Of a DNA stretch of 64,000 nucleotides, positions 1-64,000 are shown piece after piece. The notes beneath the pieces are model-generated. The model made no database searches. It was not told where the DNA came from and saw only the letters and a list, made by a program, of their open reading frames with translations. The translations under genes were made by a program, and so were the position numbers. The stretch comes from Medicago truncatula (taxonomy: Eukaryota; Streptophyta; Magnoliopsida; Fabales; Fabaceae), in assembly GCF_003473485.1 (NCBI RefSeq), contig NC_053044.1, positions 37,886,091-37,950,090 of the forward strand, given 5' to 3'. The first letter of the stretch is position 1. Each line of letters starts with the position of its first letter.

Positions 1-406
1 GATTCCATGCCAAGTGTGTTACTCAAAAAGCTTTTGATGAATATAATGTATTACATTATCTATTTTGAAATATAATATATTTTGTTCTCTTATTATAATA
101 TATATCTCCATGTTATCGAAAAGTTGCACAAAATCAACTTTTTGAACAAAAAAGCCACTTTTGTTGTTCTAAAAGAGTTGTTACTTTATCTTCTGTTACA
201 TTTAAATTTTATGTTAATTTTAAGTAAGATCAGTAGATAATTCAGTGAGTTTATAGTAGCTATATTTGCCAATTTCGTGTCTATTTACCAAGAAATAATA
301 ATTAGTAGATAAGAGTAAACATTCCTTAAAAAAAAAAAAAAAAAAAGAGTAACACGCAAAAACCATGTATTCCATCATTTTTTAACGGGTTTAATTTTTT
401 TTTAAT
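1..406. other. gene-free AT-rich DNA
   Basis: No coding potential, RNA gene or repeat with recognisable ends was seen. There is a long A-run near 330-346. Confidence 0.6.
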
Positions 407-833
407 GTGTTTGGATGAGGTAATTGGAAAATTTTAAAGAGTTTAAAATTCTAGGCAATTTAAATGATTCAATTAAATTCTTTTCATTTCTCAATACTTT
501 TGTTTGGGTAGAGTAATAAAAAATTTCAATGTCATCATTTTTGGGGAACTTTAATAAATTTTAATTTTTTTTGGCCAAATTTGAAAATTGAAATTAGGTG
601 TCATTTGAGGATCAAAATGCAAAATTTAAAAGATTATAACAGTGAAGAATTTTTAAATTCTTACCTTTTAGGTGTCATTTGAAATTCTCTAAATTTAACT
701 TGAACAAAATACTTCATAAATTCCCATCATTTTGAATCTTCAAATTATCATCCAAAGAATGAAATTTACCTCAAAGTATTTGAATTCCCTTGTAATATTA
801 CATTCCCTCAAAAATATTGCCTCATCCAAACAC
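407..833. mobile_element. MITE-like element with 14-bp perfect terminal inverted repeats
   Basis: The left end GTGTTTGGATGAGG (407-420) is matched exactly by its reverse complement CCTCATCCAAACAC at 820-833. The 427-bp interior is AT-rich with no ORF. GTGTTTGG-type termini are common in hAT and PIF/Harbinger MITEs, but no clear target duplication can be fixed, so the superfamily is left open. Confidence 0.65.
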
Positions 834-842
834 ACTAGGCTT

Positions 843-1195
843 AAGTCCTTCCAAAAATTTTCGTTCATGAAATTAGTCCATACTTTTTAATCAATTCATG
901 TGTAACCTTCATATTTTTTAATGAAATTTTTCAGAATTTGGTAGAAAATTATGACAATATTTAAAAAAAATATATATTTTTTAACACAGCATGAATTTAA
1001 TATGAATTTTTTAGCACCAAAAACATAAAAATTCGTCTTAATTCATGTTTTGTTAAAAAATTCTAATTTTTTTAGGAGAGATTGTCATAATATTATACAT
1101 TTTCTGGAAAATTTCATTGAAAAATATAAATGTTAGACATGAGTTGAATAATAGGTGGAAAATTTTAAAGGGACCAAAAACCTAAAAAATATTTT
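843..1195. repeat. long imperfect inverted repeat (foldback)
   Basis: Arms at about 865-960 and 1081-1170 are imperfect reverse complements, sharing TCAATGAAATTTT-like and ATTATGACAAT-like blocks. The centre at 961-1080 is itself a smaller inverted repeat. A clearly related copy lies near 46550-46830, interrupted there by a SINE. It is probably a MITE family; no target duplication was found. Confidence 0.55.
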
Positions 1196-1936
1196 AGAAG
1201 AACAAAAATCATATATTCTTATTTAACCTTTTTTAATTGGATTGGTTTCATTCTCTTTTTTTTTTATTTAAAAGTTCAATGAACATGAAACAAACCAATT
1301 TGTAGTTCACTTTGATTTAATACGAGCACAACATTTTTATTAAGAGCATAGCATCAAAACCACAAAACAAACAAACAATACTTGTTCGGATTATCAAGTT
1401 ATATTTATCTCTCTTTAAAATTTAGAGAGAAGATCAAAAGAGAGAAAAAATAAAAAAAATCAATAGGGAGAAGATCAAAAGCAAGATAGACACAAATTAA
1501 AGAATGGATGAGAAAGATAAAATGAGAGAATTCAATTCGCATTGCACATACTAATTACTATAAGTTTACTAAGACTGTATTTCATTTTTTTATTGTTTAA
1601 TGAAGGTACAGAGATTTTTATAAATTTTAATTAAATGATTTTATGTTTTGTCAAGTAAATAATTTTACCAATTTTTGCAAATTTATGTAAGTTGAAAATT
1701 TAAAGGTATTTTGATGTATTACTTTTGAATTCATTCCATCTTAAAAAAATATGAAGTTGTTTCATAAGCAATTGAATCAACCGATCCAAACTAAGTAGGA
1801 TATTATTGGTTACTTTTTATTTGATTCTAATTCTAGAAAATATTAAAAACGAACCAATGTAAATTTGGTTGGTTTAGACAATTTTTTTTATTGAAAACCG
1901 AATTGTTACACCTACTAATAAAAGTGTGGATAATAT

Positions 1937-2072
1937 ATCCAGAAGTCCTAGTTCAACTGGCAAAATGCCGAAATTGTTAGGCCGGATGTCATAACCGGGG
2001 TTCGAACCCCGATACCTCCACTTGTGTGTGTGAGTTTATAATGGCTTTGCCATTTCGTCTATCTACCCAAAA
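1937..2072 (+). mobile_element. tRNA-derived SINE with 16-bp target duplication
   Basis: A pol III A-box-like stretch (about 1948-1960, CTAGTTCAACTGG) is followed by a B box GGTTCGAACCC at 1999-2009 and a short A-tail. The flanks AAAGTGTGGATAATAT at 1921-1936 and 2073-2088 are identical, a clean target-site duplication. The near-perfect duplication suggests a fairly young insertion. It is not a tRNA gene because no cloverleaf or acceptor stem can be drawn. Confidence 0.88.
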
Positions 2073-2088
2073 AAAGTGTGGATAATAT

Positions 2089-4630
2089 TTTTCTTTTTAT
2101 TTTTAACTAACTTGTTTTTTTAGGAGGTTAATTAACATATCGAAATGCAGAAATAGGTTAATTTATTCTTTCAACAAGAAAAAAGTTCTCTGAGCTATAT
2201 ACGAAAAAGCCATAACTTATATTGAATTCCTAATACGAGAATGGTGTTAAAACTTGAGTAGGTGTGCAATTTTATGATAATTTTCTGGTTTGGTTGAATA
2301 CCATGGGCGAAATTGCATGTTTTGGACTTGTCGGTCTATATTGAATTTGATTATTTGATGATGAGTTGTTTGAGTGATTGGTCACGTACGGGATAACTTT
2401 TTCATTCATTGATTGATACATTGTTGTGTTATTCCATGTTTGGTTTGCTGCAATGAGATGTGATTTCGGTATATTTGGTTATTATCTTGTAGGATCAAAA
2501 TTGATTTTGTTTAAATTTTTTAAGCAAAATATAAAATTATTAGAATAAAGAAGGATGATACAAAACATTAAGAACATGGGTCTCACACAATTAGACAACG
2601 TAATACAAATCAAACTACACCAAATATGTTAAGTAGTCAATTGAAAGAGATATTGAAAACAACGATCACAACACGGATAATAAAAAGTATCGTTATATTT
2701 GAGGGTTACAAGATAGTTTGAAATAATCAAACACTTACCTTGTGAATAGTCCAACAAACTTAACATATGAATGTGAAACCAAACTATAAAAAAATGTGGC
2801 ACGTAAACTATGAGTTTGAACGACTAGAATGATAGCCTCGTAACGTAAACTCAAGCTCCGATCTTGAAACAAAATACCAAAACAAACCAAAGAAAATATT
2901 GAGGCAGAACGAAGCAAACTCGTCGAGCTAGATCTAGAACCAAGGAGAATTTGCACACATACAGGTCAAAGGACACAAACACACACTACGACGACATCGT
3001 CGACTGTTTGAAAAAGAACCGACCACCACAACCACCTTAAAACCCATAACGGGAGATGAGGGTGACCTAAGTTGTTTTTGTAACAATTCCAACTCGGATT
3101 TCACTGGACGAGCCACTAGCCGTCAACACCCAAGCCACTAGACGACGAAACAGAGGCGGATGATTGGAGAATGCAAAAAGTGATCCTACCCATGCAAATG
3201 AGATGGATCGATGGTGTGTCGCAAATAGCTACCCAAATCAAAAAGTACAAAGAAACAATAAAGCAAATCAGAACATTCTAAAGACAACCAAAACGTTCAA
3301 ATGTTATGAATAATGAACTATATCCTAAAGAAAGATATTTTTCATGTAAGTAAAGTGCCAAAAATCCAGTATGGGCCTCCCTTCATTTATTGGGAAAAGT
3401 TAAATTACATGGGATTCTCAATATCAAAGGAACATTTAAAGGTGAATATTTGAAGGGTCATAAGCAAGAAAAGTCATCTAGAATGATCTACATAATATCA
3501 ACCAGATTGATAAGAAGAAACAAGGTACAAACAGTACAATGATGTGACATTAATATGTGTTTTCAAAAGCCGTCACATTTAAACAATTGTCTTCACAAAC
3601 TAGTGCACAAGAACACCATGAACGAAGAAAACATCATGGACCAAAGAGAACGATCAAGTCAACATCAACTACTTTCTTCGTTGCTAAAAGAGAATGGCTA
3701 TAAACTTTGCATGTACCTCAGAGTATGTCTAGCAACTTTTTTGAGTTTAAAACTGATCACCAAGCTTTTCATCATTTATAATTACAGGAAAGTTTGAAAA
3801 TCAAAGTAAAAGTTCAATCTAAATTGAATAATCAACTTGTTCTAAATAGCTCAAGTCATAAACTCTTCAAACCAACAAGCTACAACTCCCTGCATTATAT
3901 ATGTCCATCACCTATATTATGAGTTTGTTGTAAATGTCAAACACAAGTTGAGAAACCTTTGAAGTTAAAAGTTTCATCTTTAATCATAATCCACTTTTAA
4001 GTTCAAATATCACAACCTATTCATCTTTATCATACTCAAACTCTTAACATATTTGTGCGCCACATATTCTGAGTGTGTTCATATCATTATATACTTAAAA
4101 CATAAATTGAGTGTAAATTAGATCTCAAACACCATCATACTAGTTGTAATTTTCTAAAGTCTATCTTTTATGTTAGATTGATATACATTGTATAAAAATC
4201 CTTTATAGGATGAAAAATCATTGTAAAAATCCTTTCCTAGTTGGAAGGTTAGTGCAAAAATCCTATATAGGTTGAAAAGTGGAAGATTGTACTTGATCAT
4301 AGAGTGATCAACAGAATAATTTGAAGCAGGACGAGAGAGAACGTTCTAGATATACGCGTTATAGTGAAAGTCTCACAGTTGTGAGGACCAAACTAATTTA
4401 GATGAGGTGAACTGGTACACTTATGTGCGTGTTCTCTCTAACTTTACCCCTTATTTTGGGCATACGATTCACACCACATTTACACTTAAATATTTTTTTT
4501 ATTGAAGAACATTTATGTACTAAATGTAAATAGTTATAATTTTATTTTAATGTAAATAATAAGTGAAGAATTCGAAGTTGGTAACAATTGTCTAAATGAT
4601 AATTTTACTTAAATTTTTGAGAAATATTTT
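2089..4630. other. intergenic region without a supported gene
   Basis: No exon-like reading frame with recognisable homology was seen; ORFs here are short and lack domains. The stretch of about 3300-4440, with direct CCTTTATAGG-type motifs near 4200-4275, has the texture of an old LTR-retrotransposon remnant, but no ends or coding domain can be shown. Confidence 0.4.
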
Positions 4631-4676
4631 TGACGTCACCCAAGGATTTAAAATTGTAATGAAGTGAGAGATAAGG
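4631..4676 (+). promoter_or_regulatory. proximal promoter motifs of the rhodanese gene
   Basis: A palindromic bZIP-type site TGACGTCA lies at 4631-4638 and an I-box-like GATAAGG at 4670-4676, about 127 and 88 bases before the start codon. Both motif types are common in light-responsive plastid-protein promoters. Their function here is inferred from sequence only. Confidence 0.4.
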
Positions 4677-4757
4677 GTAAGGTATAAGAATAGTTTAGAG
4701 AATCTAGATTCGAAAAATTCCTCATCTTGTTTCTTCGTTTCCTATAATCTTATTATT

Positions 4758-7700
4758 ATGGAAGCACTTTCTCTTCCCACAATCAGTGTTACCAATTCGA
4801 ACAGCAACACCTACATTTCTCTAAGTGCTGCTACTAATTATGCCTCACTCTCTTCCTTACAGCACCGTCCTTCTTCCTCAACCAAACACTTCACTATGGT
4901 TGGTATTTCTTCTTTTGTTATTAGTTGCTATATGTGAATAAAAAAATGATATTTGTTGCATTTACTTTGCAGAAGAAGAGTGTTGTTCTTGTAAAAGCTG
5001 AGAATGAAGAAGATTTTGAACTGAAGCAAGTCAGGGATATGGCTGCTGCCAGAAAGAGATGGGAAGCTCTGGTTGGTATTTCACCTTTTTAATTCAATTT
5101 CATTTCGTATCATGATTGTTTATGTATGCTATAAGAAGATGTGTGACTCTTGTAGTGAACCGTTGTGGTATGGTATGATATATAGAAAATGAAATGCTAG
5201 CTAGGGATGATGCATTTCCGGAAATAATTCTTTTTGCATTTTAATTGTTTTCTAAATAATGTACACAATTGTTTACTTCAAGAGTCTATCATCTCTTCGT
5301 TAGCAAATCAAATTTTAGAAAATGAAATTAGGCCTAAACTTTAGTTGAATTGAATTTCTTATTCTAGCTATTTGTTTTTGATAGACATTTTTATAGAAAA
5401 AATGTTAGTAATTAGTGGCTACGTTACTATCTGGGATCAAACCCGGGACTTCTTGCTTAAAACTCTTTCAATGCCCCTTAACTCCTCAACTGAGCTACCT
5501 ACCCGGGACTCTTTAATAAACTGAGGATGCTATCTTTTATATGATTTCCCCTTTCATACTGCAGTTTTCATTCACTCTTAGTTCTCAGGATTTTAATGGG
5601 GTTTCTGCTTGTTTGTTTTGTAGCTCAGGGATGAAAAAATTAAGGTTCTTACCCCAAGGGAAGCTGGGTATGCAGTACAGCTTTCAAACAAGCCCCTTCT
5701 TGATGTTCGCCCCTCAAATGAACACAACAAGGTTTCTCCTTTGATGCAGCTCTTGCTTATGTTTACTTTGGCCAATATATTTACCTTGACCAATATATTA
5801 AACTTGCACTTGCACTTATAATTTAGTTATTTACCTTCCCTCAAAAAAAAAAAAAGTTATTTACCTCTAGTAGGAGGGGATAAGGAAAGGAACTTGACAT
5901 GTTAAACATGTTATTGTTATGGTCAGGCATTTATGAAGTTAATTATCACGAGTAATTGACCTTGGCAGTAACTGTTGAAAGTGTTATATTGACATTTTCT
6001 TGTACATTTGATTCTATTAAACTTTCACAATTGTAGCCCTTACTGAAAATTAGTAATTTGCTCTTTTGCTTTCGTTTTTTCAAAAACAATCCACACATTA
6101 TTGTTGTGATCTTTGAGTGCTCTTCTTGCATTTTTTTGAAGGCATGGGTGAAAGGTTCAACTTGGATTCCAATATTCAATGTCGATGATGGTCTAGATGT
6201 TGGAACCATTCCCAGAAAAATCACAAATTTCGCTATGGGTATTAAAAGATTTGTGCTGGCTCTAACATTACTCATGTGCAATGAATCTCTAAATTTCATT
6301 GGAAATCTATAACATTTGACTTGATTTTGTGAACAGGAGGTTGGTGGAGTGGCATGCCTACACTCTCTTTTGACAAGTATCATAGACTATCATTACTCTT
6401 GTTCTTCTCACTCATTCTCCGTGCACTCCAATTTTACTATTTATTTCTTTACTCTCTTCAACAGCTTGTTCTTACCCAAAGTTGCGGAGAAGTTCCCCAA
6501 AGATGCAGAACTAATTGTTGCATGCCAGAAGGGACTGAGGTGAGCTCTGCACAATCAGTAGGTTGCATACTGATTTGAGTTGCTTTTAATTGTAATCTTC
6601 CATTTTCTTAAAATGCATTTGATAGTTGGTACAGTACACGGTACAGTACACCACCTTGTGTTTTAAATCACATTTCATTTTTTAAATCTTTGGTTCAATC
6701 AAATTATGGTGGGTGATCCATCTAATCATTTAACAAGTGTCTGTCAAACAAACAATGTAAACCTCGTGTTGTTCTGAACCTGATTTTTCGTCAGATCACT
6801 AGCTGCTTGTGAACTGCTATATAATGCTGGCTACACCAACCTGTTTTGGGTTCAAGGAGGCTTTGATGCTGCCGAAGAAGAGGCATGTTTTCCCATTTCA
6901 ATTTTCTGAATTTCTATTGTGCTGTACTCTGATTAAATTTAGGAAAATAAACTAACTTCTCTGGTGAGCTTAATCCTTTTGGTCTGTTGTGGAGCAGGAT
7001 CTTGTCGTGGAGGGTTCAGCGCCTCTTAAGTTTGCTGGAATTGGTGGTGTTTCGGAATTCCTCGGGTAGCTATCTAATCTCACCTCTAACCTTACTTCTA
7101 ATGCTACAATATCATGATGAATTTTAATTTGGCTTGTTAGTTTAAGATCTCTCTAATGGATAACATAATATATATTTTTTGAAAGAACATAAATTATTTT
7201 GTAATTTATATTGTTTGCAATGTTTTCCATGAATTCATACCACACTAGAACCTTATACTTCTTACAAGTTTAATTGGTTGGTAACACTGATATAAAATCT
7301 ATGTTCAAAATTACTTTATCATTGTTTGGGGCATGACATAGAGCACAGGCAGAATTTAAAGTTGATGCATGTTGAAGACCCACCGTGATTTTTTTTTTGT
7401 ATGCTGGTTTCTCTTGATTTTTATAAACAATTTCAATGACAAAAGGGAGGTTTGATGTTAATAACTGTCAATTTCGGAATTGATTTATGGACAGTCTATT
7501 GGCATTGATTTATATGTAGTCCTGCCAAAAGATGAAACCACATGCTACTTTACTAATCAATTTTGAGATCGGTTGTCAACTTATCATTATAAGCATACAA
7601 GTAACTTAACTACAATTTTTGTTGTGAAGATAGAGTTCTGGAAGATTTCATTGAGAAATGACATAAGAACCATGTGTTATGTATTCATGATAAACGATCA

Positions 7701-8260
7701 TAAGTAAATTCTTGCTGACAATAGTAGCACAAAAATTGTATAAACTAGTTTTCTTGTTAAATCACATAACAAGAAATTTAATATTAAGAGAATATTATAC
7801 AGATTTGAGGTGTGATTCATCACCTATTTGACGACAACTTTTCTGCATGTAGAAGAATGTTCATAGCTTGTTGGGCATAGTAATTGCATAGACTTAATTG
7901 CATTATACATGTATATCCTTTTGCTTACGATATGCAGGCTTCAAATGATACTTGATACAATCTTAAAAATCCGAACAATTTTTAAATTTTGGTAAATTTC
8001 TGACTGCAATATTATTTCCAGTTGGACTGATCAACAAAGAGCTGCTGCAGCCAAGGAAGGTTGGGGATACAGATTAGTGTTTTCGGCACGCCTGGTGATT
8101 CATCTATTGTATGCTTTAATTTGTGAATTTTAATTTCTCAATTTTGACATCACAAATTTGAATGGTTCTTGCGTAGATTGGAGTATTTTTTGTTGCCGAT
8201 GCATTATTTATCGGCGCTCAGCAAATTGGACGCTATCTTCAGGAGATTAGGACTCATTGA
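4758..8260 (+). CDS. STR11: chloroplast rhodanese-like domain protein, STR11-like
   Basis: Exons: 4758-4898, 4973-5071, 5624-5731, 6142-6238, 6337-6376, 6465-6539, 6795-6882, 6998-7065, 8022-8094 and 8177-8260. They join in frame to 290 residues ending in QEIRTH and a TGA. The first ~47 residues are Ser/Thr-rich and look like a plastid transit peptide. The rhodanese core runs from about residue 90 (LTPREAGYAV, LLDVRPS) to the active-site loop ACQKGLRS, with the catalytic-type cysteine near residue 182. A hydrophobic stretch near the C-terminus (GVFFVADALFIG) may anchor it in the thylakoid. The chain resembles Arabidopsis At4g24750 (sulfurtransferase 11) along its whole length. The donor of intron 7 is GC (AG|GCATGT at 6881-6886), the only junction that keeps the frame. 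The physiological substrate of this group is not known. Introns 2 and 8 are the longest; intron 2 holds a SINE remnant. Confidence 0.92.
5395..5512 (-). mobile_element. degenerate tRNA-derived SINE in intron 2 of the rhodanese gene
   Basis: On the minus strand the A-box-like GTAGCTCAGTTGAGGAG (near 5502-5486) is followed about 50 bases later by a B-box-like GGGTTTGATCCC (near 5443-5432). No target duplication was found, so it is old. The arrangement is shared with the element near 11880-12005. Confidence 0.55.
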
Positions 8261-9315
8261 GATACTATGGTTACATTTGAGTTATTGATTAATCCTGGTG
8301 TAGACAATGTTCCTTGATGTGGATGAGAAAATAGAGACAACGAGCTGAGGAACTCAATTTTGAATGCCGACCCTTGTCAGAGGCTTATTGCCCATGGTTT
8401 AGTTAGATTTATAAGCACGTGCTTTCTGAAATTTATTTCATAATGGAATCATAAATCCAAGTTTAGATGCGCTGTGGTTCTAGTTTAGGTTTCTTCCATG
8501 TGCTATGCACCAATAGTGTTTTTTGGCCAAAGTCTTGTATGTGATAATACTGCTTCGTGAATGTTAATATTTTGGCACATGCATGTATTGTAGACGTTGA
8601 TATAGTAGATGAATTGTTGATATAGTAGATGATTTCCGAACCGTGATTATATTGTTGCATAACAGAAACCCTCTTACTTCTATATATGTGTATGTTTGTG
8701 TGTGATCATATCTGTTTAGAATTTCTTCTCTCCTTGTGAAATTAGGCTGTTTTAGGTTGATGATCGTTTCTGAAAAGGAGAAGACATTTTGTAAGCCTCT
8801 AAGCATCAAAGGATGTATGATGGCATTTCAGTTTTGTTATTTTTGCTACCTTTCCATGATTGTAAAATCAAGATGAAGAAAACAAAATGGTTGTCAAATT
8901 GCAGATGCTGCTCAATTCCTTGTTCTTCCTCTGTCCCTTACTCGAGCTGATTGTTGTACATCATAAACAATTTTTGGAAACACATAGACTGCAGGTGTTA
9001 CTTACTTCTAAAAATAGTTTCTGTTAACTAATTTTCAGAGTCCCTTCCAAAATATTTTGATTTTAATTTCTTTTATGAATCCCTCTGGTTTATGGACGTG
9101 ACATTGTAAACATTTTTTTTTCTTTCTATTTTCCCGAAGCGCTAAAAATAGCTGAGTTGATAAATGAAAGAAGAAAACACCACACAAACCATGGTCATCC
9201 AACTTATATGATGTTTTAATCTTTGACGAGAAAATCAAAACTTGATATTAGTTTACACATATGCATCAATAAAAAGCAAATCCAGAATTCACATGATTTT
9301 TCTGTTGTATCATGT
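8261..9315. other. 3' flank between two convergent genes
   Basis: This holds the presumed 3'UTRs of the rhodanese gene (rightward) and the P450 gene (leftward). There is a short tandem repeat around 8596-8632 (GTTGATATAGTAGATGA-like, two copies). Nothing else is recognisable. Confidence 0.5.
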
Positions 9316-10992
9316 TCATGAGTCTTCATAGAACGTATACGGCTTCGCAACAACAAGAAGATTTTCTCTCCTGTGCATTGAGATGCCAAAAACTTCAGTG
9401 AGATCCAAGTCTTTTGCTGTAATACAAGGAGGAAGCTCCCAATCAAAGCTATAGAGGAGTTGAGCTAGAGCAAGCTCAACAACTGCAATGGCAAATGTAA
9501 TAGCCGGACAACCTCTTCTGCCTGCTCCAAAAGGTATGAGCTCAAAATCCTGCCCCTTATAATCAATATTACTTTCTAAAAATCTTTCTGGTTTAAATGC
9601 AGTCGGATCCTCCCAACTTTCCGGATTCCTACCAATTGCCCAAGCATTGACAAAAATTCTTGTTTTAGCTGGAATTTTGTACCCTTCTAAGATAATATCT
9701 TCCATGGATTCTCTAGGGACTAATACTGGTACTGCAGGGTGCAGCCGAAATATCTCTTTAATTACAGCCTTCATGTACTGCAGTTGATGCAAATCACTCT
9801 CTGCAACAACTCTTCTTTCTCGCAGGACGCTACGCACTTCCTTTTGTGCTTTTTCCATTACATGAGGATTCATTAGCAGCTCTGTCACTGCCCAATCAAG
9901 GGTAATAAATGTTGTATCAGTTCCAGCAGCAAACATATCCTGCAAAAAAAAAAGGGAGAGAAACAAAGAAGTATTGTCAAAATGTCATTAGTCAATTCAG
10001 CAAAGTGAATAATATCTCATGCCTTATCCACTTTCAACACACTGAGAGATAAACCACTACATGGTTATTAAGGCTTCATCACTTACCAGGATTATTGCCT
10101 TGATATTATCAATGGTAAGAGGCATCTCGCCCGAGTCATTCTCTTGTACCTCAAGTAAAATATCTACAAGGTCCTTATGCTCCTTTATTTTGTTGCAAGC
10201 CTTGTGTTCACTCACTATCTGATCAATGAGTTGATCAAATTTTCTTGAAGTGTCTTGGAGTCTTGCTTTCATACCTGTCAAGCTGTGTATGAAATCGAAA
10301 GAAGGAAAAAAATCACCAACGCTGAATCCTCCAAGGAGTTCCTGGTACTCATCAAGCATCTTTTGAAAACCATATTTTTTACTCTCTCCTCCTTCTGTAA
10401 AGTCCCTTCCAAATGCTACACGGCAAACAACATTATTTGCATAAAGTCCCAATATCTTGGACAAATTGATAGCTCCTGGATAAGACCCTGCAACCCTTTC
10501 AACTAAACTAGCAACTTCTTCTTCTCTAACAACACTGTATGAGTTTACCCTTTTGGCACTTAGAAGCTCAAGTATGCAAATTTTTCTCACATGCCTCCAG
10601 TAAGCACTGTAAGGAGCGAAAGCGATGTCTGTACAATTGTAAAAGAGGTACTTAGCTGAAAACAGTTGCGGTCGGCTTGCGAGTGCAAGGTCATGTGTTT
10701 TCAACACCTCCTTTGCTAGTCTAGCTGATGAAACAACCACTGTTGGGATTTCTCCAAGTTGTAAGAAAATTATGGGTCCATATTTATCTGCAAGGCCTTG
10801 TAAACATATATGGGGCATGGTGCCAAGCTGGTGGAGATTGCCAATGAAAGGTATTGTTGGAGGACCAGGAGGTAGATTGGAACTTCTCTTTCTAGAATTG
10901 TTTATGAAAAGTTTCATCAATAGAGCTATGAAAATGAATACACAGAGGAAGAATGGTTTGTAGCTTTCCATGAGCCATTGGAACATAGCCAT
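9316..10992 (-). CDS. cytochrome P450, CYP71 clan, two exons
   Basis: Exons (minus strand): 10992-10087 and 9939-9316, with one phase-0 intron at the usual A-type P450 position after the IKAIIL segment. The product is 509 residues, full length for the family. An N-terminal membrane anchor (FFLCVFIFIALLMKLF) precedes the hinge PPGPP. The second exon opens with DMF and the I-helix motif AAGTDTT, then the K-helix ExxR (EIFR), PERF, and the haem loop FGAGRRGCPA. The residue after Cys-Pro is Ala where most P450s have Gly, a variant that may be tolerated in the clan. The protein should sit on the ER and use cytochrome P450 reductase to oxidise a small lipophilic metabolite; the substrate cannot be told. 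Start: the ATG just before the anchor. Confidence 0.92.
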
Positions 10993-11306
10993 TTGATAGA
11001 ATGAGGGAGTGTAGTTTGCAAAGTGCTACAAGATGTGGTGCAGCTATGTTAAGATTTAACCTTATCATACTGTATTTTTTTAGGGGAAAAAAACCTTATC
11101 ATGTTGCATGGTTCCATGCAAAAGTGTGACCACCTGTAGAGGAAACCAGATTCACTACATTAAAAGAAAATATCTCTTCACTGACCTAGATCAGTCGGCT
11201 CACACTCACATTATACTTTCTCCGAATCATCTTTGCATAATATACACAATTAATTTGAGATCAGACGATTAAGATTAATTATTGTGTAACACATTTTTTT
11301 AAGAAG
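10993..11306. other. 5' flank of the minus-strand P450
   Basis: Upstream, presumably promoter, DNA of the leftward P450. No motif is convincing enough to call. Confidence 0.4.
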
Positions 11307-11448
11307 ATTTTTTTTTTTCTTTGTCAAGCAGCCTAATGGCTAGAATTCATCATTTTCAAGATGAATAAGTGGGGTGTCTGGGGTTCGAACCCCAACCCCT
11401 GCATATAATAATGCATGTCCCTGCCAACTGAGTCAAGCTCAAAGGGAC
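11307..11448 (-). mobile_element. tRNA-derived SINE with 12-bp target duplication
   Basis: The minus strand reads an A-box-like GACTCAGTTGGCAGGG, then a B box GGGGTTCGAACCCC (near 11393-11380), then a tail ending in a poly(A) seen as a T-run on the plus strand at about 11308-11318. TTTTTTAAGAAG at 11295-11306 is repeated exactly at 11449-11460, the expected target duplication. Related copies lie near 38061 and 46660. Confidence 0.85.
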
Positions 11449-11482
11449 TTTTTTAAGAAGTTAAACTAGCTTAATTGTGTAA

Positions 11483-11534
11483 CACATTTAATGCGTGGAA
11501 TTTGAATTCACATTTAATGCGTGGAATTTGAATT
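11483..11534. repeat. 26-bp tandem duplication
   Basis: The unit beginning CACATTTAATGCGTGG occurs twice in a row, at 11483-11508 and 11509-11534, with no visible differences. It is probably a local replication slip. Confidence 0.85.
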
Positions 11535-11879
11535 TTCATTAAGATAGTTGCAACCGATAATCACCTTATATTTAGTACCACTATCGTTACTGAAAACGTC
11601 CATAGAAGTAATTTGCTTTCTAATACCTTATTTGCAATGGAAAAAAACACATTTTTGCAATGAATATTTGTTCACAAGTATTTTATTTGTGTTGTTTTTG
11701 TCAACAGAAATTCCTGTGGTTGTGGTATCTATTGACAATTGTTAGTGTAAAAAGTGTTTACTCAGTCAAATAATCACAACCATTGCTACAATTTTAGAAA
11801 TAAAAAACGATTTATAACGCTCTAAAACGTCTTTATATGAATCAAAATCTGTTTTGTGCAACAAAAAAAAAGTTGTTTA

Positions 11880-12005
11880 GGTAAAAAGTTTCATCTAGTT
11901 TTATAAATTTGAGGTCGGAACATTGACACCCTAGGTAGGGGTTGAATCTATGGCTGATAAGTCTTTTAGCCCCTTAACCTCGATTGAGAGCTATGGTTCC
12001 GATAC
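11880..12005 (-). mobile_element. old degenerate SINE copy
   Basis: The minus strand shows AGCTCTCAATCGAGGTTAAG and, about 45 bases on, AGATTCAACCCC. These correspond to the A and B boxes of the element in the rhodanese intron (AGCTCAGTTGAGGAGTTAAG and GGGTTTGATCCC). No target duplication is visible. Confidence 0.4.
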
Positions 12006-12900
12006 ACCAGAAAACTCTACATTTTTTAAAAATGGAGACAAAATTTAGTTTATAAACAACACTTATACTTTTCAATCCAATGAGTTGTCTTTTCTAAAGG
12101 ATAAAATTGTGAGGGTTCGCACTAGATTCAAATTTGATAATATCTCAAAAATGCAATGTTTTGGACTCATACTGGAAACAATATATATCATGCATATTTG
12201 AACGCAGTCATAAATAGAAGTTGAATATGTTTTTCTTCTTTTGAGAGAACCTTTTACATGTTAATGATATATAAAATGGAAAATAATTGTGCTCTTAAGA
12301 CAAATTAATGATTCAAAAGTGGAAATAATTTGTTGTAATCAATGCATTTAAATTTAATTGTTTACTTTTAATTAATTAAGTGGACAAATTTAAGAGAATG
12401 TTTCTACTTTTGAGTTGTTTAACATGTGCCCTTTGGACACAAGTTAACATGACCCATAACCCCAGCCACAAAAAAAAAAAAAAAAGTTTCTTTTGAAAGT
12501 TTCTATGTTGTTGTTGTAAAGTTTCTTCAGGAAATTTCAATGTGTTTAATACACAATTTATAAGAAATTTTTTATCCTTAATTTCAAAACAAGTGCCCTG
12601 ATAGCATTTCCTTGTAAAATTATGGTTAATTATCTTTGGTTGATAATTAATAAATTAAAATATTTTTATTATATTTGTTAACGAATTACATAATTAACTG
12701 CATATTTTAATTTTTGTAAACCGTAAATTTTTTTTATCAAAGTTTCATATCAAAATTTTCCGTTAAAATAACATAATTTTTTCACCAATTATGATTTAAA
12801 AGCACACGCAATTATTGATCAAAAAGAAGAAAAAAAGTAGCTCACGTAAACCATGGTTAAAGCAAGGACCATCCTTAACCACACCACATAGTTAACACCA
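12006..12900. other. AT-rich intergenic DNA
   Basis: No coding sequence, RNA gene or element with ends was seen. Confidence 0.5.
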
Positions 12901-12907
12901 CAACCAA

Positions 12908-12944
12908 ATCAACCAATCACAAAGCAACCTACCAAGACACGTGT
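12908..12944 (+). promoter_or_regulatory. CCAAT motif and G-box upstream of the AFC2-like kinase
   Basis: A CCAAT sequence (about 12912-12916) and a palindromic ACACGTGT (12937-12944, core CACGTG) lie 150-190 bases before the start codon. The G-box core is a common bZIP/bHLH site. Function is inferred only. Confidence 0.4.
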
Positions 12945-13097
12945 ACGGTCAAATCTTCTCGAAACCGCCTCAATCGTTCTTAGAAAATTAGGGTTCACTG
13001 TAACCAACGAAACCTTATCATCGTTATTTCCCCTGAAACTCACCGTTTCGTTCATCGTTCTTACAACAAATTCCTCTGATTTTTCTTCCGTACAATC

Positions 13098-16000
13098 ATG
13101 GAGATGGAACGCATGGCTGAATTCTCTCGCAATTACATGGATCGCCCACCGAGAAAGAGAGCGCGATTGGGTTGGGACATCCCTGAAACCCCTAAGGTAA
13201 CCTAATTTTTCATCCTGAAAATTCAGATCTCGTGTTTTTTAAGGTTGTTTTATGTCTATTGTTGTAGATCTGGTGAATTTTTTGTATATTAAGTTTGTTT
13301 GGTTCATGTAACGTTAATCCAGCTAGTACTAACAATTCTGTATATTGTTTGATTGAAATTTTCGTTTTTTTTTGTTAACGTTTTTTCTTTTATAATTTAT
13401 GATTTGACCTAATTATTTTTAATTATATAATTTTTTTTAAAAATAATGATGTCATTTTGAACGAAAAGTTTTGATAATTTATGTCTGTTCTGATGAAATT
13501 GTATGTTTATACGTGTATTTTTTGCATTACTTGCTGACTCTGTAGTATTGCACTTTTGATCGAAGGTGTGTCTGGTGTCCAATACATGTGGGTGTCCAGA
13601 ATGACATTACATGTGATTACATTGAATTATGTCATTTTCTCGAAGTATTATCGGTGTTGACGTGTCTTGTGTTGTATCTGTGTCGGTGCTTCATAGCTCA
13701 TGGAAGTTTAATTAATGATTTTTTATTTGTAGGTTTAAATATGTGGTTTTGTTTTTAGTCCTTTTAAGAGTTTTTGTTTAGATTTAGTTGCTGCAAATTC
13801 AAAAGTTGTTGCATTTAGTCTCTGACGTCATACATGGCATCGTTAATATTGGGCTGGCATGATTATATTGGGTTACATATGACGTCAGAGACTAAAACTA
13901 ACAACTTGTGACTTTGCAGATCCGAAACTAAACAAAAAAACTTGCATGATTAAAACCAATACTCTAATTGCAGAGACTAAAATTATATTTTAACCTTATT
14001 TTTATTTTCATTACCTTGTCATGATGATTTTAAATGGGGACAAGTACTTAAGTTTAAAAATCATGATGGTGGGATGTGACATTGTTTCTGTTAACTTGTG
14101 TTTTAAGTGGTACATGTATGGATGGCTGTGTGTAGGCTCAGGTAGGATTGTTTTGTGGACAAGAGGTTGAGAATATTTCAAGCTATGCTCCTTCAGAACA
14201 TAATATCACTAGTTCTCTGTTTAAGGGAGTTGCTCGAAATGGTTCTCCCCCATGGCGAGATGACGACAAAGATGGCCATTACATGTTTGAGCTTGGAGAT
14301 AATTTAACTTCTCGCTGTAATTACACTTTACCATCATTAATTAAAAAGTTTACATTCATACTCAACATGTTTAAAATTAAAATAAAGCTGTCATTTAACT
14401 GAAAGTTTCAGCTCATAGATTCCTTAAACTTTCAAACACGGACTTAAGTACTTGTTACACCCTAGGTAATCCTGTTTCAGGTTTAGGAAGCATTTAATAT
14501 ATTAATAATATGTACATGTTTCAAGATGTAGAATCATTTTGAACTTTGGATGTTCTAAAATGGATTTTGGAGTTTTTGTTGGCTTGGCTTATATTGTTTA
14601 TACCCGATTTTATATGATTACAGATAGAGTCCACGGAAAAATGGGTGAAGGAACATTTGGACAGGTTTTGGAGTGCTGGGACAGAGAAAGGAAGGAGATG
14701 GTTGCCATTAAAGTTGTTCGTGCGATAAAGAAGTATCGAGAGGCAGCCATGATTGAAATTGAAATGCTGCAGCAACTTGGGAAACATGATAAAGGTGGCA
14801 ATCGGTAAGTATGTTGAGCTTTAATTGCTATTTATATTCTAAGACAATGCAACATCTTTTATTCCATTGCGTCGGTTAAATGGGTTTATTCCTTGCAGTT
14901 GTGTGCAAATACGGAACTGGTTTGACTATCGTAATCATATCTGTATTGTAAGTATTTGATTGATTTGTGTGGATTGATTTCCCCAATATACCTAATTTGG
15001 GGGTTAAGACGTGGGTGAATTCAAATGATTGCAACAGGTGTTTGAGAAACTTGGACCAAGCTTATACGATTTTCTTCGGAAAAACAATTATCGTTCATTT
15101 CCCATTGATCTTGTTCGCGAGATTGGAAGACAACTATTGGAATGTGTTGCATGTGTGTAGTTTATTCTTGAACAACTTTTTTGGAACAATTATTGTAGCA
15201 CTTCATCATATGTGTAACATATCTATCTGTTGTTTATTGTCAATGAAAGGTGGTTTTCTAATGGTGTTTTATTTTTCTAAAAATTGCAGTCATGCATGAC
15301 TTACACATGATCCATACTGATCTGAAGCCTGAAAACATTCTTCTGGTTTCATCAGAGTATCTTAAAATCCCCGACTACAAGGTACTTTTGTTGTGTATGA
15401 ACCTGTTTTATTTTCTCATAGGTTTAGTTATTTTAGACATAATCATACTAGGTGAGGCGTGTTCAATGCTGATGTTTAGAGAAAACTTTTATTTTTGTTT
15501 GATGCATAAGACTTATCGTTTAAATGTTTCTTAGCTATAGCATCTATGATGGGATGCTAGCTTAAATAAAGTTTCCAAGTGAATTCTTGGTATAATATCT
15601 GACATTCATTGTTGGTAATCAACAGAGTTCATCCAGAGCACCGTGCTCCTTTTACAAAAGAGTGCCCAAGTCAAGTGCCATAAAAGTTATTGATTTTGGA
15701 AGCACTACTTATGAACGAGAAAACCAGAATTACATTGTATCAACACGTCATTATAGGGCACCTGAAGTTATCCTTGGTATGTATGCAAAATGCTGTTTCT
15801 TGTAGTTAATGTTACTCATGATTAATGCTGTATCTTTTTAAATCATGGCGCTATTGATACGCCAGCTAAATAGTTGATTTTTGTAATGGTTTTTTAGGAC
15901 TTGGGTGGAGCTATCCATGCGATGTTTGGAGTGTGGGTTGTATATTAGTCGAATTATGCACTGTAAGTTTGGCTCTGTATACTTCTGAAAATGTCAGTCA

Positions 16001-16626
16001 GTTTTTTGTTTTGTTAGTATTGTGTTTAAATTGGCTTGTATGCTTCTACTTCAGGGTGAAGCTCTGTTTCAGACTCACGAAAATTTAGAGCATCTTGCCA
16101 TGATGGAGAGGGTGCTTGGTCTTTTACCACAGCAGTTGTTGAAGAGAGTTGAGTAAGTAATTTACCGTGGCAAATTTCTATGATTGTCACTGGTTACTTC
16201 ACACGGAGAAGTATCTCCCCCTTCTTTGAAATAACCAGTGTTTCTTTTTCATGTTATGATTAGCCGACATGCTGAGAAGTATGTCCGAAGGGGGAGATTG
16301 GACTGGCCAGAGGGTGCAAATTCCAGGGAGAGTATTAAAGCTGTAATGAAGCTTCCTCGACTGCAGGTTTGTTTTCAAGTTTGGTCATGCAAATGTTAAT
16401 ATTCAGTTCTTCAAAACAGTGATGGTAAATAGTTCATGCTGAGCTTCTCTAACTCCTAATTTTTCTATTATAATTGCAGAACCTTATAATGCAGCATGTT
16501 GATCATTCTGCTGGAGATCTTATACATCTTTTACAGGGGCTACTTAGATATGACCCATTTGAAAGAGTTACAGCTAGAGATGCTCTGAGACATCCATTCT
16601 TTATGAGAGATCACCTTAGGAGATGA
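13098..16626 (+). CDS. AFC2: LAMMER/CLK-type dual-specificity kinase, AFC2-like
   Basis: Exons: 13098-13196, 14136-14316, 14624-14804, 14899-14947, 15038-15152, 15290-15381, 15626-15776, 15898-15962, 16055-16152, 16264-16366 and 16480-16626. They join to 426 residues, essentially the length of Arabidopsis AFC2, which it resembles throughout. A basic N-terminus (RPPRKRARLGW) may direct it to the nucleus. The glycine loop MGEGTFGQV is near residues 100-108, the ATP-binding Lys near 123 (VAIKVV), the catalytic loop HTDLKPEN near 217-224 (HTD in place of HRD is normal for this family), DFG at 261-263, and the family signature EHLAMMERVLG at 323-333. LAMMER kinases phosphorylate SR splicing factors in the nucleus. 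Intron 1 is long and carries a MITE-like insertion. Confidence 0.95.
13729..13998. mobile_element. MITE-like foldback element in intron 1 of the AFC2-like gene
   Basis: The ends are imperfect inverted repeats (left TAGGTTTAAATATG, right complement TAAGGTTAAAATATAAT). Candidate 9-bp duplications TTTTTATTT lie at 13720-13728 and 13999-14007, but this is T-rich DNA, so the match is weak evidence. Inside, TCTCTGACGTCAT and ATGACGTCAGAGA form a second inverted repeat around 13820-13892. The TTTTTAGTCC/GGACTAAAA-type ends resemble a legume repeat with GGTCCCTATAAA termini also seen near 39730 and 46040. A Mutator-like MITE is the best guess. Confidence 0.5.
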
Positions 16627-17557
16627 TTAGCCATTTTTAGAGGCCTATTGTCTAAGTTGAATCTGTCAAAAGTGCAAATGCGTGTAAGGAGAAGGAAAGC
16701 TTGTAAATAAATATTTATATTATCAGCTTGTCTGATAAGTGAAGATGATTATACAACAGCACCTTCCCCTCCAAACCTCTATGACCCAATCCTTATTTAT
16801 TTTAAAATTTAATGAACATGTATTTTTACAAACGACAGCCGAGTGGAATGTATAGAACAAATGTGGAATGTTTTGAATACATTATCCATAGATACTCAGC
16901 TGCATGTATTACCCATGGAAGTTTGAAACCGTATGTATTTCATGTAACTTCCACAATTTTAGTTGCTTTTTAATGGTGTTACCAGAACTAAAAATAGGCC
17001 ATTAACAGTTAAAATTAAGAACAACAAAGGGATTATTCTTGGAGCAAATCAATTAGATGACAATCTCCTTTAAATTTACTAAATTGATTATATACAAAGG
17101 GCAATACCATACCTAGTATAAGTATAAATTATCATACATACACGTGACTTTTAAAGAAAGTCGTTAGTTTGAAAGAGTTGGTGTTTTGCAATATTGCTCC
17201 ATTGACTAATGAGTTCCTACTAATGAATTTTCAACAATGTCGATATATACACGGACATGATCAAAAGACACCACGTATCTACTCACTCTTATAATGAGGT
17301 TTCATCTCCAAGTTCAAATCCAATCATATAAGATGAATAAACAAATGTTAAATATGAATATCTCTGAATAGAGAAATCAAATGTCGAGACCAGTCATTTC
17401 TCTGATAGCTGCCCTTAACGACCCATGTCTCTAAAGATTTATGTGGTTTATAGACCACATACATCATTAAATGAATGAATCTAAAAAATAAATTTTGCTT
17501 ATATTTTGAAACGGAGGGAGTAACAATTATACCCTTCAACAAATTTTCCGATATCAA
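16627..17557. other. 3' flank of the kinase gene
   Basis: The first ~350 bases are probably 3'UTR. A Stowaway-like end motif CGGAGGGAGTA occurs near 17512-17522 without a partner end. No gene was seen. Confidence 0.4.
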
Positions 17558-17745
17558 TATTTATTTTTGGTGTCATTCAAAAAGATAATAATTTATATTA
17601 TTATTGTTATACTATTTGTGTCACTGAAATAAATAAACATGATTTATTTGATTTGTTATACTTTGAAAGTTACAAACATCTATATTTATAATTTTAATTA
17701 AAATCAAAATTTTATTATAATAAAAAAAGAAAAACCGTTCATAAT
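17558..17745. repeat. dispersed AT-rich repeat, copy 1
   Basis: The order TTTTGGTGTCATT, ATAATTTATATTAT, TTTGTGTCACTGAAA, then AATTTTAATTAAAATCAAAATTTTAT matches the stretch at about 38196-38410. It is a non-coding repeat of unknown class. Confidence 0.45.
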
Positions 17746-17889
17746 TTACAAATATTACCGCAATAAAAAGAGCATAAAGACTAGTGTCCGTCCTTACACT
17801 AGTATGATATAAGGTTACGACCAAATTTGAAAAAATATGTAATCAAGAAACACACATTTTCTATGAAAAATCAAACGACTCAAGAAAGC

Positions 17890-19853
17890 ATGGCGTTTCT
17901 GCAGCCACCAGTTCTAAAGCAAATGTTGTATGAGAAAATTTCAACACAATACTTAACCATTATCTTCTGCTTCACTAGCCTTGTGTTTGTGCTTAAATTG
18001 ATAAGAAGAAATAAACAAAATTTGCCTCCTTCACCACCAAAGCTACCAATAATTGGCAATCTTCACCAACTTGGCACACTACCACACCAATCCTTCCATG
18101 CACTCCAGCCATTGTTGTTTCATCAGTACAAGTGGCCAAAGAAATATTCAAAAACCATGATGTTGTTTTCTCCAACAAACCGCCGAACACGGCTGCAAAT
18201 ATCATTCTCTATGGATGCACAGACGTCGCTTTAGCACCCTATGGAGAAGAGTGGAGACAGAGAAGGAAGATTTGTGTTGTTGAACTTCTGAGCATGAAAA
18301 GGATGCAATCTTTTCAGTCCATAAGAGAAGAAGTAGCAGAAATTGTTAATACTTTAAAGGAAGCATGTGCAAGTAAAGAGTCTTCTATAGTGAATCTGAG
18401 CGAGATGCTGATTGCAGCCTCAAATAACATAGTTTCAAGGTGTGTTCTTGGACAAAAGTATGATACACCAGTTGGTAGTGGTAGCTTTGGAGAGTTAGGA
18501 AGGAAGATGATGAAACAATTAGCAGCTTTCAGTGTTGGAGATTTCTTTCCTTCATTGGGTTGGATTGACATTCTTACAGGCCAAATATCTGAATTTAAGG
18601 CCACTTTCTGTGCATTAGATTCTTTCTTTGATCAGGTGATTGCAGATCACAAGAGAATGAAGAAGAGTGAAGATGGCCAATCAGACAAGAAGGACTTTGT
18701 GGAGATACTACTTCAAGTTCAAGATGGTGCAAAGTATGATTTTCCACTCACAAATGATAACATCAAAGCAATCCTAATGGTATGCTTCTTCCTCTATTTT
18801 TTTCCTTCCTATTTCTTAGCAGATATCACATCACTCTTAAGAATCTAGGTTGAGCATAATTCGGACCTAATTCCACTTCACAAAATCGGTTTGTAAGTTG
18901 AGAGTAAATTTCCTAACTTTTACTTATTACCACTATTTAGGCATATCACTATCAAATTTCGCCTGTTGGATTCAATTTATTTGAGCTTGTGTACTAGCAT
19001 AAAAACTTGTGTGACTGAGTGAGCTTATGAAAACAATCTATGTCATGCGCATAAGTTGTTTTCAGCTTATTTTCATAAACTCTCCATGATAGTTTATGAA
19101 AATAGTTCGTACGGAAACAATTTAACTTAATTTTACCACTTGTCATAAAAATAGTTTACGCATAAATGTGATAAGCGTTTATGCGATAAACACTGAAATG
19201 AGTGTTTATTCAAACTAGACATAGTCGCGCACGCCCAACTTAAAACAAGAGCATAAAGAATTTCCATTTTCACAATTTCAGGACATGTTTGCTGGAGGAG
19301 GTGATACTTCTTCAACACTTCTCGAGTGGACATTTGCTGAGCTCATGAGGCATAAAAACATCATGAAGAAATCCAAGAAGAAATAAGAAAAGTTGTGGGG
19401 TATAAATCAAAAGTGGATGAAAATGATCTGAATCAAATGAACTACATGAAGTGTGTAGTCAAAGAATCTATGAGATTACATCCACCTGCACCTCTTTTGA
19501 TACCTAGAGAAACTTTATCCGATGTGAGAGTAAAAGGGTTTGATATTCCATCCAAAACAAGAGTGTCTGTGAATGCATGGACAATTCAGAGGGATCCTGA
19601 ATTTTGGAACAAGCCAGACGAGTTCATTCCTGAAAGATTTGAAGAACAGCCAGAAATTGATTTGCAATACATTCCATTTGGTGCTGGGAGAAGAGGATGT
19701 CCTGGAATTTCATTTGGACTTGGTTCTACTGAGCTTTTGCTTGCTAATCTTCTCTATATGCAAGATATAGACATGAGTGAGATTCATGGGCTCACTGTTA
19801 GCAAGAAAGTACCACTTCATCTTGAACCTACACTACACTCATTCCATGAATGA
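17890..19853 (+). pseudogene. decayed CYP71-clan cytochrome P450
   Basis: Two exons can be traced, 17890-18779 and 19282-19853, in the same architecture as the intact P450 that follows. N-terminal anchor, PPSPP hinge, GGGDTSS I-helix, ESMR, PERF and the haem loop FGAGRRGCPG are all present. Compared with that neighbour, about 45 bases are missing near 18103 (loss of the KYGPL..LHLGQ segment, with a frame change), one base is missing near 19373 (frame change before EEIRKVVG), and roughly 14 codons are absent near 19757 (after ANLLY). With two frame changes it should not yield a full P450. The start is the ATG at MAFLQPP; an in-frame ATG lies further upstream at 17827. Confidence 0.85.
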
Positions 19854-20602
19854 TGTTTCACCTTTATTTTCCTATATTCTTTTAAGAACACTATTGTCTT
19901 TTTTCTTTTTTCCTTTTTGGTAGATTGCATAGCTTATATCTGGTATGGTAATTTAGTAAAATAGAAGAGTAAAGTGCAGAAATTATACTTCCTGCTAGCT
20001 AGTTTGATAGTGTACTCTATGGAGGTCAATCTCTCCCGTTGTATACGTGCAAAGAAAATCAAATTAAATAATTAAATACTCGATTAGGAATTTTATTTCA
20101 AGTCTTGGTCATATTAGTCTTCCCTATTTGAATCGTGCTATGATCTCTTGGTTTTGCCATTGGATTTGTGTTTTGTCCTTGTAGAAAGATATACTCGATA
20201 GATACTTTGTTAGAGAGATATTAAAATATTTTATCAAGAAATATTCTTTGTTGAAACTATATTGTCTGACAAAAACAGTGTTTATACATTTAGAAAAACT
20301 GTAAAAATGAAACATGTTACCGCGTGTATATGCAGATATTTGAGAAATCTGCCGAAACACCGATTTAAAACTGCACTTCTACATCTTATTCTCCTTTTTC
20401 TTGTAGAGTGTATCACATTATTCTGATTTAAAAAGGGCACATACTCCATTGCCAATTCTAATCCTTTTCAAATATGCCGCTCTATTTGGTATTATATGGG
20501 TCTGAATCTCATCAGAAGAATTGCGCCACCAACTGCCACCTAAATGCAACACGTATATCCCTTTTTTCTGTAGATTCTTATGGTACGAGGTTAATTTCTC
20601 AG
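19854..20602. other. intergenic DNA between the tandem P450 copies
   Basis: Presumed 3' flank of the decayed copy and promoter of the intact one. No other feature was seen. Confidence 0.5.
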
Positions 20603-20610
20603 TATTTATA
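20603..20610 (+). promoter_or_regulatory. TATA box of the downstream P450
   Basis: TATTTATA lies 75 bases before the ATG at 20685. Transcription from it would begin around 20630-20640, after the in-frame ATG at 20616, which supports 20685 as the true start. Confidence 0.45.
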
Positions 20611-20684
20611 CACACATGCATAACGAACCAACATCATATACATCAAAGAAAATACATAAACATAAGTATTTTGTATCAATCAAC

Positions 20685-22357
20685 ATGTTGGAAGGAAGAA
20701 TGTTTCAAAATCTACCATATTCATTTCTAAAAAAAGTACCACACGATCTAAATGCCACCCTTTTCACGTTTCTTTCGTTCTTCATCAGCATGTTGCTGGT
20801 GTTCAAGTTCAAAGTTAGAAGAAACAAATTAAATCTACCTCCATCCCCACCTAGATTGCCAATAATTGGCAACTACCTTCAACTAGGAACACTCCCTCAT
20901 CGATCTTTTCAATCCCTCTCACAAAAGTATGGTCCTCTAATCATGTTGCACCTTGGTCAGCTTCCTGTGTTGGTGGTTTCCTCAGTACATATGGCTAAGG
21001 AAGTTATGCAAACACATGACACTGTTTTTGCGAGCCGACCATGCATGACATCAACAAAAAACTTACTCTATGGATGTAAGGACATTGCGTTTGCATCTTA
21101 TGGTGATACATGGAGACAGAAGAGGAAACTGTGTGTGATTGAATTGTTGAGTCAGAAAAGGGTGCAATCAATACAGTTTATTAGAGAAGAGGAAGCTGCA
21201 TCATTGGTTGATAAGATACGTAAAGCTATGAGTTTGAGTAATGGTTGTTACGGTGTGAACCTTGGCGAGATGTTGCTAGAAACTGCAAACAACATAATCT
21301 GTAGGTGTATATTTGGAAGGAAGTATGATGGTGATGGTTGCAGATTTGGAGAACTTGGCAGGAGGATAATGGCTCAAGTTTTAGATCTTAGTATAGGAGA
21401 TTTGTTTCCTTTGTTGGGTTGGGTTGATGTTCTCACTGGCCAAATTAAAAATTTTAAGGCCACTTTTGAAGAAATGAATGATTTCTTTGATAGTGTAATT
21501 GTCGAGCATAAGATGGCTACGAGGGACCCCAACAAGAAAGATTTCCTCGACATTCTCCTTCAACTTCAGGATGATGGTCGTTCAGAGTTAGACCTCACAC
21601 AGAATGACTTAAAAGCACTGTTAATGGTTTTTCTTCTATCCCTTTCTCATCATAGAAAAATAAATCCAGTGACAATTTATATCCAAATATTTGCAACCGC
21701 GATTATGACTATTTTATGTTTCCATAATTTCAGGACATGTTTTTAGCAGGAAGTGACACAACTTCAACTACAGTAGAATGGGCTATGGCAGAGCTTGTAA
21801 AAAATCCAGCCATAATGAAGAAAGCACAGGAGGAGGTAAGGAGAATTGTAGGGAATAAATCAAAAATAGAGGATAGTGATGTCAATCAAATGGAGTACAT
21901 GATATGTGTAATTAAAGAAACTTTGAGGATGCATCCAGCTGCTCCTCTTTTGGCTCCTAGAAAAACAACATCTAGTGTTAAACTCGGTGGGTATGATATT
22001 CCTGATAAAACAATGGTATATGTCAACACATGGGCAATCCATAGGGACCCTGAATTTTGGGAAATGCCAGAAGAGTTTCTACCTGAGAGATTTGAAAACA
22101 ACAAAGTTGATTTCAATGGTCAAAACTTTCAATTTATCCCGTTCGGTTCTGGGAGAAGAAAATGCCCTGGTATGGCGTTTGGGCTTGCTTCCACCGAGTA
22201 TATGCTTGCTAATCTTTTGTATTGGTTTGATTGGAAGCTAGCTCCAAATGGCGAATCTCTTCAAGACATAGACATGACTGAGAAATTTGGGATCACAGTC
22301 AACAAGAAAGTTCCTCTGTGTCTCCAACCAATAGCATACAATAATTTCGAAGAATAA
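20685..22357 (+). CDS. cytochrome P450, CYP71 clan, intact
   Basis: Exons 20685-21626 and 21734-22357 give 521 residues. The layout is an N-terminal anchor (LFTFLSFFISMLLVF), the PPSPPRLP hinge, WRQKRK in the C-helix region, the I-helix LAGSDTT near residue 318, the K-helix KETLR, PERF, and the haem loop FGSGRRKCPG with the Cys ligand. The single phase-0 intron before DMF is standard for A-type plant P450s. It and the decayed copy just upstream are clearly tandem duplicates (shared TGQI.FKATF, WRQ.RK.CV.ELLS). Likely an ER mono-oxygenase of specialised metabolism; the substrate is unknown. An in-frame ATG at 20616 would add 23 residues but lies before the expected transcription start. Confidence 0.94.
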
Positions 22358-23091
22358 TTACACATTTCTTTTTGTACTTGTTTCTTTATAATAAAAAATA
22401 GGAGAGAAAATAAAGGCGCTCATCTTTGCTTATTTTGATTTTTGCTTTATGCAAACTTGTAGTGAACAAGTTTTATGCAAATAAATTTCAAAAAAGTGGT
22501 TGGTGACTTACACAGTCAAGCAAGCAAGTTGGGCTGTCTCAAGCTTCTTCTCTCTTCTCTGCTTTCTTTCTCCATTAAATCGGATTTTATGCAATTCTGT
22601 CTTTCTTGGAACCTGTTGTAAAACACAACTTGCATGGCAAATTTGACTTGGGAGCAACAAGTCTTTAAGGAATAATGGGAAGTAAATTTGTCTTACAAAA
22701 ACAAAAATATGATGTGGTTTTTTCAAATTTTAATTAGACTGGGAAGGGGAGGCTTGATTACAACCCATGACAATGACAACTATGTAGCCTATAACTTTCT
22801 ATACTTATTCTGTCAAAAAAAAAAACTTATCATCAACCTATATCTTGCTATCAAAATTGGAAGGAGAAACCATCTTCAGGCTTGCCTTCATGTATATCAA
22901 CAGACTGATAAAGTTGTTCTCATATGTGCCATTCGCCAATGATAATCCAAGAGTCATGGCATTTCAGATAAGTTTCCATGTTTGTAAGTGTTCTTCAGGC
23001 CCATGTTTGTAAGTGTTCTTCGGGCACATGCGTAGGACTCCTTGGGCAGCAAAGCTTACTAACTCAAGAACTCAATATCTGACCTCCTAAA
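22358..23091. other. region between convergent P450 and TAPT1-like genes
   Basis: Contains the 3'UTRs. An AATAAA-like sequence occurs soon after the P450 stop (near 22390). Nothing else is called. Confidence 0.45.
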
Positions 23092-26000
23092 CTAATCTGC
23101 ATGAAGGTGGTGCTTCCTCCTTCGGCAGCGATTGATATACCAAGTGGCATGTTTCTGTAGGCCCATGCCCATGAGAACCTTGAGGCTTGTGAGCATAACA
23201 TAGGTCATTGCTAAAAAAAGCATAATCCAGAAAATTCTCCATGGAAGAGGATTTTGAGGAAGGTTTGCACCATATACTGGGGTTAGCACTCGAATAACCT
23301 AAGAACAAGTAATAAAAGGAAAAAGAATATACAGACATTAAATCAGATGCCAAAAAACCAGAAAAATTAAATGAGCATATGAAACTCATTAATGCTTACC
23401 ACACACGCGGGAGCAAGGGGGACAAAGGTTAGGTTTTTCTTGACACCTTCGGTTTGCAAATTTAGAGTCTGCATAAAGTGAAACTTCAAGGTTAGGTTCA
23501 TATTCTTAACACAGTGAAAATTCAAAATACAGTGAAAATTCTAGTCATGATATAAAGACCCAGAATTCTAGTCAAACCAACAGCACCTTTCTCAGGTGTC
23601 CACTAAATGCCATATTTTTGTTTTGAGACTACACATGTGGGAACTAAAGCGTAATATTCCAAATAAAAAAAATTGCTACATAGTAACAGAAATTCATTTT
23701 TTAACATTATGGAAATAAACTATATGGGCGGGGGATGACTCAAAATAAAGTCAAACACAAAGAGACTTGAATGAATTAAGAAAAAAGGACATTTTATCAA
23801 ATATAAAAAGCTGGTCAATGAAGATTATTGTGGCAAATAATTCCAAAAGGCATTTGAAATAGATTTGTGGAAGATCTTGGTACATTCAGGTGTGTTGCTC
23901 AAAAACCCCAAAAGGTTATCAGCTCAGCTCTAAGTAGCAATTTGAATGAAGATACCACATTTTCCTATCAAGTGGTTCCAGCTGTCTATACCTTTCAAAA
24001 CAACTAATCATACTGCATTCATAATATCTACATAAATCAAATGAAATACCTGTTTACACAGGTCTTCAAGAAACTCAGAATATGCAATGGGCTTAATGTC
24101 ATTGAATTTAGCAATGAACGAATGCTTGATAATATCAATAACCATTTCACATACATACACCAAGAGAATATTCTGCACCAAATAAAATATATGTCAGGAG
24201 CAAGACTAGGGCAAGAAGAGAAATTGATTCAATGTAACAAACTAAACTTCAATAAATTGTAGGAGCTAAAATATTTCCAAATCTTACAGTAAGAAAGCTT
24301 TCAAACCAGGGGCCTTCTGCCTCAAGAATATTCTGAGCCAAAACGAATAAGATAAATGCTGAAATGTGAAACCTCTCAACAGAATCTGCTTGCCACCAAA
24401 AGAAATTGGAGAAAATAAAAAAAATGAACAAGTTATTACGAGACAAAATAAAAAACAAAACTTATATTAAATGACAAACACAGAAAAAATATCCTATTAA
24501 AACACTTGGTCATTTAGCCCATTTCAACAAAAAAATTGAATTTGTGTGTGTGAATTTAATATTAGAAGCACTTTCACTGAACAAAGAAGTCTACACCATC
24601 AGAATGTTTGCAAGTAATCTAAAATGCCATTCATTTCATTTGTCTCTTCCTCGACATAAGGAAGACAAATAAACTCTGCATAAGCATGTTTGGTACGACG
24701 GAAAGGCAAACTCAATTTGAATTTTTGGTTATGTGAAAGACAATCCCAATCCTCAAGTGGCTGGGTGTAAATTAATGCTTTTCCTTATTAATCCTCATTA
24801 TTTATAGTAATTCCATGACTGATGGACATAAAAATTATATAGAATGAAATGCAATAACATTCCCAAGTGTCCATATATTGGAATAAAACTGTCAAATAAA
24901 AAGGGCAGCCATGTGCACTAAAGCTCCCACATACGCAAGGTCCGGGAAGGGGTCCCACCATTTTGGTGTATGGTACGCAGCCTTACCCTGTTTTTTACAC
25001 AAGAGGCTGTTTCCAGGACTTGAACCCGTGACCTTTCAGTCACGTGACAACAACTTTACTGTTGCGCCAAGGCCCCCCTTTATTGGAACAAAACTGTCAT
25101 TCCATTAAAAGACTTTGCACTCCCTTTCTGATTCTGCAAAAGTATACTTCGTTTCAAACATGAATTATACAATGAAAATAAAAGGAGTCAAACAACTTAA
25201 AGCAAAAAAAATTCCTGATACTAAAAGGCACAGGAGCGAAGGTGCCAAAGAAGGCAAAAGCAAAGTCCAGGCACTACTCATTAGACTCAAATAACAGGAT
25301 TCAAAAGAAAAACACGCAAGTTTGGTGTACAAACATGAAAGTAACTTCACTTCGCCGGTATCAAATAGTAATATGAATGAGGCCGTAACAAATCACAGAA
25401 GCTGTTTTCCATGTTTGAAAGTATTAAGCTGAAATCAAAGAACACAAACTATAGTAAGAAAAATAACTTACCAAAGTAAACCAAACTTTGAACATTATCC
25501 TTGCTGTATCGTTTAAACACGTTGCTTTTAATCTCAGCAAAATTATTTGACACCAGCAAAGCTAACAATGCATTGTTGTGGGCAACAATACATGTTGATA
25601 AAGTGATTGCCTGAGCTAATAAGATAAAAGAATGAACAAGTAAGACTGGTTAAGGAACCAAATCACTGACCCTGGAGTTCTTCTGTTTTTACATAAGAAA
25701 ATAGTTATCCAAACAACTGGGGAGAAAAATCATCCCAATGGGAAAGGATATTTGAAGCTACCACAGCTAAAGCTTGGTCACAAACAAATCTCCAAAGCCA
25801 GAATCTCATATTTTCTGGGGGGCAACTTGCAAGTCCTTCAGCAGAATGAAATGATGTTTGCAACACATCCCCATTAAAACTTTGACATAATTTATCAAAT
25901 ATCTGCAAGCGTTTCAATTATCAGCTACAAGCATACAATATAAGTCTCATTATGGATATTATGGGATATTATGATTGTTGAGACCTATGAAATTAACAGA

Positions 26001-29000
26001 AAGTGGGTAACCAAAGTAAAATCTCTAGCTGCATAGATTACAATTTCAGTACTTGTGAACTGAACTGTTTAAACACCAAAAGGCCACTGAATACACATAT
26101 GGATGTTACAGAAAACTACCTCAAGATTATTTATATCATCCATTAATCCCACTCATGGAGTTAAATTACCCTTCGGGTTTGGGTTTGTCTCAAATCCTAA
26201 GGCAATACGAATCAGCCTTTTCTTTCTGCCACTAATTCAGGTTTACTACTTTATAGTTTATATGATCAAAACTGACAAGGCTACGGCATAAAATGGGTGG
26301 GATGACAAACTAAACAAGCAGGAGATGTATATTGTTACTAATAATGATTTTCGGATACAGCAAATTTTGATCTTATCAAATGTCAGAGTTTCATGATTTA
26401 TATGTAAATTTAAAATTTGGTTGCATACACTGGCAAAACCCCTTTGTCACTCGAAGATCTTGCTGACATAAACTCAATAACATTAATATACATTGTGGAT
26501 TTGTGGTTAAATTTTGCAATGTGGAGAACTAATAATCCCATAATTAGGGTTGGGAAGAGGTCAGGCCGGCCTACAGGGGCCTATGGCCTGGCCTGTTTAT
26601 TAAAAAGGCTAGGCTTAGGCTTTTTAAAAAGCCTATTTAAGTAAATAGGCCAGGCTTAGGCTATCAAAAAAAGCCTATGAAGCCTAATGGGCCGGCCTTT
26701 TTATGCATGTTAGGCTTCATAGTGGACTTTTTAAATAGGCTTTAAAACTTTATAGTGAAATAGGCTTTTAAGGCCTTATAGTAGTGATAGACAAGTCTTA
26801 CACTGAAATAGGCTTTGAGGCTTATTAAGCCTATTTAAAAGTAGATAAAATGGAATGTTTAATGACTTTAATAGTAAGTAGGCCTGTAAATAGGCTTTCA
26901 GGCCAGGCCAGACTTTTAAATAGGCCAGGCCAGGCCAAAAAAATAGGCCTGTGAAAGGCCATAGGCCAGGCTCAGGCCTGCATATTTTTTCGTAGGCCAG
27001 GCTCGGGCCTATCAAAGCCTGGCCTGGCCTATTCCCAACCCTACCCATAATCAAGATTAACAAATTAATCGATGCTCACCTCTAAAACATTGTAGACCAC
27101 ATATAATTTTATCGTTCCTTGACCACGGATCATATGATATATTAAGCTGATATCTGAGGAAGCAAGTATGAAAGAGGGAATAGAACAGAATTAGTATAAC
27201 ATGGAACCCGGTCAATACTAAAAAGAATGATATAACATATAATCGGAGGAGTAGAGAATCACTGTACCTGTTCTCTGCAAAAGAATAACTCCAAAGCTCA
27301 TAATAATAAAACAACCCAAATCTGACAATTCCATTGTAGAGAGCCTCTTGAACTGTCTGTCACAAGCATGATTAGGTCATATATATTGTAACACAGAAAA
27401 CCATGATAGACTATCACAAATTTTAGTAACAGAATACTAACTGGACAGGTTAAGGGAATATACAAATCAAAGCATGAGAACATGTATTAATGAGAGACTT
27501 ATCAGATAAAAGAGAATCATTAACTAACTCGGTCTGTATATAAATTAATAGCTATTTTTTTTTTTTTGGGAGAGAGTTAACAGCTAAATCTGTATCATAT
27601 AGATTGAACTAACAGCCTAATTTGTGACGGCATGTTCAAGAAAAACCACTTTGTTACATCGTTGCAAGATTTACCATGATATCTAAAGCACTAGTAAGAT
27701 TGTACTCGATGAACACATCTTAAATGCAAGTCTAAATTAAAGAAACTGATGCTGTGAGATTCATGTATAACCTAAATCCTCATATTATGCCCAACTAGCA
27801 TTTTAGTACAAGGAAAGAAAAGTTAAGAAAGGAGAAAACCTTGTCTTTAGAAGCCTCCAAATGGTCATCAAGATCCTCGTTGGCATAATAGTTAATAATG
27901 AAAGAAATGAATCGAAGCAGACAAAGAAGCCAACATCTATAAGCTGCAATTGCATTTCAACTTTAAGATACCAAAATACAGAATGTCTTGATAGAAATAT
28001 GAAAATATAAGTTAGCTATTATGCATTAAGTGGAAGGTTTGCGTTTTACTTCTTTTCCCTTAAACATCTGATTCTGAATTTATTTTGATTATTGTGGAGG
28101 AAAAGTACAGGAAACTAAACAAAGAGAAGATGTCCATAGATGATATAACAGGAATATAACCAGAAATGATTTATATTTATTTTTCCTTTTATTTGAGAAA
28201 AAGAAATGTACCAATTCACATCTCCATGGCAAGCGGAAGATAGTATCGTAAACTTTCTCTCGTTCAATTTCATTGCCGAGAGTAGTTGTGCTTCGTAAAG
28301 AATTTCCGTTGTACATTTCCTCCAAGAAATATGCTACAGGAGACTTATCTACTTTGAACACATCTGACATCAAAACATACCACAAATTTAATTGAGCCAA
28401 AATGCACGCACGACATGAGTAAAATTAAATGACAAGATAAGAGAATTGAGCAATAAAAATTGCTTCGCATAAAGAAATCACATAGACAATTTTACTAGTG
28501 TTGATTTATAAATGAGCTGCTGGAACATAATCAGAAAACAAGAAAAGGATTTTATCCATATCAAAACCGCCCATTGCATTGCCATTCCAGCCATACTTTC
28601 ATTTTCGACCAAGCCTGTGTGTAATTTTGTAATACTATCGTTGGATTACCAACTACTAAGCATATGCATTATAAAAACGTATGCAAAGCTAGAATTATAG
28701 TAGCTTGTTGGAAGCAGGCATGAACTAGAACACCAAAAGAAAAAACAGACATGCAAACTACGAAGAATTTGGATTCAGTATGAACTTAAACATAATTGAA
28801 GTGGCATTGCAAATAACAATCAGTTTAATCACGTACCGAATTATAGGTTGAAATTTCCTAACATAAGATAATTTCCGATTAATAGTTAGTTAGTTACTGA
28901 CAAGTACTGACAATGTTGCATGCAAAGCAGAGCAAAGAGAATTGAGTACTCACAATTAGGATCTTCTTCCATAATCCGCTTCCAATCCACAGATTCAATG

Positions 29001-29542
29001 GTTTCCGCTTTCGTAAGAACACTCCTTTCCCTTTCCGACTCGATTTTGGTAGGTTTCTCCATGGGACTCATTTGCTTGACACAATCCTCCTTCTCCTTTC
29101 CAATACTATTGTCATCACCAATCAGCGAAGCAACTAAATCCTCAGAACTTCCACCATTGACATTCCTCTGCCTCAATTCACCGAAATTAAACCCTTCCAC
29201 AGAACAACGAACATTCGTCGGAAACGTAGAACAGACACTCGGTTCACTCAATTCCTCACACACAACGCTTCCTCCTGTACCGGAGTATCTCATCGCATCA
29301 AGCTCGAAACCGAAACCGTTACCGTTACATACTATTCCGTTTTGGATCGGCGATTTAGTTTCCCGGTGTGGATCAACGGAATTGGCGACGGGATCGAGAA
29401 GCTTCTTTTTTCTTCTATGTTTACGCTTTTTGCGATCGGGATCGGATTTGGAACGGTGGAGGAGAGATTCTTGTTCTTCGAATGATGGAGTGCGGCGGAG
29501 AACCTCGAAGGAGAGTTTTGTGTTACCGGTTCTCAACGCCAT
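23092..29542 (-). CDS. POD1: TAPT1-family membrane protein, POD1-like
   Basis: Exons (minus): 29542-28954, 28363-28212, 27943-27840, 27356-27268, 27153-27080, 25902-25752, 25639-25472, 24385-24288, 24172-24050, 23468-23400 and 23298-23092. All phases agree and give 607 residues. A hydrophilic N-terminus with a basic run (RKKRKHRRKKK) is followed from about residue 190 by the TAPT1 core (DWKRIMEED, DKSPVAYFLEEMYNGNSL, RLPWRCELLIDVGFFVCFDSF) and several membrane segments; the end reads KHATWYINRCRRRKHHLHAD. Arabidopsis POD1 is an ER membrane protein needed for pollen tube guidance and early embryo patterning; the role here is inferred from that. Intron 6 (25751-25640) has U12-type AT-AC signals. 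Intron 5 holds a hAT element and intron 7 an Au SINE. The start is the ATG of MALRTG. Confidence 0.92.
24895..25080 (-). mobile_element. Au-type SINE in intron 7 of the POD1-like gene
   Basis: On the minus strand the order GGCGCAACAGTAAAGTTGTTG, CACGGGTTCAAGTCCTGG (B box), AACAGCCTCTTG, AGGGTAAGGCTGCGTACC, CCCTTCCCGGACC, GGGAGCTTTAGTGCAC is that of the widespread plant Au SINE. The flanks TATTGGAATAAAACTGTCA (24876-24894) and TATTGGAACAAAACTGTCA (25081-25099) are a 19-bp target duplication with one difference. Confidence 0.92.
25640..25751 (-). other. U12-type AT-AC intron of the POD1-like gene
   Basis: The intron is 112 bases. Its 5' end ATATCCTTT (25751-25743) matches the U12 donor consensus exactly, TTCCTTAAC (25657-25649) matches the U12 branch site, and it ends in AC at 25641-25640, about ten bases after the branch adenosine. 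Joining phase 1 to phase 1 gives a continuous ...VVASIVHSFILLAQAITL.... No GT-AG pair in this stretch keeps the frame. Confidence 0.82.
26545..27043. mobile_element. non-autonomous hAT-type element in intron 5 of the POD1-like gene
   Basis: The 499-bp element begins TAGGGTTGGGAA and ends in the exact complement TTCCCAACCCTA, with the similarity running further inward. CCCATAAT at 26537-26544 and 27044-27051 is a perfect 8-bp target duplication, the hAT hallmark. The interior has no transposase. It is built from many copies of AGGCC, GGCCTG and AATAGGCTT-like words in both orientations. It lies 36 bases downstream of the exon 5 donor site. Confidence 0.92.
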
Positions 29543-30900
29543 GGGCAATGGGAAATTGAGAAAGTAGTGAAGAATTGAATTATTATTGGTGATTGCTTCG
29601 TCTTATTAGATTGTGTGACGAGAAAGGGAACGAGTCCAGCTATCATTCGCGCTCTCCCATCCTACTGTTTTTTTCCCCGACATCACTTATCACTATCACT
29701 GTTATTTATGCATGTAGTACTTTTTTCTTTCTTTCACGGTGAACTATTTTATCATTTTAAAAACAAAACAAAAAATAGAATTTCGCATTAATTAAAATAA
29801 AATAAGTTAAGGTTAATAATAAAGTTGAACTAGTATTTGTGATTTTATCACCATGCTAATTTTCTTATTTTCTATAATCCAGGAAAGTAAAATTATAAAA
29901 AATTAATATTAATTTCATTTTTATTTGAAGGGTAGTTTTGTCATTTAAGATAAGTCTGGTTTAAAAGTCGAATTATTCTACCCAAAAATCAAATTTGAGT
30001 TTTTTTTTTCTTTCTTTCAAACGATTAGTCATATGATGAATCTTATTAACCACTTGAGTTGAGCTCAATCATTTAATCAAATCATTCTTTTTTTTTGGTT
30101 GAACACATAAGTGAATAATATGTATGTGTCTTTACTAACATTTTCAAAACCGTGATGCATGTTATGGCCCCTTGAGTTATTGAACCCAACTCACCTATTT
30201 TTTATTATTTAAAAATTAAAAATAAAGCACATGTAAATGAGTTACAAAATTGAAACGAAAAAATCGAAGTGTATGGTTGAATAGCTCGATTGATAAGTGT
30301 TTTGGAGGGGAGTGAGTATTTTCATTTTTATGTGTTTTGTTAAAAAATTTAAGAAAAAGGAGGGAGGAAGAAGGTAATAATTTTATTACATTGACAAAAC
30401 TACCCTCCATTTTATATTAAAATCCAAAATCATCCTCATTAAATTTTAAGTTATTCAAGTATGAGAAAAACTAACATATGATAATTAACATGTAACATTT
30501 CCTCTTCAAAAAATTAACATGTAAATCTTTTTTTTTGAGAGATAACATGTAACATTTGATTTTTTCTTTTAAAGAACATGTAACATTTGATAGTTACAAT
30601 TAATTAAAAGATAAGTGTTTTTTGAACAACTTAAATATAAAAAGAAATATGAGTGAAGACACAAAAAACAAACCAATAGAGAGAATAGTAAAAATATAAA
30701 GTGAATATTTGATAAAAAGTTGCAACCAATAAAATCAGCTAGCACGAGTGGTGTACGAGGAGACGGAATGAATCCAATCAATTAAAGTCTTAAACTAACT
30801 TTCTTCTGATAATCATGATCGTGTTAAATTAGCGTTGGAGTGGGTAACAATAACATGTATGTATGTATGGCAGGAGAAGACTCGGGTTTTAAAGAATAGG
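29543..30900. other. divergent intergenic region
   Basis: Shared upstream DNA of the leftward POD1-like gene and the rightward diphosphatase gene. It is AT-rich and contains short homopolymer runs; no element with definable ends was seen. Confidence 0.5.
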
Positions 30901-31016
30901 TTAGACGGCTCTGAATGAATCAAATCAAGTTCTCCTTACTTAACAAACAACCCCCCAATCCCTCACTCATTCCCGTTTGTTTCATAATCATCAATACTCC
31001 TAACTCACTCACACCG

Positions 31017-32291
31017 GTATGTCTTTCTATGCTTCTCTTTTCCCTATTCTCAAACCAATTTTTCTGTTCCTTTTTCAATTCACTTGTCTCTACTCTAATC
31101 AGATTATAGCTTGAAATTCAATAACTCAATCTTCAGCTCATTATTTTCTCCTACCTAGCTCAAAATTGTACTTCAAACAGTTACACTTCAACTGTTCTAA
31201 ATTGTGACTCTCAATGATGGATGATTCTATATCGTCGTGTTTTTTGCGTTGTTTTAGACCTTTGGTTTAGATAGCTCAGTGTTGTTAAATAGCATAGCAA
31301 AAATTGAACTAATCCCTATTATTCCTCAATATACTATTTAGATCATAAGACAGTCGCTTAGAAAACAAGATTGTTACAATTTAGAACAGTTGAAGTGTAA
31401 CTGTTACAATTCCCTTGAAGTATAATTTTATCAAACTACTATTTTCTGCAATCTACGGTATATAACACTGAGATAGCTCGCTCAGTTATGGGATGTATAC
31501 AAGAAATATAATTTATTCTTTTTAATTAAACCTCTGTCTGTGTGTGCTAATGATACCATTGATACGTAGATAAAACAAAATTTATGATGACATACGACGT
31601 ATAATCCAAGGTAAAGATTTATCAACCATTGTTTAATGGTGATTTCTTTATCTTTAAATTGAACAACATATCTATGTTTTCATCATCTTAGTCTTTCACC
31701 GTTGCTCTTCATCCATCTTCCCCAGAACACATAGTAAGCTCCTAAATTCACCCCCAACCCCCCTAAGTAATGTCTTACTTGCAGCCATACAGGAAAAGTA
31801 TTTTAAAAAACAAGTGCTGTCCTTAACAGGTTCATCCCCTCACCCCCCAAAAAATATCCTTATTCTTAATTTCACTAATTACCAATGTTATGTTTATTAA
31901 TTCTTAAAAACTTATTCTGTAGTATATCAAAGTTATATCTGTTACCTATGTTTAAATTTTATTTGTACAAATTGGAAAAACATGCGGAACCGGAATGGAA
32001 ATTACATTTGGCTAACTCAGATCAATGGACTTATGTTATCCCCAAGTAGGCTCTTATGCAGTAAAGGGAAACTACTTTCTGATAAGAAAATGCTAGATAG
32101 TTCAAATAGAAGCCAAGTTAGCTACCCTATAGTTAGTTTGTTCAGTGTATAATTTGTTTCTTAATCTGTAACCATCTCTGGATGTTTGCTTAGAGGTTGA
32201 GAATGAATTGATTGGTTCCTGTTAGTTTTTTTTTAGACTGGGCCTGGGAAGTACTACTTTTTTGACATGATAGATGTTATATGTATGGCAG
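31017..32291 (+). other. probable 5'UTR intron of the diphosphatase gene
   Basis: A donor-like GGTATGTC at 31016-31023 and an acceptor GTATGGCAG ending at 32291 would join a leader at about 30900-31016 to the 19 bases before the ATG. This is inferred from splice signals only; transcript data would settle it. Confidence 0.45.
31160..31435. repeat. inverted repeat with a 29-bp perfect core
   Basis: The 29 bases at 31178-31206 (starting ACAGTTACACTTC) are the exact reverse complement of 31376-31404. Weaker pairing extends outward (AAAATTGTACTTCAA with TTGAAGTATAATTTT). The arms are 169 bases apart. It may be a MITE; no target duplication was identified. Confidence 0.8.
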
Positions 32292-32310
32292 GTGCTCATA
32301 GAGAGACGCC

Positions 32311-33267
32311 ATGGTGTCTGTCGCTGGGGTTGCTACTACACAGCCTCTTTTTTCTTTTGGATTGATTTCAGACGTCCAATACGCTGACATTCCTGATGGC
32401 CGCTCATTCCTTGGTGTTCCGCGGTATTATAGGCATAGTATTCTTGTGCTGCAGAGAGCAGTGAAAGAATGGAATTCTCATCAGAAGCATAAGTTTGTGA
32501 TTAATTTAGGAGATATTGTTGATGGGTTTTGTCCCAAAGATCAATCTATTAATGCTGTAAAGAAAGTTGTGGATGAATTTGAAATGTTCAGGGGACCTGT
32601 GTATAATATGATTGGCAATCACTGTCTTTACAATCTTCCTCGAAGCACATTACTTCCATTATTAAAGATCCCAACCCTTGATGGTTGTGCTTACTATGAC
32701 TTCTCACCAGTGCCAGAATATAGATTTGTAGTTCTGGATAGCTATGACATCAGTGCCATTGGTTGGCCTCAGGATCATCCAAAAACATTGGAGGCCTTGA
32801 AATTGCTTAGGGAGAAGAATCCAAATGAAGATAAGAATAGTCCAAATAATTTAAAGGGGCTTGAAAGAAGGTTTCTTATGTTTAACGGAGGTGTTGGAAA
32901 GGAACAGATGGAATGGTTGGATGGTATTCTCCAGGATGCAACCAAATTGAAACAGAAAGTGGTTGTCACATGCCATCTGCCTCTAGATCCTTGTGCAACA
33001 TCCGAGGAGGCGCTACTGTGGAATTGTGATGAAGTGATGAATTTGATACACAGATACAGTTGTGTTAAAGCCGTTCTTGCTGGACACGATCATAAAGGTG
33101 GGTATTCCATTGATTCTCATGGGGTACACCATAGAGTTCTTGAAGCTGCTCTTGAATGTCCTCCGGGCACAGATGCATTTGGAAGCGTTTATGTCTATGA
33201 TGACAGGATATCACTTGTAGGAACTGATAGAATGGCAAATACCGACATGCATTTTGATCATCAATAA
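32311..33267 (+). CDS. ADPRM: Mn-dependent ADP-ribose/CDP-alcohol diphosphatase
   Basis: A single coding exon of 318 residues with all metallophosphoesterase metal-binding blocks in order: SDVQYAD (near residue 20; DxQ in place of DxH is usual for this family), GDIVDG, GNHCLY, CHLPLDP and GHDHKGGY. The family hydrolyses ADP-ribose, IDP-ribose, CDP-choline, CDP-glycerol and similar nucleotides with Mn2+ in the cytosol. There is no signal peptide or membrane segment. The ATG lies 19 bases after a likely splice acceptor, so the leader is probably spliced. The reading frame is undisturbed and full length. Confidence 0.93.
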   Translation: MVSVAGVATTQPLFSFGLISDVQYADIPDGRSFLGVPRYYRHSILVLQRAVKEWNSHQKHKFVINLGDIVDGFCPKDQSINAVKKVVDEFEMFRGPVYNMIGNHCLYNLPRSTLLPLLKIPTLDGCAYYDFSPVPEYRFVVLDSYDISAIGWPQDHPKTLEALKLLREKNPNEDKNSPNNLKGLERRFLMFNGGVGKEQMEWLDGILQDATKLKQKVVVTCHLPLDPCATSEEALLWNCDEVMNLIHRYSCVKAVLAGHDHKGGYSIDSHGVHHRVLEAALECPPGTDAFGSVYVYDDRISLVGTDRMANTDMHFDHQ

Positions 33268-34138
33268 CTTCAATTTGTATGACATGATGTTTAGAACACG
33301 CACATTCTTTAATCAATAATTTATAGAGTATACCTATGGTCTCGTTAGAGTACTGCCCAAGTTGGAATAACGCGGTTGTAACTGGTACCGCTAACTGGCA
33401 AGTTCTTGAATCAACATGCTCCTTCCTTTTGAGAGAGGAAAGAATGCAACATACAGCATTATTGGGGTTGTTACTGTGCTTATGTGATTTGTTAATCGGT
33501 GTTATAAAACTGTTGTGAAATTTTACTTAATCGCTTGGCATACCTTTCAGAGAAAACCTTGTTGTGATTATGTAACTGTTGTTGTGTATTATTAGAGTTA
33601 TTTGCATATTTTTATCACTTTCATACTGAATTACAGCTTATTCGACTGCTTTCTATTTACTTCAGACCTTTTCACTTTACTTTACGGCAAGCGCTGCAGG
33701 GAATCATCTATAAAATTCAAACAATGATAAATTTTAATGCAAGTAGGGAAAAGCTAGAGATATGCTTTATAGGTGAAGAGAAAATACAGATTCTTGGAAA
33801 CTTATAGTGAAGCTACTTAGAATGGTGAGATAATTAATATCCACGAATTGAACTCATTTTCCTCTCCTATAAGTTGGAAGATTTTTGAAGAGTTAAAGTG
33901 TCTTAGACCTTGGATGATCATTTCGAAAGTTGATATATATCAATATTTGTATATAGTTTTTGATCGTGTTGGTCAATATCGGTATATGAATGTTGAGATC
34001 ATAGCTGTGGCAGGGAACACACTCAATCAAGGTTATTGAAGTGGAGTTGCTAAGTCTACAAGCGGAGGCACTTAGTCTTGTGATGGTTTGAAGTTCAGAA
34101 ATTTTAATTGAGGGAAGATATGTTGGAACTTCAAGAGG
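33268..34138. other. 3' flank of the diphosphatase gene
   Basis: About the first 350 bases are probably 3'UTR. No other gene was seen. Confidence 0.45.
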
Positions 34139-34140
34139 TA

Positions 34141-34378
34141 CTTCCTCCATCTTAATCTTTGGTCCTTTTAACTAGTATTAGTTTTGTCTCAACACTTTGG
34201 TTCTTTTAGGAAATCAAGATACAATTAATGATGTTTTTTTATTTGGACTACCTCTTACAAAAACCAAAAGCACACATTAAATGAATGTTGTTAATTAAGG
34301 TCTAAACTTATCAAATTTTATTACTTCTTAATATTTGAGTTCAAACCTTAAATGCCCAAAGATTAAGTACAAAGGGAG
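34141..34378. mobile_element. Stowaway-like MITE
   Basis: The termini CTTCCTCCATCTTAATC and, in complement, CTCCCTTTGTACTTAATC resemble the CTCCCTCC ends of Tc1/mariner Stowaway MITEs. A TA dinucleotide flanks each end (34139-34140 and 34379-34380), as expected. The interior has no ORF. Confidence 0.75.
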
Positions 34379-35846
34379 TACATTCTAAGAGATGGATGAA
34401 TATATCTTTACACTTGAAAATCTCACGATCACGGGTTGCACTTGGGGTGAACTCATGAATAGTTGAAGCATTTCCATTCTTGGTTAATCATGTGAAAGTT
34501 TATGCATCCCCAATCATGTTGAGAGGAGGATGTGGATGATCATTTGATATGTGAGTGGTTATGTTTCTTTATAATTTTAATTTTTGAGTGAGTGTTGTAG
34601 GGTTATTCACTTATTGAGTCGGTTTTATAAATTCTTGTAATCTTATGAGTGAACACAATGGTACCTATGAGATTTGGTTGAGTATGTATCTTTCATCCAA
34701 TCGTTCAATGTCATGTCATATTTTTATATTAATTTATATTAAAATAAATTTAAATGTTAAACAAATTTTGTCTAGGGTACCGACCCAACTAAACTCCAAG
34801 TAACTAAGAATTTAAGTTATGTTGAGGTGTTTCCGTAAATGTAGGTAATTATATAGAACCGTATAAAAGAACCACACCGGCAAACATATTTTGTTTAAGG
34901 AAAATACTGTTTATAGCAACTACCTCCCTTGTATTCCGGCCAAACACACATGTTATTGGTTAATTGCTTTTCGCTTTCCCTTCGGGACAATTTCCGTCGG
35001 GATAAATAGCACTGCTGTTTGTTTAAAATTTATGAAGTAAAAAGGATTAAACTCATTGAAATTGGGCAGCCAAACCATATTTTATTTTATTTTATTTTAT
35101 CAGATAACAGTAATAAATTGATAATCTAATTAACCGAAACAGAACAATGTGAATTAATACCCGTAGTGCATATAGACAAAATAATTTCATTATCAAATTA
35201 ACAAAAATGCAGACACTATTGTCAGTTTTCCTAACTATCAAACCAAACTTCCTTAATTTTCTATATAATATATCCAAAACTGTTGATATTTTTTCTCGTG
35301 ATCCTAATTTCTACATCATCACCAAACACTCGTCCTCACTTCCCGGGACACCAACTCTCATTCACATGCATGAACTTTATATTATATGGCCAAATACAGA
35401 CATTCAGTTCAGTAATCTCTTGTCTATATAATTTCTGTTACATAATTATATCTACTATATACTATTATAATATAATTAGACAACATACACCTCTGGTTGA
35501 TACAAATATAGCTCAGTTTTCAACATTAGATCAAAATAGTAAAGAGTAGTATTATTTTTCAAAGGAGTAGATAACAGATGTAGACAGAGATGCCTCTGGA
35601 CAAAGAATTATTGTTGGCCACGTGGTTTGTAACTCAATTACTTCCGTCCATCATGTACATTTGTTTCTCCAATCCCAGCTGTTGCTAACTCCTATATACC
35701 TTTTTGGCCCCACACCCCACTTAATTGTTTAACAGAATCACGGTGTCATCATAATTTTATCAAAAACTATAAAACAAAATTATAATGTTATCGTGATTTT
35801 GTCAAATTCACCATTCGGATGAGATATATGATATGATACATACTTT
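34379..35846. other. intergenic DNA downstream of the DUF868 gene
   Basis: AT-rich, with a short TTTTA repeat near 35080-35100 and a G-box-like GCCACGTGG near 35618-35626. No gene was seen. Confidence 0.45.
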
Positions 35847-36866
35847 TCATTCAACCTTCCAAGCATATAGAAACAAGCAATACTCTGATGAGGATGATAA
35901 TGAATCACTGACACTACGGCCCTCCACTGAATCACAAGTACTACTCCTTGTCTCATTTGATAATGGAGTAGTGGAAGAAGATGAACATGACAAAGATGGT
36001 GAAAATAAAGAAAATGGTGACATAGAATGACATGTAAAAACAGGCTTAAAAATGAACAAAGCATGTTTTAAACCAGGACTAAATAACCAATCATGAACAT
36101 CCCAATATACCTCAACTCTCATTTTGTTGAGATGAATCAATTCATTCCCTCTAAATTTCCATTGCAAGTGCTTCACATGAACCACCAAATGCCCATCAAA
36201 TCTTATCTCCATTTCTGGTTGAACTTGAACACCACCACCAATCATCACAGAATCTCCATCTCCAACAACATTATTACCACTATTACTTCCTTTGTTCTTA
36301 CACTTTATAGAAATCTCATGACACCTACCTTTCTCATGAAACTTAGCTTTAGTTGAAAACTTCCTCTTACCAAATATGTGTTCCTTTTTGGAAACAAGAA
36401 TTGGATCAATGAGTGATGGTCTACATCCAGTTCTTCTGTAAGCTTCTTTCTTTAGATCACCAAGAAGTAACACAACCTCTTGATCACAAACCACTGCTAC
36501 ATAGTACTCTGAAGTTGGTTCTGTTTCACCATTGAATTTTGCAGATTTAAGGTCCCAAAAGACATCAACTGCTTTTCCATCTACCGTGAACCGTTTTGAA
36601 CCTTGTTTCCTCCAAAAGTACCATGGCTTTAGCTCAACCTTGCAGCTATATTGAGTTTCCTTTTCAGGGTTTTCCACTGTTACTGATAAGCCATGAAGCA
36701 TCAAGTTTTTGCACCATGTGATTGTGATCAAACGGCAGTGACCAGCTAACTTTGTTCTGTATACTGACATGTAAACGGTTTTACCTGAACGTATCACAGC
36801 TCCATGATGATGATGATCATCACTTGCAGAAGAGAAACATGCAGGAATTCCAATTGAGTCTTGCAT
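35847..36866 (-). CDS. DUF868 family protein
   Basis: An intronless frame of 339 residues. The sequence (MQDSIGIPACFSS at the start, TVYMSVYRTKLAGHCRLITITWCKNL, WYFWRKQGSKRF, VFWDLKSAKF, EYYVAVVCDQEVVLLLGDLKKEA, RFDGHLVVHVKHLQWKFRGN near residue 230, VEVYWDVHDWLF) is typical of the plant-specific DUF868 family, whose molecular role is not established. A Gly/Asn-rich insert lies near residue 200 and a Ser/Thr-rich tail follows about residue 285. There is no signal peptide or membrane segment. The gene is isolated between repeat-rich flanks. Confidence 0.92.
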   Translation of the reverse strand: MQDSIGIPACFSSASDDHHHHGAVIRSGKTVYMSVYRTKLAGHCRLITITWCKNLMLHGLSVTVENPEKETQYSCKVELKPWYFWRKQGSKRFTVDGKAVDVFWDLKSAKFNGETEPTSEYYVAVVCDQEVVLLLGDLKKEAYRRTGCRPSLIDPILVSKKEHIFGKRKFSTKAKFHEKGRCHEISIKCKNKGSNSGNNVVGDGDSVMIGGGVQVQPEMEIRFDGHLVVHVKHLQWKFRGNELIHLNKMRVEVYWDVHDWLFSPGLKHALFIFKPVFTCHSMSPFSLFSPSLSCSSSSTTPLSNETRSSTCDSVEGRSVSDSLSSSSEYCLFLYAWKVE

Positions 36867-38060
36867 TGTTGTTGATGATGAGTTTATTGGAGAGAAAAAA
36901 AAGTGAGAAGATGAAAAGGATATGAACAGATTGGAGTGAGAGGGAATTTAACATGAATTTAAGGAGTAGGAGATGAGAGAAGAAATTTTATTTATTTAAT
37001 AGATAAATAAATTTAGGTGAGTTGGGCTCATTAGAGTCCGGACATGTCTCAAAGCTCAAAAAAACGTGTTGACAAAAATACTTGTAGATTACACCAACAA
37101 AGTCTTCATGTCAGCGGTGAAAGTTGAACTCACTCTCTTACGAGGTATATAAATCAACTTTTTATCAACCATATAAAATTTGTTGGTGTTAGAAGAGATC
37201 TTAGTGACAAGCTGTATGAAAGGTATGCCAGAGTGTTATTGAAAGCATTATTAATGGGATTTGAAAAGGGAAATAAATATGCATTTCCAAACTGGCATAT
37301 GGACTGGCAATGACTGAGAGTTACAGAAGAACAACCCTTTTAATTTTTTAATATTATACACACCTGTCTATAATCTCTTACCTGTCACCTCTTTTAGTTA
37401 TTATTATTAGTAGTATATAGTATTATATTTTGGTTTAGTTTAACATTTAACTTGAAAAACTGGTTTTTTCGGATCCAAGGTGGTTTTGATTGACTATATT
37501 CAAAAGTGCATATTTCTAGGTATGGTAATGTAGGGAGGCCATTTTTCATCATATTTGGTGTATGGATGTTTAAAAACTAAGGACAAATAGCATTTTAATT
37601 AACAAATTGTTATTATATGGATTGTTTCGTATAGTCCACGGTGGAGTGAAGCTTAAAATATGACTTAAAATTTTAATAAAGACTAGGTACCGTTTGACCA
37701 GATTTTTTTCCGGTCTAAAAGCTACTTTAAAACAAAGTTTAAATAAAGTCCTTTAAGAAAAAAGTTAAAGCTGTTTGTTTTTTTTATTTTTTTTTTATTC
37801 TAAAGTTATTTTTAAGTTAAAAGTTATTTGACAAAGGAAAAAGCTTTTTGGTACAGGAATTGCAGCAACGAAAAACAACGGACATTATATAAGCCGTAGG
37901 ATATATTTTAGATTGTAAAACATTTCAACTTTTATTTGTTTTAAAAATATAACAACACCGTCTGCATGCATTGTATCACTCCCGTACTGTAGATTTTCCG
38001 TACTATATAGCGTTTCTCTTGACAAAATATTGTACAAAACTTTTAATTTATTATTTTTTT
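36867..38060. other. 5' flank of the DUF868 gene and repeat-rich DNA
   Basis: Upstream DNA of the DUF868 gene, then AT-rich sequence. The stretch 37683-37850 (CCGTTTGACCAG..AAAAGCT) resembles a MITE remnant but lacks a second end. Confidence 0.4.
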
Positions 38061-38132
38061 AGTGGTGTTCGTGGTTCGAACCCGCGACCTTGTATATATT
38101 TATGCATTGTTTATATCAACTAAGCTTAGCTA
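38061..38132 (-). mobile_element. tRNA-derived SINE fragment
   Basis: The minus strand reads AGCTAAGCTTAGTTGA (A box) and GCGGGTTCGAACCACG (B box), the same arrangement as the copies at 11307 and 46660. No target duplication was found. Confidence 0.55.
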
Positions 38133-38195
38133 GATAATAATTTGTTTTTTCTTTTCCAACAATTATACTGTATAACAAATTTTGTTATAAGAATA

Positions 38196-38410
38196 CCATA
38201 ATTTTGGGTGTCATCTAAAAATATAAGAATTTATATTATATGATATTATATTTGTTACATTGTTAGTGTCATTGAAAAAGATATGTTTAGTTTTTTAATA
38301 AGAAAAAGACATGCATAGTTTGTTACAATATAAATGTGTAAAATATATATAAGCATAATTTTTTTAGGCATCTATACTTGTACTTTTAATTAAAATTAAA
38401 ATTTTATAAA
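38196..38410. repeat. dispersed AT-rich repeat, copy 2
   Basis: Shares its order of motifs with the stretch at 17558-17745 (TTTTGGGTGTCATC, ATTTATATTAT, TTAGTGTCATTGAAA, AATTAAAATTAAAATTTTAT). Unknown class. Confidence 0.45.
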
Positions 38411-38431
38411 AATAATAATTATACGCATTAC

Positions 38432-38752
38432 TAATCTGGCTATTGTGTGTCTGGATGGTTTGGAATGCGCGTAATAATAGAATATTCAATAATAACCATA
38501 CCACCTTAGAACAAATTGTAGAAAAGGTTAAATATCATTCGTTGTGGTGGCTTAAGGCTAATAATGTCAAGTTTGTGCACGACACTCAGATGTGGTGGTC
38601 GAACCCTTTGTTATGTTTGGGTATCGACTGACTGTAGTTTTGTAAATATTGTATGACTGTTACATTTTAGGGGTGGCCCTTTGGTACATCTTGTAGTGAA
38701 GCGGATTCACTGCCGGTGTTAATATATTTTATTTTGATGTCTTAAAAAAAAA
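38432..38752 (+). mobile_element. 5'-truncated LINE (3' end of ORF2) with target duplication
   Basis: The 62-codon frame ending at 38631 (VWMVWNARNNRIFNN, KYHSLWWLKANN, MWWSNPLLCLGID) is the C-terminal tail of a plant L1-type reverse-transcriptase protein. About 110 bases of 3'UTR and an A-tail follow. AATTATACGCATTAC (38417-38431) and AATTATACACATTAC (38753-38767) are the target duplication, one mismatch apart. The element is 321 bp and dead by 5' truncation. Confidence 0.88.
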
Positions 38753-38767
38753 AATTATACACATTAC

Positions 38768-39456
38768 GGAACACTAAAAAAAACTATACACATTAGCGTA
38801 AAAAAAAAAAAAAACAGTCATACGGACATAAAATATTACTCTAAACGCTAATGTGTGTGTGTATATTTGTGAGATTGAAGAAAGAGAATAAAAATATTTG
38901 GTGTCATTCAATGACAGCATGAATAAAAATATTTGTGAGGTTGTGATAATTAAACGATATTAAAGTTAAATATATAAATGATAAAAAGATAATAAAATTC
39001 CTTCAAAAATAGATAATAAAATTAAATTGATCCTCCTTTAAAAAATTATATGGACTGGTTAAAAAAAAAATTAGATGGAAGAAAAAAACAAATTGAAATA
39101 TAATATTAAAAAAAAAAAAAAAGGTTGTCTGCGTTAGTTGAAGAGAGGTGCTTGTGAAATAAATTACGGATAAGTAATTTTTTGAAGCAGCATTCAACAA
39201 CTTTTGGTTAAAGCTCATTCCATTTAATTTTATGCATTCTAAAAAAAAATACTTTTTTTCGAAGGTACATTATTGATATTGCGTTTGGCTTAACTTCTCC
39301 TTAAAAATGTAGAGAAGCTGAAAAAAAAAAAAATCGGGCCAACGGTATTTATACTTTTAAGTAGAAGTTCACGGTCTAAATTATAGGATTGTTTACCTAA
39401 TAGACCTAGCTCTTAATTGATTTGTGATATAGTTGTGGACTAATCTATGTTATTAA
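38768..39456. other. AT-rich intergenic DNA
   Basis: Homopolymer A-runs at about 38799-38813 and 39109-39121. No gene was seen. Confidence 0.4.
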
Positions 39457-39968
39457 GGCTCTGTTTGGTAAAAAGAAGCTATAAGCTAGCTGATAGCTGA
39501 TAAGCTAGCTGATAGCTGAAAAGCTAGCTGATAGCTGGTAGCTGATAGCTGATAGCTTATAGCTGAAAAGCTTGCTTATTAAAAATAATGTGTTTGGTAA
39601 AATTAGCTGTTGAAGTGGCTGATAAATATAAAATGACATAAAAGGACATATTTTTTTTTTAATATACATTAGACACACACATTTTTTTTGTAATGTATTT
39701 ATTTTTTAATATTTTTAATTATAGTTAAATATGTTTTTGGTCCCTATAAATATTCAAACTTTTGGTCTTAGTCTCCATAAAAAAATTCTTGACCTTTAAT
39801 CCTAAAAAAAAATTCACTAACAATTTTGATCTCTGCTTAATGAGTCCCAAAAATAAGAGAAATGTGGAAACAAAATGCGAGGTAGAATATATAAAAAATA
39901 GGCTAGTTATTTTTTGTGTGGTGTACGACAGGTTAGTTATAACAAAATATAAAGCATTTCCATAAAAA

Positions 39969-40017
<49 letters not shown>

Positions 40018-40310
40018 GCTTCTTAAAAAAATGGCATTTTATTTAAGGGAAAAAATGGGGCGGTTATAAAGATGAACATGGGTACTTGTTTAATTAAAAA
40101 ATAATTAATTAAATTAATAGGGTTAAAGTTGGAAGAAAATATAAAAAGCTACCAGCTATAAGCTAAAAAGCTACTTGAAATAGCTTTTCAAAAAACGCTA
40201 TAAGCTCATGAAAAAAGCTTGTTACCAAACACGTCACGTTTTCTTCTAACGAGCTTATAAGCTAATCCAACAAGCTATAAGCTAGCTTTTTTGTGTTACC
40301 AAACACACCC
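39457..40310. mobile_element. Tourist-like (PIF/Harbinger) non-autonomous element
   Basis: The left end GGCTCTGTTTGGTAAAA and the right-end complement GGGTGTGTTTGGTAACA are imperfect inverted repeats. TAA occurs on both sides (39454-39456 and 40311-40313), the PIF/Harbinger-type 3-bp duplication. Both ends carry subterminal arrays of AAGCTAGCTGATAGCT-like words, and the middle contains a GGTCCCTATAAA repeat fragment and an AT microsatellite. No transposase. Confidence 0.8.
39973..40012. repeat. AT dinucleotide microsatellite
   Basis: About twenty AT units, inside the Tourist-like element. Confidence 0.9.
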
Positions 40311-40313
40311 TAA

Positions 40314-41201
40314 GTGTGAAGGTTCTGTTCTAATGTTCGAACCACTGCTCAAACTTTCCACCGCTTATAATAACTTTAGTTTTATTCCATTTGTGAAACT
40401 TTTTAATTTTCAACATATACTTTTTTGTTTTTGTAAAACTATTCTATGGAGTTTTATTGAATATATAATCACCATCCTAATGCCATATCATTTTTTATAT
40501 CTAATTGTTTTAAAAATTAAATTAAAATTTTAAGTTTAAGTAATTTTATTTACCTATATTCAACAAAACTTTAAGGTACCAAAAAAATTTCATATTTTTC
40601 TTCTTCTTATTTTTTGTTGAAATGACATTGATCGAGTAGGCATCTTAATTGTGAGGACAAGTAATACCTTAAGCCTCTAATTATGAAGAGTGGTCTTGGT
40701 TATTGTTAATCTACTGTATTTCCTAAGGAAATATATAGTAGATAAAACCTTGGAATATACTTTTAATGCTTGGAAATCTACTATATTCCCTAAGGTTTTA
40801 TCCAATTTATAAGATTTTACGTCAAAGAAAGGTAGATGAGATGAAAGGAATCCATCAACATCTTTACAATTGCATATATATGGACTAACTCAGCATTTAG
40901 CCTAAAGACAAAGAGTCCTTGTCTGTAATCAGCAACCCTCAAATTGGGAAGAAAAATGCTAGGGAAATTTTTGAATTTATTTGATTCTAGTGATTGAATT
41001 TGATCATTGCCCTAGCTGAGGAAATGTAACAAACAGAAGATCCATAACAGTCCACGTGCAATAGGATAACGTTCCAACTGCTTAAGAGCTAAGACATGCA
41101 CACTCGACCACACCCACATAATAAGTTAAAATAAAAAGCAAAAAAGAAAAGTAAACATAACAAGAAAAGTAAGTAGTGTTTGGGTAACAGGCCTAGCATA
41201 T
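40314..41201. other. AT-rich intergenic DNA
   Basis: No gene, RNA or element with ends was seen. Confidence 0.45.
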
Positions 41202-41641
41202 TTCTTCTTAGAATTCTGCTCTTCATCAAGCACATTTTGCTCGCGTCCTGCAGCCGTTCCAAATTTACCCTTACGCTAGTTAACTCACGCAAGTGTAAAT
41301 GTATGCGCTAGTTAACTAACGATGCGCAAGTGTAAAACACTGTGTGAGTTAACTCACACAGACATTAACACATGCGTGATGTGCATACAACCAGAAGAGG
41401 CAGGAACCTCTATTATTTTTTGCAATCCTTCTTTCATACATTCATTCAAGCAAACATTTTTCATCATTCATTCAAGCATTAAGTCATAAGTATATTACGA
41501 AAAATAACGGAATAAAACAACAGAATAAAATAACGAATAGTGTGATAAAAACGCTAAAAAGCGCAAGTGTTACAGGATTACAACCAAATCCAACAAAATG
41601 TCAAACAAAAAAAACTACACAAGTCATAAAAGCTACACAAG

Positions 41642-44279
41642 TCATACTGATCCATCCCGTGGACTCCTAATCCTCCTCCGCGGAGCCGGCACCTGCTCCA
41701 GCATGCTCCACTCAGACTGTATGCTCTGCATCAAGCGCATAACCTCCTCTGGATTATGAAACACAGCAGGATGTCCCATTGCACCGTCCACTCTGGCTCT
41801 GATGTTGCTGATGATCTGGTATGGGTCTGGAGGATGTCTAGCCCACTGCTGCTTAACAATAACCTCATCATAAGGAGGGACAGGATGAGGAGGGCCAGCA
41901 GCTGCATAGTCAGGAATGGGCGCAGGGAGGTTCACAATAGGATGTGATACTCTAATGAATCATCTCATGTACCCCCTAGTATGAGACCACAGATGGTTAT
42001 CCGGAACCGGATGACCCCTATCCTGATGGCTGAGGACATGTAGAGCAAACTCCGTGAAGACCTGGCCACGTCATCCGCCGCAATAAGCTCAATGTCAGTA
42101 GGAGCCCTGGGAATAGTCTGTACATACCCGTACTGCCTAAGAACCCGCTCTGGAAATTGACGGACCATCCTGCCACTACCGACCATGATCCATCCGGAGT
42201 ACCAGCATATGTCCTGAAAGGGCGTGATGTGTCGTCGTCTCTCGTACGGCCTCCAGGTGACATGTGAATGGTCCAACGAATCGATGACAGCTCTGTAGTA
42301 TCCAGGATTAGAAAAGCCCCTTGGAGGTTTCCATTGACTCACAAGAGGGGAAACAGCAGGGTCGTAGGCATCATCATCAATCCTCGGAATGATGTTCGAG
42401 AAGTGCGCCAAAGTCCATCCTTGCAAACACAAAGAAACAAATATTTATATCACCGCAAGAATTATACAAACAACTAAACATTTACAATCCAATAAGTAAA
42501 AAAGAAGGAAAAACAAATATTACCACAAGCAATGTCATGTAACCACCACAGGAGGCCACAGATGAGTCGGAGGTAAGAGATAGCTGCTCATATAGGAAAG
42601 CAAGTATCATCCCACCCCATGACCAGCTGTCCAACTCGTCCATATCTTGCAGAGCAAGCAGCCAAAGAAGATTGATGTTTTTGCTGTTCTTCTTGGAAAA
42701 AATGGTCCAGTCAAGCAAGAGCAACATAAATGCATTAATGCAGGCCAGCCTAACTTCAGCTCGCTCGTCTTGCTCCTCCTGTGTATCAGTCACAAGCAGC
42801 TGGTTACACCTATTCAAGAGCTCCTCGTAGCGCCTCTTCAGTACATCAAAACTGACGTGAGCAACACCCTTGTTTTGTCATCTCCTTAGCGGCAGCTGTA
42901 ACAGCTCGATTTTTAGCTAGATTTATTTTAATTTATTTTATTATGTGTTTTATGTGTTTGTGTGTGATTATTCATCATTGGGTGCATTTTCATGGTTTCT
43001 GTGTCAGAAGGGTATTTTAGTCATTTTGGACGTAGGGGTATTTTGGTCATTTTGTGAGAACGGGTAAATTATAAGTTTTGGTGAGAATTACTTTTAGTGA
43101 TTAGTGAGAACCGATGTTTTACTAAGTTACTAGAGTAAAATTAAGATTTTACCGTTTAGTGACCGTTAGTGATATTTTACCGTTATTAGTGAATTACCGG
43201 TTAGAGTGTAGAAACATTTGAGATGTGAATAGAAATGAGTTAAGTCCATTAAGTTGAGGATTAGGCCCAATTGTGAGACACACTATATAAACCTACACTT
43301 ATGAGAAATTTCCTCACACTTTCATTTCACTAAGATATTTTTGAGAGAATAGAGAGAGAAAGTGGGAGCAAGAGGAGAAAAGGATTAGAGAGAAGAGAAC
43401 TTGAAGAATCAAGGGTTGGGAGAAGAGCTAGGAGCAAAATTGAAGCCTATGCTAGAGAGATTAACCTACTAAGGTAAGGAGATTAGAATTCATCATAATC
43501 ACTTATTGTAATTTTCAATTATTTGTATGAAAAGTGTTTAATTGGATGAATTGATTAATTGTTCATAAGTGATGAAATTCGTGCTCTAATTATGATGTCA
43601 TGTTTATGAGGTATGAAGTTATGGATAAATGAATTGTTGTTGGTTGAATTACATGTTCAAAGTATGTAAAATGGGTATGTGTTTAAAATATGCTCAATTG
43701 GTGAATTATGCATTGTTGTTGATGAATTATGATAAGTTTCATGATCCTTAAACATGTTTAACTACTGTTAATTCCCTAAAACCTAATGGAACAATGATTA
43801 GCTTGCCTAGACTTGAAATTCTTTATTTGAGTCTTAACTTGGGAATTTTTTGGAATTTCAAACTTTTGTCGAAAATAAACTTTTGCAAACATTGGGATTT
43901 ATAAGTTGAACCTACAGCTCATATAGACTTAGGTATAACTTGTAAGAGTGGTCAAACATCTTAATCACGTCAAAAGTGATATTTCGGGTGGGAATGTAAA
44001 AGATTGTAAAAATGAGATTTTGGTGTGAACTTAAGTTATTCTCGGGTTAATGACTAATGATCCGGAGGTGGCTTAAATTCATGAATACATTGTCGATTAA
44101 GATTGTTTGAAGGTTTTCAACTTGTCTATGTTGTTTTTTCTTGGGACTTATCATAGGAGGGCGTAATGCTTGTTTCTCCCTCCGTGCAGTACCAGTAGGG
44201 GCAGGCCTCCCTGCCCTAAGTCTGTCACTCCTATCCTGAGACGGCTCAGGCGGTCTCTAAGACGTATTCCTCCGAGGCA
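41642..44279 (-). pseudogene. plant mobile domain (MAIN-like) gene, broken
   Basis: The minus strand starts at 44279 with MPRRNTS and then RPPEPSQDRSDRLRAGRPA, the usual N-terminus of transposon-borne PMD genes. After an insertion at 42897-44153 it resumes with HVSFDVLKRRYEELLNRCNQLL, GGYMTLL, then GWTLAHFSNIIPRIDDDAYDPAVSP, ITPFQDICWYSGWIM, ERVLRQYGYVQTIPRAPTDI (42434-42040), and DYAAAGPPHPVPP, QQWARHPPDPYQIISNIRARVDG to a stop at 41642. The N-terminal half of the PMD is largely missing, and the rest has at least one frame change (near 42050) and in-frame stops (near 44259 and 41957). PMD proteins such as MAIN and MAIL1 act in plant gene silencing and meristem maintenance; this copy cannot do so. 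The surrounding MULE explains its position. Confidence 0.8.
42897..44153 (+). mobile_element. solo LTR-like fossil (probable Ty3/gypsy) nested in the PMD gene
   Basis: The segment begins TGTAACAGCTCG, the TGTAACA start common in plant gypsy LTRs, and a plausible end is TTATCA at 44148-44153, giving TG...CA. A TATATAAA-like promoter motif lies near 43286. It interrupts the PMD coding sequence. No internal retroviral domain was seen and no matching 5-bp duplication, so either the right edge is misplaced or a deletion accompanied it. Broken; age uncertain. Confidence 0.45.
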
Positions 44280-45031
44280 TATATACACAAAATTTAACAT
44301 AACACAAATTCATTGACACATTTTCACACGCACATTGTGTCATTTCCAACAATTCAACAACAACACTAAAATTCCAACAATGTCATTTCAATCCGTAAAC
44401 TACCACATTGCAGTCAAACATATTATAATCAAAATTAACAAACCATATCTAACTAATTTGATAATTCACAATCCAAAAAACAAAAATAATTACCATAGAG
44501 ACATTTTACCAAACACATAGTGTGCAATTTTCAAACAACTAGGTAATCTAACAATTTGTAAACCCTAAACTACCACATTGTACTCTAAACAACTTCTAAA
44601 CAACAATTTCTAAGTTAATTCATCACTAACAATCATCAAAACTAATATGCAAGCAAAATTTTAAAACCTAAAAATGTTATATTTCTTCAAAAAAACTAAA
44701 ATTTCTACAAGTTAAATGCAATGAAGTAGGATAATCATCACTTACTTGATATTGTAGGAGTTTTTGGCTTTGAATGGCGCAAGAATGGTGAAAATCGCAC
44801 TTGGAGGGGAAAATTTTGTGTTTGGAGAAGTTGGAAAAATGAGAAGTTGGAAAAACGACTTAAGTAACTGCTGCGTGAGTTAACTCACGCTACGCTACTT
44901 AAGTGGCGCACAAAATACAACGTGCACAAGTTAAGACACGCTGCATGACTTAACTTGCGCAGGGGTAATTTAGGCAACGCTGCAAGGCGCGAACGAAAAG
45001 TGCTGAATGAAGAGCAGCATTCTTCTTCTTA

Positions 45032-46400
45032 AACTTTGATATCAAATTCAACGATCTATTAATTCGGGGACAAATCTCTCTATCCATTAGTGGAAAATCC
45101 ATTTAAAAGTGGCACAAAACTCTATATGAATTAACTCACATAAGTTTGCACTAAATAGATTCGAATAAGAGACATTAAGAGGAGTATGCTATAATGTCAT
45201 CAAGATGCATGCATTTTTGTTTGAGTAATGAATGCATTAGTAAAAAGAAAAAATTGAATTATAAACTTCAAAGTTCTCTATGTTGTATGTCTTAATCAGG
45301 GATGTAAATGAAGCGAGCGGGTGTGGAGGCGAGGGAGTACTTTCCCGTATGAATGGTCTAAGGGTTAAGCAAGTCAAGTAAGGACTTCAGGCCTCAAAAT
45401 TTGGAATAAAAAAAAGGCCTCAAGAAAATTTAATTTGGTTATAAAAATATATATTATGGAAAATAAATTATTCACTCTTGATCATGGGTTCAACTTGTCG
45501 ACACCAATTTTTTTTTCTTTTTAAGTTATTTTAAAAGGCCACATTAATATTTTCTTTTTTTTGATTTAAGCCTTCATGGGTCAACTCTTCGACACCACAA
45601 AATTATTTTTTAAAAGATTATTTTAAAAGGACTCATTATTTTTATTGTTTATTATTTTTATAGTTTTCGATATCGTAATGTGTTTTGAAACCGATGTTGG
45701 AATATATTCCATGGCCATGGTAATAGAAATTAATTTGTTTTTCAGCCATACAAATTACATATTATTCTGACATAAAAAAATGATTTTTCTTTATAAAACT
45801 AACCAAAACATGGCTTGCACATTCAACAAATTTATTGACCTCTTTCTACAAAGTTTTTTTTTTTGTTGAACAAATCAAACCTCTTTCTACAAAGTTGATA
45901 CATCATTAAACTCATTATCACATATGTGTAGTGTAGATGATCCTACAACTAAGTTCAACGTCATTTAAAATCAATGGGCTAAGAAAATGGATCAAGCACA
46001 TTCGAGATTTATAAAGTATAAATATTTTATGGGCTAAATAAGTTTTTGGTCCCTATAAAAAAAAAGTTTTTGGTCCCTATAAATATAATTGATTTCTTTT
46101 TTAGTCTTCATAAAAAAGTACATGTTTTGGTCCCTGTAAAAATTTTCAATATGTAGTTTTAGTCCGAGTTAAATTAAAATTTGTTTAATTATGCTTAAAA
46201 TTGTCAACTTTTGAATGATTTTTTCACAGACTTGTTTAAAATATTATAAAAAGTTTATCCGCACACTCCTCAAAGTCTCCGGTTCAAATCTCCCAGTGTC
46301 AATTTGAGTAGGCTAGTTTACCTTCTTAAAAAATAAAAATTTATCACCACAAAATAAGCTTAAAATTTAATTTTTAGGTACAAATTCTTATTAATTTTAT
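45032..46400. other. repeat-rich intergenic DNA
   Basis: A GGTCCCTATAAA-type repeat end occurs twice at about 46040-46083, resembling the termini of the MITE in the AFC2 intron. No gene was seen. Confidence 0.45.
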
Positions 46401-46549
46401 CTTAAAATTTTGACGTTTTAAAAAAATTCATATTTAATTCATTACATGTTAAAAAAATTATATTTTTTATAAAGGCGTTTCTTATAATGTTTTTAATATG
46501 TCAGTAAAAAATAATTCAAATATTTAAAAGTTTTTATCATAATTAAATA

Positions 46550-46830
46550 GAACTTTTGAACAAAACATGAATAACATATGAATTTTTAAGCGTAAAAAAC
46601 ATACAAATTCATATTTAATTTAAGTTTTGTTAAAAAAGTTCTAATTTTTTAGAGAGATTGATTTTTTGATAGTGGCCGGGGTTTGAACCCCGGACCTTAC
46701 ATATTTTATGCATTGTCCCAACTAACTGAGCTAAGCTCACGATATTTTGAGAGAGATTCTTATACTATTCAAAACATTCTCGCAAAATTTTATTCCAAAA
46801 TATGAAATCTATACACGAGTTGACTTAAAA
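46550..46830. repeat. second copy of the foldback repeat, split by a SINE
   Basis: The order CATGAATAACATATGAATTTTTA, TTTTGTTAAAAAAGTTCTAAT, AGAGATT, then CATTCTCGCAAAATTTTATTCC matches 983-1155. The copy at 980-1155 lacks the SINE and so shows the uninterrupted arrangement. Confidence 0.65.
46660..46749 (-). mobile_element. tRNA-derived SINE with 9-bp target duplication
   Basis: The minus strand has GAGCTTAGCTCAGTTAGTTG (A box) and GGGGTTCAAACCCC (B box). AGAGAGATT at 46651-46659 and 46750-46758 flank it. The related repeat near 1075-1090 carries the site once, as an unfilled site would. Confidence 0.78.
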
Positions 46831-47278
46831 ACATTGACCAAAATAATATACTTGAATTTTGTTGAGATATTATTCATGACAAATAAAATATCAATTTTAA
46901 AAAATAGAAAACAATAATAAAATTTAAAAATAAAGGTGAAAGTGACGTGTGACATAAAACCTTACGCATCAATATTTTAATTGCCATTTTAATATTTTTG
47001 TTTTTTGTCTCAAAATAATTGACTCTAAATACTAAACAATATTTATTATTTTTTTCATCAACAAATCTTTATTTATTGAATTTCAGCTCACTTAAATTAT
47101 TCAACTAACTACAATTAATACTTAAAAATCATTCTATTCTATTCTAAACATACAAATAAAATGACTTGTACAATGTAGTAAGAAACAAGACACATATAGT
47201 TAGTACCACCAGTACTCATTAATTTCTCCGCCCGATTTCTACATACAAAGCTCCCATCATTTCCATTCTTCTCATCCA
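46831..47278. other. 5' flank of the PDH E1-beta gene
   Basis: AT-rich upstream DNA. The 5'UTR probably lies within the last ~80 bases. No motif is firm. Confidence 0.4.
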
Positions 47279-50027
47279 ATGGCGACCCTTTTCCAAGCAT
47301 TGGGAGCAGCTCTTACCCCTTTCTCTCCATCCACTTCATTTCAATCCAAAGGTTTGTTTTTTCTGCAATTTATCGCTCTTATTTTTGGATAAACTACTTT
47401 TTGATGTTGGGTTTCTCTTATAAGTAAATGGGGTTCTTGTATATTCCACGAAAGGTTTTTTATTTTGCTTTTAGTATTATTGACCATAGATGTTGTTTGT
47501 TTCATTTTGTAACTGATTTCAGAGAGGAAATGTAGCAGCATTTTTGTTGTCAGATCATCTGATGCAAAGGTGAATCAGGTGGTTTTGAAGTCAGGAGGAG
47601 CAACTCGTAAGGCTGGTCAATTGTTGATTCCTAATGCAGTTGCTGTAAGTTATCTCATCACTCTCACTCCATTCCACATTTATTTGAATTGCATGGTGTA
47701 ATCACGTTTGAATGAAAATTGTGCTTTTTGTTTGTTTATAGACACAGGGAAGCAGTTCCGTGGCTTCTGCGGCATCAAAACCTGGGTATATCTTCTCCTA
47801 CAATCACTTTTTGTTTTTTGTTTCTTAGGTTTACGCTTTTGCTCATTGGTTGATTCAACTCTATGTTGTTAGAATGTATACTGATATTTCTGTTACCCTT
47901 TTCTTCCTAGAATTAAATAAAATCTAATATATTCGATTGGGAGTGGAATTGACTACTTTTTTTAAAATCTACATGGCTTGCACAATTTGCATTTTCATTT
48001 CAATTAAGAATATGATTGTAGTGCATGCTTGGTTTGGTATAGATGAAAGCTAAGCCTTGAGAAGAAGGGAAGGCCAAAACAGTGAAGCGTAGCCTAAACT
48101 TCCTTACCTTCTTAGGGGTAAAGAATGTGGGAGAACTGTATACTGTTTCATCCCTGTACAATCACATTTTACTCTCTGATAAATCAGATGGGATTAGTTC
48201 CAGGATGTAGTTGTAATGTAATTAGTCAATTTAGTTTATCTTTGGCTTGTTTATCAATGTTTCCTCAAAGTATGGAACGGTGTTGTCCAATTTTTTTTTC
48301 CTTTTCTATTTTATTTTGTGATGAACTAGATGATATTCCCATCTGAAAACAACAATAATTCTCTGAATCGAAGAACAAACATGTTCTATACAATAGATTA
48401 TATATACCTTTCTATGTATGCCATACTAACACAAGCTAAATCCATTTGATTCCCATGTGTTAGAAATATTTGGAGGATATCTTAATTTAGAAAATATAAT
48501 GAAATATGGAAACAACTCGTATTTGTTAGAAATATCTAGAGGATACATTAAATTATTCTTATACACAATAATGATATTATGAGGTTAATGATATTTCCTA
48601 CGTGTTGTATTTTGTAAAATGTTAGATCTAAAACCCTTCACCTGCTTTCATCAAACAACTTGAGCTCTTGTGGTAATTCATGACATGGTATTCGATCATC
48701 TGTGAGTGTGACTAAGTGGCCATGCTTTCAGTCTTCTAAATAAATGTTAAATTTAGTGCAAGTTAGGTGGGTGGCTTGTGCATAATCCATGTTTCATGAG
48801 CAAAGGGGTCTTGCTTGAGGTGGTATATTAGATATAACACCATTTGTGTGCTTTTTTTACCCATCAGCATAAACTTTCGGAGTAGTTGGTTCATGACTAT
48901 TCAGTGCTGGCCTTTTTTTTCCCCACTTAATGCTTGCATTGATTGGTTGAAGTTGGTAAAACCTGTGTTGGCATTGTTTTTTTTATTGGTTGCATTAATT
49001 GAGTAGTTATGACCAGTAACAATGGCATTCATCAGATGTGCATTTTGTTTTCAGGCATGAACTTCTCCTTTTTGAAGCCCTGCGTGAAGGTTTGGAAGAA
49101 GAAATGGAAAGGGATCCTTGTGTTTGTGTCATGGGCGAAGATGTAGGCCATTACGGAGGATCTTACAAGGTGACTAGAAACCTAGCTGAAAAGTTTGGTG
49201 ACCTCAGAGTATTGGACACCCCTATCGCTGAGAATGCCTTCACTGGAATGGGCATTGGAGCTGCCATGACTGGTCTGAGGCCAATCATTGAGGGCATGAA
49301 TATGGGATTTCTACTTCTGGCATTTAACCAAATCTCTAACAATTGTGGAATGTTGCATTACACGTCCGGAGGTCAGTTTAAAATACCAGTTGTCATTCGT
49401 GGGCCTGGTGGAGTTGGTCGGCAACTTGGAGCAGAACACTCACAGCGTTTGGAGTCATATTTTCAATCAATCCCTGGTATTCAGATGGTGGCTTGTTCAA
49501 CACCTTACAACGCCAAGGGCTTGATGAAAGCTGCAATTCGAAGTGACAACCCTGTGATACTTTTCGAGCATGTTTTGCTTTATAACCTCAAGGAAAGAAT
49601 TCCAGATGAAGAGTATGTATTGTCACTTGAAGAAGCTGAGATGGTTAGGCCTGGTGAGCATGTCACAATATTAACTTATTCGAGGATGAGGTATCATGTC
49701 ATGCAAGCTGCCAAGACATTAGTGAACAAGGGGTATGACCCTGAAGTAATTGACATCAGGTCTTTGAAACCATTTGATCTTCACACAATTGGGAATTCAA
49801 TAAAGAAGACGCATCGGGTTCTCATAGTGGAGGAGTGCATGCGGACGGGTGGAATTGGCGCTAGTCTGACTGCTGCCATTACTGAAAATTTCCATGACTA
49901 TTTGGATGCTCCTATCATATGCTTATCCTCTCAAGATGTGCCGACCCCATATGCCGGAACATTGGAGGAATGGACAGTGGTCCAACCTGCTCAAATTGTG
50001 ACTGCAGTTGAGCAGCTATGCCAATGA
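47279..50027 (+). CDS. plastid pyruvate dehydrogenase E1 component, beta subunit
   Basis: Exons 47279-47351, 47523-47644, 47742-47785 and 49055-50027 give 403 residues. The first ~75 residues ([20 protein letters not shown]..) look like a chloroplast transit peptide. The transketolase-like pyrimidine-binding domain follows ([70 protein letters not shown]) and then the C-terminal domain ([35 protein letters not shown]). With E1-alpha it forms the thiamine-diphosphate enzyme that decarboxylates pyruvate in plastids and supplies acetyl-CoA for fatty acid synthesis. Length and sequence match the plastid, not the mitochondrial, isoform. The 1.27-kb third intron is unusually long beside the other two; its middle (48460-48700) has TGTTAGAAATAT motifs like an old LTR piece. 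Confidence 0.95.
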
Positions 50028-51239
50028 TTACTGCGAAAACACGCTTAATTGGGATTTTTTTTTGGTCAATCTATTGTGTTTGTTAAATTAAACTAGAATA
50101 TTCATCATGATATTGGTATTTCCTTCCTTTTCTTTCACTTCTGAAGTCTAAACCACCACAACCTTATACCGGTGTTTAATTTATGATATGGTTTGCATTT
50201 TTTTAGATTCGGGTGAGCCCTAGAACTGGGAAATAAGTTATAGGCCTTTTTTCGTTTTAGTTCACTTGTATTGTATTTTATGGAGATAATAATGAGAAAA
50301 GGAGAAGTTCCATTCCTATAAAAATATTAGAGAAAATGATGATTGTATATTTTAATTGTGGGATTGTGCAATTACAGAATATTCACCTGCACAACATAAT
50401 CCAACAACGGCTTAAATTTGAATGCTCTCGTGATGCTTATTCCTGGTTGTTAATATTGATGGTAATCATACTGGAATTCAGTAGCAGCTATCAGTCCAAC
50501 AGCAATTTCAAAATAAATAAAAAAACATTAGATCGACATCTAATACAAACGTGGTACCATACTAATGAATCAATTTTCAATTTGATAAGCCATTAGATTC
50601 AACAAAGTTGAACCATGCTAATGAATCAATTCTTGATGTTTTTACTTTTTCTTTCCTCTTGTGGTATAAAATTATAATATCCATACGAAATATGAACACA
50701 AACTCATAACCAGTAACTGAGGGCAAAGCAAAATGTTTTTTTAGTTTTGTTGATAAGCAGTGAAATTAGATAGCTAACAGGATATTTTGGGAGTTGGCTT
50801 ATTACATGTGCCAAGTAATTCTCAATACTCGACAATTAGCCCAACCCTGATAAGGTTTTGAACTCGTGTAGCATTGAATGAATGTAAAGGTCATCAAATT
50901 TGATTAGTTTCTTCAAACAAATCAACCAGTTGTAGTAAGAAGCCTCCTTGAACTGCTACCATGTCACTGGTTGTCTGTTTTTGGAAAATCTCATTGAAAT
51001 ACCTGGCATGGCAATGATAGTGTTAACATAGGGGAGCAATTTTACACACCCCACATTTCTAAAAAACATGATTTAGAAGTGCACATTTGGACAAGCACAA
51101 ACATTTGTATTCTTTTTTTATGTATACTTCCGGTCATTGGGAAAAGTTACTTCCTAATATAGTCAATTGTCCATCAGGTTAGGCACGGCAATGTAATTTT
51201 AAGAGTAAATTTGGACAATTGACAGGAAGTAACTGTGAT
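50028..51239. other. 3' flank of PDH E1-beta and intergenic DNA
   Basis: The first ~300 bases are probably 3'UTR. No gene was seen. Confidence 0.45.
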
Positions 51240-51950
51240 ATTTTCTCTTGTAAAGTAACTGCTGTAACAAGAGCAGTTAGAGCCGGTTAACAAACTAGAC
51301 TTTTACCCAAAACAGAAAGTTGACTAAAATTGCATAAGTAGACTAAGCCAAACTCAACAATTCTCCAGTTAAATCAGTAACTTATTAACTTCCAATATCA
51401 GTGGCTGCAGCCCCAAAGGGCTTACTCTCCTTTAAACTGAATCATGTCCAAGTGGTGAAAGAATTTACTGCTAGGCAGCACCTTTTTTTATTTTTTTTTT
51501 ATCATATCAGCACAATTATGATCCGTTGAGACTTGCTTCGCAATCACTTACCCTTGAGCCAGCACCTCTCTAACAAAATGTGACTTGATTCCTTGAAAGA
51601 TGAATTGCGCTTTGATTATCACAATGGAGTCATAACCATATCACGCGACTTCAGTTCCTTCAAGCCAAAGAGCTTACTCTACAAGAATGTTCTGGATTTC
51701 CGGCAAAACTTTTTGGCGGTCTTGTGGCCAACTGAAATTTCCGGCAGCCAGAAATTACATTATACAAAATCTGGTTTTAAAATGCAATTGATATAGAAAT
51801 GAATAGAATTATGTTACAAAGCAAGGCTATGCAACAAACTACTTATAGCCAAAATCAACTAACAAACAGCTGTAATAGAAGCAGTTACCTAAAGCAGAAT
51901 ATTGACTAAAATTTCGTAAGTTGAGAGTCAAACTCAACATCATGTTATTA
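51240..51950 (-). mobile_element. Ty1/copia fossil fragment
   Basis: On the minus strand about 51490-51620 encodes a KSHFVREVLAQG-like and QVSTDHNCADM-like stretch, the end of a copia RNase H domain. Similar sequence (GTTGACTAAAATT..CAAACTCAACA) flanks it at about 51320-51360 and 51902-51942 as a direct repeat. Only a small part of an element remains; it is broken and looks old. Confidence 0.5.
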
Positions 51951-54900
51951 ATCATTGTATTTTACTCACCTTAGGAAGATGGATTTGATAAATAATGTGA
52001 GCGGAGTATGAAGCAATTGCAAAGCGAAAATTGGCAAAGTTGGTTTATGAACTAGTCATTGACTAATGACTACTACGAATCAGGGGCAGAAGTTCAGCGG
52101 ACTTTGCAAGATAACCGAAATGCATTCTTAAGAATTCTGTAATCTACACACTTTTTTTATTTGATTTTCATTTTCCCTTTAACCTTCTACCTTGTGCGTT
52201 CTGTTGAATCGATACCCTTATTTCAATATATATTTTTACTGAAAGTAAGTTCAGGCCGCCAATTCTTATGGACGTAAGCAAGATAGATTTGACGACAACT
52301 GTACTAGGCTAAAAAATATGACTTCCTATCATGATTGCTCCAACTGCAATGCAAAAGATGGCTCATCCTGAAGGCATGTCATTAAAATCATTGGTCTATA
52401 TTACATTGATTAAGATATTGTCATTGTTTCCCGTACAGATCATATACAACAAAACCGTACATTCTCATGTTAGTAAAATCTTGTTCTTAATCTACTGGTT
52501 ACATAGTTAGTTGACATGTTCCAAAATCTGCAAATATGCATCTGCAATCAGTATAAATCATATTAAATTCTTCCTATTCTTAGTTAGATTTTAAACCATA
52601 AATGCTTATACTTATGAATTAGTAAGACCTTTGATTTCTAGTTTTACCCTAATTTTAGTTTTTCTGTTCATAGGTTAATATTTTTGTGGATCTCTCTCAA
52701 ATTTTGTTTATTTTGATTTTGATTTGTTTATCACTATTTCTTCAATATCATATGATCTGTTTTTCTTATCCTAAAATCAACCATATAATATTATTTTTCT
52801 CACTTAACAAATTATACACTTTAAACTAAATTAATTTTAAAACTGAGAGTTCAAACCTCATTTTTGACATTGAGTTTATAATATGGATCACTTTGTACCA
52901 TCTAAAGAGTCTTAATATCGTTGTATTCTTATAGCTGAATTCAAACTCGCAACGACTTATTAAGTTAAAAGAGAACTAAAACTTCTCTCTTCAAAGCAAT
53001 AGGAAAATTATTTAAATTATATTAGTAAAACTTTTCAATCCAATAACATTTATTATAGTTAATTTTATATATTTAATTTCATCAATCTGCTCTCTAAGTT
53101 CTTCAATAATTAGAAGAGTAATGCATTGTTTTGAGTATTGCATATGGATAAGCACCATGAAACATGGACAAACATGTTGCATTCTCTCAAAACTCAGTGT
53201 AAAAACACTTGAACGATGTAGCATGAAACGTAGTACCAATACTCAACAAGTGTAATTAACACCACCATAGAAAATCATGAATTATACATGAAAAATTAAT
53301 AACAGTAATAGAAAGACAATAATTGTAAGCTATATCTAACCTTGATAATAATACAATCTTCCAAATCGCCAAATTTGCTCATATATTATTACACTCCAAT
53401 TTCTTCGATAAAAAAATTTCATAAAATATATGTTAATAAATATATAAATGTTGATCTCATCTTAAATCATAACAACCATATTTTCAGCTGCTTTAAAAGG
53501 AAATAAATATATATAAATATATTTGACTATATACTATGGATTAAGATAGAAGAATGGTTGTTGAACTGTTTGAGGTTGTAAAAGCTCTAATCATGGTGAT
53601 TTTTTTATTTTTTATTTCTTGCATTCACATAAAAAATATTGTTCAGATTGTCCAACTGCATGCAAGTCATGCACCCAATTGTTACTAGTTACATCGATAA
53701 ACGACCACACACTTCGACTTCACTAGCTTGACAAAGGGGGTATCCAATTTGTTTTAGCCAAGATAAAATTGTCAAACTCGTCTAGAATGCACAACCTAAC
53801 TCCAAACCATCTTGCAACTCAGCTTTTTGTCTGTTGGCAATCATCATCTTAGCTCTCATTACAATTTGAATTGAGCTTTCAATAATATTATCCTAAACAC
53901 ACTGGTTTTTAGATTTCCAAAATATTCACCACAAACAAAGCTACTACACTCTCAGGTGATGGTTAGGTTATTGTAGAATAGCAAAATACTTGTACATAAA
54001 ATTTTGATGTCAGATATTTTTTAGTAGTCAACAAGATAATATCTCATGACATACAATATAATCGCTTGAAGCACGAACATCATCAAAACTCATTTTTTCT
54101 TGTCTTCTTTGACAAATATTTGCTGCGCCTCCATGTGTTTATTTTCCTTCACACTAACTTTTTTTTATTGGTTTGTACACAAAATGGAAACTCATACACA
54201 CAATTGCGAGATCCAAATTCAAACTTAGGTAAAAGTTTCCAACCAACAATATCGACATCGCGAATTGAACTGAATTTTATAGACAATCGTTAATGAAAGA
54301 TCTAGATATTTGCAAATACATTGACTACCTTAAAAAAAAAGCTTTAATGGTAGGTCAGCCCTTAAAAAAGCTTTATGTAAACTTCTTTTATTTCTTACAA
54401 TTTTTTTAATCTCTAATTCTCTATCAAAAACTATCTCTATGATGTAATGTAGTATTAAATTGAGTACGGAATTTGAAACTTAGAAGAGAAGTACAAAGTC
54501 CATTCTTCAAAAAAATGAAAAAGTACAAAGTCCAAACCTACAAAATTGAACATGATACACAATTCGGGGAAAATTAAAACCCAATCCAAGCCAGCTAGCC
54601 TAAGTATCAGGCCTCTTAATACTATTTTTAACTGAATATCAATATTAGTAAAACAATATTCGAAAAAAAAAAATACTTTATGAAGTTTCCATTTATGAAA
54701 AACATAGACGTAAGTGATAGAGAGTTCGATTTACTTCTTCATTTTATCAATCTTTCATTTACCTACCTATACACGTTGAAGATTAATTAAACCTATTTTA
54801 TTTAATGGATTCAATCTAAATTGAGATCGAAAAATGATATAACATTTAATAATAAATATACTAAGGTTCAAACCAACACCATAAGATCAATCTAAATGTG

Positions 54901-55110
54901 TTTACTAATGAATTATAGTAATTTTTCATTACCAACTTAACTAAACTCATAAACAATAAAGTGTTTAAAATATCAAAATAACAACCAAACATCAAATAAA
55001 TAAATAAAAAATCTTCGAAACCATAATTTTTTTTACTACGAGTGTTGATTTGTTTTATCTTATGTTTTTCCGTACTTTAATTCGAGAAACATTAATTTTC
55101 AAACAATAAA
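51951..55110. other. gene-free AT-rich DNA
   Basis: Three kilobases without a recognisable exon, RNA gene or element with definable ends. Confidence 0.5.
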
Positions 55111-55121
55111 CACGTGACGTG
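55111..55121 (+). promoter_or_regulatory. G-box upstream of the WNK gene
   Basis: CACGTGACGTG contains a palindromic CACGTG followed by a second ACGT core, about 165 bases before the start codon. It is a candidate bZIP/bHLH site. Confidence 0.4.
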
Positions 55122-55278
55122 AGTGTAGTTGCGTCTCGTGTCACCAACACTGTACCTTCCTTAGTTTGAAGCAAAAGAAGAAAGCGACGAGAAACGGAAG
55201 CGTTATTTCAGGTATAGCAACGTAAAATATTTGACCCAATCCATCACAACCACTTCCGTTCAGCTAGGGTTCTCACCA

Positions 55279-58933
<3,655 letters not shown>

Positions 58934-60352
58934 GGTGAGCTTTCCCTTTCCTTATCTAAATACCCATTTTTTGGGGGTTGTGGTTATTAGGACACTTAGA
59001 AGTTGTGAAATTGTGAAGTTGAAATCTTTAATGTATGTTGCTTGGATCAAATTGTGTACTCTTCATATTTTGGGTTTGTGATTGCTTAAGAGACGGATTT
59101 GTTTTTATTAAAATGTTCTTCAAATGATGTTAGGAGGAAATGTAGCCAAGTCATAACTTTGGATCATCTTTGCAGGAAGATTTTGGCTGAGTGAAGGCTT
59201 AGTGTACTCTCGAGCTTGGATGCTGTTGGTGTATTTATGAATGAAGCGTGGAGTGAAATGATAGGTAATTGTAAAGACCAGATCATATCAATTTCATTTC
59301 CGAAAAAATCTGTACATAGTTTGGTACAAGTTATTAAACTATAGGAAGTGTATACTTGTACATATTAAGTTTACATGGAGCTCTTCCCAGCTAGGAGTTC
59401 ACAGTTGGTGGAGTTGAGGGCTTTGAGATCAACTATTTGACCCGGTTCTCTTTGCGGATTATTTTAATTTATTATCATGTCAAAGTATTCTCATAATTTT
59501 GGCATCATAGACTTAATTTGGTGGAAGTTTGTACTTTGTGAACATAATTTTCAATTATTTTAATTTTATAAAATTAATTATATATTTTTTTTTTGAACAA
59601 GTAAAATTAGTTGTAGTTAAAACGTAGTTTGAGCGAAATATTTAAAATGTGCATATTAAGATCAAGTTTATAGACTATTATTATTTTTTGAAATTAGTAA
59701 TTAAAGATTTGGGACTCTTTGTTTTTGATAACCATGTTATTATAGGACTATATAACACACGATTGTTTTGAATAAAAATATAAATTATAGGATTATACTA
59801 AATAAAAGGATCAAAGTTTGTTCCTTGTTGATGAGTTTATGTGAAGGGTGTGGCCATTTAATGAGTTTCTTGTAAGAAAAAAGGGGGTGGAACATTCATT
59901 CAGTTCGTGTGTGTGTGTGGTGATTGTGGCTTCAGAATTACCTTCGCAAAATAACATGTACCTCGTTAAGCCCTGGATATGCGGGAATTGTGTTCCAATT
60001 CGATTCATCATTGAATTCTTAATTAATTCGGTCTAGATAATAAGTAAGGTCTTCATTTATTTGAAGCTAAGTAAGGTCTAGATGTAACATTTTGATTTTT
60101 TTGGTCAAGAGATGTAACATTATTTGAAGCTAAGTAACTAGAGCAAGAATTGAGTTCTTTTTGTGGTGGATTTGACTTCCAACAAGTCTCCTTACTGTGG
60201 AGACATTAGTTGAATACATGTCACAATCAAGTCTCCGTGGAGCTTCTCTAATCTTAAAATGTTTATTTAAGGGAACACCCCAAATAATTTGAGCAAAAAG
60301 GAGTAAAATATGTGGTTGTCAAAACAAAGTAAAGAAGAGTAAATTTTAATTT
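58934..60352. other. 3' flank of the WNK gene
   Basis: The 3'UTR may itself be spliced: a GGTGAGC donor-like sequence follows the stop and a TTTGCAG acceptor ends at 59175. A short local duplication containing TTTGAAGCTAAGTAA lies at 60061-60139. No gene was seen. Confidence 0.4.
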
Positions 60353-60365
60353 GGATTGTCATTGG

Positions 60366-60671
60366 GTCGTTTGGAATGAGAAGAACTCGAGAATTTTCAA
60401 CAACAACGTGTCTTTTAAGGATTAATTTTTCGATAATATTAAACTTCATTCTTGGTGGTGGTTAAAGACACCTAAATCGAGCTTCATTTTTTATTTTTAT
60501 TATTGGTGGTCTATGCCGTCTCTTTGTATATGTTACACCATTTTATAATTGTGGTTTCAGTCTTTACCGTGTTTGTTATTTTTACGTTATACACAGTTTT
60601 TCCGTTAGGCACTTCTTATGCTTAATTGGTTTGGTTTTTAATATATTTTGCATTTAACATTAAAAAAAATG
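60366..60671 (+). mobile_element. 5'-truncated LINE fragment with 13-bp target duplication
   Basis: The sequence has the tail of the same L1-type ORF2 as the 38.4-kb copy (VWNE.NSRIFNNN, KLHSWWWLK, YWWSMPSLCI in one frame, with a stop inside it), then a 3'UTR and A-tail near 60661-60669. GGATTGTCATTGG at 60353-60365 recurs at 60672-60684. The insertion is 306 bp. Confidence 0.82.
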
Positions 60672-60684
60672 GGATTGTCATTGG

Positions 60685-62133
60685 ATTTTCCCATTAAAAC
60701 AAAAACAGATTTTAAAAAAAACGCTAGAAAATTCATTATTTATTAACATCAGCTTACAAAAAAGGGTATTTTAAAATGGAGCCAATAATACATTGTATTG
60801 TCATGTATGCTGGTTTATAATCATGTTTTAAAAATAACAATTAAATCCTCCATTCTTATTAGACGTCGATGTAAAACTACTTTTACACGTAGTGCACATG
60901 TTTTTTTTTTTTTCTCTCTTTAAAATTAATTGTATAACATATGAAGATGATGATTTTTCATTGAATTGAATGTAAGTGTAAAATTTTCTTACGTTGACGA
61001 CATATGTACTTAAACCAAAAGAGAAATGATATTTGAATAACCACTTTTTGACAACTTTTGTGATAACTTTCTCTCTCATACTCATATTATCTTTTTACTT
61101 TCTCTCTCTATTGCTTTAATTTTTGTGCCAATACCTAAATTTCTTTGTATAATTTAGTTGTCTAAAAGATTGTCACAAGAAATAATTGTTCAAATATCAT
61201 TGCTCAAACCAAAAATAGGTAAAAAACAAAGTTTGGAAATAGCTCCTAAATTTTTTTTAAAAATACAGATGCTTATTTTAAATTTAACCGAATTATATCC
61301 CCACAATAATATCTTTTGTATACATAAGCTACGTAACAATATGCGACAGAAATAATTGTTGTTTTCAAAGATGTAACTTGACGGTATGAGTTTAAACATT
61401 AAGTGTATGTATGGTTTTATGTTGACAAAAATTGTTTTTGAGTGAATTAGATTATGTAAAATTGATTTTGCTTAAAAATGAGTTGAAGTAAAGTAGTTTA
61501 TGTTTGGACACATTTATTTAAAATTGATTTGAATAATAAGTTTGAGTGTTCCTTAAAAAAAAGTTTTAGCGTTAAAATTAAAAGCTTGAAGTAAAATCAA
61601 TTCTTAAGGAAAAACAGTACTATTGAAAAACAACCAAACATAACCTAGTCAATTCTAAACTTCTAGAATCAATTTTAACTTATCTAAAAGTAAAATGGAT
61701 CATTTACTATAATGATGCTCAATATAATATCAAAACCAACGAGTTACGACTCATGCAAACAAATTAACTTAAGAAATGTATTAGGAAAACACATAATATC
61801 ATTACAATCAAATCTCCTTAAAAAAAACATTATAATCAAATAACAAAATTAATTTTGTATCTTTACACGATATAGACAAAATTCAAATAAATTAATTTTA
61901 AAATTAATAAATACTTTAAAAGTATAAAGCCTAGAAAGATCTTATAACAATGATAAATACAGTCAGATAATAAATACTTTAGGGATATTGCATAACGTTT
62001 AAAATGTGTAAGCTTTAACCACTAACCCACATTATGTTACTTAAAAAAAAAAACACAAAACCTAAAAAAAAAAAAAAAAAAAAACAGCAATAATAAACAA
62101 AAAAGAATGAATTAATTATGATTATGAATAAGC
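60685..62133. other. AT-rich intergenic DNA upstream of EF-Tu
   Basis: No gene or element with ends was seen. A-runs lie at 62042-62083. Confidence 0.45.
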
Positions 62134-62134
62134 A

Positions 62135-62153
62135 TACTACTACTACTACTACT
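62135..62153. repeat. TAC trinucleotide microsatellite
   Basis: Six TAC units, about 190 bases upstream of the EF-Tu start codon; possibly in the promoter or leader. Confidence 0.85.
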
Positions 62154-62338
62154 GGGTGCACCGCGGCGCGTCACTCCAAAAGTGAGAGGATAACAATTTT
62201 CATTTCGATAAGAAGAGGTTCTCATTTCTTCTTCATCCACACAATACAAATTCCTCCCTCATCTCTACTTCTATTCATTCCAAAACCAAAAGAGAGGATA
62301 ACAAAACAAATCCTCTTCTCTTCACTCTCAATTCAACT

Positions 62339-64000
62339 ATGGCAATTTCAATTTCTTCTTCTTCTTCCACCAAACTCAAACTCTCATCACCCTACCCACC
62401 ACACACTCACACCTTCACCACTTCCTCTTCCGCTTCCATTTCCAACCCCTCCACCACTCATCGTCCCAAACTAACCCTAACTCACCTCTCCTCCTCCTTC
62501 CTCAACCCCTCCACAATCCTCCACCTCACCCCTTCCTCCAAACCCACCCCCACTCGCTCCTCCCCTTTCACCGTCCGTGCCGCCCGTGGCAAATTCGAGC
62601 GCAAAAAGCCTCATCTCAACATTGGAACCATCGGCCATGTCGACCATGGCAAAACCACTTTAACCGCTGCTCTTACTATGGCTCTCGCTTCTCTAGGTAA
62701 CAGCGCCCCTAAAAAATACGATGAAATTGACGCTGCTCCTGAAGAACGTGCTCGTGGTATTACAATTAATACTGCTACTGTTGAATATGAGACTGAAACT
62801 CGTCATTATGCTCATGTTGATTGTCCCGGTCACGCTGATTATGTCAAGAATATGATTACCGGTGCTGCTCAGATGGACGGCGCTATTCTTGTTGTCTCCG
62901 GTGCCGATGGTCCTATGCCTCAAACCAAAGAACACATCCTTCTCGCCAAGCAGGTAATTATCTTATCTCAATCTACTTATTTATTATATTATTATTAGAC
63001 TATTAATACTAACAATTTTAGTTAGGATTATAACTAGTGAAGATTTAATGCAATGTTACACTATTGTTTAATTTCTGGAAGATTTATTGATAGATGTCTA
63101 GTTTGTATATAAATTTTGATGATTATTGTTTTTCAATGGTTGGTTTTAACTGTTGAAATGTATGTTTTTTGATTGCTTGGTATCTTAGGTTGGTGTTCCG
63201 AGTGTGGTTGTTTTCTTGAACAAGCAGGACCAAGTGGATGATGAGGAGCTTCTTGAACTTGTTGAGCTTGAAGTTCGGGAGCTTCTATCGTCTTACGAGT
63301 TTCCTGGAGATGACATTCCGATTGTTTCTGGTTCAGCGCTATTGGCGTTGGAAGCGTTAGTGGCGAACCCTACTATTAAACGTGGTGATAATGAGTGGGT
63401 GGATAAGATTTATAAACTTATGGATGAAGTTGACAACTATATACCAATCCCTCAAAGACAAACGGAACTCCCCTTTTTGCTAGCTATTGAGGATGTGTTT
63501 TCAATCACTGGTCGTGGAACAGTTGCCACCGGAAGAATTGAAAGGGGGCTTGTTAAGGTTGGTGATGTAGTTGACCTTGTTGGTTTGAGGGAAACGAGGA
63601 GCACTACAGTGACGGGAGTGGAAATGTTTCAGAAGATTTTGGACGATGCTATGGCTGGTGATAATGTGGGTTTGTTGCTGAGAGGTGTTCAGAAGATTGA
63701 TATTCAAAGAGGGATGGTTTTGGCTAAGCCTGGAACTATTACTCCTCACTCTAAGTTTGAATGTATTGTGTATGTTTTGAAGAAGGAAGAAGGTGGAAGA
63801 CATTCACCTTTCTTTGCTGGTTATAGGCCTCAGTTTTACATGAGAACTACAGATGTTACCGGAAAAGTTACATCTATCATGAATGACAAGGATGAGGAGT
63901 CGAAGATGGTGATGCCCGGTGATCGTGTTAAGATGGTGGTTGAACTCATTGTCCCTGTGGCTATTGAACAAGGAATGAGGTTTGCTATTAGAGAAGGAGG
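62339..64000 (+). CDS. tufA: nuclear-encoded chloroplast elongation factor Tu, cut by the window end
   Basis: Exon 1 is 62339-62953 and exon 2 runs from 63189 past the end of the window; 475 residues are visible and roughly a dozen more are expected. A Ser/Pro/Thr-rich transit peptide of about 80 residues precedes [18 protein letters not shown]. GTPase motifs are all present: GHVDHGKT (99-106), [16 protein letters not shown] (161-168), NKQD (216-219) and SGSAL. Domains 2 and 3 follow ([38 protein letters not shown]). The protein delivers aminoacyl-tRNA to plastid ribosomes. A phase-0 intron splits the GTPase domain after LLAKQ; many plant tufA genes have none. Confidence 0.95.

Follow-up and report, generated by a model that had tools for sequence, protein, structure and literature searches.

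The segment at 41211-45022 of the window (the whole 64,000-nucleotide stretch of Medicago truncatula DNA that was analysed) is an old, decayed Mutator-like element (MULE) of 3,812 bp, which is bounded by inverted ends and a 9-bp target site duplication (TSD) and contains a sequence homologous to the plant mobile domain (PMD). We consider it likely that this is a dead, non-autonomous element, most likely derived from a MUDR-type MULE carrying a PMD gene opposite the strand of its transposase. The earlier note had described a Mutator-like element that carries a PMD gene and has a 9-bp target duplication, and this description holds. Its further idea of a mobile copy does not extend to a working silencing factor, as positions 1-108 and 296-347 of the PMD profile were not found and the PMD of this copy is very probably a pseudogene. 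The features of the element are listed in Table 1.

Table 1. Features of the PMD-bearing element and its flanks, in order of position in the window
Feature	Position	Strand	Basis or remark
Left target site duplication, TTCTTCTTA	41202-41210		Direct reading; same as 45023-45031
Left terminal inverted repeat, core	41211-41291	+	Repeat finder and gapped alignment with random-segment control
22-bp perfect palindrome CTGTGTGAGTTAACTCACACAG in left end	41340-41361		Direct scan
Open frame, taken as PMD 3' part (putative)	41642-41959	-	After TGA 41960-41962; presumed from the general layout of PMD proteins
PMD domain, profile 179-295 of 347	42100-42426	-	Pfam E 8.9e-13, 48.6 bits
Probable intron, GT...AG	42420-42523	-	Between the two PMD ORFs; splicing predicted
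PMD domain, profile 109-180 of 347	42524-42739	-	Pfam E 6.6e-11, 42.4 bits
AT-rich stretch, ~1.26 kb	42897-44155	+	Ends approximate, placed by eye; upstream of PMD ORFs
Putative PMD gene start	44140-44280	-	Presumed ATG at 44280; open after a stop at 44257-44259 (codon 8)
18-bp perfect palindrome GCGTGAGTTAACTCACGC in right end	44873-44890		Direct scan
Right terminal inverted repeat, core	44942-45022	-	Repeat finder and gapped alignment
Right target site duplication, TTCTTCTTA	45023-45031		Direct reading; same as 41202-41210

Inverted ends and target site duplication

The boundaries at 41211 and 45022 and the exact TTCTTCTTA flanks, both given in the earlier note, were borne out by direct reading. 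The two copies of the duplication are identical at 9 of 9 bases and each directly abuts an end of the element; two random 9-mers from the window are identical with a chance of 1.6e-5. The long inverted repeats proposed for the ends were confirmed as well. The repeat finder, which gives the left arm as 41210-41291, reports inverted arms of 82 nt with 78% ungapped identity, while a gapped local alignment of the ends spans ~157 bases per side (157-158), the weaker gapped similarity reaching ~41367 on the left and ~44865 on the right. The ends are just 78% alike and their similarity past ~82 bases rests on gaps, which counts against the MUDR-type origin preferred here, and the terminal inverted repeat (TIR; 82 nt, 78%) does not reach the 100 bp or the 80% that a published screen applied as thresholds (PMC3310237, in part).

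The similarity of the ends was compared with that of random segments. A total of 2,000 random 120-mers of the window were drawn, and 1,737 remained after removal of those starting less than 4.5 kb from the left end. The 120-base ends of the element align at a score of 47.5, whereas the random 120-mers (n = 1,737) reach at most 18.0, with a median of 9.5, so that shared low-complexity words, a worry raised in the earlier note about the ends, are a poor explanation; to the extent that a single copy permits, this disposes of the worry. A blind search of the whole window for a perfect 9-bp repeat together with at least 15 of 20 inverted end bases returned four places, among which the element scores 17/20 and the other three 15, 15 and 18. 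The same search on ten first-order Markov sequences gave no place in eight of them and one in each of the other two. The inverted ends and the duplication are far above chance. The window, searched for further copies of the element ends, yielded no second copy. Just beyond the right end, 25 bases at 45116-45140 are 84% like 41334-41358 in the left end, a similarity that may be due to chance or represent a relic.

Both ends contain palindromes with GTTAAC as their core. The motif GTTAACTCACGC, which is related to the 22-bp palindrome, has 11 matches in the window at no more than two mismatches, against 2.4 expected, and nine of these 11 lie in the two ends. The end palindromes may act as putative transposase-binding or stem-loop motifs. 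In addition, the two ends (44861-45022 and 41211-41390) are richer in CpG than the flanks and the inner parts; their observed/expected ratios are 1.12 and 1.21, compared with 0.43-0.63 in six other stretches measured, although the ratios of the ends rest on 9 and 11 sites, which are too few to conclude from. A high CpG content in the ends (20 sites in all) is unexpected for an old methylated element.

The plant mobile domain sequence

Two ORFs on the minus strand match the Pfam family PF10536, the PMD, at 42.4 and 48.6 bits, above the curated cut-off of 34.9, in agreement with the strand proposed for the PMD in the earlier note. The cargo is assigned at the level of this family, by profile score; the label 'MAIN-like' in the earlier note would be a narrower claim, one of membership in the PMD-C (MAIN/MAIL) clade. 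The profile continues from one ORF to the other across a GT...AG gap (position 180, then 179), with the reading phase mismatched as read, and the PMD gene would probably have had an intron at 42523-42420. The two ORFs being consecutive in the profile across the GT-AG gap supports the descent from a PMD-carrying MUDR-type MULE. A PDB search with one PMD ORF gave a single non-significant match (E 0.75), and Rfam gave no matches over 40900-45400. Compared with viral contigs, the PMD fragment produced seven pattern stretches, none of which was confirmed, as expected for a plant sequence.

The PMD profile was found only over positions 109-295 of 347. The frame of the ORF at 42524-42739 is closed on its 5' side by a TGA at 42878-42880, and profile positions 1-108 are absent from all 79 stop-to-stop fragments of at least 25 aa on both strands of the element. 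Positions 296-347 were not recovered even when the downstream frames were read through the stop, and no open frame held the whole domain. As to the proposal that a PMD gene is the cargo, the homology stands, but only the middle of the domain was found and ~1.26 kb of other sequence adjoins it. The PMD in the element looks like a pseudogene, a verdict reached because the front third is missing and the frame is closed, the small lesions not being its basis. This copy of the element is very probably unable to make a PMD protein.

The AT-rich stretch adjoining the matched ORFs has a GC content of 0.316, compared with 0.486 and 0.570 on its flanking sides, and is probably an insert. Inspected by eye, it is LTR-like in having a TG start, a TATA-like word and CTATATAAAC, and appears to resemble part of a retrotransposon LTR. 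A reading of this internal stretch as a clean solo LTR was not supported, as the ranges scanned hold no TG..CA ends paired with a duplication of 4-6 bp, and the direct repeats of 5-7 bases seen in these ranges are probably chance. The matches of the stretch to the rest of the window are weak, the best being 61% over 157 columns with an E of 0.002 under lenient scores.

For the parts of the gene outside the matched domain, a tentative model was drawn from the general layout of PMD proteins, in which the gene presumably started at 44280 and ended at 41642. By this model, the reading frame would change at 42870-42877 and again at 42061, and a stop would lie in frame at 41960-41962, and whether the stop at codon 8 is a lesion hinges on the inferred start at 44280. 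The frames 44047-44256 and 41642-41959 have no Pfam match on their own, and 41645-42070, with an X at the stop, matched no Pfam family. Joining the downstream piece to the matched ORF, with an X placed at both the junction and the stop, did not lengthen the match (179-294 at 46.3 bits vs 179-295 at 48.6 bits), a result that either speaks against the gene model downstream of 42061 or reflects a weak last part of the profile. The downstream lesions are graded as inferred because Pfam gave them no backing. The 3' frame, which lacks a Pfam match, was also compared with contigs of prokaryote genomes, giving 50 stretches and no confirmed one, as expected for a plant sequence.

Search for a transposase

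The Pfam scan took in all 79 stop-to-stop fragments of at least 25 aa from both strands, in batches of 45 and 34. Transposase, Mutator DNA-binding, zinc-finger and SWIM families were matched by none of the 79 fragments at E up to 0.5, in a scan of fragments of this length that a badly decayed transposase might escape. The earlier note's statement that the cargo comes without MURA is upheld, with a MURA-type domain in 0 of the 79 fragments. A MURA-type DDE transposase is required of autonomous MULEs only, and as no transposase domain was detected, the element is filed as non-autonomous.

The PMD is the sole credible Pfam family among the fragments. Ten other Pfam names in the batch of 45 (E 0.0054-0.47), including DUF1985 (E 0.014), which overlaps the PMD match, and three more in the batch of 34 (E 0.12-0.24) were dropped as chance. 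A 19-base word from the ends had one match in viral contigs, which was set aside as chance, the common words being just 12-19 bases long.

Origin of the element

Under the origin from a MUDR-type MULE, a transposase supplied from elsewhere, in trans, would have bound the inverted ends, excised the element and pasted it into TTCTTCTTA, producing the 9-bp duplication. In the intact ancestor, which would have held both a PMD gene and a transposase gene, the PMD gene would have been transcribed inward from the right end, where a promoter may have been located. The window and the viral and prokaryote contigs yielded no transposase-bearing relative, which counts against this ancestry. The present copy would have lost the transposase gene or never have carried one. 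The front third of the PMD would have been lost, probably with the ~1.26-kb LTR-like insertion, and the element would then have decayed.

Less probable, though a serious candidate, is a Pack-MULE, in which a non-autonomous MULE would have taken up part of a host PMD gene by transduplication, with no transposase ever carried alongside it. A partial PMD with a probable intron inside is what capture at the DNA level is expected to leave, and no transposase remnant was found. In contrast, the presumed gene from 44280 to 41642 would have filled the element and so be more like the element's own gene, yet its outer parts have no Pfam match. Pack-MULEs are a recognised kind of element (PMC3310237, in part), whereas the PMD is a standing extra gene of published MULEs (PMC6446971, in part), which favours the MUDR-type origin.

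It is unlikely that the element represents a MULE family that spread with the PMD as its only gene and an external transposase, the PMD perhaps acting on the element's behalf, for instance by countering silencing. No transposase was seen in the element, and Ikeda et al. speculate that captured PMDs act in anti-silencing (PMC5418596, in part), both in line with such a family, but a single broken copy is uninformative on a family and this one very probably cannot make the protein. Somewhat more doubtful still is a particular form of this idea, an unreported legume MULE family with a stand-alone PMD as its only gene, GTTAAC-cored palindromes as putative transposase sites and an anti-silencing role for the PMD. 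A legume PMD-MULE family was not recognised, by title or by the start of the abstract, among the matches listed in a search of mainly non-subscription literature. Finally, it is highly improbable that the ends are low-complexity words with a PMD fragment merely lying between them, for although the duplication is a TTC-type repeat and TTCTTCTTA occurs three times on the plus strand of the window (two being the flanks) and twice on the minus strand, none of the 1,737 controls came near the score of the ends and the duplication abuts those ends exactly.

Other features of the window

A small MITE-like element of 185 bp lies at 61012-61214; its ends match in inverted order at 18 of their 20 bases, and AAACCAAAA flanks it as a perfect 9-bp repeat. 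Its size and 9-bp duplication may be like those of the peanut AhMITE1 type. A repeat shared by 960-1084 and 46421-46660 is 81% identical over 119 bases (968-1084 vs 46545-46660) and has inverted copies beside it, and a 24-bp tandem with GTTTTTGGTCCCTATAAA occurs nearby at 46036-46083. The inverted repeat formed by 31176-31208 and 31373-31405 (33 bases, 97%, 164 bases between) may be a small element of the foldback type, or a hairpin.

Cytochrome P450 genes were found at 9316-11025, 17803-19853 and 20595-22357. The P450 matches in Pfam fall at 9316-9984 and 20595-21746, and the label of 18114-19757 rests on its DNA likeness of 67-71% to 20973-22222. Near 18015-18234 the frames overlap, which suggests a frameshift. 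Other ORFs in the window are of the DUF868, transketolase and EF-Tu types, and together with the P450 ORFs they are consistent with a flowering plant.

Comparison with known PMD-bearing elements

A rice MULE provided the first description of the PMD, which later turned up in Ty3/gypsy elements as well (PMC5418596, in part), and its presence in both gypsy elements and MULEs is also stated elsewhere (PMC9289625, in part). It is an extra gene in several plant MULE groups, dicot groups included, as tabulated in PMC6446971 (in part). The novelty implied by the earlier note does not survive these two accounts, the rice MULE (PMC5418596) and the tabulated groups (PMC6446971). An anti-silencing role of the MULE-borne PMD is a speculation (PMC5418596, in part), and the idea of counter-silencing is repeated in a review (PMC8616336, in part). 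It is reported that Eudicots have mainly genic PMD-C (PMC7156037, in part), and a PMD borne by a transposable element in a eudicot is therefore worth recording, although the tabulated MULE groups with a PMD already include dicot ones.

The element is a further example of a DNA transposon that carries a PMD gene along, and it bears on how one domain came to be common to transposons and the silencing proteins MAIN/MAIL. A broken copy alone adds little, and its value is that of a seed for a survey of intact relatives by means of the ends and the PMD fragments.

In the parts of the literature cited, MULEs have TSDs of 8-11 bp, and the MUDR group, with members named from soybean and barrel clover, has TSDs of 9-10 bp, TIRs of 30-320 bp and an antisense PMD in most members (Dupeyron et al. 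2019, PMC6446971 Table 1). With the MUDR/MUDRAVI2 MULEs that carry an antisense PMD (PMC6446971, in part), the element shares a 9-bp TSD, a TIR within the range (82 bp core) and a flowering-plant PMD; it differs in having no transposase and an incomplete PMD, and it is likened to them by TSD, TIR and PMD alone. The PMD-C encoded by MULEs of grasses and Amborella is likewise carried by a MULE, but there it is fused to the transposase (Ikeda et al. 2017, PMC5418596, in part), whereas the PMD of the element stands without one. Pack-MULEs are, like the element, non-autonomous and gene-bearing, with TSDs of 9-11 bp and long TIRs; they capture sequence from a host parent gene, and the element is likened to them by structure alone (PMC3310237, in part). 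The element adds to the PMD-bearing MULEs that have been published from flowering plants (PMC5418596; PMC6446971, both in part).
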